DNA from: Actinomycetes bacterium
GTDB taxonomy: Bacteria; Actinomycetota; Acidimicrobiia; Acidimicrobiales; Acidimicrobiaceae
Assembly (NCBI GenBank): GCA_021786375.1
Contig: JAJYNL010000073.1
Coordinates: forward strand, 1 to 33,903
Length of the DNA stretch: 33,903 nt
Direction of reading: 5' to 3'
Shown: positions 1-33,903 of the stretch, piece after piece
Numbering within the stretch: the stretch's first letter is position 1
Layout of the letters: every line of letters starts with the position of its first letter
The notes under the pieces: model-generated
What the model saw: the letters and a program-made list of their open reading frames with translations, nothing else
What the model was told of the DNA's origin: nothing
Database searches by the model: none
Program-made: the position numbers and the translations under genes

Positions 1-540
1 CTTAGGGTCGAAAGGGTCGGCGCGGAGAAGACGGTGGATGAAGGACCGCCGCAGGTGGTCGGCTTCATACTGTTGTTTCCGGGCCTGATCCAGGTCTATG
101 CCGGAGAGGCGGGCGAGCTGTGTGATCCGGTCTTCGACCGGCCCCACCAGGCTCACCCGAAGCGCCCGTGGATGATCGGCTAGGATCACTGCGGCGCCAC
201 GGCCGAGGATCACTGCACCGTGATCCGCGTGCTCGCGGACGACGCGCACCTCTTCGGCTCGATAGGTCACCATGTGGGCAGTGATGTCGGACTCATCCAT
301 CTCCGGCAATGGAGCACTGTAGATTCCGCTTGCCGGGGCGAGCAGGTGCACGATGCGGGCGAAGCCGTGCTCGGGATGCTCCTCCTGCTCCAGAACCGCC
401 TTTTCATCCATGGAGAGACGCCGTGCGGTCTCCATGGGTATCGCGCGATCCAAGAACGGTAACGAGAGCCTGCGGGCGACCTCGGGCGCGATCAGAGCCC
501 CTCCTCCGCCGGCAAGCGACGAGATGGCGACAACTGTCAC
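1..540 (-). CDS. Cytidylate kinase-like family protein, 3' end cut by the window edge
   Basis: A reading frame of 180 codons runs from a GTG at 540 leftward off the window with no stop. A strong Shine-Dalgarno AAGGAGG lies 4 nt before the GTG and fixes the start. The protein opens with a glycine-rich loop (GGGGALIAPEVARRL, residues 11-25) followed by LPFLDRAI, as in the cytidylate-kinase-like P-loop family (Cytidylate_kin2). It also has the family's GRGAAVIL strand near residue 113 and an Arg/Asp-rich lid-like segment (DHLRRSFIHRLLRADPFDP) at the visible end. The glycine loop lacks the canonical GKS/GKT lysine, which is common in this subfamily. The real substrate is unknown; nucleotide kinase activity is a family-level inference. 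It is divergent from the exchanger gene at 736. Confidence 0.8.
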   Translation of the reverse strand, partial: MTVVAISSLAGGGGALIAPEVARRLSLPFLDRAIPMETARRLSMDEKAVLEQEEHPEHGFARIVHLLAPASGIYSAPLPEMDESDITAHMVTYRAEEVRVVREHADHGAVILGRGAAVILADHPRALRVSLVGPVEDRITQLARLSGIDLDQARKQQYEADHLRRSFIHRLLRADPFDPK

Positions 541-620
541 GTGCCCTCCTTCACGGTTGGCAATGAGTGCACGGAAGGTGGTATTTCTTCCCGCCTCCCG
601 GCCACCGGGCACTACCGGCG

Positions 621-650
621 TTTATATGTTTGCATAATACAACTAAAGTT
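621..650. promoter_or_regulatory. AT-rich divergent promoter region
   Basis: A 30-bp AT-rich island stands out in the G+C-rich gap between the divergent genes starting at 540 (minus) and 736 (plus). On the plus strand it holds CATAAT (633-638) after TTTG; the minus strand carries TATTAT and CATATAA. These resemble sigma-A -10 boxes on both strands, but I cannot define a convincing -35 for either direction. The rest of 541-735 shows nothing else recognisable. Confidence 0.4.
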
Positions 651-735
651 CCGGGGTTCCAACAAATCTTCACAGTCCGGATGCGCGACGCGAAGTAGCC
701 TGGCAGACTATGCACGACCCAGAGCCTTGGCATCG

Positions 736-2025
736 ATGAGCAGGGAACGTGGCGGCCGGGCGGCGCTCGTCGAGCTGCTGGCGGCGGTGCTGATGGTTCT
801 TCCCGGCCTGATGCTCCGCCTGTCGGGTGCCGAACCGGCTCCTGAGGCGGCGGCAATCCTCTACGGGCTGTCCATCGTGGGGGCCGCGTTTCTCCTCACC
901 TGGGCAGCTGAGTTGCTGGAGGCGCACCTCGGAGAGGGGCTGGCCATCGCCGTGCTGGCGCTGGTCGCGGTGCTGCCCGAGTACGCCGTCGACGTCGTCT
1001 TCGCCTGGAAGGCCGGAAAGAATCCCGCGCACTTCGCACCCTTGGCCCTGGCCAACATGACCGGCGCGAACCGGTTGCTGATCGGAGTCGGCTGGTCCCT
1101 TGTCGCCCTGACCGCTGCCTGGAAGGCCAGGCGTAACGGCGGGGCCCGGGCCGGCTCGGAGACGGTGCCAAGTGGTGGAGCCGTCGCGCTGGCGCCGGTC
1201 CAGATGGTTGGAGTCGGATTCCTGGGGGCGGCCACTCTTTACGCGTTGAGCTTCGTGCTCCGGCGCAGCCTGACCTTAGTTGACGCGGTGGTGTTGGTCG
1301 GGATCTTCGCGCTCTACTTGGTGCGCCTGAACCGGGGACGGCATGACGACGAGGGCGATGAGGAGGAGATGGAGGGGGCCGCGGTCTTGATAGCTGCGCT
1401 GGCGCCCCGGCCGCGCGCCGCTGCTATGGTGGCCATGCTGGTACTGGCGGCGCTGACCATTATTCTGCTCGCCGAGCCTTTCGCGACCTCGCTGGTGGCC
1501 ACGGGCAATGCGCTAAAGGTGAACGACTTCCTGCTGGTGCAGTGGGTGGCGCCACTCGCATCGGAGGCGCCGGAGTTCATAGCGGCGATCCTCCTCGCGA
1601 GAAAGGGGCGTTCCTCGACGGCTCTGGGTGCCTTGGTCTCCTCCAAGATCAACCAGTGGACGCTCCTGGTCGGCTTCCTCCCGCTCGTCTTCGCGCTATC
1701 GTCCTCATCCACCCACGGCCTCCCTCTGGACGTCGCCCAAAGGGAGGAGCTCCTCCTCACTGCGGCACAGTCCTTCTTCGCGCTGGTGCTGGTCCTCGAG
1801 GGCCGCCTTGGCATCGGTGGGGCCGTCAGTCTGCTGACGCTTTTCCTTGCCCAGTTCGCGCTTTCCTGGGTGCTTCCCGCTTCCCTGGCCGGATCCGCCC
1901 GGCTGGGCTTCGCCGCGCTCTATATCCTGGCCGGGCTGGCGCTGCTGGCCGTGCGCCGTGCGGCGCTGGTGGCGGTGGTGCGTTCCACCCTCCGGCCTCC
2001 CGCGCCGGCCAAGCGGTGGGATTAG
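736..2025 (+). CDS. Sodium/calcium exchanger (CaCA) family membrane protein
   Basis: A 429-residue polytopic membrane protein. Two inverted alpha-repeat-like segments are visible: LPEYAVDVVFAW with ANMTGANRLLIGVGW in the N-half, and APLASEAPEFIAAILL with LGALVSSKINQWTLLVG in the C-half. Each has an acidic residue in the ion-binding P-E motif, as in the cation/Ca2+ antiporter superfamily. A charged loop (HDDEGDEEEMEG) joins the halves, matching the regulatory loop position. Expected role: exchange of Ca2+ or another cation for Na+ or H+ across the cytoplasmic membrane; the ion is not determinable. The ATG at 736 is chosen because the frame upstream (from 541) lies under the divergent promoter and is not membrane-like; no clear ribosome site precedes it. 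It converges with, and overlaps by 4 bp, the DMT gene. Confidence 0.8.
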   Translation: MSRERGGRAALVELLAAVLMVLPGLMLRLSGAEPAPEAAAILYGLSIVGAAFLLTWAAELLEAHLGEGLAIAVLALVAVLPEYAVDVVFAWKAGKNPAHFAPLALANMTGANRLLIGVGWSLVALTAAWKARRNGGARAGSETVPSGGAVALAPVQMVGVGFLGAATLYALSFVLRRSLTLVDAVVLVGIFALYLVRLNRGRHDDEGDEEEMEGAAVLIAALAPRPRAAAMVAMLVLAALTIILLAEPFATSLVATGNALKVNDFLLVQWVAPLASEAPEFIAAILLARKGRSSTALGALVSSKINQWTLLVGFLPLVFALSSSSTHGLPLDVAQREELLLTAAQSFFALVLVLEGRLGIGGAVSLLTLFLAQFALSWVLPASLAGSARLGFAALYILAGLALLAVRRAALVAVVRSTLRPPAPAKRWD

Positions 2026-2939
2026 GCCCCGGGTTCGACCGCCAGGGCGGATTCGGGCACACGATGCGCGGTGATCAGGGCGGCGACGATGAACACCGCC
2101 CCCGCCAGGTCGCTCGGAGATAAGCGCTCACGGAGCAGTACCGCCCCTCCCATCACGGAAAAGAGTGGGACCAGGTAGAGGAAGATGCCGGCTTGGGAGC
2201 TGTTGGTGCGCGCCGCGCCCCAGTTCCAGGCCAGGAAGCCGATCAATGACGAGGCGAGTACCGTCCCCGCCAGCACTGCGACGTCCGCTCCGCTTGCATG
2301 GCGTGCTGCGGAGCCAATGGTGGATCCGAACATGAGCCCGAGTCCGAGGCCCGCGCAGACCGCGGAGATGGCGGTAAGTCCGGCTGAGCCGAATTCGCTC
2401 CCGAGCGGCTTGGACCCAACCACGTAGAGGGACCATGCCAGGGCCGCAATCAGCGCAAGCAGGTCCCCGAGGGACTCGTGCGGCGCCGAACCGGCACCGA
2501 TGCCCGCCACCATGACCACGCCGATGATTCCGAGCAGGACGGAGAGGACGAGATTCCGGCGGGGGAGGCGCCTCATGAACAGGCTTTCCAAGGTGAGAAT
2601 GATGATCGGCTCCAAGCCGAGGATGATGCCTGCCGTGGCCGCACTGGTCCAGCGCAAGGCGTTCACGATGGCCAGCTGGTAGACGATCGTCCCGAACACA
2701 CTCCATCCGACGGCCTTCAAGAGGGGGGCTCTGGGCCATCGGTAGGCGCGAGTGTAGAAGAGTAGCGGGAGGGCGAGCAGTCCGGAGAGAGTGAAGCGGG
2801 TGCCGAGCACTTCGCTTGCGCTCAGATTGGCCAGGAGGTACCGCGAACCGACAGGCGTCAAGCCCCAAGCGGCAGCGGCGACAGCAAGCGCGAGAAGGGG
2901 AAGGAACCTCGACCGGCCTGCCGCCTTATTCCGGCTCAT
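2022..2939 (-). CDS. EamA/DMT-superfamily transporter
   Basis: About 305 residues with ten hydrophobic segments in two homologous halves, the layout of EamA (drug/metabolite transporter) permeases. A short basic N-terminus (MSRNKAAGRSR) leads into the first helix (LALAVAAAAWGLTPVGSRYLL), the typical W-G-x-x-P/F start of the family. The second half holds DLLALIAALAWSLYVVGSK and ends with LLRERLSPSDLAGAVFIVAA, the classic E-x-hydrophobic final motif. Substrate unknown; export of an amino acid or metabolite is usual. The start is uncertain: the frame stays open to 3068, with another ATG at 2978, but the start at 2939 gives the normal DMT N-terminus. Its last 4 bases overlap the end of the convergent exchanger gene. 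Confidence 0.8.
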   Translation of the reverse strand: MSRNKAAGRSRFLPLLALAVAAAAWGLTPVGSRYLLANLSASEVLGTRFTLSGLLALPLLFYTRAYRWPRAPLLKAVGWSVFGTIVYQLAIVNALRWTSAATAGIILGLEPIIILTLESLFMRRLPRRNLVLSVLLGIIGVVMVAGIGAGSAPHESLGDLLALIAALAWSLYVVGSKPLGSEFGSAGLTAISAVCAGLGLGLMFGSTIGSAARHASGADVAVLAGTVLASSLIGFLAWNWGAARTNSSQAGIFLYLVPLFSVMGGAVLLRERLSPSDLAGAVFIVAALITAHRVPESALAVEPGA

Positions 2940-3086
2940 TCGGGGATCCCGGAGCCGCGCCGGGCGTGCGCCACGCATCGGGCACGCATCTCCGTACACC
3001 TCTTCTCTTTGCGTCGCCTTCTTGCAGCTCAGGCTAGCAGCGCCCGTACCGCCGGTCAGGCTTGGCAACCTTAGGGCGGCGGATGC

Positions 3087-4736
3087 TCAGAAGTGGGGGA
3101 ATGCCGCCTCGAGGATGCTCTTTGCCTCGCCGGTGCGGGGAAGGGTGCCGAGTACGCTACCGTGGCGGCCACCAAGCCGGGAGTCACAGAAGAGCTGGGC
3201 GTTCGTGGCCGCCGAGTATCGCAACATGAGCGAGGACTCGATCAGGAGCGCCATCTTCTCGACCAGCTCCCGGGCCTGCCACTCCGGGCTCTCAAGGTGG
3301 GTCAGCTCGTGCTTGAAGGCCGCCAGCGCGGAGTCGTAGGCGGCGTTGGATCCTGCGTTGCCCTCCAGCTCGGCCAGCAGGGCTGCCACGGAGGCGGGCT
3401 CCTTGGCCATGGCCCGCAGAACGTCGAGGGCATTGACGTTGCCGGAGCCCTCCCAGATCCCGTTGAGCGGGGATTCGCGGAAGAGGCGCGCCAGTATCGA
3501 CTCCTCCACGTAGCCGTTGCCACCCAAGGACTCCATCGCCTCGGCCATGAAGGCCGGCGCGCGCTTGCAGATGAGGAACTTGGAGGCGGCCACCGCGATA
3601 CGCCGGAATGATCGTGCCACCGGGTCGGTGGAGGAGCGGTCGTCGGCGTTGGCCAGATAGAGCGACGTGATGGTGGCGGCTTCGGACTCGATGGCCAGAT
3701 CAACCAGCACGTTCTGCATGAGCTCCTGCTCAATGAGGCTCTTGCCGAAGACGCTGCGTCCCCGCGCGAACCAGATCGCCTGAACGAGCCCCTGGCGCAT
3801 TTGGGCTGCCGAGCCGAGCATGGAGTCGTAACGGCAGAAGGCGACCATGTCCATGATCGTCTTCACGCCCCGACCCGGCTCGCCGACCCGGTAGCCGACG
3901 GTGTGGTCGTATTCGATCTCGCTGGAGGCGTTGGAGCGATTGCCCAGCTTGTCCTTCAGCCGGCGGACGATCACGCTGTTGCGGGTGCCGTCCTCCAGCA
4001 CCCTGGGAACCAGGTAGCACGAGAGCCCGTCCTTGTCGCGCGCCAGAGTGAGGAAGAGGTCGGACATTGGTGCCGAGCAGAACCACTTGTGCCCGGTGAG
4101 AAGCGCTTCACCTGATCCGCCCAGGTCGGCAACGGTGGTGTTGGCGCGCAGGTCGGAGCCGCCCTGCTTCTCGGTCATCGCCATTCCGGCGGTGGCGGAC
4201 CCCTTGCTACGGGCCGGAACCAGCTCCGGGGCGTAGAAGTGGGCCCTGAGCAGGGGCTCGTAGGTCGCGGAGAGCTCGGGGTTGTGGCGCAGCGAGGGAA
4301 CGGCGGCATAGGTCATGGAGATGGGGCAACCATGGCCCGCCTCGTTTTGGGAGATCAGGTACATGCCGACCGCCCGCTTGAGGTGGTGGTTTGGATCGGG
4401 ACGCTCCTGCTCGGGGAAGGAGGCAATCCCGGCTCCGATGGTGGTGGACATCAGGCGGTGATAGCTGGGGTGGAACTCCACCTCGTCGATGCGGTTGCCG
4501 CGGGAGTCGTAGGAGCGCAGCACCGGCGGATACGCGTTGGCCTGCCTTCCCAGCTCGATGGCCTCCGGAGTGCCCAGCCATTGACCCAGGTCCCCGAGCT
4601 CCTCCGTGGAGGCTCGGCTCCGCTTCAGGAAAGCGGTGACGGTGGGGTCGGTGGACAGGAGGTTGTAGCCCGTTAGAAGCTCGGGCTGGTTGATCACTTC
4701 ATGGGTGGTGGTGGGCGAGGGGCGCAGCTCTGACAT
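3087..4736 (-). CDS. aidB: AidB-family acyl-CoA dehydrogenase
   Basis: The 549-residue flavoprotein aligns by eye along its length with E. coli AidB (541 aa). Shared segments include the N-terminal NQPELL..NLLSTDP region, FHPSYH, MAMTEKQGGSDLRANTT, RLKDKLGNRSNASSEIE and NGIWEGSGNVNALDVLR, which contains the acidic active-site residue. AidB proteins bind FAD and DNA and are induced by alkylation damage in enterobacteria; some homologues act only as acyl-CoA dehydrogenases (isovaleryl-CoA has been reported). A Shine-Dalgarno GGAGG lies 5 nt before the ATG, and a promoter is visible at 4772-4800. No ada or alkA gene is nearby; neighbours are lipid-type genes. DNA-repair versus acyl-CoA function is therefore open. 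Confidence 0.9.
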   Translation of the reverse strand: MSELRPSPTTTHEVINQPELLTGYNLLSTDPTVTAFLKRSRASTEELGDLGQWLGTPEAIELGRQANAYPPVLRSYDSRGNRIDEVEFHPSYHRLMSTTIGAGIASFPEQERPDPNHHLKRAVGMYLISQNEAGHGCPISMTYAAVPSLRHNPELSATYEPLLRAHFYAPELVPARSKGSATAGMAMTEKQGGSDLRANTTVADLGGSGEALLTGHKWFCSAPMSDLFLTLARDKDGLSCYLVPRVLEDGTRNSVIVRRLKDKLGNRSNASSEIEYDHTVGYRVGEPGRGVKTIMDMVAFCRYDSMLGSAAQMRQGLVQAIWFARGRSVFGKSLIEQELMQNVLVDLAIESEAATITSLYLANADDRSSTDPVARSFRRIAVAASKFLICKRAPAFMAEAMESLGGNGYVEESILARLFRESPLNGIWEGSGNVNALDVLRAMAKEPASVAALLAELEGNAGSNAAYDSALAAFKHELTHLESPEWQARELVEKMALLIESSLMLRYSAATNAQLFCDSRLGGRHGSVLGTLPRTGEAKSILEAAFPHF

Positions 4737-4771
4737 TTCCGCCTCCAGGTGGGGTTCGCTTTCTCACCTGA

Positions 4772-4800
4772 ACACTAGATCCGCGCCGCGGCGGTGTCAG
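4772..4800 (-). promoter_or_regulatory. Sigma-A type promoter of aidB
   Basis: On the minus strand, CTGACA (4800-4795) and TAGTGT (4777-4772) are separated by exactly 17 bases. They match TTGACA and the actinobacterial TAnnnT -10 well. Transcription would start near 4765, giving a leader of about 29 nt with the GGAGG ribosome site, and reading aidB. This is the cleanest promoter in the window. Confidence 0.6.
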
Positions 4801-4834
4801 GCCGAGATCGGATTGCGGGTCGTTCCCTCGTTCC

Positions 4835-5353
4835 TCATGCCCCGAGGATGCCTCGCACGAAGGCGGACTTGCCCTCGGTATAGGCCGCGCGGTGGTGCCT
4901 GAAGGAATGGGCAAGGTGGCGCTTCAGCGCGGCGTAGGCGGCTGCATCCTCGGGGTGCGAGCGCAGGTGATCACGAAAGGCGATGTGGTTCAAGTGCGGC
5001 TCGCTCCCGGCCACCACCAGATAGAGGTGGTGGCGCTTGGCCCACGGTGGCCACGCGAACGCCTCCCGGCCCGGTATGCCATGGTCCCCCTGGTGCCGGT
5101 AGCCGAGCCGGCCGAGCCTCGCGATCGCCTCCGGTATCGATGCCGGTGAGCGGAGCACCACGTCGATGTCGATGATCGGCTTAGCGGCCAACCCGTCCAC
5201 CGCGGTGCTTCCCACATGCTCCACCTTGGCCCCAAGCCCCTGGGTGGCCCGCCGGAGCGGCTCGGCCAGCTCTTGGAAGGCGTGGGGCCAGGCCGGATCC
5301 CAATCGACGACGACGATCGGATCGGCTTCGGGGCCACCCGCTCCGGTGCCCAC
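4835..5353 (-). CDS. GrpB family (UPF0157) nucleotidyltransferase-like protein
   Basis: The 172-residue protein carries the whole GrpB signature: VVVDWDPAWPHAFQEL at the N-terminus, then VEHVGSTAVDGLAAKPIIDIDVV (about residues 44-66) and HHLYLVVAG..HLNHIAFRDHLRSHP. The G-S-T-x-V and D-I-D pattern resembles the nucleotidyltransferase fold, in which the aspartates bind metal, but the reaction of GrpB proteins is not established. The GTG start at 5353 lies 2 nt after the stop of the acyl-CoA dehydrogenase gene, so translation is probably coupled. No strong ribosome site of its own is visible. The pairing with fatty-acid genes gives no obvious functional hint. Confidence 0.85.
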   Translation of the reverse strand: MGTGAGGPEADPIVVVDWDPAWPHAFQELAEPLRRATQGLGAKVEHVGSTAVDGLAAKPIIDIDVVLRSPASIPEAIARLGRLGYRHQGDHGIPGREAFAWPPWAKRHHLYLVVAGSEPHLNHIAFRDHLRSHPEDAAAYAALKRHLAHSFRHHRAAYTEGKSAFVRGILGA

Positions 5354-5355
5354 TC

Positions 5356-6492
5356 TCAGATTCCCATTGTCTTGGCGATGATCTCGTTCATGATCTCGTT
5401 GGTTCCGCCCCCGATGCCCATCACCCGGGCATCGCGGTAGTGGCGCTCGACCTCGGTGCCGCGCATGAATCCCGCTCCGCCGTGGAGCTGGACGGCCTCC
5501 TTGGAGATGTGGTCGAGAGCGAAGACCGCGGTGTTCTTGGCCATGGCGATACGAGTCCGATCGGGCGCGCCATCCGCGTAGTCTTCGACCACGCGGTGAA
5601 CAAAAGTCGTGGCCACCTCGGCCTGTCTGGCCATCTCGGCCACCTTGTGTCTCACCACCTGATGGCCGGAGAGCTTGGCGCCGAAGCTTCGCCTAGTGGA
5701 GACCCACTCGATCGTTAGCGCCAGGCAGCGCCTGGCCGAGGCGGCGGCCTGTGCCGCCATGGTGAGGCGCTCGGTCTCGAAGTTCTCCATGATCTGCCTG
5801 AACCCCGTCCCCTCGGCGCCCACGAGGTTCTCGGCGGGAACGACGACGTCGGCGAAGGAGAGTTCCGCGGTGTCGGAGCAAAGCCAGCCCATCTTGTCGA
5901 GCCTTCGCGTCACCGTGAAGCCGGGGGTGTCCTTGTCGATGATGAGCAGCGAGACCCCACCGTGGCCGGCCCCGCCGGTGCGCACCGCCGCCACCACGAA
6001 GTCGGCGCGATAGCCGGACGTAATATAGGTCTTGGCGCCGTTGACGACGTAGTGGTCCCCCTCCCGCCGGGCGATGGTGGCGATGGAGGCAACGTCGGAG
6101 CCCGCGTCGGGCTCGGTGATCGCGAGCGACCCGATCTTCTCCCCGGCCAACGTGGGCAGCACGTATCGCTCGATCTGACGCCTGTCGCCGGCTCGGATGA
6201 TGTGGGGCAGAGCGATCCCATGGGTGAAGAGCGCCGCGCAGAGCCCGGTCGAGCCGCCCGAGGTGATGATCGCCTCCGCCACCGTCAGGGTGTCGATGAT
6301 GTCGCCCGAGCCACCCACCGTGGCCGGGAAGCCGATCTCCAGCAGGCCCAGCTCGGCCGCGCGCCTGTGCACCTCCCGCGGGACAAGCCCCGTATCCTCC
6401 CAGGACCCCAGGTTGGGGGCAAGCTCCCTTTCGGTGAAGTCCGCCACCGTGCGGGCGAGCAGCTTCCGCTCGGATGTATCCCAGACGCTCAC
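5356..6492 (-). CDS. Acyl-CoA dehydrogenase (long-chain/isovaleryl type active site)
   Basis: The 378-residue FAD enzyme has the normal length and motifs: AITEPDAGSDVASI (flavin/substrate binding, about 122-135), NGAKTYITSG, RRSFGAKLSGHQ and LHGGAGFMRGTEVERHYRDARV. It should oxidise an acyl-CoA thioester to the 2-enoyl-CoA. The catalytic glutamate of medium-chain enzymes (xYEGTxEI) is replaced by glycine here (GIGGGTNEIM). A glutamate lies just before the arginine of FETERLTMA instead, where long-chain and isovaleryl-CoA dehydrogenases keep theirs, so the site should be active but of that class. The GTG at 6492 follows GGAAGGAG with 5 nt spacing. It heads a minus-strand unit with the GrpB gene and is divergent from the acyl-CoA ligase. 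Confidence 0.92.
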   Translation of the reverse strand: MSVWDTSERKLLARTVADFTERELAPNLGSWEDTGLVPREVHRRAAELGLLEIGFPATVGGSGDIIDTLTVAEAIITSGGSTGLCAALFTHGIALPHIIRAGDRRQIERYVLPTLAGEKIGSLAITEPDAGSDVASIATIARREGDHYVVNGAKTYITSGYRADFVVAAVRTGGAGHGGVSLLIIDKDTPGFTVTRRLDKMGWLCSDTAELSFADVVVPAENLVGAEGTGFRQIMENFETERLTMAAQAAASARRCLALTIEWVSTRRSFGAKLSGHQVVRHKVAEMARQAEVATTFVHRVVEDYADGAPDRTRIAMAKNTAVFALDHISKEAVQLHGGAGFMRGTEVERHYRDARVMGIGGGTNEIMNEIIAKTMGI

Positions 6493-6558
6493 TTCGTCTC
6501 CTTCCGGGCCCGTTTCGAGCGAGAACGCATTGCGGCATGCCCGCCATCTCGGGATTCG

Positions 6559-6573
6559 ATAGCATCATGCTAT
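6559..6573. promoter_or_regulatory. Perfect palindrome between divergent fatty-acid genes
   Basis: ATAGCAT-C-ATGCTAT is a perfect 7+7 inverted repeat with a 1-base centre, in the 97-bp gap between the acyl-CoA dehydrogenase (start 6492) and ligase (start 6590). TAGCAT, a TAnnnT -10 box, occurs on both strands because of the symmetry. It may therefore be a shared symmetric promoter, an operator for a TetR/GntR-type fatty-acid regulator, or both. Confidence 0.5.
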
Positions 6574-6589
6574 TGCCGGAGGAACGGCC

Positions 6590-8161
6590 GTGAGGGGGAA
6601 AACAGTGCGCGACCAGGGCATGGGACGTTGGGCAACGAGGCGGGCTCTTCTGGAGCCCGACCACCTGGCCCTCTATTCGAAATACATGCGACTTACCTAT
6701 GGGGAGTTCGAGAGCCGCACCAACCAGATCGCCGACGCCCTCTACCGGGAGGGCGTGCGCCACGGCGATCGGGTTGCGATGCTGATGCTCAACTCTGTGG
6801 AGTTCATGGAGGTGCTGTTCGGCTGCGCCAAGCTGGGCGCAATCGCGGTACCGATGAACTTCCGACTTACCGCAGCCGAGGTGGCCTTCCTGTTGGCCGA
6901 CTCGGGAGCGGGCCTCCTGGTGGTGAGCGAGAGGCTCGACCCGGTGGCCGCCGAGGCCATCTCCATGGAGGGAGTCAGGGTGCGACGGCGCTGGGTGGTC
7001 GGCGGGACGGAGGGCCTAAGCGATGGTGCTTCGCCATATGAGGAGCTGGTCGCCGGCGGGAGCGACGAGGTGCGAGACGAAGCGGTGCGCGAGGACGACA
7101 TCGCCGTGATCATGTACACCTCGGGCACGACGGGCCGCCCGAAAGGGGCAATGCTAAGCCACGGCAACATGACCTGGAATGCCATCAACATGCTCGGCCG
7201 CGCTCCAGGCATCTCCTACCGCGACAGGACGGTCACGGCTGCTCCGATGTTCCATATTGGTGGCCTGGGGGTCTTCACCCTCCCTCTCTTCTACGTTGGG
7301 GGCGCAAATTACATCGAGGAGGTGTTCCTTCCCTCCGAGACCCTGACGCACATGGCCTCCGAGAAGGCGACGGGCATGTTCCTGGTCCCGGCGATGTGGG
7401 CGGCACTCACCCAGGTTCCGGAGTTCGAATCCTATGACTTGTCCGAGCTGCGCTTCGGAGTCTCCGGCGGCGCCCCCTGCCCGATCACGGTAATCGAGTT
7501 CATGCAGGAAAGGGGGGTTACCTTCCAGGAGGGCTTCGGCATGACCGAGACCGCACCACTGGTGTCGGTGCTGGCCGCCGAGGACCTGCCCGCCAAGGCC
7601 GGCTCCATCGGCAGGGTCGCGATGCATGTGGATGCGCGCATCGTCGACGAACAGGACCGGGATATGCCGGCCGGCCTGGTGGGCGAGCTGGTGCTGCAGG
7701 GGCCGAACATCTTCAAAGGGTATTGGGGGCTGCCTGCGGCGAGCGCGGAGGCGTTCCGCAACGGATGGTTCCACACCGGAGACCTGGGCCGGATGGACGC
7801 CGAGGGTTTCATCACCCTGGTCGACCGGAAGAAGGACTTGATCATCACCGGTGGCGAGAACGTCTATCCCATCGAGGTCGAGCAGGTGCTCTTCCGCCAT
7901 CCTCAGATTGCCGACGTGGCCGTGATCGGTGCACCGGACGAGCGCTGGGGCGAGACGGTGGTGGCTGTGGTGGTGCCCAAGCCCGGCGAGAGCCCGACCG
8001 AGCGGGATGTGATCGAGTACGCGCGCGGGAGGATCGCCCACTTCAAGGCGCCATCCAGGGTGGAGTTCGTATCCGAGCTTCCGCGCAACGCGACTGGAAA
8101 GATCCTGAAGCGCGATCTCAGGCTGAAGTTCTCGGGCAGGGCGGAGAGCCTGGGGCGCTAG
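6590..8161 (+). CDS. Long/medium-chain acyl-CoA ligase (AMP-forming)
   Basis: A 523-residue member of the ANL adenylating superfamily. Motifs appear in order: phosphate loop YTSGTTGRPKGAMLSH (176-191), GFGMTE (315-320), GELVLQGPN, GWFHTGDLGRMD with the conserved aspartate (392-403), KKDLIITGGENVYP (hinge, 414-427) and NATGKILKRDL with the catalytic Lys504. It should activate a fatty or aromatic carboxylate with ATP and load CoA; chain specificity cannot be read. The GTG at 6590 is preceded by GGAGG at 7 nt spacing, which fixes the start over the downstream GTG and ATG. Transcribed divergently from an acyl-CoA dehydrogenase, with which it probably forms an activation plus first-oxidation pair controlled from the shared palindrome. 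Confidence 0.92.
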   Translation: MRGKTVRDQGMGRWATRRALLEPDHLALYSKYMRLTYGEFESRTNQIADALYREGVRHGDRVAMLMLNSVEFMEVLFGCAKLGAIAVPMNFRLTAAEVAFLLADSGAGLLVVSERLDPVAAEAISMEGVRVRRRWVVGGTEGLSDGASPYEELVAGGSDEVRDEAVREDDIAVIMYTSGTTGRPKGAMLSHGNMTWNAINMLGRAPGISYRDRTVTAAPMFHIGGLGVFTLPLFYVGGANYIEEVFLPSETLTHMASEKATGMFLVPAMWAALTQVPEFESYDLSELRFGVSGGAPCPITVIEFMQERGVTFQEGFGMTETAPLVSVLAAEDLPAKAGSIGRVAMHVDARIVDEQDRDMPAGLVGELVLQGPNIFKGYWGLPAASAEAFRNGWFHTGDLGRMDAEGFITLVDRKKDLIITGGENVYPIEVEQVLFRHPQIADVAVIGAPDERWGETVVAVVVPKPGESPTERDVIEYARGRIAHFKAPSRVEFVSELPRNATGKILKRDLRLKFSGRAESLGR

Positions 8162-8183
8162 AAGGCCCCGACCCGAGTCCTGC

Positions 8184-8189
8184 TACGCT
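8184..8189 (+). promoter_or_regulatory. -10 box of an apparently leaderless transcript
   Basis: TACGCT fits the TAnnnT consensus and ends exactly 6 nt before the ATG at 8196, so the transcript would begin at or next to the start codon. No Shine-Dalgarno precedes the gene, in keeping with leaderless translation. Confidence 0.45.
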
Positions 8190-8195
8190 GTGCGG

Positions 8196-8975
8196 ATGCA
8201 GAATCCAGGCACACTTGGGGCGATTCTCTTCGATGTCGACGGGACGCTCGCCGAGACCGAGGAGGCGCACAGGCGCGCCTTCAACCAGGCGTTCCACGAT
8301 TTTGATCTGCCATGGTCTTGGAGCCGGGAGCTTTATGGCCGGTTGCTGGCGGTAACGGGGGGCAAGGAGAGGCTTTCCCACTACGTGAGCCAATACGGCG
8401 CATCGCCCGCGCTCGATGCGGCGGCCATCGCCGACCTTCACAGGCACAAGACGCGCCTTTACGAGCGAGAGGTCTTCGAGGGGGGCCTGGGCCTGCGCGA
8501 CGGCGTGGAGCGCCTCATTCGCTCCGCCGCGCAGGCGGGAATCAGGGTGGGAGTGGCGACCACCACCACCAAGGCCAATGTCGATGCGCTGCTCACCGCG
8601 ACTCTCGGCCCAGGATGGGACCGGCTGGTACAGGTGGTGGCGGCAGGGGACATGGTGAGGGCCAAGAAGCCCGAGCCCGACATCTACCTGCTCGCCTTGG
8701 AGAAGCTGGGTTGCGCGCCCGGGAAGGTCATCGCGATCGAGGACTCCAGGAATGGGCTCCTTTCGGCGCTGGGAGCAGGCATACCCGTGCTGGTGACGCC
8801 GAGCTCCTACACCGCCGGTGAGGACTTTTCCGAAGCGGTGGCTGTAGTCGACCGGCTGGGCGATCCGGGCGCGAAGTCGAGAGTCATTTCTGGCCCTCCG
8901 CTCGAGGCGGACTTCGTCGACCTGGGGTATCTTGGCAGGGTGAGGAAGGCCGGGGAAAGGGGAAGCGCGGCCTGA
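8196..8975 (+). CDS. HAD-superfamily phosphatase of the CbbY type
   Basis: A 259-residue HAD subfamily IA hydrolase. Motif I is FDVDGTLAETEEAHRRAF with nucleophile Asp13 and acid/base Asp15, motif II the TTTT stretch, motif III KKPEPDIYLLAL, motif IV IEDSRNG. The combination DGTLAETEE, LLAVTGGKER and VVAAGDMVRAKKPEPDIY closely matches CbbY, which removes the inhibitory xylulose-1,5-bisphosphate in RuBisCO-bearing bacteria. No RuBisCO or Calvin-cycle gene lies in the window, so the substrate here may differ. The C-terminus is about 30 residues longer than typical CbbY. The ATG at 8196 is preferred to the in-frame GTG at 8190 because of the -10 box spacing. Confidence 0.85.
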   Translation: MQNPGTLGAILFDVDGTLAETEEAHRRAFNQAFHDFDLPWSWSRELYGRLLAVTGGKERLSHYVSQYGASPALDAAAIADLHRHKTRLYEREVFEGGLGLRDGVERLIRSAAQAGIRVGVATTTTKANVDALLTATLGPGWDRLVQVVAAGDMVRAKKPEPDIYLLALEKLGCAPGKVIAIEDSRNGLLSALGAGIPVLVTPSSYTAGEDFSEAVAVVDRLGDPGAKSRVISGPPLEADFVDLGYLGRVRKAGERGSAA

Positions 8976-9010
8976 GCGCGTCCCTCTTTTGCGGAATACC
9001 TGGTGGTGGG

Positions 9011-9155
9011 CTAAATTCACTTGTAAACGCAACGACAAGGGCCGCGGAGGCGGTAACCTTGGTGTCCGGCGGCGTGCCGGGCTTGGGTCACCCGGGCAGC
9101 TGCGCCGAGGGTTCGGTCGGCATGAATGGAAGCCGACTTGATTCATAAGGAATGA
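9011..9155 (+). promoter_or_regulatory. Structured 5' leader of the Rpf-like gene, possible riboswitch
   Basis: The 180-bp gap before the gene at 9156 can fold into hairpins at 9020-9039 (CTTGT/ACAAG), 9066-9080 (CCGGC/GCCGG) and 9116-9137 (GTCGGC/GCCGAC, 10-nt loop). ATTCAT at 9141-9146 can pair with ATGAAT at 9152-9157, which encloses the AAGGA ribosome site in a 5-nt loop and covers the start codon. It can also pair with an identical ATGAAT in the loop of the preceding hairpin (9122-9127). The two pairings exclude each other. Actinobacterial rpf genes often carry c-di-AMP (ydaO) riboswitches, but I cannot match the ydaO core here. Confidence 0.4.
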
Positions 9156-10163
9156 ATGAGCCGTCTCCCCTTCGGCCGTTCGGGCCGATTTTCCAAGATT
9201 CTCCCCCTGATAATGACCGGTTCGATTGCCGGGCTGATTCTCGTCGCATCCCCGCGCGCGGGTGCATCTCAGAGCCGCTCCGAACTCCAGGCCGAGGCCC
9301 AGAGCCTCACCGCGCAGATCGCAACGCAGAGCAGGCAGATCCATCAGTACGCCGTCGCGGCGAACTCCGCCAGGGCCCAGCTCATCGACGCCGGAGTCCG
9401 CCTTCAGGCGGCCGAGCGCCGGCTCAGCCTGGATCGCGCCCAGCTTCAGGACTCCAAGAAGATGCTCGCGCAGATCGCTCTCGAGGAGTTCACTCAGGGG
9501 TCCAATGCCTCGGCGCTGGCCTGGACTCTGGCGTCCAACTCCACCGACCTGGTGGCCAGGATAGAGTACGAGCAGGTGATGGGGCTTGATGCCAACGCCG
9601 CCATCTATGCCTACCAGCGGGCGATGACCCAGGAAGCCCAGGCCGCGCGGGAAGCCCAGGCCGCGCAGGCCGCCGCCGCGCAGGCCCAAGGTCTCATAAC
9701 CGCCAGCCAGGCCTCACTCGCATCGATGGTCTCCCAGGAGCAGAGTTCGCTCTCGTCGGTGAACGGCCAGATAGCGACGCTGGTACAACAGGAGCTGGCA
9801 CTGCAGCTCGCTCGCAGCCGCCCGGTGACCTCCTCGCAGGGCGCTCCGTCGCCCGCGGGGATACGCAAGGTCGCCAATGGCCTTGCCGGAGTGGGCAACT
9901 GGGGCGGCATTCCGGCGCCACCGAGCCCGGCCGCCTTCGCAGCCCTGCGCCAATGCGAGTCGAGTGGTAACTATGCCACCAACACGGGCAACGGTTATTA
10001 TGGCGCCTATCAGTTTGCTCTTTCCACCTGGCTCGGCCTGGGATTCACCGGTCTCCCCTCCAGCGCTCCGCCCGCCACTCAGGATCTTGCCGCCAGGATC
10101 GAGCAGCAACGTGCCGGCTGGTACGCCTGGCCCGAGTGCTCCATGGTGCTGGGCCTGGTTTAG
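9156..10163 (+). CDS. Secreted coiled-coil protein with C-terminal Rpf/transglycosylase-like domain
   Basis: The 335-residue protein has a basic N-terminus and hydrophobic segment (residues 14-38, ending near SPRAGA) typical of a signal peptide. Residues 40-220 form a long Ala/Gln-rich coiled coil. The C-terminus (about 257-330) is a resuscitation-promoting-factor/lysozyme-like domain: FAALRQCESSGNYATN with probable catalytic Glu268, GYYGAYQFALSTW, and a second cysteine in PEC (328) that can bond to Cys267. It should cleave or remodel peptidoglycan outside the membrane; the coiled coil may anchor it or regulate it, as in septal hydrolase/FtsX-partner proteins. AAGGA lies 4 nt before the ATG. 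The structured leader suggests post-transcriptional control. Confidence 0.85.
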   Translation: MSRLPFGRSGRFSKILPLIMTGSIAGLILVASPRAGASQSRSELQAEAQSLTAQIATQSRQIHQYAVAANSARAQLIDAGVRLQAAERRLSLDRAQLQDSKKMLAQIALEEFTQGSNASALAWTLASNSTDLVARIEYEQVMGLDANAAIYAYQRAMTQEAQAAREAQAAQAAAAQAQGLITASQASLASMVSQEQSSLSSVNGQIATLVQQELALQLARSRPVTSSQGAPSPAGIRKVANGLAGVGNWGGIPAPPSPAAFAALRQCESSGNYATNTGNGYYGAYQFALSTWLGLGFTGLPSSAPPATQDLAARIEQQRAGWYAWPECSMVLGLV

Positions 10164-10233
10164 CCGTCGAGGCGAACTCCGCCTCCTTTCGTTGGGATTC
10201 CAACTCCAGATATCCACGCCCATGCGTCCCGGC

Positions 10234-10247
10234 GGCGCAATTGCGCC
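10234..10247. promoter_or_regulatory. 14-bp palindrome upstream of the aquaporin gene
   Basis: GGCGCAATTGCGCC is perfectly self-complementary and lies 72 bp before the channel gene start. The following bases (CATAATTGC) repeat part of it and contain a CATAAT -10-like hexamer. It is a candidate operator; no regulator gene is adjacent. Confidence 0.35.
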
Positions 10248-10319
10248 ATAATTGCTGATGCGCACCCGCGCCCAAGGCAGGGTAGTGAGGCGCGTGGAGC
10301 AGGGTACGGAGGATTCCCC

Positions 10320-11228
10320 ATGGTCATGAAGATTGAAGGCGCGGTGCCGCCTCCTCTGAGGGGCGAAGGAGGGAGGGATCCCTTCGAGAGGACCTGGACG
10401 GTATGGGAGCGCGAATTTTGGAACCTCCACTACGAACCACGACGCCTGTTCTCGGAGTTTTTTGGAACATTCCTTCTGGTGGTGGTGGGCGCCGGCGGGG
10501 GTGTGATTGACGCGGTATCCCATGGCGCGATCGGCCGCGCGGCGGCGGTCTCGGCCCCGGGCCTGCTGGTTATGGCGGTGATTCTCTTCATGGGTGCGGT
10601 CTCGGGCGCGCATCTCAATCCGGTGGTTAGCATCGCTTTCGCACTCCGGCGCGAGTTTCCGTGGCGGCGCGTTCCCGGGTATCTGGTCGCCCAAGTGGCG
10701 GGAGGGGCTGCCGCCTGCCTGCTCCTTTATGGCCTCTTCGGGAGAGCCGGCCAGCTCGGCATGACTGTGCCGGGGGCCGGAATCAGTGACGTGCAGGCCG
10801 CGGCAATTGAGGCTCTCCTTACACTTGGCCTGGTCAGCACCATCCTTGGCACTTCGTCCGGGGCACAAAATGTCGGGCCACTCTCGGCGTTGGCGGTCGG
10901 TGGTTTCATCATCCTGGCGGGGCTGTTCTCCTCCCCGATAAGCGGAGCCTCGATGAATCCGGTGCGCAGCCTAAGCCCGGACCTGATTCTCGGAAGCTAC
11001 TCCCACATCTGGGTGTACCTGGTGGGCCCGCTGGTGGGGGCCCTGTTGGCGGTGTTGGCCGCGATCGTACTGCGCGGCGCGGGCGGCGACCCCAAGGCGG
11101 CGCGAGCCGCCCAAGGAGCGATCGGGTCGATCTTCATACCCGTTTCCAGGCGGCGCGATTCCGAGATCAGAGACAACGAGAGCCTCGGTGGCGGGACCTG
11201 GCCGGACTCGGGCGGCCAGCCGGGCTGA
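10320..11228 (+). CDS. Aquaporin/glycerol-facilitator (MIP) family channel with two NPV boxes
   Basis: The 302-residue protein has six hydrophobic spans and the two half-helix signatures of MIP channels: SGAHLNPVVSIAF in the first half and SGASMNPVRSLSP in the second, the latter keeping the selectivity arginine. Both canonical NPA boxes read NPV. The N-terminus opens with FSEFFGTFLLVVVGAGGG, standard for the family, after an unusual soluble extension of about 40 residues. A soluble C-terminal tail of about 45 residues follows helix six. It should conduct water or small neutral solutes; the altered boxes make the solute uncertain. GGAGG at 7 nt spacing fixes the ATG at 10320. It converges with the carboxyltransferase gene across a 9-bp gap. 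Confidence 0.88.
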   Translation: MVMKIEGAVPPPLRGEGGRDPFERTWTVWEREFWNLHYEPRRLFSEFFGTFLLVVVGAGGGVIDAVSHGAIGRAAAVSAPGLLVMAVILFMGAVSGAHLNPVVSIAFALRREFPWRRVPGYLVAQVAGGAAACLLLYGLFGRAGQLGMTVPGAGISDVQAAAIEALLTLGLVSTILGTSSGAQNVGPLSALAVGGFIILAGLFSSPISGASMNPVRSLSPDLILGSYSHIWVYLVGPLVGALLAVLAAIVLRGAGGDPKAARAAQGAIGSIFIPVSRRRDSEIRDNESLGGGTWPDSGGQPG

Positions 11229-11237
11229 GCCCCGGCT

Positions 11238-12770
11238 TTAGATAATGGTGCCGTGGCGGCGCGTCGGCCTGGGTACCTCCTTGTCCTTATACAGGTCGAG
11301 GTAGTGTGCCAGCTGCCTGCGCAGGTCTGAGGGGAGAACCAGTTCGTCCACCACCATCTCTCCAGCGAGCCTGTAGATGTCGTAGCTCTCGCGGTATTCG
11401 TTGCGTAGACGCCCGGTCACGGCCTTGCGCTCCTCGGGATCCTCTATGGCGGTCAAGCGGTTGAGGTAGACGGCGTTGATAGCGGCCTCCGGCCCCATGA
11501 CCGCGATCTCGGCGGAAGGGAGAGCCAGCGTGACATCAGGGTCGTAGGCGGGCCCGGACATCGCATAGATCCCGGCGCCGTAGGACTTCCGTACGATGAC
11601 GCAGATGCGGGGCACCGTCGCCGAGGAGGTGGCGAAGATGAACTTGCGCCCCCTGCGCAGTATCCCGGCCCTTTCCACTGCCGTGCCGACCATGAAGCCG
11701 GGGGTGTCCACCAGGTAGACCAGGGGAATATTGTAGGCGTCGCAGAGCCAGACGAATTCCGCCCCCTTGTCGGAGGAGTCCGGGAAGAGCGTCCCGCCCT
11801 TCTGGCTGGGGTCGTTGGCGACGATGCCCACAGCCATCCCCTCGATGCGGGCGAAGCCCACCACCAGCTCTTTGGCGAAGTGCGCTTTCACCTCCAGGAA
11901 GCTCCCTTCGTCGACCACCGCGTCGACCAGTTTCTTAATCGGGTAGGGCCGGTTGGGATCCGGGGGGATGATGTCGTCGATGGCCGCGGGGTCGGTGGCC
12001 GGAGGGCGGGCCTCGCGTAGCGGCGTCTTCTCCTCACAAGATGCCGGGAGGAACTCGAAGATGCGCCTTACGATTTGAGCCGCCTCCTCCTCGCTCCCCG
12101 CAAGGAAGTCGACCGAGCCGCTGACCTCGGCGTGCATCTTGGCTCCACCGAGCTCGGCAGGCGTCGTCTTCTGGCCGATGGCCATTTCAACCATCCTGGG
12201 CGAGGCGATCGCCATCGCCGCGTCGTCCATGGCCACAAGGAGGTCGCAGAAGACCGGCGTGTAGGCCGTCCCGGCGAAGCAGGTGCCATAAAGCACGCCG
12301 ACCTGGGGAACGAAGCCGGACATGATTGAGTGGTAGTAGAAGAGTTGTCCGCCACCCTTCTTATCGACGTGGTGGCCGGCGGTCTCGTCGATGCGCGCTC
12401 CCGACGAGTCAACCAGGTAGAGAATGGGACGCTTGGCCCTTATCGCCGCCTCCTGGGCGCGGATCAGCTTCTCGCCGTGATAGCGGCCGATCGAGCCGGC
12501 TTTGACGCTGTAATCGCTGGCGGTGAAGAAGAGGGACTGGCCGTCGATGTGGGCGCTGCCGGTCACCACGCCGTCCGCGGCCAGCTCGGCCTCGAAATTC
12601 CGGGCCATGGTCCCGACTTCGGCGTCCGTTACGCCGCCGTCGAAGAAGAGGCGGAGCCGGTCCCGTACGAACAGGCGCCCAGATTCGGCGAGCTTCTCAT
12701 GCCCGCGCGGCGGCCCGCCGCGATGGACCCTCTCGATCTCGTTGTTCAGCCGCTCTTCGCGAGCACCCAT
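11238..12770 (-). CDS. Acyl-CoA carboxylase carboxyltransferase (beta) subunit
   Basis: A 510-residue biotin-dependent carboxyltransferase. The N-half contains SGARIDETAGH, GQLFYYHSIMSGFVPQVGV and IASPRMVEMAIGQKT; the C-half contains GIVANDPSQKGGTLFPDSSDKGAEFVWL, VDTPGFMVGTAVERAGILRRG and RKSYGAGIYAMSG, the crotonase-fold motifs that bind biotin and acyl-CoA. It should transfer CO2 from carboxybiotin to a short or branched acyl-CoA (propionyl/methylcrotonyl-type). No biotin carboxylase or carrier gene is in the window, so it must use an alpha subunit encoded elsewhere. The ATG at 12770 follows GAGGAGGGG; the frame continues open far upstream but that part overlaps the ligase gene in another frame. 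Last gene of a three-gene operon, 38 bp after the ligase. Confidence 0.9.
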   Translation of the reverse strand: MGAREERLNNEIERVHRGGPPRGHEKLAESGRLFVRDRLRLFFDGGVTDAEVGTMARNFEAELAADGVVTGSAHIDGQSLFFTASDYSVKAGSIGRYHGEKLIRAQEAAIRAKRPILYLVDSSGARIDETAGHHVDKKGGGQLFYYHSIMSGFVPQVGVLYGTCFAGTAYTPVFCDLLVAMDDAAMAIASPRMVEMAIGQKTTPAELGGAKMHAEVSGSVDFLAGSEEEAAQIVRRIFEFLPASCEEKTPLREARPPATDPAAIDDIIPPDPNRPYPIKKLVDAVVDEGSFLEVKAHFAKELVVGFARIEGMAVGIVANDPSQKGGTLFPDSSDKGAEFVWLCDAYNIPLVYLVDTPGFMVGTAVERAGILRRGRKFIFATSSATVPRICVIVRKSYGAGIYAMSGPAYDPDVTLALPSAEIAVMGPEAAINAVYLNRLTAIEDPEERKAVTGRLRNEYRESYDIYRLAGEMVVDELVLPSDLRRQLAHYLDLYKDKEVPRPTRRHGTII

Positions 12771-12808
12771 CGCCCCTCCTCGTTGCTGTGCAATTTTCCC
12801 CCTCCGGC

Positions 12809-14365
12809 TCACTGGGATGCGTTCTCGCGCAGGACGCGCTTGAGAATCTTGCCGGTGGGATTCTTGGGAAGCTCGGCCATCACCACCACACGCTTGGGCG
12901 CCTTGTAACCGGCCATGCGCTCCTTGGCGAAAGCCACCACGTCCTCCGGGCTCAGTTCGACTCCCGCTTTGGGGACGACGAAAGCGGTCACCGCCTCCAC
13001 CCAGTAGGGATCGGGCGTTCCCACCACGGCGACCTCGGCCACCCCTGGATGGCGTGAGATGACGTCCTCGACCTCTTGGGAGGATACGTTCTCCCCGCCT
13101 GTCTTGATTATGTCCTTCTTCCGGTCGACGAAATAGATCGCCCCGGTCTCGGGGTCGCGGTAGCCCATGTCCCCGGTGTGGTGCCATCCGCCCGCGAAGA
13201 GCTGCTGGTTGGCGGCCTCGTCTTCCAGGTAGCCGGGCGTCACCGCCGGGCCGCGCAAGACCAGCTCGCCGATCCCGCCGTCGGGCAGATCCCGCATCTC
13301 CTCGTCGACGATGCGCACCTCCAGGATGGCGTGCGCAGAGCCAATGGGGTCTGGGGCTCCGAGAAGAGAGGTCAGCTCGCCGCGCAAGGTGGAGGCCCCC
13401 AGAGCGGTTGTCTCGGTCTGGCCCCAGTAGTTGATCCAGTCGGCCCCCGGCATCGCCGCCATCCAGGCGCGGAAGGTTTCCTCGGGCATGTACTGGAAGA
13501 CCAGGCATGTCGCGACGGTTGAAAGGTCGGCGGCGGGGCGGTCCGGGTGCCCGAGCATGCCGATCCACACGGTGGCGGGAAACGAGATGTAAGTGACCCG
13601 TTCAGTGGTGATCGATCGCAGCGCATCGCCGGGATCCAGGCGTGGGAGGAGCACCATTGTCGCTCCACTGGCGATGCCGGCGAATAGGAGATAGAGCCCG
13701 CCGACGTGGAAGAGTGGCAGGCCGAGCAGCATCACCTCGTCCTTGTTGACGCCCAGGTCGAGCATCCCGGAGATGAGTGCGGCGTAGAAGTTGAGGTGGG
13801 TGTTCACCACCGCCTTGGGGAAAGCGGTGGTCCCCGAGGTCATGAGGATCACCGCCGCCGCGTTGCCCTCGACCGGTGTCTCCACTGGGACCTGGGAGGC
13901 GGCTGCGACCATGTCGGCGAAGGGGGCGAAACCTTCCACGCTTGCATCGAGACACGCTTTACCCGCCAGCCCAATGATGGCATCGGCGCGGGTCTCCAGT
14001 GCGGGAATCAGGGCGCTGTGCGCCAGAAGCACGCTGGCTCGCGACTTGGTGATTGCATAAGTGACCTCGGCACCCTTGAGGAGCGCATTGATCGGCACCA
14101 GGGGAGATCCGATTCGCCCGGCGGCAAAGAAAGCCGCCAAATAGAGCGGTGAGTTGGGTGCGTAGATCGCCACTCCACTGCCCGGGGTGGCACCCAGGGC
14201 GACCATCGCATTCGCCACTTTATCCACCAGCTCGTCCAGTTCGGCGTAGGTATAGCTTCGCTCGCCGAAGACGAGCGCCTTCTTGCCGGGCTGACGCCGG
14301 GCCACGCGCCTGAGCGCGTCACCCACGTTCCAGCGATGGATCATGTTGTATCCGGTGTCTTCCAT
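12809..14365 (-). CDS. Acyl-CoA ligase (AMP-forming)
   Basis: A 518-residue ANL-superfamily ligase. It shows the phosphate loop MTSGTTAFPKAVVNTH (about 175-190), core motif YWGQTETT, GELVLRGPA, GGWHHTGDMGYRDPETG, KKDIIKTGGENVSS and the C-terminal catalytic lysine in NPTGKILKRVL. The phosphate loop departs from the usual TGxPKG (AFPKAV), and the A5 motif is WGQTE rather than GYGMTE, so it is distinct from the ligase at 6590. Substrate: a carboxylic acid destined for the adjacent dehydrogenase and carboxyltransferase, perhaps branched. A purine-rich GGGAGGGGGAG directly precedes the ATG. It sits 24 bp downstream of the acyl-CoA dehydrogenase. Confidence 0.9.
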   Translation of the reverse strand: MEDTGYNMIHRWNVGDALRRVARRQPGKKALVFGERSYTYAELDELVDKVANAMVALGATPGSGVAIYAPNSPLYLAAFFAAGRIGSPLVPINALLKGAEVTYAITKSRASVLLAHSALIPALETRADAIIGLAGKACLDASVEGFAPFADMVAAASQVPVETPVEGNAAAVILMTSGTTAFPKAVVNTHLNFYAALISGMLDLGVNKDEVMLLGLPLFHVGGLYLLFAGIASGATMVLLPRLDPGDALRSITTERVTYISFPATVWIGMLGHPDRPAADLSTVATCLVFQYMPEETFRAWMAAMPGADWINYWGQTETTALGASTLRGELTSLLGAPDPIGSAHAILEVRIVDEEMRDLPDGGIGELVLRGPAVTPGYLEDEAANQQLFAGGWHHTGDMGYRDPETGAIYFVDRKKDIIKTGGENVSSQEVEDVISRHPGVAEVAVVGTPDPYWVEAVTAFVVPKAGVELSPEDVVAFAKERMAGYKAPKRVVVMAELPKNPTGKILKRVLRENASQ

Positions 14366-14389
14366 CTCCCCCTCCCAGGTGGCCAGGCG

Positions 14390-15604
14390 TCAGTACGAGC
14401 GCGGCAGGCCCAGGTCGTGCTCGGCTATGTAGTTGAGGATCATCTCGTTGTTGATCGGGGCGGTCTTGGCCAGCCGGGCCGGCGCCAGCATCTGGATCAG
14501 CATGTAATCGGCGACGAATCCGTTCCCACCATGGGTCTGGATGGCGCGGTCGGCGGCTTCGAAGGCGTTCTCGGAAGATAGGAGCTTGGCCATGTTGGCG
14601 TAGGTGCCTACCACCGAGGATGGCGCGTGGCGGTCGTAGGCCTCCGCCGCGCTGTACATGAGCGCGCGAGCCGCCTCCTGATTGGCGCGAATGCGGGCAA
14701 GCGGGTGCGCCACCGCCTGGTAGGAGCCGATGGGGCGTTCGCCGAAGACACGGCGCTGGTTGGCGTATTGCACGGATCGGGTGAGGAAGTAGTCGGTAAG
14801 GCCGATCGAGAGTGAAGAGCCGATGATCCGCTCCGGGTTGAGCGCCTCGAAGAGGATCGCGGCCCCCTGGTCAACTTCGCCGACGAGGTTCTCCTCGGCC
14901 ACCTCCGCATCGTCGAAGTGCAAGTGGAACTGGGAGAAGCCTTCGATGCCCACCGTGGCCATCTCCGTGCGCGACATTCCCGGGGTGTCCGTGGGGACCA
15001 GGAAGAGGGATAGGCCGAAGGCCCGGGGTAGTCCGGCGCGTGCGACTTCCTCGCGCCCGGTGGTACGCGCCACCACCAGAACCATGTCGGCGCGGTCAAC
15101 GGCGGTGATCCAGGCCTTCTCGCCGGTGAGACGGTAGGCTCCCCCGTCGTGACGTGCACGCAGGGCGATGTTGAAGGAGTTGGTCCCGGCATCGGGCTCG
15201 GTGATGGCGAAGGCCAGCTTCAGGCGGCCCTCGGCGATTGATGGCAGGAGCCTGAGCCGCTGCTCCTCGTTGCCGCCTCGAAGAATTGCCAGGCCATCCA
15301 TGACGGTGAGCATGGCCAAGGTGTTGCCAAGACCGTATGCGGAGAACCGCTCCATTGCCACTGCCACTGCCAGTAGGCCGGCGCCGGATCCCCCGTACTG
15401 CTCCGGAATCATCGCTCCCACGACACCGAGCGAGGCCATCGCCTCCATCAGCTCTTCCGGATAGCGTCGCTGATCCAGGATGGCATGCAGTAGCTCGGTG
15501 CGGCGCTCGCCCAGCCATTCCAGGTAGGTGTCGGCGGCCTCCGCCATCGCGCGGTGGACATCGGTGAAGAAGGGCGAACTTAGAGTTGCCGACGAGCCGG
15601 CCAT
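14390..15604 (-). CDS. Acyl-CoA dehydrogenase
   Basis: A 404-residue flavin dehydrogenase with AFAITEPDAGTNSFNI, LTGEKAWITAVDRADMVL, RRVFGERPIGSYQAVAH and IQTHGGNGFVADY. The catalytic base is probably the glutamate of LNPERIIGSS, the long-chain/isovaleryl position. The C-terminal region where medium-chain enzymes carry their glutamate reads APINNEMILNYIAE and is not canonical. The ATG at 15604 is chosen because AGGAG lies 4 nt upstream; in-frame starts at 15619 and 15667 lack a ribosome site. First gene of the operon with the ligase and carboxyltransferase; together they could activate, desaturate and carboxylate an acyl-CoA, as in leucine or branched-acid breakdown. The substrate is inferred only. 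Confidence 0.9.
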   Translation of the reverse strand: MAGSSATLSSPFFTDVHRAMAEAADTYLEWLGERRTELLHAILDQRRYPEELMEAMASLGVVGAMIPEQYGGSGAGLLAVAVAMERFSAYGLGNTLAMLTVMDGLAILRGGNEEQRLRLLPSIAEGRLKLAFAITEPDAGTNSFNIALRARHDGGAYRLTGEKAWITAVDRADMVLVVARTTGREEVARAGLPRAFGLSLFLVPTDTPGMSRTEMATVGIEGFSQFHLHFDDAEVAEENLVGEVDQGAAILFEALNPERIIGSSLSIGLTDYFLTRSVQYANQRRVFGERPIGSYQAVAHPLARIRANQEAARALMYSAAEAYDRHAPSSVVGTYANMAKLLSSENAFEAADRAIQTHGGNGFVADYMLIQMLAPARLAKTAPINNEMILNYIAEHDLGLPRSY

Positions 15605-15634
15605 GGGACTCCTAGTCATCCGTTGACGGGAACA

Positions 15635-15678
15635 CCCGCCCGGGCGGGGCGAGGCCGGACCCGGCATCGGCCGGGTCC
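15635..15678 (-). promoter_or_regulatory. Palindrome and hairpin in the leader of the acyl-CoA operon
   Basis: CCCGCCCGGGCGGG (15635-15648) is a perfect 14-bp palindrome, and GGACCCGGC/GCCGGGTCC (15657-15678, loop of 4) forms a 9-bp hairpin. Both lie between the end of the ArdC-like gene (15757) and the operon start at 15604. A TAGTGT hexamer at 15691-15686 could be a -10 box, placing both structures in the leader. The hairpin could instead end the ArdC-like transcript, but no U-run follows it. Confidence 0.35.
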
Positions 15679-15756
15679 CGTGCAGACACTATCGCAGCCA
15701 GCGGGGGCGATTCAGCCCATTGAGACGACCCCGGGGTCACCGGTGTCCCCGGTGTA

Positions 15757-16593
15757 TCAGCGCATCGCGTGCACCGGCACGCTTTGGGCGATCCTCGAGG
15801 TCATAATGCGGGATGCCGCCTGGGTGCGCTCCGCTACCGCGACCACCAGCGACAGGTCCCCTCGTGCCCAATTGGCGATGTAGGGGAAGCTGTAGTCGTC
15901 CGTCGCAAGTCCCAGGTTGGCCATCACCAGGTATGCGGTGGTTTCTGCCTCGATCTCCGCCACTTGGCGGGAGGCGATGCCTCCGGCGTGCAGCTCGATA
16001 TGGGCGAGTTCGTGCGCCAGGGTCTTGGCGCGTTGCGCACCTGAGAGGCCACAGCGCACGGTCACCCGCCGGGCCAGGAAGTCGGTCAGTCCGTTGGCGC
16101 CCTGCAGATCGCCTTCACAGGTCTCGAAGCCGGCCGCCGACGCTTGGCTGACGAGCGCCGCTGAGACCGCCTCGTATTCCATCGACTCCCCTTGCAGGAG
16201 CACGGGCAGGGGCGGCGCGAGATCCGGCCCTTCGGTCTGGGAGACGTCGAAGACCGTCACCCAGCGAAAGCCGGCGGGGCGATCGTCGGGCGGATCCACG
16301 TCTGCTTTGCGGCCGGTGGCCCTGAAGACCGGGGCGAGGATGGCATAGCCGCGCTCACCCGAGCGGACCTGCCTTCCCAGGCGTTGCCAGTTCCGGTAAC
16401 CGGCAAGCTGGGTCACCTCCTCGCTGCGCCTGCAAGCCTGCATGGCCACCAGCACCGCGTTGCGTGGGGAAAAGCGGTTGAGAATACGGGAGGCGGCGGC
16501 AATGCGCTGCCAGTCCACTCCCGAGTCGATACGGGCCACCTCCGCGTAGAGGCGCTCCAGGATCTTGGCGTATGGATCGCCAGGGACAGGCAT
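15757..16593 (-). CDS. ArdC-like protein with ssDNA-binding N-domain and HExxH metallopeptidase domain
   Basis: The 278-residue protein has the ArdC N-terminal pattern: NRFSPRNAVLVAMQ (about 39-52), AGYRNWQRLGRQVRSGERGYAILAPV (64-89) and WVTVFDVSQTEG. In plasmid ArdC this domain binds single-stranded DNA and protects incoming DNA. The C-half is a zincin-like domain with HELAH (194-198) and downstream EIEAETTAYLV supplying the third metal ligand, as in ImmA/IrrE-type peptidases. It lies alone among metabolic genes, without relaxase, integrase or restriction genes, so an anti-restriction role is doubtful; a chromosomal stress or repair role is possible. GGGGG lies 7 nt before the ATG. Confidence 0.8.
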   Translation of the reverse strand: MPVPGDPYAKILERLYAEVARIDSGVDWQRIAAASRILNRFSPRNAVLVAMQACRRSEEVTQLAGYRNWQRLGRQVRSGERGYAILAPVFRATGRKADVDPPDDRPAGFRWVTVFDVSQTEGPDLAPPLPVLLQGESMEYEAVSAALVSQASAAGFETCEGDLQGANGLTDFLARRVTVRCGLSGAQRAKTLAHELAHIELHAGGIASRQVAEIEAETTAYLVMANLGLATDDYSFPYIANWARGDLSLVVAVAERTQAASRIMTSRIAQSVPVHAMR

Positions 16594-16715
16594 CGGGTCC
16601 CCCTTGGCACGTAGTCGGTCTCAGCGAGGCAGCTGTCGCTGCTAACGCGGCTTTGTCGTGCCGAGGGGGCGACCTCCAGGGCGCCGTCGCAGAAGCTAGC
16701 GCACCCTTGTGACCG

Positions 16716-17099
16716 TTAGGAGCCGATGCGTCTGGTCGGCTTCACCTTGACGATGATCCGTACTTCGCCGGGCTGGCGCATCGGATAGCTGTCCTGGCCG
16801 AGGTACTTCTTGGCCAGGAAGTCGATGTGTTCGTCAGCGCCTTCTTCGACGAATTCGGCCCGTCCACGCACTGAGACCCACCGGTAGGGGTTCTTGGAGT
16901 CGACTACGCAGACAGAGACGAGCGGGTCGTCCATGATGTTGCGATGCTTTATCCGGCCCTTGGAGGTGTTGAAGATCACGTGTTCGCCGTCGGTATCGAC
17001 CCAGACGGGCGTCTGCTGGGGCGCCTTGCCCATCGAGTTTGTTGCGACGATGGCTATCTGAGGCTCCTTGAGGAGCTCGATGTCCTGGGGTGTCAGCAT
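16716..17099 (-). CDS. PPOX-class (F420-type) oxidoreductase
   Basis: A 127-residue split-barrel flavin/F420-binding protein. It has IAIVATNSMGKAPQQTPVWVD near the N-terminus, VIFNTSKGRIKHRNI (phosphate-binding Lys/Arg cluster), DPLVSVCVVDSKNPYRWVSVRGRAEFV, and ends with VRIIVKVKPTRRIGS. This is the pattern of the small PPOX-class F420-dependent enzymes abundant in Actinomycetota. It would reduce an unknown substrate with F420H2, or bind FMN or another cofactor. AAGGAG lies 9 nt before the ATG. It is 51 bp downstream of the MBL-fold hydrolase gene on the same strand and may share its transcript. The 122 bp between it and the ArdC-like gene show no feature I can name. Confidence 0.85.
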   Translation of the reverse strand: MLTPQDIELLKEPQIAIVATNSMGKAPQQTPVWVDTDGEHVIFNTSKGRIKHRNIMDDPLVSVCVVDSKNPYRWVSVRGRAEFVEEGADEHIDFLAKKYLGQDSYPMRQPGEVRIIVKVKPTRRIGS

Positions 17100-17150
17100 G
17101 TAGCTTGGCTCCTTGGGTTGGCTAGGGAAAACATATTATCGCGCCGACTC

Positions 17151-18431
17151 TCATAGCCCCTGTGGCGCCTGACCCCGGCTCGGCGGCGGCGGAGCCTCCG
17201 CCTCCGTCGCCGCGGAGTCGAAGATCCCTTTGGACATGAGGGACAGCTCCAAGCCCGCCCGCCTGCGAAAGACGCGTGCGCGCAGCGCGCGCGTGTCGGG
17301 GTCGGCGGGGTCGGCCTGATAGGCGAGCTCGGCAAGGTGGCCCGCCAGGCGCTGGTCGGCATCGGCCTCGGAGTCGCTCAGCTCCTCGACTCGTGCGATT
17401 AGGGTGCGCCGGTCGGATACGAGGGAGAGGATTTCCTTGGCTAGCGCCCCCTTTGGTGCCGGCTTCAGTTCGGAGGGGTCTCCGTTGTACCAGCCACCGA
17501 ACTCCCGCCAAACATTGTGGACGATGAATTCGGGCTCGTCGTAGACCGGGCGAAGGTAGGGCAAGCTGACGAGTGCCTCAGGGGCTCTTACCGTATGCAG
17601 GATCTCGTTGAGTGGCGCCCCTGCGTTCATCATCTCCAGCGTTTGAGCGAAGATGGACCGCAGCAGCTCGGCTGCGTTGCGCAGCGTGATTGCTATCCTC
17701 TCCTTGCCCGCCAACGGGAGGCCATGCCCTGGGAGGAGCAGCTCGGCTTCAAGGGCCGCCATTTCCTCGAGCGCCAACGCCCAGTCGCGCGGGTAGCGCT
17801 GCACCTTCTGCGGGTTCCCTCCGTTCGGGGCGACCCAGGCGAAAAGGTCTCCGCATGCGATCACCCCCCGGTCGGGGAAGTGGGTCCAGGTGTGGTCGTC
17901 GGTCTCGCCGCGCGCATGGTGCAGCTCGAAGTAGAGTTCGCCCAGGCTCGAGGTGTATGCCACCTCATATTCGGTGTCGGGGTAGCGGTACTCGGTCGGC
18001 CAACGCAGCCCAGGCAGCTGAAACTGACGGCTGTTGGCGAGCGCGTTGTAGCCGGGGCTCTCCTCGTAACGCGCGAACCGGCGGGCTACCCCCCGGTGGG
18101 CGATCACCTCCACCGGCTCCTCCTGGCTCGCTTCGAAGTGCGGCACTCCAAAGACGTGGTCGATGTGACCATGGGAGTAGACGGCCACCTTCAATGGCAG
18201 TCGGCTCCAGGAACGCACCAGGCGGTGCACCTGCTCGGCGAGGAGATACCCGCCGGTGTCAACCATCATCAGCCCCTCGGAGGTGCGCAGCACACTCGCA
18301 TTGGCAAAGGAGTGAACGAAGGCTATGCCCTCACCGGTCTCGTGAAGCGTGTTGTCCACACTCCAGGCGTGCTTGGCGTCCAGCTCCTCCTCACCCGACC
18401 AGAGCTTCGCAGAACGCTCCAGGATGTCCAT
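17151..18431 (-). CDS. MBL-fold hydrolase with alkylsulfatase-type dimerisation domain
   Basis: A 426-residue protein. The metallo-beta-lactamase domain holds SHGHIDHVFG (metal ligands His87, His89, Asp91, His92), HARGETDDHTW (171-182, characteristic of alkylsulfatase-like proteins), CGDLF (193-197) and LLPGHGLPL. The C-half is helical with FGGWYNGDPSELKP and ALAKEILSL, the dimerisation domain of SdsA1-type alkylsulfatases. The separate SCP2-like third domain of true SdsA1 is absent. It probably hydrolyses a sulfate or other ester with two zinc ions. The start is set at 18431 by AAGGAGG in front of the ATG. A disordered Pro/Ala-rich tail ends the protein. Confidence 0.87.
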   Translation of the reverse strand: MDILERSAKLWSGEEELDAKHAWSVDNTLHETGEGIAFVHSFANASVLRTSEGLMMVDTGGYLLAEQVHRLVRSWSRLPLKVAVYSHGHIDHVFGVPHFEASQEEPVEVIAHRGVARRFARYEESPGYNALANSRQFQLPGLRWPTEYRYPDTEYEVAYTSSLGELYFELHHARGETDDHTWTHFPDRGVIACGDLFAWVAPNGGNPQKVQRYPRDWALALEEMAALEAELLLPGHGLPLAGKERIAITLRNAAELLRSIFAQTLEMMNAGAPLNEILHTVRAPEALVSLPYLRPVYDEPEFIVHNVWREFGGWYNGDPSELKPAPKGALAKEILSLVSDRRTLIARVEELSDSEADADQRLAGHLAELAYQADPADPDTRALRARVFRRRAGLELSLMSKGIFDSAATEAEAPPPPSRGQAPQGL

Positions 18432-18498
18432 GAGCCCTCCTTCCACGGACTTAATACTGTCATAAGCGCCTGGAGAGGTGCAGCCTGGGAGGGAAGGG

Positions 18499-19911
18499 TC
18501 AGGTGGGCTCGCCGTACCCGTATATGGGCGCTCCGTTCGACTCGAGCGAGCGCTGGGCCATGAAAGGTCCGTTCACGGTGACCCCGAGCCAGCCGTCCGG
18601 CCCCGGCCCGGAGTCGCCCTCAACGGTCACCATGCTGCCGTCGGGCCAGGTCTGCACCACGATGCCGTCGTGGACAGAGCTCGAGGTGCTTTGGGGTCCG
18701 GTACCGTAGAAGACGATGTCGCCTGCGGCAGGCGCCTGGTCAGGTCCGATGACGCTCGTGTTCTGGGCGGCCCAGTCGTAGAGGTCTCCGGTGAAACCGT
18801 CGGAGACCGCTGCTACGCCTCCCTGATTCCAGGCCCAGGCTGCGAAGAGGGCGCACCATTGTTCGCAGGGGCCGTAGGGATTGCAGAAGTTGCCCTGCGT
18901 GGCAGGGCCGATTTGCGAAGCGACGGCCTTGACGATCATCCCGGAGTCGGGAAGCTGGCGCTCGGTGGGCGTAGGGGCGAAGGCGTAGGTGGCCGAGTCA
19001 GGAGAAAGCATCCAGTACCCGTCGATTCCCGGCGCACCGAGTATGGCGCTGATCGGGGTGTTGGGGATCTGTGCCCCCAGGGATCCATGGAAGGTGGCGT
19101 CTCCAAAACTGAAGAGGCCGCCGTCGTTGCCGACCAGCCAGTAGCCTTTGCCATCGGGCGATGGAGTCATGCCCATCACCGGAGCGTTGAGCGGAGTGCC
19201 GCCCATGGAGCCGTAGAAGGTGGCGTTCCCAAAGGTGAATATCCCGCCATCGGCGGCTACCAGCCAGTATCCCGCGCCGCTCGAACTCGGTTGCATTCCC
19301 ACCACGGCGGCGTTCAGGTGCTTGCCGCCCATGGAGCCGTAGAAGGTGGCGTTCCCAAAGGTGAATATCCCGCCATCGGCGGCTACCAGCCAGTATCCCG
19401 CACCATCGCTCGTGGAGGCGATGCCGACGATGGGTGCATTCAGGACCGTGCCGCCCATGGAGCCGTAGAAGGTGGCGTTCCCAAAGGTGAATATCCCGCC
19501 ATCGGCGGCTACCAGCCAGTATCCCTGGTCATCCGGGGTGAGGGCGATGCCGACGATCGGTGCGTTCAGTGCGCGCCCGTCCATCGATCCGAAGAGCTGG
19601 GCATTCCCGGTTGCGTATACGCTCCCGTCGGCGGTCGCGAAGACTGCGCCGAGGCCGCCTTTGGTGACTGCGGCCCCGACGATGACCGACGTCAGTGGTC
19701 CGGTCGGCGCCGCAATGGCGGGCGCTGATCCGAAGGGATCGAGCAGTGGCGTGGAGTAGGAGGCAGGGGAGGCGTGCCTTAAGTGGGCCGTTGCCGTCCC
19801 GGATACCAGTGAGATTGCCACCAGGGCGGCTATTAGCAGGATTCGCTTGGCGTTGCGCATCCGGGCCGAGCCGGGCCGGTGCGTGGAGGAGCAAGAGGTT
19901 GGCTGCGTCAT
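18499..19911 (-). CDS. Secreted CHAP-domain protein with six 42-residue repeats
   Basis: The 470-residue protein begins with a signal anchor (KRILLIAALVAISLVSGTATA, about residues 22-42). Residues 85-310 contain repeats of 42 residues built on GYWLVAADGGIFTFGNATFY, probably blades of a propeller-like domain; three are nearly identical. The C-terminus (from about 340) is a CHAP amidase/peptidase: PCEQWCALFAAWAWNQGG with nucleophile Cys353, PAAGDIVFYG, SVHDGIVV with His414, and VEGDS with Glu431. It likely cuts peptidoglycan peptides or binds the cell surface. The ATG at 19911 is chosen because a TAAGGT -10 box lies 9 nt upstream; a second ATG at 19860 would give a more ordinary signal peptide but has no ribosome site. 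Confidence 0.85.
   Translation of the reverse strand: MTQPTSCSSTHRPGSARMRNAKRILLIAALVAISLVSGTATAHLRHASPASYSTPLLDPFGSAPAIAAPTGPLTSVIVGAAVTKGGLGAVFATADGSVYATGNAQLFGSMDGRALNAPIVGIALTPDDQGYWLVAADGGIFTFGNATFYGSMGGTVLNAPIVGIASTSDGAGYWLVAADGGIFTFGNATFYGSMGGKHLNAAVVGMQPSSSGAGYWLVAADGGIFTFGNATFYGSMGGTPLNAPVMGMTPSPDGKGYWLVGNDGGLFSFGDATFHGSLGAQIPNTPISAILGAPGIDGYWMLSPDSATYAFAPTPTERQLPDSGMIVKAVASQIGPATQGNFCNPYGPCEQWCALFAAWAWNQGGVAAVSDGFTGDLYDWAAQNTSVIGPDQAPAAGDIVFYGTGPQSTSSSVHDGIVVQTWPDGSMVTVEGDSGPGPDGWLGVTVNGPFMAQRSLESNGAPIYGYGEPT
19197..19525 (-). repeat. Three identical 77-bp blocks at 126-bp spacing inside the CHAP gene
   Basis: The blocks 19197-19273, 19323-19399 and 19449-19525 read the same base for base, each starting TGCCGCCCATGGAGCC and ending CAGTATCCC. 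The 49 bases between them differ. Each 126-bp unit encodes one 42-residue repeat. Identity at synonymous positions points to recent duplication or gene conversion. Confidence 0.9.
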
Positions 19912-19920
19912 CGTGGCTAC

Positions 19921-19926
19921 ACCTTA
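19921..19926 (-). promoter_or_regulatory. -10 box of the CHAP gene
   Basis: TAAGGT on the minus strand ends 9 nt before the ATG at 19911, leaving a leader of only a few bases. The divergent gene at 20024 has its own -10 box at 20011-20016. Confidence 0.4.
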
Positions 19927-20010
19927 CAAGACCTGGGTCGGGCGTCGCAGAGAGTCGCGTGCCGAATGCGGGGCGGGTTCCTTCCAGCGAGCTAATCGGC
20001 ACCGAAGGTC

Positions 20011-20016
20011 TATCAT
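20011..20016 (+). promoter_or_regulatory. -10 box of a leaderless transcript
   Basis: TATCAT (TAnnnT) is followed by 7 bases and then the ATG at 20024, so transcription should begin at the start codon. No Shine-Dalgarno is present. Confidence 0.5.
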
Positions 20017-20023
20017 TTGCAAA

Positions 20024-20512
20024 ATGGCCGAGGAAGTGGCGGCGACCACCGGAGCCCTCATGGCGCTCTGGACCCGGGTAAGGGTGGAAGTGGTGATCTC
20101 GGAGAAGGTGCTGGCTGTCTTCGACCCCGATCAAGGCTACAGGGATCTTGCGGCCGCCTTTGAGATGGGCGGGGCCCCGGTGGATGAGCTGCTTTGGGTG
20201 ATAACCGCCTGGAACCCCGGCGCGCTCGAGCGCGAAGCGCGCGTCAATCGCCTGAGCCAGGCCAGGATGCTGCTCCAGCTGGCCCGAGCCGGGGTCGGCT
20301 TCTTCCCCAGCAAAGGCTCGGCCGAAGGCTGGGAGGAGCCGGGAACGGCCTTCTTCTCCCCTACGGAAGAGCGGGTGGCGGCTCTCGCGAAGCGCTTCGG
20401 GCAGCTGGGCTATTACCGTTTCAGCCGAACCGAGGGCTTCTGCGTGGATGCCGGCGGGCACTTTCCTCCCGCACGCCTGCTGGGGTCCGGTAAGGAGGTG
20501 TCGACAACCTGA
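20024..20512 (+). CDS. DUF3293 domain protein
   Basis: The 162-residue protein contains WVITAWNPGALER (58-70), the hallmark of DUF3293, then an Arg-rich helix (ARVNRLSQARMLLQLA), GWEEPGTAFFSPTEE (102-116) and LAKRFGQLGYYRF (121-133). The function of DUF3293 is unknown. It has no signal peptide or membrane segment, so it is probably cytoplasmic. The start is taken from the -10 box spacing; the frame upstream to 19847 overlaps the divergent promoter and is not credible as coding. No functional link to its neighbours is evident. Confidence 0.8.
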   Translation: MAEEVAATTGALMALWTRVRVEVVISEKVLAVFDPDQGYRDLAAAFEMGGAPVDELLWVITAWNPGALEREARVNRLSQARMLLQLARAGVGFFPSKGSAEGWEEPGTAFFSPTEERVAALAKRFGQLGYYRFSRTEGFCVDAGGHFPPARLLGSGKEVSTT

Positions 20513-20602
20513 GGGCTCCCCAGTGCACTGCCAAGTCCGATTCTGAGAGCATTCTCGCGTTCAGGTACTCAAGATCTTCATGTTGGGGACGATGCTGGAG
20601 TC

Positions 20603-20878
20603 ATGAGCACTACAAGCCAGGCGTCAGCGGTGATTCTCGAGATTGGTATGCGGAGGATTGCCAGCAATCTTTGGCAGGCACTGCTGGTGGACGATGCCGA
20701 GCTTGCGGCGGTGGCTGCGACTCCAGGTGGTGCGAGGGCCGAGCTCAAGGCCCTGGTCTCCATCGCTCTTGGTGTGCCGGCCCCCATGATTCTCTTCTCC
20801 GCGGCGCCACGGCTCGAGGAGGCCGTGGCGGCGGCGTGGGATATCGACCCCGAGCCGCTAGTTCAGCTCTTCGTCTGA
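20603..20878 (+). CDS. Small hypothetical protein
   Basis: A 91-residue frame with the G+C-rich third positions of neighbouring genes and an acidic, Ala-rich composition; predicted mostly helical (MRRIASNLWQALLVDDAEL, then ARAELKALVSIALGV). No family is recognised, and there is no signal or membrane segment. GGAG occurs only 2 nt before the ATG, too close for normal use, so the start is uncertain. The flanking gaps 20513-20602 and 20879-20989 hold nothing recognisable. It could be a chance frame, but no competing frame looks better. Confidence 0.5.
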   Translation: MSTTSQASAVILEIGMRRIASNLWQALLVDDAELAAVAATPGGARAELKALVSIALGVPAPMILFSAAPRLEEAVAAAWDIDPEPLVQLFV

Positions 20879-20989
20879 GCGCCGGGGCCGCTTGCCGTGG
20901 CGCCTGGTGGGCACCCCGGACAGATGGAGCGCCGGCAGGGGCACGATGAGCTGGGCTGAGGGGAACCCGCCCGGGCCGGACCCGGCCGC

Positions 20990-20995
20990 TAGGCT
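20990..20995 (+). promoter_or_regulatory. -10 box of a leaderless transcript
   Basis: TAGGCT (TAnnnT) is followed by 8 bases and then the GTG at 21004. No Shine-Dalgarno is visible, which supports leaderless translation from GTG. Confidence 0.45.
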
Positions 20996-21003
20996 ATGAG
21001 GGC

Positions 21004-21885
21004 GTGAACCTCACGGAGCTGAAGACGCAGTACCTCACCTGGGCGCGAGGCAAGGGACTAGAGGTGGTCCTGATCGTCCTGGGGTCGATTCTGCTCGCCC
21101 GCGGTATTCACTACGTGGGCATGAAGGTTTCCGATCATCTCAGCAAGGTTGCCAAGCAGCAAATTCGTGACGAATTCGTGCTTTCGGAGCGCAACAAGCA
21201 CGTGGCGGCGGTTGTGCAGGCGCTGGAGTGGACGTCGGTGGCGCTCGTATACAGCATCTCCTTCGTCCTTATCCTGATCCGCTTCGACCTGCCCGTAACC
21301 ACCTTGGTGGCGCCCGCCACGGTTCTGGGTGTCGCGTTGGGCTTCGGTGCTCAGCGAATCGTGCAGGACCTGCTGGCGGGTTTTTTCATCTTCGCCGAGC
21401 GCCAGTACGGTGTGGGTGACATCATCCGCGTTGGCCAGCCCGGTACCCTGACCGGCATTTCCGGAACGGTGGAGGAGGTGACCCTGCGCATAACCCGGCT
21501 GAGGACCGTGGCAGGCGAGCAGGTGATTCTTCCCAACTCCCAGATCCTGCAGGTGGTCAACCTCTCGCGTGATTGGTCTCAGGTGGTGGTCGACTTCCCG
21601 GTACGCCAGTCTTCCGACTTTGTCCAGGTGCGGTCGATGCTCGAGTCGATTGCGGCGGAGATGACTCAGGATTCCAGGTGGTCCGGCTTTCTGGTCGGTC
21701 CCATAACGGTCTCAGGGATCGAGGCGATAACCGCGGGAGTCGCCACCGTGCGAATGCTGGCCAAGACTCTTCCTGCCCAGCAGTGGGACATTGCCCGCGA
21801 GCTGCGCTTCCGGGGCCTCAGCGAGCTGGGAAAGCTCGGGGTGCTGGTCGAGCCGGGCAATGCGAGCGTGGCTTATGGACCCTGA
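21004..21885 (+). CDS. Small-conductance mechanosensitive channel (MscS family)
   Basis: The 293-residue protein is close in length to E. coli MscS (286). An N-terminal helix (VVLIVLGSILLARGIHYV), a second span (ALVYSISFVLILIRF) and the pore helix region LVAPATVLGVALGFGAQRIVQDLLAGFFIF (about 100-130) are followed by the beta domain (YGVGDIIRVG, GTVEEVTLRITRLRT, VILPNSQI), all diagnostic for MscS. It should open under membrane tension during osmotic downshock and release solutes. The GTG at 21004 is supported by the -10 box. It overlaps the next gene by 11 bp, so the two are likely cotranscribed. Confidence 0.93.
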   Translation: MNLTELKTQYLTWARGKGLEVVLIVLGSILLARGIHYVGMKVSDHLSKVAKQQIRDEFVLSERNKHVAAVVQALEWTSVALVYSISFVLILIRFDLPVTTLVAPATVLGVALGFGAQRIVQDLLAGFFIFAERQYGVGDIIRVGQPGTLTGISGTVEEVTLRITRLRTVAGEQVILPNSQILQVVNLSRDWSQVVVDFPVRQSSDFVQVRSMLESIAAEMTQDSRWSGFLVGPITVSGIEAITAGVATVRMLAKTLPAQQWDIARELRFRGLSELGKLGVLVEPGNASVAYGP

Positions 21886-22288
21886 GCCGGAGCCGGAGCA
21901 GGGGGAGCAGCCTCCCAGGCAGCTCGTGCGCCACCTGCGAATGCCGCGTCGTTCGACCATAATCCTCCTGGTGGCCTTCATCGCCACGCTGCTTCTTTAT
22001 CTGGCGGTCCAACCCACTCCCAAGCCGACCGGACCGCCTATTTACGAGATAGTTCCGGCTACGACCACCACCGAGCGTCATGTGGTGGTGCCGACCACCG
22101 TCCCACGCAGTACGACCACCTCGACGACCACCGTCCCACGCAGTACGACCACCTCGACGACCACGGGCGCCGCACCCACCTCTAGCAGCCTTCCTGGCTC
22201 CACTACGACCTTGCCGAGCGGGTCGTCGAGCACTGCGACGACCCTTTTGCCGGGTAGTGCGACATCCAGCACTCAGAAGTTGGGCTAA
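21875..22288 (+). CDS. Single-pass membrane protein with Thr/Ser-rich extracellular tail
   Basis: The 137-residue protein has an acidic start (MDPEPEPEQGEQPP), a basic stretch (RHLRMPRRS), one membrane helix (TIILLVAFIATLLLYLAV, about 28-45) and a low-complexity tail of Thr, Ser and Pro, including TVPRSTTTSTT twice. Such tails in actinobacteria often cross the cell wall and may be glycosylated. No domain is recognised. Its start overlaps the MscS gene by 11 bp, suggesting coupled expression and possibly a role at the envelope with the channel. The stop overlaps the convergent HAD gene's stop by 4 bp. Confidence 0.65.
   Translation: MDPEPEPEQGEQPPRQLVRHLRMPRRSTIILLVAFIATLLLYLAVQPTPKPTGPPIYEIVPATTTTERHVVVPTTVPRSTTTSTTTVPRSTTTSTTTGAAPTSSSLPGSTTTLPSGSSSTATTLLPGSATSSTQKLG
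22093..22158 (+). repeat. Perfect 33-bp tandem duplication
   Basis: Two identical copies (22093-22125 and 22126-22158) starting GACCACCGTCCCACGCAG encode a duplicated 11-residue Thr/Pro unit in the extracellular tail. The frame is kept, so the tail can vary in length by slippage. Confidence 0.9.
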
Positions 22289-23082
22289 ACCGCCTTGCGG
22301 GTGGCTACGTAGTCAACGATCGCAGCGAACCCGGAGTGGTTGTGATGAGGTAGAACCTGGCCGGCCAGGGTGAAGAGCTCGGGGTGGGCATTTGCCACCG
22401 TGAGGGGATGACCGACCAGGCGAAGCATGGTCAAGTCGTTGCGCTGGTCCCCGACCGCTGCAACGTGTTCAGTCTCGATCCCCATGATCCGGCACACCTC
22501 GAGGATTCCCGAGGCCTTGGAGACGCCGTGCTTGGCAAATTCGATCCAATCGGGGCCGGAGACCGTGATGTCGACCAGAGGTGTGAGCGCCGGCGCCAGG
22601 ATGTTGCGGAGGCGCTCGGAGGTCAGTCCGGTACGGCGGGCGATGAGCTTGGTCGCTCCCGGTCCGACGTGGTCCTCCAGGGCGCGGATCTCCGGAACAT
22701 TGAGGCCGGGAATGGGCCGTGAGAAGAAGCCTGGTTCCGCGTAGAACTCCTCGAGGAATTCACCGGCGAGTATCGCTCCCGGGACCTTCTGCCGGACCAC
22801 TGCGATAACCTCGTCAGCCACCGGCGCGGGTATCAGCTCATGGGACAAGACACCCGATCCTTCAATGTCGTATATGACGGCCCCATTGGCGCAGATCGCC
22901 AGGGGGCCCAGGCCGGCTGCCGCCGAGATCTTGCGTACAGATCGCGGTGAGCGTGCCGTCGCCGCAATAGTTGGGATGCCCATCTCGGCCAAGAGCGCCA
23001 CGGCGTAAATGTTCTCTTGGCTCACCTTCCCGTTCTCGTCGAGAAGGGTACCATCGAGGTCGGTGACAACTAGGCGAATCAA
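22285..23082 (-). CDS. Cof-type HAD-IIB phosphatase
   Basis: The 265-residue protein has motif I VVTDLDGTLLDENGKV with Asp8 and Asp10, motif II around TIAATARSPRSV, and motif IV VGDQRNDLTML followed by ANAHPEL, the standard Cof/YidA arrangement with a type IIB cap. These enzymes dephosphorylate sugar phosphates or cofactors such as FMN; the substrate is unknown. The best start is the TTG at 23082, directly before the first beta strand; no ribosome site precedes it. The frame stays open to 23256, but that part overlaps the lipoprotein gene in another frame and lacks HAD character. It follows that gene by 46 bp on the same strand. Confidence 0.85.
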   Translation of the reverse strand: MIRLVVTDLDGTLLDENGKVSQENIYAVALLAEMGIPTIAATARSPRSVRKISAAAGLGPLAICANGAVIYDIEGSGVLSHELIPAPVADEVIAVVRQKVPGAILAGEFLEEFYAEPGFFSRPIPGLNVPEIRALEDHVGPGATKLIARRTGLTSERLRNILAPALTPLVDITVSGPDWIEFAKHGVSKASGILEVCRIMGIETEHVAAVGDQRNDLTMLRLVGHPLTVANAHPELFTLAGQVLPHHNHSGFAAIVDYVATRKAV

Positions 23083-23128
23083 TTTCTGGCCGATCTGGAA
23101 ACCCGGTAGTGGAAGTCCATCCCCCAGC

Positions 23129-23566
23129 CTATCCCTGGGGCGAGTTCGCCGGCGGTATGGACGCCTGGGTGAAGTTGCCACCCCCGTAGACGTTGCCCTC
23201 GTTTCCAGGAGCGCACTCGGCCGCCAGCGCCGAACGAAGATGGTCGAGGGGGACACGGTTGGATTCCGAGAGCGTGGCCTCGAGGGGCTGCCAGTTGCCG
23301 TTGGACCCGGCCGCTATGGCAGCCAGTGGAAGAGCCTGCCGGAGGAGCTCGAGCGCCCGCTGCTGGGCTGAAGGGGAGGCGTTGCCCGCCGAGATGGCCA
23401 GTGACCGGCGTACCAGCTTGCAGGCCTGGGTGCCATTCGCGGTGGCGGATGCCCCGCATGCCGAGGTTAAAACCGCCAATCCCGCCAATACGTATGGGGC
23501 CAGGCCGAGCCGTCTTCGTCGTCCGCCCGCCCTTGCAGTGTCCAGGCCCCGGCCAGACATCGCCAT
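23129..23566 (-). CDS. Predicted small lipoprotein of unknown function
   Basis: The 145-residue protein starts with an Arg-rich n-region (GRRRRLG), a hydrophobic core (LAPYVLAGLAVL) and a lipobox-like TSAC with Cys37. The mature part is a helical domain with two further cysteines (QACKLV and AAECAP) that could pair outside the cell. It contains an Arg/Leu-rich helix (QQRALELLRQALPLAAIA). No family is recognised. AAGGA lies 5 nt before the ATG. It is divergent from the MpaB oxygenase gene and may be cotranscribed with the HAD phosphatase. Confidence 0.75.
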   Translation of the reverse strand: MAMSGRGLDTARAGGRRRRLGLAPYVLAGLAVLTSACGASATANGTQACKLVRRSLAISAGNASPSAQQRALELLRQALPLAAIAAGSNGNWQPLEATLSESNRVPLDHLRSALAAECAPGNEGNVYGGGNFTQASIPPANSPQG

Positions 23567-23679
23567 GCCGTCCTTTCGCCCCTGAGCCGCGCACTTTCAC
23601 TCTAAGCCGACTCGTAGACGACCAGGCGTCAACCCTGCTGGCCGGTAACGGGCGGAACACCCCTTGGGCCCGGCGGCCC

Positions 23680-23685
23680 TAAGCT
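23680..23685 (+). promoter_or_regulatory. -10 box upstream of the MpaB gene
   Basis: TAAGCT precedes the ATG at 23713 by 27 bases, leaving a short leader that contains AAGGAGG. No good -35 is seen. Confidence 0.35.
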
Positions 23686-23712
23686 TGGCTCGGTATTCCC
23701 CAAGGAGGATTG

Positions 23713-24546
23713 ATGGACAGGCCCGATCTCGGACTGTTTGGTCCCGGGAGCGTGTCATGGCGTCTGCATCAGGACCGCTCCGCCTTCGTTGGCGGCCTGC
23801 GGGCCCTCCTGCTTCAGGCGCTTTCCACTCGCTCCATGCGGGCGGTCGTGGACTTTTCCGACTATCGAAGCGACCCCTGGGGGCGGTTCTTCCGCACCTC
23901 GGACTTCATAATGACCGTCACCTACGCGCCGCGCGAGCGGGCGATGGCGGCGATCGAGCGAGTGCGGCGTGTGCACGAGCGTATCAGCGGCTTCGATCCC
24001 GACTCCGGGCAGTCCTACGAAGCCGGGGATCCTGAACTGCTCGCATTCATCCACAACTGCTTCGTGGACTCGATTCTCACCGCATATGAGGCGTTGGTGC
24101 GCCCGCTGTCGCCGGGTGACGCCGAGCGCTATCTTGCCGAGCAGGCGGAGGTGGCCTTGCGCCTGGGGGCGCGGGAGGGCGCATTGGCGACCACCAAGGC
24201 CGAGCTTGTTCCTCTCATCAGCGGTGTCGATGACCTGGGAATTTCCGATGGGGCCCGTCGTGCTTTCATGGACATCTCCAACCCGCGCTTCGGGGAACTG
24301 GCGCCGGTGCTGGGACCGCTCTGGCATTTGCTCTTCCAGACGGCTGTCGACCTGCTCCCGCCTTTCGCGTTGGAGCTCTACGGCCTCGACCCCTGGCGGC
24401 CGCTCTCGCCGCTGAGGAGGGTGGGCGCAGCGGGCTTGGCGCAGGCGGCCCGGCTACTGCTGCCAAGCCATCCCTATGTGCGGAGGGCGAAGTACGCGTG
24501 GTACGCGGATCCGGAGTCGCTGGGAAGTCGTGCTACGGACAGGTGA
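23713..24546 (+). CDS. Oxygenase MpaB family protein (DUF2236)
   Basis: The 277-residue protein matches the MpaB/latex-clearing-like DUF2236 family: SWRLHQDRSAFVGGLRALLLQ near the N-terminus, then FSDYRSDPWGRFFRTSDFI (55-73), AIERVRRVHERISG, DPELLAFIHNCFVDSIL and ALVRPLSPGDAERYLAE. Members are haem-dependent oxygenases such as rubber oxygenase, or of unknown activity. The usual histidine-rich H-x-D-F-R segment reads FSDYR here, so the haem ligand needs checking. AAGGAGG lies 4 nt before the ATG at 23713; an in-frame TTG directly before it is less likely. There is no signal peptide. Confidence 0.85.
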   Translation: MDRPDLGLFGPGSVSWRLHQDRSAFVGGLRALLLQALSTRSMRAVVDFSDYRSDPWGRFFRTSDFIMTVTYAPRERAMAAIERVRRVHERISGFDPDSGQSYEAGDPELLAFIHNCFVDSILTAYEALVRPLSPGDAERYLAEQAEVALRLGAREGALATTKAELVPLISGVDDLGISDGARRAFMDISNPRFGELAPVLGPLWHLLFQTAVDLLPPFALELYGLDPWRPLSPLRRVGAAGLAQAARLLLPSHPYVRRAKYAWYADPESLGSRATDR

Positions 24547-24581
24547 GGCCGCCCGCGCAAAGCGGAAGGGGGAGCTCTGGC

Positions 24582-24587
24582 TAGCAT
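24582..24587 (+). promoter_or_regulatory. -10 box before the inositol-monophosphatase-like gene
   Basis: TAGCAT (TAnnnT) lies 6 nt before an in-frame ATC (24594) and 42 nt before the first ordinary start codon, TTG at 24630. Confidence 0.35.
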
Positions 24588-24629
24588 GATGGCATCGACT
24601 CGCGTAAAGCCATCGAGCTCTTTCGAGAA

Positions 24630-25361
24630 TTGGCAACCCTCGTTTCGGCAGCGATTGGCCAGGCGGGACTGGACTGGTCGCCGACCGGAGCCGGCTCGGG
24701 CCAGCATCGCGGCGACGTGGTGATAGACGAGCTGTGTCTCGACTTTCTCGTCGGCAACGGCTTTTCCGTTTATTCCGAGGAGTCCGGCTTCACCGGTACC
24801 GCCGCCCCCGACGCCCAGGTGGTCGTGCTCGACCCCGTCGACGGCTCGACCAACGCCTCGCGCTCCATTCCACTATTCAGTCTCTCCTGCGCGCTCGTCT
24901 CGGGCGGGGAACTGGTCGGGGGCTACGTGGAGGAGCTGACCAACCACGCGCGCTACTACGCCGTACGCGGCGAGGGCGCGTATTACATGGATGCCCCGAT
25001 CTCGGCCCCACCAAGCGGGAAGCCACTGCGTCGCTCGGTGGTTGCCGTCAACGGTTATCCGCGTGCGTATCTCGGGTGGGGGCAGTTCAGGGCGCTTGGT
25101 TCTGCCGCACTGGAGCTGGCCATGGTTGCCTCGGGCCAGCTGGACGCCTACATTGACTGCTCACGGTCGGGCCTGGCGCCGTGGGATTACCTGGGGGCTC
25201 TTGCGGTCCTCAGAGAGACGGGCTGTGCTGTCGCCTCGCTGGACGACGGTCCCTCCCCGGAGGAGGACCTCTACGGTGCTCGGCGCAGGATTGCCGCCGC
25301 CGCTTCTCCAGCCCTCCTGGACGAGCTGACCTCGGCCTGGCGCGCATCAGCGCGCCGATAG
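24630..25361 (+). CDS. Inositol monophosphatase family protein
   Basis: A 243-residue member of the lithium-sensitive, Mg2+-dependent phosphatase family. It carries SEES (49-52), VVLDPVDGSTN (65-75) with metal-binding aspartates, and LAPWDYLGALAVLRETG (181-197) with Asp185, the three metal-site motifs. It may act on inositol-, fructose- or nucleotide phosphates. The start is unclear: the TTG at 24630 has no ribosome site, and the frame remains protein-like upstream (RKAIELFREL) back to a TAG at 24582, with no ATG or GTG. A non-standard ATC start at 24594 would fit the -10 box. Confidence 0.88.
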   Translation: MATLVSAAIGQAGLDWSPTGAGSGQHRGDVVIDELCLDFLVGNGFSVYSEESGFTGTAAPDAQVVVLDPVDGSTNASRSIPLFSLSCALVSGGELVGGYVEELTNHARYYAVRGEGAYYMDAPISAPPSGKPLRRSVVAVNGYPRAYLGWGQFRALGSAALELAMVASGQLDAYIDCSRSGLAPWDYLGALAVLRETGCAVASLDDGPSPEEDLYGARRRIAAAASPALLDELTSAWRASARR

Positions 25362-25444
25362 GAGACGCCGCCCTCGGGTCGCACCGTGGGTTCCCTGCGT
25401 GCTAACACCGTAGTTCCCTCGTTCCGGAATCCTCGGCGGCGCCG

Positions 25445-25450
25445 TACAAT
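25445..25450 (+). promoter_or_regulatory. -10 box of a leaderless transcript
   Basis: TACAAT, close to consensus, is followed by exactly 6 bases and then the GTG at 25457. No Shine-Dalgarno is present. Confidence 0.55.
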
Positions 25451-25456
25451 CGTCGA

Positions 25457-26158
25457 GTGCAAATCGCAGGGGAGCCCCCTTTTTTCCCGGATGGGCCGGA
25501 CGTCGAGGTGCGCCTGGTAGTCGTCGAGAGCCGCTTGCTGATCCGCGAGGGGCTCCGTGAACTGCTGTCGCGGCACCAGGACATGGAGGTGGTGGGAACC
25601 GCCTGCTGTCTTGCCGACGCAATCGCGCTGCTGACCAAGGTGCATCCCAGCGTGGTTCTGGTCGCCTTCGAGCTTCATGACGGCAGCGGGCTCGAGCTGG
25701 TGCCGCGGATACGGCGAGCCCACCTCGGCACGCGGGTTCTCATCGTCGGCTCCGAGCCTGATCCGGCCTTGGCCAGGCGCGCCCTGGCTTGGGGCGCCGC
25801 CGGCTATTTGCTCGATTCGGTAAACTCCGACGAGCTCGCCGGGGCAATCCGAGTGGTAGCCGCCGGGGCGGTGGTCCTGGACCACGCGTTTTCTACGCTC
25901 GCATCCACCCCCGAGCCCCAGCACAGCTCGCACTCGCGGATCTCTCTCACACTGCGTGAAGAGCAGATTCTGGAGTGCCTGGCGGCTGGGTGGGGAAACC
26001 GCCGTATCGCCGAGGAGTGCGGCTTGAGTGTCCGCACCGTGGAGGGGCATATCTCCAAGTTGCTCGACAAGCTGGGAGTCGCATCCCGTGTGGAAGCCGC
26101 TCTCTGGGCGGTCAGGCACGGCTGCGCTCCTGCTCAAAGGCATATTGCTCACGAGTAG
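25457..26158 (+). CDS. NarL/LuxR-type regulator with degenerate receiver domain
   Basis: A 233-residue two-domain regulator. The receiver fold is clear (VEVRLVVVESRLLIREGLREL, GSGLELVPRIR, GAAGYLL), but every phosphorylation residue is changed. The acidic pair is Glu24-Ser25, the phospho-acceptor is Ala70 (VVLVAFELHDGSG), the Thr/Ser is Gly98, and the Lys is Asp120. The C-terminal helix-turn-helix is intact (LTLREEQILECLAAGWGNRRIAEECGLSVRTVEGHI, about 165-199). It should bind DNA without classical phosphorelay, perhaps sensing a ligand or partner. It lies 162 bp upstream of the cupredoxin operon and has no kinase gene beside it. Start set by the -10 box. Confidence 0.88.
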   Translation: MQIAGEPPFFPDGPDVEVRLVVVESRLLIREGLRELLSRHQDMEVVGTACCLADAIALLTKVHPSVVLVAFELHDGSGLELVPRIRRAHLGTRVLIVGSEPDPALARRALAWGAAGYLLDSVNSDELAGAIRVVAAGAVVLDHAFSTLASTPEPQHSSHSRISLTLREEQILECLAAGWGNRRIAEECGLSVRTVEGHISKLLDKLGVASRVEAALWAVRHGCAPAQRHIAHE

Positions 26159-26162
26159 CACG

Positions 26163-26182
26163 GCACCGGGGAATTACGGTGC
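26163..26182 (+). terminator. Possible hairpin terminator after the regulator gene
   Basis: GCACCG and CGGTGC form a perfect 6-bp stem with an 8-nt loop, starting 5 nt after the stop codon at 26158. No U-run follows, so termination is only suggested. The rest of 26183-26319 is the leader region of the next operon, with a further imperfect GCACAC/GTGTGC hairpin; no promoter could be assigned. Confidence 0.3.
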
Positions 26183-26319
26183 GTCCTCACGGTGATAGCT
26201 CGCTTATCGATCGCTCAGGCAACCCTCAGAATTTGTGATGTTGGCCGGGGTGCGCCCCGTGACAGACCAAAAGGAGCACACGCGGAGACGCGCCGTGTGT
26301 GCCGGCTAGGAGGAAGCAA

Positions 26320-26919
26320 ATGAACAGGACCAAGGGTCAGCGCTGGGCGGTCATCGCCGCTGGAGCACTGGCTGCCGGTGGCGCCCTTGCGGCGTGCGGC
26401 TCGGCCAGCGCCTCGTCCAGCTCGACCACGGCGGCCCCCAAGGCCGCGCCGGTTGTCGTGCATGAGGCGATGACCATTCTCACCGGTGGCATGATCGCCG
26501 ATCCGGGCTGGCCGGCTATCGTTCCCGGATCCGTGACGGTTCCCGCCGGCTCCACTGTCGACATGACAATCTATAACTACGACGACGGCACCGCGCCGCT
26601 CCCGACCAGCCTTGCCAGCTACGCCAAGGCCACCGGCGTCACCGATCTGACCGAGAACGGCACCCCGGTGAGCACCATGGACCCCTCGGCCGTGTCCCAC
26701 ACCTTCACCATTCCCGCCCTGGGCGTCAACGTGCCCATCGGCGTCAGGCCAACCGCCACCGGTGTGAAGAAGCCGCTGGTGGTCCAGTTCAGCTTCACGG
26801 TGACCAAGACCGGAAACTTCGAGTGGCAGTGCATGGCCCCTTGCGGCAGTGGCTCCGACGGCATGGAAGGCGCCATGTCTACGGACAACTTCATGAAGGG
26901 CACCTTCACGGTCGCCTAG
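26320..26919 (+). CDS. Cupredoxin-like lipoprotein 1 with variant CuA-type motif
   Basis: The 199-residue protein has a lipoprotein signal (WAVIAAGALAAGGALAAC, lipid site Cys26), an Ala/Ser linker and a cupredoxin-like beta domain. Probable copper ligands are His127 (SHTFTIP) and the loop CMAPCGSGSDGM with Cys171, Cys175 and Met182. Spacing C-x3-C-x6-M equals that of CuA of cytochrome oxidase subunit II, but the CuA histidine four residues after the second Cys is Ser179. The segment NYDDGTAPLP (86-95) is shared with the next protein. It should carry electrons on the outer face of the membrane. AGGAGG lies 6 nt before the ATG. First gene of the operon. Confidence 0.82.
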   Translation: MNRTKGQRWAVIAAGALAAGGALAACGSASASSSSTTAAPKAAPVVVHEAMTILTGGMIADPGWPAIVPGSVTVPAGSTVDMTIYNYDDGTAPLPTSLASYAKATGVTDLTENGTPVSTMDPSAVSHTFTIPALGVNVPIGVRPTATGVKKPLVVQFSFTVTKTGNFEWQCMAPCGSGSDGMEGAMSTDNFMKGTFTVA

Positions 26920-26969
26920 GCGAACTGAAGGCCACCCGGGGAATTTGAGTGCAGAAGGAGGTTGGCGGT

Positions 26970-27656
26970 ATGGATTCACCGACGGGATCTGGTGCTGGGA
27001 CGGGGAGTCGCGCGGCTCCCCGGCACGCGAGTGCGCTAAGCGCCGGACATCGAGGCCGTGCGCTGGCGGTATCGGCAGGCGCGGGTGTCGCCGTGGCCGC
27101 CGCTCTCGCGCTCGGCGGCTGCACGTCGGGGCAATCCGCCGCCACCTCCACCGTCCAGAAGGTCTCGGCGAACACGATCATCCATCGCAAGCTGGTGATC
27201 GAGACCGGGAAGATGGATGGGAAGCCGGGGTGGCCCCGATTCACGCCCGGCGGATTCACAGCCCCGGCGGGAGCGACGATTGTCCTCACGATCGTCAACT
27301 ACGACGACGGTACTGCGCCCCTGCCGCCTGCCTCCCCCTGGGGGCAGGTTTGGGGTGGCGACGCCACATTTGGAGAGGTGACCGGTGGGACCGAACTGGT
27401 AAACGGGACCAAGGTGAACGGGATCTCCAACCAGCTGGTCTCCCACACCTTCGAGATTCCCGCGCTGCTGGTGAACATTCCCATTCCGGCGGCCTCATCG
27501 AGCAGCCACCCCGTGACCGTGACCTACACCTTCAGGGTCAACAAGTCCGGCACCTTCCTGTGGATCTGCGCCGCCCCTTGCGGCAGCGGGTCGGCAGGCA
27601 TGGGTGGCGCCATGGGGGCAAACGGCTGGATGAGAGGCTACGTGCACATCACGTGA
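26970..27656 (+). CDS. Cupredoxin-like lipoprotein 2, paralogue of the preceding protein
   Basis: The 228-residue protein has a longer n-region, a hydrophobic core (ALAVSAGAGVAVAAALAL) and lipobox LGGC (Cys51). The domain shares GWPRFTPGGFTAPAG and NYDDGTAPLPPAS with protein 1. Probable ligands are His159 (SHTFEIP) and CAAPCGSGSAGM with Cys200, Cys204 and Met211; again the CuA second histidine is replaced by Ser. Its size and loop insertions differ from protein 1, so the duplication is not recent. AAGGAGG lies 8 nt before the ATG at 26970, preferred to the in-frame GTG at 26949. Fifty bases separate it from gene 1; its stop overlaps the start of a 22-codon frame. Confidence 0.82.
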   Translation: MDSPTGSGAGTGSRAAPRHASALSAGHRGRALAVSAGAGVAVAAALALGGCTSGQSAATSTVQKVSANTIIHRKLVIETGKMDGKPGWPRFTPGGFTAPAGATIVLTIVNYDDGTAPLPPASPWGQVWGGDATFGEVTGGTELVNGTKVNGISNQLVSHTFEIPALLVNIPIPAASSSSHPVTVTYTFRVNKSGTFLWICAAPCGSGSAGMGGAMGANGWMRGYVHIT

Positions 27657-27724
27657 TGGGCGAGGTGCTGAGGCAATCGTCGGCCGCGGATTTGGCGGCC
27701 CAGCTATTGGGAGCAGGGAATTGA
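27656..27724 (+). CDS. 22-codon small reading frame coupled at both ends
   Basis: The ATG shares its A with the stop of cupredoxin 2 (TGATG, 27654-27658). The frame encodes MGEVLRQSSAADLAAQLLGA plus GN and stops at TGA 27722-27724, overlapping the TTG start of the Fe-S gene (TTGA, 27721-27724). This stop-start chaining suggests that ribosomes pass through it to reach the Fe-S gene. The peptide is amphipathic and helical by eye. It could be a translated coupling leader or a small protein in its own right; no family is known. Confidence 0.5.
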   Translation: MGEVLRQSSAADLAAQLLGAGN

Positions 27725-28701
27725 GCTGGAATTTTGACTTCAAACGCGCGAAGGGGCTAAGGATCGGGGAGCCCGAGCAGCCGCCCGCGAGCTGCTCGTC
27801 GGTAGGTTCGTGCGGCCTGCCGACTGCGATCCCCCCGGGAGACGGCGATTCGCCGGTCTCCCGGCGCAATTTTCTCCGCCTCCTCGGCGGCGGCCTCGGC
27901 ACGGCTGCCCTGGTAGGGGCCGGTGCCGAATTCATCTCTTATCGGGCCTGGGCCCAGGGTGCCAACGGCACCACCGGCGGTGGAGGCATGGGTGGCAAAG
28001 GCGCGGCCACCATGGCCGACACCAAGGCGCCGCCGACACACCAGTGGGCCATGGTGATAGATCTGCGCAACTGCGACGGATGTGGATCCTGCACCGCCGC
28101 TTGCCAGAAGGCGCACAGCCTCACTCCTGACCAGACCTGGATCAAGGTCTTTGCCATGGAGGACTCGACCGGGAACACCTACAACATGCCCCGCCCGTGC
28201 ATGCAGTGCGAAAACCCACCCTGCCTGGACGTTTGCCCGGTGCACGCGACTTTCCGTACCGACCAGGGCGTAGTCCTGGTCAACCAGGACCGCTGCATCG
28301 GCTGCCGCATGTGCATGGCGGCATGTCCGTACGAGGCCCGCTACTTCAACTGGAACTCCGGGGTGAGCTACCCGCGCCTGCCGGTCCAGCCGACGCCGGA
28401 GTTTCCCGTGCCCCAGCGCCTGGGCACGGTCGGCAAGTGCACCTTCTGCGTGGGCAACCTCAACAACGGCCTGCTGAGCGAGTGCGCATCCGGCTGCCCG
28501 ATGGGTGCCATCTACAACGCCGATGTGATCACCGACGTCGCGGTCAACTCGATGGGCGAGACGGTGAAGCTCTCCCAGTATCTCTACGACAACAACGCGG
28601 TGACCTTCAAGCAAGAGGACAACACCCATCCGCGCGTCTGGTACATCCTCGGTCATGGCCAGGATCTCGATACCGACACCGACCAGAGCACGAGCGCTTA
28701 G
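27721..28701 (+). CDS. Tat-exported ferredoxin-like protein with four [4Fe-4S] motifs
   Basis: The 326-residue protein is of the PsrB/NrfC/ActB-C-terminal type. A Tat signal, SRRNFLRLLGG (47-57), follows a long 46-residue n-region. Cysteine groups are C118-x2-C-x2-C-x3-C128, C160-x2-C-x4-C-x3-C172, C192-x2-C-x2-C-x3-C202 and C240-x2-C-x11-C-x3-C259, enough for four cubane clusters. In known complexes such subunits sit against an NrfD protein on the outer face and relay electrons between quinone and a catalytic partner. No molybdopterin subunit is present here; cupredoxins replace it. The TTG start is the only candidate in frame and has GGGAG and AGGG upstream. Next gene: NrfD. Confidence 0.92.
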   Translation: MSWNFDFKRAKGLRIGEPEQPPASCSSVGSCGLPTAIPPGDGDSPVSRRNFLRLLGGGLGTAALVGAGAEFISYRAWAQGANGTTGGGGMGGKGAATMADTKAPPTHQWAMVIDLRNCDGCGSCTAACQKAHSLTPDQTWIKVFAMEDSTGNTYNMPRPCMQCENPPCLDVCPVHATFRTDQGVVLVNQDRCIGCRMCMAACPYEARYFNWNSGVSYPRLPVQPTPEFPVPQRLGTVGKCTFCVGNLNNGLLSECASGCPMGAIYNADVITDVAVNSMGETVKLSQYLYDNNAVTFKQEDNTHPRVWYILGHGQDLDTDTDQSTSA

Positions 28702-28710
28702 GCACACGCC

Positions 28711-28749
28711 ATGGGAGCACAGGAAATGAACACGACGGGAGAGGGCTGA
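28711..28749 (+). other. Very short reading frame before the NrfD gene
   Basis: ATG at 28711 or, in the same frame, ATG at 28726 (preceded by AGGAA) gives a peptide of 12 or 7 residues (MGAQEMNTTGEG) ending with TGA 3 nt before the NrfD GTG. Like the 22-codon frame, it could couple translation; it may equally be chance. Confidence 0.3.
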
Positions 28750-28752
28750 GCG

Positions 28753-30786
28753 GTGCAGCAGGAATATGAAGATTTGAAAGCGAGGGTCGACGGAGCCGTT
28801 GGGCGCGGTGCCCAAGGCGACGCTTGGAACGAAGTGGTTAGAGAAGCGGCCCTCCGCTCGATGCAGCGGCACGGACGCAAGTGGTGGATCGGTGTCGTGC
28901 TGCTCGCCTTGGTGGTTCTGGCAGGCTTCTACGCCTGGATCTATCAGCTCCGCCACGGCATGGGCTCAGCCGGATACAACGACCAGGCCTTCTGGGCTGT
29001 TTACTTGGCAGACGTAGTTGCCTTCATCGGCGTGAGCTACGGCGGCGCGGTCATCTCGGCGATCCTGCGCCTGACCGGACAGAGCTGGAGGGCTCCGCTC
29101 ACTCGACTGGCGGAGGGGATGGCCCTGGTAACGGTGCTGATCGGCGCCGCCTTCATCTTCCCCCACCTCGGCCGGCCAGAGCGCTTCCTCAACATCATCG
29201 CCTATCCCAATACCTCCTCGCCGCTGGTGTGGGACTTCCTGGCAATCGGCACCTATACCCTGGCGACCATCATCTTCTTCTACCTGCCCCTCATCCCGGA
29301 CTTGGCGATAGTCAACAAGTACCCCGGAGCGCGGGGCGGCCGGTTGCGCAAGGCCATCTTCAAGGCGCTTTCGCTGAACTGGCTCGGCAACGAGAAGCAG
29401 CGCAGGGTGCTTCACGGGGCCCTGACCATCGTCTCGCTGCTTATCGTCCCGCTGGCGGTTTCGGTGCACTCGGTGCTCTCCTGGGCCTTCGCCCTCACCA
29501 GCCGACCCGGCTGGGCTGAGACCGTTTTCCCGCCCTACTTCGTGATCGCCGCCCTCTACTCCGGCACCGCGCTGGTCGTGGTCACGGCCTCGGCCTTCCG
29601 CAAGGGGTATCATCTCGAGCGCTTCATCACCAAGCGCCACTTCGCCAGGCTCGGCTACCTGATGGCGGCTCTCGGGCTGGTCTACCTCTACCTGACTTTC
29701 GTGGACCTGATCGGCGAGGGCTACACCGGAATCAGCACCGGCTGGATCCAGCAGACCGTCACCGGCCGCTACGCCCTCGCCTTCTGGTTCTACGTCGTCG
29801 CCGGGGAGCTCCTGCCTCTCGTGCTGGTGGCGATCAAGAAGACCCGTACGCCGACGGGCATGACCGTGGCCGCAGTCGGAGTGGTCATCGCCCTGTGGGT
29901 GAAGCGGATGGTCATCATCCTGCCGGCGGCCACTCAACCGCTGGTCTCGGGTCCTTGGGGCAGCTACCACTTCACCTGGGTCTCCATTACGATTACCCTG
30001 GCCGGCGTGGCCGCTATTCCGCTGCTCCTGATGCTGCTCTTCCACTTCGTCCCGCTCTTCTCCATCGACGAGATGGAGGAAGTCGGATACCTCGGAGCGA
30101 TCGAGCAGGTCTCGGCGGAAACCTCCGCGGCCATCGCCTCGGGAGAGTACGACGAGGTGCCGGAACTCGCGTCGTCCAGTGCCGCAGGCGATGCGGCTCC
30201 GACTCACGTGTCTGGCCGCCGACCGCGCCTCCGCCGCCGCGCCTTGGGCACAGGCACCGCAATGGCGGCGACCGCCCTCATGGCCGCCGCGGCGATTTCC
30301 CTATTCGGCGGTGCCAAGCCGGCAGGAGCAAGCACAGCTGTGCCATTCCGCCTGGCGGTCGCCCAGGTCACTCCGGGCAAGGCCACGCTGTCGCTTGTCG
30401 CCTCCGGGTCCCCGGGTCAAAAGGTGGACTTTTACGTGCAGACGGCCACCTTCTCCACCGGCGGGCTGATGGAGATCGGCTCCGCCAGTGCGACCAACGG
30501 TTCGGCCGAGATCACCTACCTTCCGACCTGGACCGGCGAGGAGATCTTCGTGGCCCGGGCGCTCGGAGCGGGCGGGAGCGTTGCCGGGAGCGCCACGCAG
30601 GCCTACAAGGTCACTCTTGATCCGGCGGGCCTGCCCAAGAGTGTCTACGAGTACACGCGGCCCATGGACGGGGTTGGTGTAAACCTGGTGCGGACGCTGC
30701 TGGCGATTGCCGCTGCAGTTTGGATCGTGCTTCTAGGGACGCTGCTGGTCGTCGCGGTGCGCATTCCCAGGCTGGCCAGGCGCTGA
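28753..30786 (+). CDS. NrfD/PsrC-family membrane protein with added C-terminal extracytoplasmic domain
   Basis: A 677-residue protein. Residues 40-440 are the NrfD core, with about eight to ten helices including AFWAVYLADVVAFIGVSYGG, FIFPHLGRPERFLNII (133-148, a family hallmark) and a late VKRMVIILPAATQP segment. Such proteins bind menaquinone or quinol and pass electrons to the Fe-S subunit. An acidic linker (440-486) and a basic stretch lead to an extra helix (498-518), an extracytoplasmic beta-rich domain (about 525-630, Ig-like by eye) and a final helix (647-668). NrfD proteins normally end near residue 400-480, so this is a fusion. The GTG start follows GGGAGAGGG at about 8 nt. Fourth main gene of the operon. 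Confidence 0.88.
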   Translation: MQQEYEDLKARVDGAVGRGAQGDAWNEVVREAALRSMQRHGRKWWIGVVLLALVVLAGFYAWIYQLRHGMGSAGYNDQAFWAVYLADVVAFIGVSYGGAVISAILRLTGQSWRAPLTRLAEGMALVTVLIGAAFIFPHLGRPERFLNIIAYPNTSSPLVWDFLAIGTYTLATIIFFYLPLIPDLAIVNKYPGARGGRLRKAIFKALSLNWLGNEKQRRVLHGALTIVSLLIVPLAVSVHSVLSWAFALTSRPGWAETVFPPYFVIAALYSGTALVVVTASAFRKGYHLERFITKRHFARLGYLMAALGLVYLYLTFVDLIGEGYTGISTGWIQQTVTGRYALAFWFYVVAGELLPLVLVAIKKTRTPTGMTVAAVGVVIALWVKRMVIILPAATQPLVSGPWGSYHFTWVSITITLAGVAAIPLLLMLLFHFVPLFSIDEMEEVGYLGAIEQVSAETSAAIASGEYDEVPELASSSAAGDAAPTHVSGRRPRLRRRALGTGTAMAATALMAAAAISLFGGAKPAGASTAVPFRLAVAQVTPGKATLSLVASGSPGQKVDFYVQTATFSTGGLMEIGSASATNGSAEITYLPTWTGEEIFVARALGAGGSVAGSATQAYKVTLDPAGLPKSVYEYTRPMDGVGVNLVRTLLAIAAAVWIVLLGTLLVVAVRIPRLARR

Positions 30787-30820
30787 GATGGAACCGCAGG
30801 TGAAAGACAGGAGAAAAGTC

Positions 30821-31327
30821 GTGCGCTATCGAGGTCTTTTCGCACTGGCGGCGGTTGTCGGGCTCGGTTCGGGACTGGCAGCCTGTGGGGGCGATGCGCC
30901 GCAGGCGGCACCCACGCCACAAGGCCAGGTCCTCACGGGCAATGCCCCCTGGATGGCCGGGAGCCAGCTGAAAAGTTCGGCCGCGGCGGCCACCACGGTG
31001 GACATCACCATCAAGGATGTGACCACACCCGAGGGTTCCGAGCCCGCCTATGTCGGCAGCGGGGGAGTGGGCGCCGCCTCGCTCTTCTCGATGAAGGCCG
31101 GAACCACGGTCGAGATAGTGGTGGACAACAAGGACGCCATGCCCCACACCTTCACCGTTCCCAGCCTCGGCTTCAACCAGACCATCTCGCCCCAGGCGGT
31201 CACCAAGTTCAAGGTGACGGCAAAGACGGCGGGGACCGTCACCTGGTACTGCGCCATCCCGTGCGGCTCCTGGGTGATGACCCACCCTGGCTACATGAAG
31301 GGAAGTTTCACGGTCACCGCATCCTGA
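30821..31327 (+). CDS. Cupredoxin-like lipoprotein 3
   Basis: The 168-residue protein has signal LFALAAVVGLGSGLAAC with lipid site Cys22. The cupredoxin domain keeps FSMKAGTTVEIVVDNKDAMPHTF with His109 and the loop CAIPCGSWVMTHPGYM with Cys144, Cys148, Met153, His155 and Met159. It shares C-x3-C-G-S with proteins 1 and 2 but places a histidine where they have methionine, so its copper site should differ. It lacks their NYDDGTAPLP segment. The GTG at 30821 with AGGAG 7 nt upstream is preferred to an in-frame ATG at 30788, because it gives a normal lipoprotein signal. Last gene of the operon; a strong hairpin follows at 31414. Confidence 0.82.
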   Translation: MRYRGLFALAAVVGLGSGLAACGGDAPQAAPTPQGQVLTGNAPWMAGSQLKSSAAAATTVDITIKDVTTPEGSEPAYVGSGGVGAASLFSMKAGTTVEIVVDNKDAMPHTFTVPSLGFNQTISPQAVTKFKVTAKTAGTVTWYCAIPCGSWVMTHPGYMKGSFTVTAS

Positions 31328-31413
31328 AAGGGAGGCGGGTGATGGGCGGGCGGCAAATGGGGCCGTCCGGGGTGAGCTAGGACCTGCACCCCCCAATAGC
31401 TTCCTTGCACCCA

Positions 31414-31448
31414 AGGCCGGACTCCGCGCAAAGCGTGGGGTCCGGCCT
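31414..31448. terminator. Strong bidirectional hairpin between convergent operons
   Basis: A 16-bp stem (AGGCCGGACTCCGCGC with GCGTGGGGTCCGGCCT, including two G-U pairs on the plus-strand RNA) closes a 3-base AAA loop. It lies between the end of the cupredoxin operon (31327) and the convergent kinase gene (31482). No U-run flanks it on either side, so it may act with Rho or as an L-shaped hairpin. Confidence 0.7.
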
Positions 31449-31481
31449 CCCTAATTGATCAGCTTGGCACGCTCGCGGCCA

Positions 31482-32945
31482 TCACTCGCTGGTGGCGACT
31501 CCGTGGATGGGAAGATAGGCAACAACGGTGGTTCCGTCGCGCTCCGACGAGAAGATCTCCAGCTTTCCACCCAGCAGGCTGGCTCTCTCGCGCATTCCGC
31601 GCAGGCCGAGCTGGGACTTGACAGGGGAGGCGTCGGGGTCGAACCAGCCGCCGTTGTTCCATATCGTCAGCCGGACGCTTGAGGTCCAAAATGCAAGTTC
31701 AACGCGCACGTGTTCGGGCTCAGCGTGTGTGACGGCGTTGTTGAGCGCTTCCTGGGCAATTCGATAAAGCCCTAGCTCGCATTCGGGGCTGAGGCGCCTT
31801 TCGGATCCATGGATGCTCAGGTCCAGACGGGGGCCCCACGGCGCTCTCTCCTCCTCGTCTGACAGCAGCCCGCGTAGTGCTGCGGCCAGTCCCAGGTGTT
31901 CCAGGGCCGGTGGCCTCAGACCCTGCGCCAGGTCGCGCAAGGTCCGAGAGGTGGTCAGAAGCTCTTGGCGTAAGTTGGAGATTCGCTCGGCGTCGGCTTT
32001 GTCGATGTGGTTGGATGAGGTGAAGAGTTCAAGGCGTCTAGCCACCCCCAGCAGCCTTTGCAACGGGTCATCGTGTATCTCCCGGGCGATGCGGGCGCGC
32101 TCCTCCTCCTGAGCCGCCAGGAGGGCGGCGGCGAACTCCTGGGCGTCCTTCCAGGCGCGGCGCTCGGCGGTGACGTCCTGGAGCAGGACCTGAATGTGCG
32201 GGCGCTTGTCCGCCTCCACCAGGCTTGTAATGCAGCGGAACTCGTACTGGTTGCCTCCCGATCGCAGCGGGACCCTATCAGGCCCACGGTGGGCAGCGAG
32301 GTCATCTGGGGCGATTTGCAGCAGATGTTCGCAGTCCGTATCGAGAACCGAGGGGCCGAAGAGGGCCCAGGCGGCTGGGTTGGCGTCGAGGGTCCTTCCA
32401 TCGGCGTGAAACACCAGGATGGGCGCGCCCGTCGAGGCAAATATCTGGCGATAGCGCGCATCGCTGAGACGCTGGGCCTGTGCAGCCAGACTTGCGGCGG
32501 ACAGGGCCATGCCTTCACGCTCGATCCTCTGGCCGACCACCAACGCCACCGCATCGACAAGGGCCAGGCTGACCAGATCAGCGGCGGCATCGCGGTGATC
32601 ACCGGCCAGGGCAAGGTTGGGCATCCACAGAACCGTCGCCCAGAGGGCGGTGGCGGCGGATCCATGCAGTCCAAAGCGCAGGGCCGCGTAGGTGACGGGG
32701 ATGAAGAGTAGGGCGACGGGTAGGCTGACGAGGCTGACTTCGTGGATGACGTGTGCCTCGTCGAGCCAAAGGTGAAGTGCGGTAAGAGCAAGGACGCTGG
32801 CCTGGATGGCCCAGAAGTAGAGGTCCCGAACCGGGGGATGCAGGGCTCGCGACAGCACCCGGCGAATGGGAACCGAGGAGGCTCCCGCCGGAGCGTAAGC
32901 GGACACCGACGTGGCCAGTCCGCCCTCTGTCGCGAACGAACTCAT
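31482..32945 (-). CDS. Membrane sensor histidine kinase (HisKA_3) with PAS domain
   Basis: The 487-residue protein has four or more membrane helices at 43-140 and a PAS domain at about 160-262 (YRQIFASTGAPILVFHADGRTLDANPAAW). The dimerisation segment is EEERARIAREIHDDPLQ with phospho-acceptor His291, and the ATPase domain has N-box QEALNNAVTHAEP (398-410) and G2 box LGLRGMRERASLLGG. The G1 box, normally D-D-G-x-G-F, reads NNGGWF (430-435), losing an ATP-contact aspartate and a glycine. The ATG overlaps the response regulator stop (ATGA), so the pair is translationally coupled. It converges with the cupredoxin operon. The signal sensed is unknown; membrane and PAS layout allow redox or small molecules. 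Confidence 0.9.
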   Translation of the reverse strand: MSSFATEGGLATSVSAYAPAGASSVPIRRVLSRALHPPVRDLYFWAIQASVLALTALHLWLDEAHVIHEVSLVSLPVALLFIPVTYAALRFGLHGSAATALWATVLWMPNLALAGDHRDAAADLVSLALVDAVALVVGQRIEREGMALSAASLAAQAQRLSDARYRQIFASTGAPILVFHADGRTLDANPAAWALFGPSVLDTDCEHLLQIAPDDLAAHRGPDRVPLRSGGNQYEFRCITSLVEADKRPHIQVLLQDVTAERRAWKDAQEFAAALLAAQEEERARIAREIHDDPLQRLLGVARRLELFTSSNHIDKADAERISNLRQELLTTSRTLRDLAQGLRPPALEHLGLAAALRGLLSDEEERAPWGPRLDLSIHGSERRLSPECELGLYRIAQEALNNAVTHAEPEHVRVELAFWTSSVRLTIWNNGGWFDPDASPVKSQLGLRGMRERASLLGGKLEIFSSERDGTTVVAYLPIHGVATSE

Positions 32946-33628
32946 CGACGTCCGGTCTTGAAGCCGGCGTCCCCCCCGCCCACTATTCGTCGCTCGTGCG
33001 CCCAGTGTGCAGCCTCCGTGCGCGTGGAAACGCCCAATTTGGCCAAGAGGTTGCTGACGTATCCTTCGACAGTCCGCACTCCGAGCCCAAGCTCAGCCGC
33101 GATCTTCTTGTTCGGGGCGCCCCCTGCCAAGAGAACCAGGACCTCAAGCTCGCGCGGCGTCAGGTCCACTGGAGTCTCCTGGTGATCGCGCCAGCGTCTC
33201 TGCATGCGCCTGGCGACCTCCTGGTCCAGCACCGTGGTGCCCTTGGAGACCGCGATGATCGCCTCGATGAGAACGCTGCGATCCGCGGTCTTGAGCAGGT
33301 AGCCGGCGGCGCCGGCTTCGACGGCTGCGGTTATGTAGGGGTAATCGACGTATGCACTTACGATCAGACAGCGGGTCTCGGGAGCCTTTTCAGCCGCCGC
33401 CTTGAGCACCGAAATTCCACCGCCCGGGAGTTCAAGGTCGACGAGGGCCACCTTCGGCCGGTGGCGGAGGATCACATCGATGCCGCCCTGGGCATCACCG
33501 GCTTCGCCAACAACGGTCATTCCCTGCTCGGATTCGACCAACTCGCGTAGACCGGCTCGCAGGAGATCGTGATCATCGATGATTACGACGCTGATAACAG
33601 CGGAGTCATTTTGAAATTCCCCGACCAC
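32942..33628 (-). CDS. NarL-type response regulator, intact receiver
   Basis: The 228-residue regulator has a complete receiver: Asp18-Asp19 (VVIIDDHDLLRAGL), phospho-acceptor Asp64 (ALVDLELPGGG), Ser91 (CLIVSAY) and Lys113 (YLLKTAD). The LuxR helix-turn-helix follows (LTPRELEVLVLLAGGAPNKKIAAELGLGVRTVEGYV, about 157-192). It is the cognate partner of the kinase downstream and should bind DNA when phosphorylated. The GTG at 33628 has no ribosome site but a TATAGT -10 box 7 nt upstream, so it is probably leaderless. In contrast to the regulator at 25457, nothing is degenerate. Likely targets include this locus, but no binding site is known. Confidence 0.93.
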   Translation of the reverse strand: MVGEFQNDSAVISVVIIDDHDLLRAGLRELVESEQGMTVVGEAGDAQGGIDVILRHRPKVALVDLELPGGGISVLKAAAEKAPETRCLIVSAYVDYPYITAAVEAGAAGYLLKTADRSVLIEAIIAVSKGTTVLDQEVARRMQRRWRDHQETPVDLTPRELEVLVLLAGGAPNKKIAAELGLGVRTVEGYVSNLLAKLGVSTRTEAAHWAHERRIVGGGDAGFKTGRR

Positions 33629-33635
33629 CTACGCA

Positions 33636-33665
33636 ACTATATCGCCGCTTCGCGTCGCGTGTAAA
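33636..33665 (-). promoter_or_regulatory. Promoter of the response regulator/kinase operon
   Basis: On the minus strand TTTACA (33665-33660) and TATAGT (33641-33636) are 18 bases apart, both near the sigma-A consensus. The -10 box ends 7 nt before the GTG at 33628, so the mRNA should start at or near the start codon. Confidence 0.6.
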
Positions 33666-33802
33666 CTCGCACTGTCGTCCGCGTCACACCGTCCCCACTG
33701 GCCCATAGGGAAAAGGGCGGAGCCGAGCGGCATTTGAACACCTGTGCTGGCAAAGGTTGTGTGCTTGCGGCCCGCGTAGGAAGCCACGCCGGGGTGGTAG
33801 CC

Positions 33803-33822
33803 GCTAAGCTTTCTGGCTTAGC
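33803..33822 (+). promoter_or_regulatory. Hairpin and -10 box just upstream of tRNA-Val
   Basis: GCTAAGC and GCTTAGC form a perfect 7-bp stem with loop TTTCTG, ending 6 nt before the tRNA. TAAGCT (33805-33810) inside it fits a TAnnnT -10 box and would start transcription near 33817. The rest of 33666-33802 shows nothing I recognise. Confidence 0.4.
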
Positions 33823-33828
33823 CGAGCC

Positions 33829-33902
33829 GGGCGCTTAGCTCAGTTGGTTAGAGCAGCTGGCTTACAACCAGCAGGTCGGGGGTTCGAGTCCCTTAGCGCC
33901 CA
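33829..33902 (+). tRNA. tRNA-Val (anticodon TAC)
   Basis: The sequence folds as a full cloverleaf. The acceptor stem is GGGCGCT with AGCGCCC, the D arm is in TAGCTCAGTTGGTTAGAGC, and the anticodon stem GCTGG/CCAGC holds loop CTTACAA with anticodon TAC. The T arm contains GGTTCGAGTCC and the discriminator base is A at 33902. The C at 33903 begins either an encoded CCA or flanking sequence; the window ends there. It decodes GTA and related valine codons. Confidence 0.96.
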
Positions 33903-33903
33903 C

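Follow-up and report, generated by a model that had tools for sequence, protein, structure and literature searches.

A putative heme-free relative of alternative complex III with CuA-like cupredoxin lipoproteins in an acidimicrobial genome

Related complexes and layout of the locus

Several described complexes share components with the locus reported here, which lies in a 33,903-nucleotide stretch (contig JAJYNL010000073.1; hereafter, the window) of the genome of an Acidimicrobiaceae bacterium. First, alternative complex III (ACIII, ActABCDEF) of Rhodothermus, Flavobacterium, Chloroflexus, and Roseiflexus likewise contains an ActC-type NrfD protein, with four of the five key residues in common, and an exported four-cluster Fe-S domain, the window protein being akin to the C-terminal domain of ActB (ActB2). 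However, the operon in the window lacks the multiheme cytochrome ActA, the monoheme cytochrome ActE, the molybdopterin-like ActB1 domain, and the second NrfD protein ActF; CuA-like cupredoxins are encoded instead, and an Ig-like/transmembrane tail is fused to NrfD. ACIII of Chloroflexus and Roseiflexus is said to hand its electrons to the blue copper protein auracyanin; hence, quinol-to-blue-copper transfer by an ActC-type complex is not new, the Chloroflexus precedent operating with hemes. Second, DsrO and DsrP of the DsrMKJOP complex are also an exported Fe-S protein and an NrfD protein, but the window NrfD is closer to ActC than to DsrP in both structure and sequence. Third, the Fe-S and NrfD pair is common to PsrBC, NrfCD, and other CISM complexes, whereas neither a catalytic molybdoenzyme nor a cytochrome c nitrite reductase is encoded in the operon. 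Finally, the three cupredoxins, designated Cup1-Cup3, share their fold with the CuA domains of COX2 and NosZ, nitrosocyanin, and auracyanin. No description of a named complex matching this gene set was found in the open-access literature searched.

An earlier note on this DNA placed five genes on a single strand at 26320-31327, and all of them are open there. The features of the locus and its surroundings are as follows:

25457-26158, + strand: LuxR-type response regulator, directly 5' of the module
26320-26919, + strand: Cup1; lipobox-like ALAAC, motif HTF...C-x3-CG...GAM...FMKG, modelled cupredoxin fold
26970-27656, + strand: Cup2; lipobox-like ALGGC, Cup1 paralog with the same motif, without the second CuA-type His
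27721-28701, + strand: Fe-S protein; Tat-like leader SRRNFLRLL, four 4-Cys motifs, resembling the ActB C-terminal domain, DsrO, and PsrB
28753-30786, + strand: NrfD/ActC-type fusion; quinone subunit at approximately residues 24-460, then a helix, an Ig-like beta domain, and a C-terminal transmembrane helix (approximately 500-677)
30788-31327, + strand: Cup3; lipobox-like LAAC, C-x3-C-x6-H-x3-M, near CuA with different spacing
31414-31448, + strand: terminator-like hairpin 3' of the operon, without a T run
31482-32945, - strand: PAS/HisKA_3 histidine kinase, convergent with the operon
32942-33628, - strand: LuxR-type response regulator, adjoining the histidine kinase

The Cup2 start is an ATG preceded by AAGGAGG, an alternative GTG at 26949 being possible; Cup3 starts one base after the NrfD stop. 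The hairpin folds strongly (-33.8 kcal/mol, z -5.97) but has no proper T run and is missing from the terminator-scan list, and what had been described as terminator-like is hairpin-like rather than a proven terminator. The promoter scan yielded no sigma-70-like promoter in 25300-31600, and neither it nor the hairpin fold carries information on cotranscription. None of the genes called in the window contains CxxCH, a profile search of the window detected no molybdopterin-type domain among the operon genes, and DsrM, DsrK, and DsrJ were not recognized in the operon. A second NrfD (ActF) is likewise absent from the operon, the window having one NrfD match and the genome only one other, on contig C7. 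The absence of a molybdoenzyme and cytochrome c, which the earlier note stated, holds within the operon; elsewhere, however, the genome encodes a diheme QcrC-like protein.

Subunits of the module

In both sequence and predicted fold, the NrfD part resembles ActC. The protein scored 97.2 bits with the Pfam NrfD family, its nearest solved chains are ActC (6f0k_C at 1.2e-54), and the predicted structure matched 6btm_C in Foldseek (1.8e-17, TM 0.85 by target). Four of the five published quinone/proton residues are kept: His139, Ser164, Asp169, and Arg395 of Rhodothermus marinus ActC, whose roles are taken from published work, align with H138, S156, D161, and R385, and ActC Asp253 is replaced by Ala. 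The C-terminal tail produced only weak matches, to beta-sandwich folds.

The Fe-S protein (326 aa) matches Fer4 families and consists of Fe-S domains only, with 16 Cys in the four motifs and two more in the leader, whose Tat-like character was read from the sequence. It aligns with the C-terminal region of ActB-type chains (8k9e_B, 783-968) and also with PsrB-type chains. The best NCBIfam matches of the Fe-S and NrfD proteins, DsrO (159 bits, cut-off 200) and DsrP (82 bits, cut-off 350), are both far under the curated cut-offs.

Among the cupredoxins, Pfam Cupredoxin_1 matches Cup3 and neither Cup1 nor Cup2, for which no Pfam or NCBIfam family was found at E 0.001. Cup1 was modelled as a cupredoxin with pLDDT 92.2, the best solved match being nitrosocyanin (Z 11.5), with NosZ CuA domains at Z 8.8-9.6; against the curated nitrosocyanin family, Cup3 reached 23.1 bits at a cut-off of 142.85, and Cup1 and Cup2 gave no match. 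Cup2 is a paralog of Cup1 (49% over the aligned part). One His, Cys-x3-Cys, and two Met are common to Cup1-3. The CuA features, namely the upstream His, Cys-x3-Cys, and Met, are present in 63 of 63 aligned rows, which were picked by C-x3-CG, so that conservation of Cys-x3-Cys-Gly is partly built in; C-x3-C also occurs in all 12 untruncated hits left out of this alignment.

In CuA, the second His sits in Cys-x3-Cys-x3-His-x2-Met. Cup1 and Cup2 have no His at that position and Cup3 has C-x3-C-x6-H-x3-M; thus, the proteins keep the upstream His, Cys-x3-Cys, and Met of CuA but differ from it in the missing or differently spaced second His and in an extra conserved Met. As the second His is missing, the metal site of Cup1 and Cup2 is uncertain. 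Moreover, Cup1-3 are separate lipoproteins, while the CuA regions of COX2 and NosZ are domains of enzymes.

Conservation and heme-partnered sister operons

The genes recur as a set in dozens of genomes, and the arrangement is therefore beyond chance. All 80 named loci have the Fe-S gene upstream of NrfD (68 without an intervening gene, 12 with one small gene), and at 38 of the 80 there are at least two cupredoxin paralogs. The 49 well-flanked loci include 41 with the cupredoxin motif within 4.5 kb and 39 with a kinase and a regulator near the module. Strong Cup-family genes were found in 29 of 30 module genomes versus 1 of 18 module-free genomes, in 26 of the 30 at most 6 kb from NrfD. A molybdoenzyme as an operon member in relatives was rejected, since MopB-like matches (queries being three ORFs of relatives taken to be MopB, without profile confirmation) occur in only 2 of 80 loci, both 5-6 kb off and beyond regulator genes. 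Many carriers of the module come from acid mine water. In freshwater actinobacteria, the partner is a lipoprotein that matches cupredoxins yet lacks Cys-x3-Cys, and hence was rejected as a Cys-x3-Cys cupredoxin; five loci show no partner gene. For these two reasons copper is not a feature of the whole clade.

In the gene tree, all 29 copper-labelled rows fall inside a 45-row branch (support 98) and all 11 heme rows inside a separate 14-row branch (support 98). Among 27 wide loci, 7 have the cupredoxin motif (one doubtful), 11 have a CxxCH ORF, and none has both; the regular expression for the motif errs both ways, missing real genes in L084 and in G250 (the latter found by a separate search) and matching doubtfully in L038, where that search finds no Cup gene. 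Used as a rough control, the 19 other wide loci outside the copper group gave no match. The heme-partnered loci (L044-L047, L049-L052, L054, L055, L060) belong to the same class as the window. They share with it the homologous Fe-S and NrfD genes and differ in the CxxCH ORF, which stands 0.8-1.0 kb past the NrfD match in all 11, and in having no such cupredoxin motif nearby; of these ORFs, those of L050 and L054 were compared with Pfam, and both have a cytochrome c domain. In four aligned loci the third subunit consists of Ig-like, transmembrane, and cytochrome c parts; it is profile-similar to the tail of the window NrfD (89.9%, E 1.7e-6), which has the same Ig-like/transmembrane make-up. These operons lend real support to the suggestion in the earlier note that copper proteins may replace cytochrome c here.

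Proposed function and alternatives

We consider it likely (probability about 0.6) that the module is a putative relative of ACIII, free of heme and of the molybdopterin domain, acting as a menaquinol:cupredoxin oxidoreductase. Menaquinol would be oxidized at an outer-face site of the ActC-like NrfD, which may tie this oxidation to proton movement; electrons would reach the CuA-like lipoproteins Cup1-3 by way of the exported Fe-S protein and its four clusters, and could go on to a CuA-bearing oxidase. The beta/transmembrane tail of NrfD may be a remnant of a docking subunit, whose version in the sister complexes carries cytochrome c. The scheme draws on gene conservation, the ActC-type fold with its key residues, the Cup1 fold, the ligand set, and the copper/heme split; that quinol is the substrate, that the proteins carry copper, the direction and path of the electrons, the coupling, and the acceptor are inferences. 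The proposal of such an oxidoreductase in the earlier note is partly supported. More tentatively, and with somewhat less than even confidence, an actinobacterial clade may use an ACIII-type quinol oxidase without heme or molybdopterin scaffold that delivers electrons to new CuA-derived copper lipoproteins (His/Cys/Cys/Met/Met, no second His); this would be a copper-wired alternative to complex III beside QcrCAB, and a minimal natural system for studying the coupling of NrfD quinol oxidation to protons.

If the oxidoreductase reading is true, the module would be a natural heme/copper swap within a respiratory complex and a new wiring of the bacterial electron-transport chain, and acidic, metal-rich waters would gain a respiratory branch that depends on copper. 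It would mean that an Fe-S/NrfD pair alone suffices for quinol oxidation and electron hand-off to outer-face carriers. This would bear on the mechanism of ACIII, for whose much larger heme-bearing forms one paper (PMC8552683) still calls the roles of the Fe-S clusters unclear. The cupredoxins would have an unusual ligand set, with a copper centre not assignable from sequence.

The module is no substitute for complex III. The host genome has a QcrCAB-like set, including the diheme QcrC-like protein, on a contig other than that of the module; PF13631 cytochrome b is retained in all nine module genomes searched (25 of 25 genomes overall, hence rejection of a lost complex III), as is a high-scoring COX1 in the same nine.

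Rather improbably, the complex could work mainly in reverse, the Cup proteins taking electrons from outside, e.g., from Fe(II) in acid mine water, and NrfD drawing on proton-motive force to reduce menaquinone. Published work proposes that NrfD complexes can use up electrochemical potential as well as build it, copper proteins carry Fe(II) electrons in other acidophiles according to the literature, and the isolate numbers of four named loci match MAGs from an acid-mine-drainage study; however, that study enters 'No' for MAGs 2, 3, 5, and 8 under Fe(II) oxidation, on the criterion of Cyc2-like genes. The fold matches of Cup1 include nitrosocyanin and CuA domains, rusticyanin not being among the 50 matches listed, which excludes nothing. 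The module is also missing from close relatives, including G014, which we take to be a suspected iron oxidizer. The metal-oxidizing route that the earlier note had offered as an option received no direct support.

Still less probable is a quinol dehydrogenase serving N2O reductase or another periplasmic reductase that is encoded elsewhere or lost in this lineage. Its basis is two loci in which NosZ and a plastocyanin-type lipoprotein precede homologs of the Fe-S and NrfD genes: that of Cryobacterium sp. M96 (L124), where the lipoprotein gene lies between NosZ and the module, and that of an Aeromicrobium MAG (L130), which has a homolog of this lipoprotein. Yet full-length NosZ stands beside the module in only 2 of 80 named loci, within the flanks covered, and none of 48 genomes from the family and order to which the window belongs, 30 of which carry the module, had a NosZ above the cut-off; NosZ was therefore rejected as the acceptor in this lineage. 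Weak matches to the NosZ model fall in its CuA-domain end, several beside COX1 or in Cup genes, and the sole match in the host genome (95% complete), also below the cut-off, is a COX2 gene on contig C40.

As for the oxidase proposed for the menaquinol:cupredoxin reading, two oxidase clusters of the host genome have cupredoxins of the same family beside COX2/COX1. By score and range, such oxidase-linked cupredoxins occur in about 9 of 30 module genomes versus 16 of 18 module-free ones, and were rejected as an obligatory partner or acceptor, being commoner without the module. That the Cup proteins are instead copper-trafficking or CuA-assembly factors, with Fe-S/NrfD as a non-respiratory membrane reductant for copper/disulfide chemistry, is equally as unlikely as the reductase reading: lipobox-bearing proteins, Met-rich loops (GMxGxM), and relatives beside COX2 would fit it, but His, Cys-x3-Cys, and Met are conserved in an electron-transfer fold, the ActC quinone and proton residues are conserved, two or three Cup paralogs often share an operon, and the sister operons use heme electron-transfer partners.

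PF01578 matched in 23 of 25 genomes, including the genus mate G214, the exceptions being the host genome (G000) and G067. Loss of cytochrome c maturation in the host was rejected, as this distribution and the host gene for the diheme QcrC-like protein make an assembly gap likelier.

Gene order and genome setting

The five genes at 26320-31327 form a real and conserved module, and the one-strand set with short gaps described in the earlier note holds, with 1 to 64 bases between neighbours:

26320-26919 (+), Cup1, cupredoxin-type protein
26970-27656 (+), Cup2, cupredoxin-type protein
27721-28701 (+), Fe-S protein
28753-30786 (+), NrfD-type protein of 677 residues, with an Ig-like/transmembrane (TM) tail
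30788-31327 (+), Cup3, cupredoxin-type protein

Judging from sequence and predicted structures, the module best fits, with a probability of about 0.6, a heme-free menaquinol:cupredoxin oxidoreductase resembling alternative complex III (ACIII).

A LuxR-type regulator is encoded upstream, and a convergent histidine kinase/regulator pair downstream. The terminator-like hairpin proposed for the module end stands as a strong fold (31414-31448, -33.8 kcal/mol, z -5.97) but lacks a proper T run. Ten further window genes scanned fall into common families, such as transporters, acyl-CoA enzymes and hydrolases, and no called gene of the window contains a CxxCH motif. The source genome (G000; 2.83 Mb in 119 contigs, 95.3% complete) includes the window as its contig C24. 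The cytochrome c assembly protein PF01578 was not found in G000 or in genome G067; two are present in a genus mate of G000, and G000 itself has a diheme QcrC-like gene. In both genomes, a gap in the assembly is the probable reason for the missing PF01578.

Subunits and likeness to alternative complex III

The NrfD part is of the type of ActC, the NrfD-type quinone subunit of ACIII, by sequence (6f0k_C, 1.2e-54), and its predicted fold (pLDDT 81.4) matches 6btm_C (1.8e-17, TM by target 0.85), with PsrC at 1.3e-3 only. Among the ActC residues named in PMC8076601 (His139, Ser164, Asp169, Asp253 and Arg395), R. marinus His139, Ser164, Asp169 and Arg395 align in the printed alignment to H138, S156, D161 and R385 of the window protein, and the Asp253 position is Ala. 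S156, D161 and R385 are invariant in nine aligned NrfD rows (window included), H138 being replaced by Ser in one. Past residue 500, the model continues with a helix of low confidence and a beta domain of seven strands, and closes with another helix. The third subunit of heme-type loci (four aligned) combines an Ig-like domain with TM stretches and a CxxCH-bearing domain; a Pfam cytochrome c was found in locus L050 and, differently arranged, in L054. In profile comparison, the Ig-TM part of this third subunit resembles the tail of the window's NrfD protein (89.9%, E 1.7e-6, 19% identity), a similarity that concerns a short beta-rich domain and is suggestive, not proof; on this ground the tail looks like a docking subunit minus its heme.

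With a Tat-like leader and four motifs that hold 16 cysteines, the Fe-S protein matches chains of the PsrB/NrfC type and, in ActB, the C-terminal part. The third motif is CIGCR in the window; at its second position, 80 relatives from named genomes (L061-L140) carry Thr (35, like the printed ActB chains), Cys (32), Ser (11) or Glu (1), one being unread. The Cys/Thr/Ser change may reflect different types of cluster. The residue also seems to track gene-tree groups.

Lipobox-like leaders were read in all three cupredoxins. Cup3 matches Cupredoxin_1; Cup1 and Cup2 have no family match at E 0.001. The AlphaFold2 model of Cup1 (63-row alignment) is a confident fold (pLDDT 92.2) with nitrosocyanin as best solved match (Z 11.5, 1.9 A over 95 residues); NosZ CuA domains rank lower (Z 8.8-9.6, 24-29% identity), and other cupredoxins are also among the matches. 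All 63 rows share one His, Cys-x2-Pro-Cys-Gly and two Met, the invariance of Cys-x3-Cys-Gly being partly built in, since rows were drawn from the 125 of 140 tblastn Cup matches bearing that motif. The 15 left out are three cut by contig ends, ten Cup3-like with Cys-x3-Cys-Asp/Glu and two NosZ; Cys-x3-Cys itself is thus kept in every uncut Cup match. Unlike CuA, Cup1 and Cup2 lack the second His, and Cup3 has a His at other spacing, with Asn at that place in some relatives.

ActA, ActE, ActF and the molybdopterin-type ActB1 domain are all absent, and the module is therefore not an ACIII by membership, though it may work like part of one. According to PMC3150298 and PMC8552683, auracyanin, a blue copper protein, is the proposed electron acceptor of Chloroflexus ACIII, and R. 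castenholzii ACIII is said to reduce it from ActE. The reaction proposed for the module thus has a precedent, although these complexes, unlike the module, contain heme subunits. Loss of actE in F. johnsoniae leaves clear activity, and PMC8552683 implies that loss of the multiheme actA does not. The accessible text of the NrfD review PMC8076601 does not mention cupredoxin or copper, and PMC10732223 presents further NrfD clusters that had not been described before and that contain multiheme cytochromes. No literature match combined NrfD, ACIII and cupredoxin, and NrfD with cupredoxin matched one paper, on methanotrophic archaea; no description of this gene set was found in the largely open-access journal literature searched.

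Conservation and copper or heme partners

The named-genome scan took the best 80 of 120 relatives, most of them actinobacterial MAGs. Fe-S and NrfD genes stay together (Fe-S upstream, same strand, in 80/80 loci), leaving no room for a gene between them in 68 and 1.0-1.1 kb with a small membrane-protein gene in 12. A molybdoenzyme is not usual in these operons, MopB-like matches occurring in 2/80 loci, 5-6 kb off. Where flanks of 2.5 kb or more are present on both sides (49 loci), 41 loci have a cupredoxin motif within 4.5 kb, 39 a kinase and regulator, and six a called ORF with CxxCH: in L091 and L095 a single-heme ORF of ~250 residues, ~2.4 kb upstream, the remaining four being judged spurious or unrelated. 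A membrane protein without Pfam match (L109:7078-7905 and homologues) occurs in 36/80 loci (L109 counted), upstream, downstream or between Fe-S and NrfD (12 loci), and may be an additional membrane subunit or a factor for assembly. At L123:11089-14801 and L137:11484-14464, the genes after Fe-S/NrfD encode a NapH-like membrane Fe-S protein and a flavoprotein with a ferredoxin domain.

Isolate names MAG 2, 3, 5 and 8 agree with those of acidimicrobial MAGs in a Kentucky acid-mine-drainage study, whose text gave no accessions and has a different family name for MAG 8. Other named carriers are Cryobacterium sp. M96 and MAGs labelled Aeromicrobium, Planktophila, Dermatophilaceae, Micromonosporaceae and Chloroflexi. 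NrfD was matched at E 1e-20 in 36/296 sampled genomes of the class; the close-group profile matched 13/42 family and 33/298 order genomes (among the 33, G223 is of heme type). The module is therefore patchy, even inside a genus (4/12 genomes), many surveyed genomes being incomplete.

The Cup profile was run against 30 of the 44 genomes with this NrfD type, G223 not being counted, and against 18 of the 29 family genomes that lack the module. Strong members (at least 150 bits) occurred in 29/30 versus 1/18 (G308), and lay less than 6 kb from NrfD in 26/30 (Fisher p 7e-11, ignoring kinship of genomes). The exceptions are G250, with weaker members only, and G059, G317 and G382, with a strong member on another contig. 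G326, scored module-free, has a Cup3-like match (127 bits) close to where a contig starts, and its assembly may be broken.

In an NrfD tree (66 rows, quick method, SH-aLRT only, unrooted, partner labels rough and our own), all 29 copper-labelled rows fell inside one 45-row branch (SH-aLRT 98) and all 11 heme-labelled rows, those covered by the wide examination, inside a separate 14-row branch (SH-aLRT 98); the program gave a long-branch warning for L019, L011, L020 and L031. The rest of the 45-row branch comprises five loci near a freshwater-type lipoprotein, five freshwater loci without found partner, two NosZ loci and four others without found partner. L009 and L137 are one place under two labels, because its cups sit on another contig. 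Among the 27 wide loci, seven have a cupredoxin motif (doubtful in L038) and 11 a CxxCH ORF that lies 0.8-1.0 kb beyond the NrfD match, the two never occurring together; L040 has a real Cup3-like gene missed by the motif search, and the twelfth CxxCH, that of L041, belongs to a short ORF in the Fe-S region. Freshwater lipoproteins of ~330-370 residues lie upstream at L085:5884-6993, L089:4276-5289, L094:641-1666 and L119:3208-4185. That of L089 has Cupredoxin_1 matches in two cupredoxin stretches; all four lack Cys-x3-Cys, with no cysteine beyond the lipobox in three and one in L119. As no partner ORF was found at L088, L090, L092, L127 and L129 either, copper transfer is not assumable across the whole clade.

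Candidate electron acceptors

G000 has three COX1 genes. That on contig C40 accompanies a QcrCAB-like set including the diheme protein. The others lie in Cup-COX2-COX1 clusters on C50 (L160:4963-8434) and C109 (L161:7256-10840), with a Cup-family cupredoxin (72-89 bits; motifs CFDPCG and CFVPCG) directly before COX2. Second COX1 genes in seven genomes of families f1 and f4 had such a cupredoxin 1.1-1.4 kb away in 8/8 cases, which suggests a copper chain to oxygen; similar-scoring COX1 genes in class genomes G210, G226 and G098 had none nearby. Pairing of the module with the oxidase-type cupredoxin fails as a rule, the latter occurring in ~9/30 module genomes versus 16/18 module-free ones (by score and match range). 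Each of the nine copper-module genomes searched has a COX1 of at least 490 bits, which we read as aa3-type, and a PF13631 cytochrome b; an ordinary CuA oxidase would therefore be the simplest common acceptor.

NosZ exceeded the cut-off in 0/48 genomes. Two named-genome loci carry the series NosZ, plastocyanin-type lipoprotein, small membrane protein, Fe-S and NrfD:

NosZ-module loci (NosZ bits to TIGR04246)
L124:4051-9935, Cryobacterium sp. M96, NosZ 695 bits, Tat-like leader
L130:3870-9974, Aeromicrobium MAG, NosZ 722 bits, Tat-like leader

In these two loci, Fe-S/NrfD and the lipoprotein may supply N2O reductase with electrons from quinol through a copper carrier, and the gene series supports a donor role of the module class, from quinol to a copper carrier.
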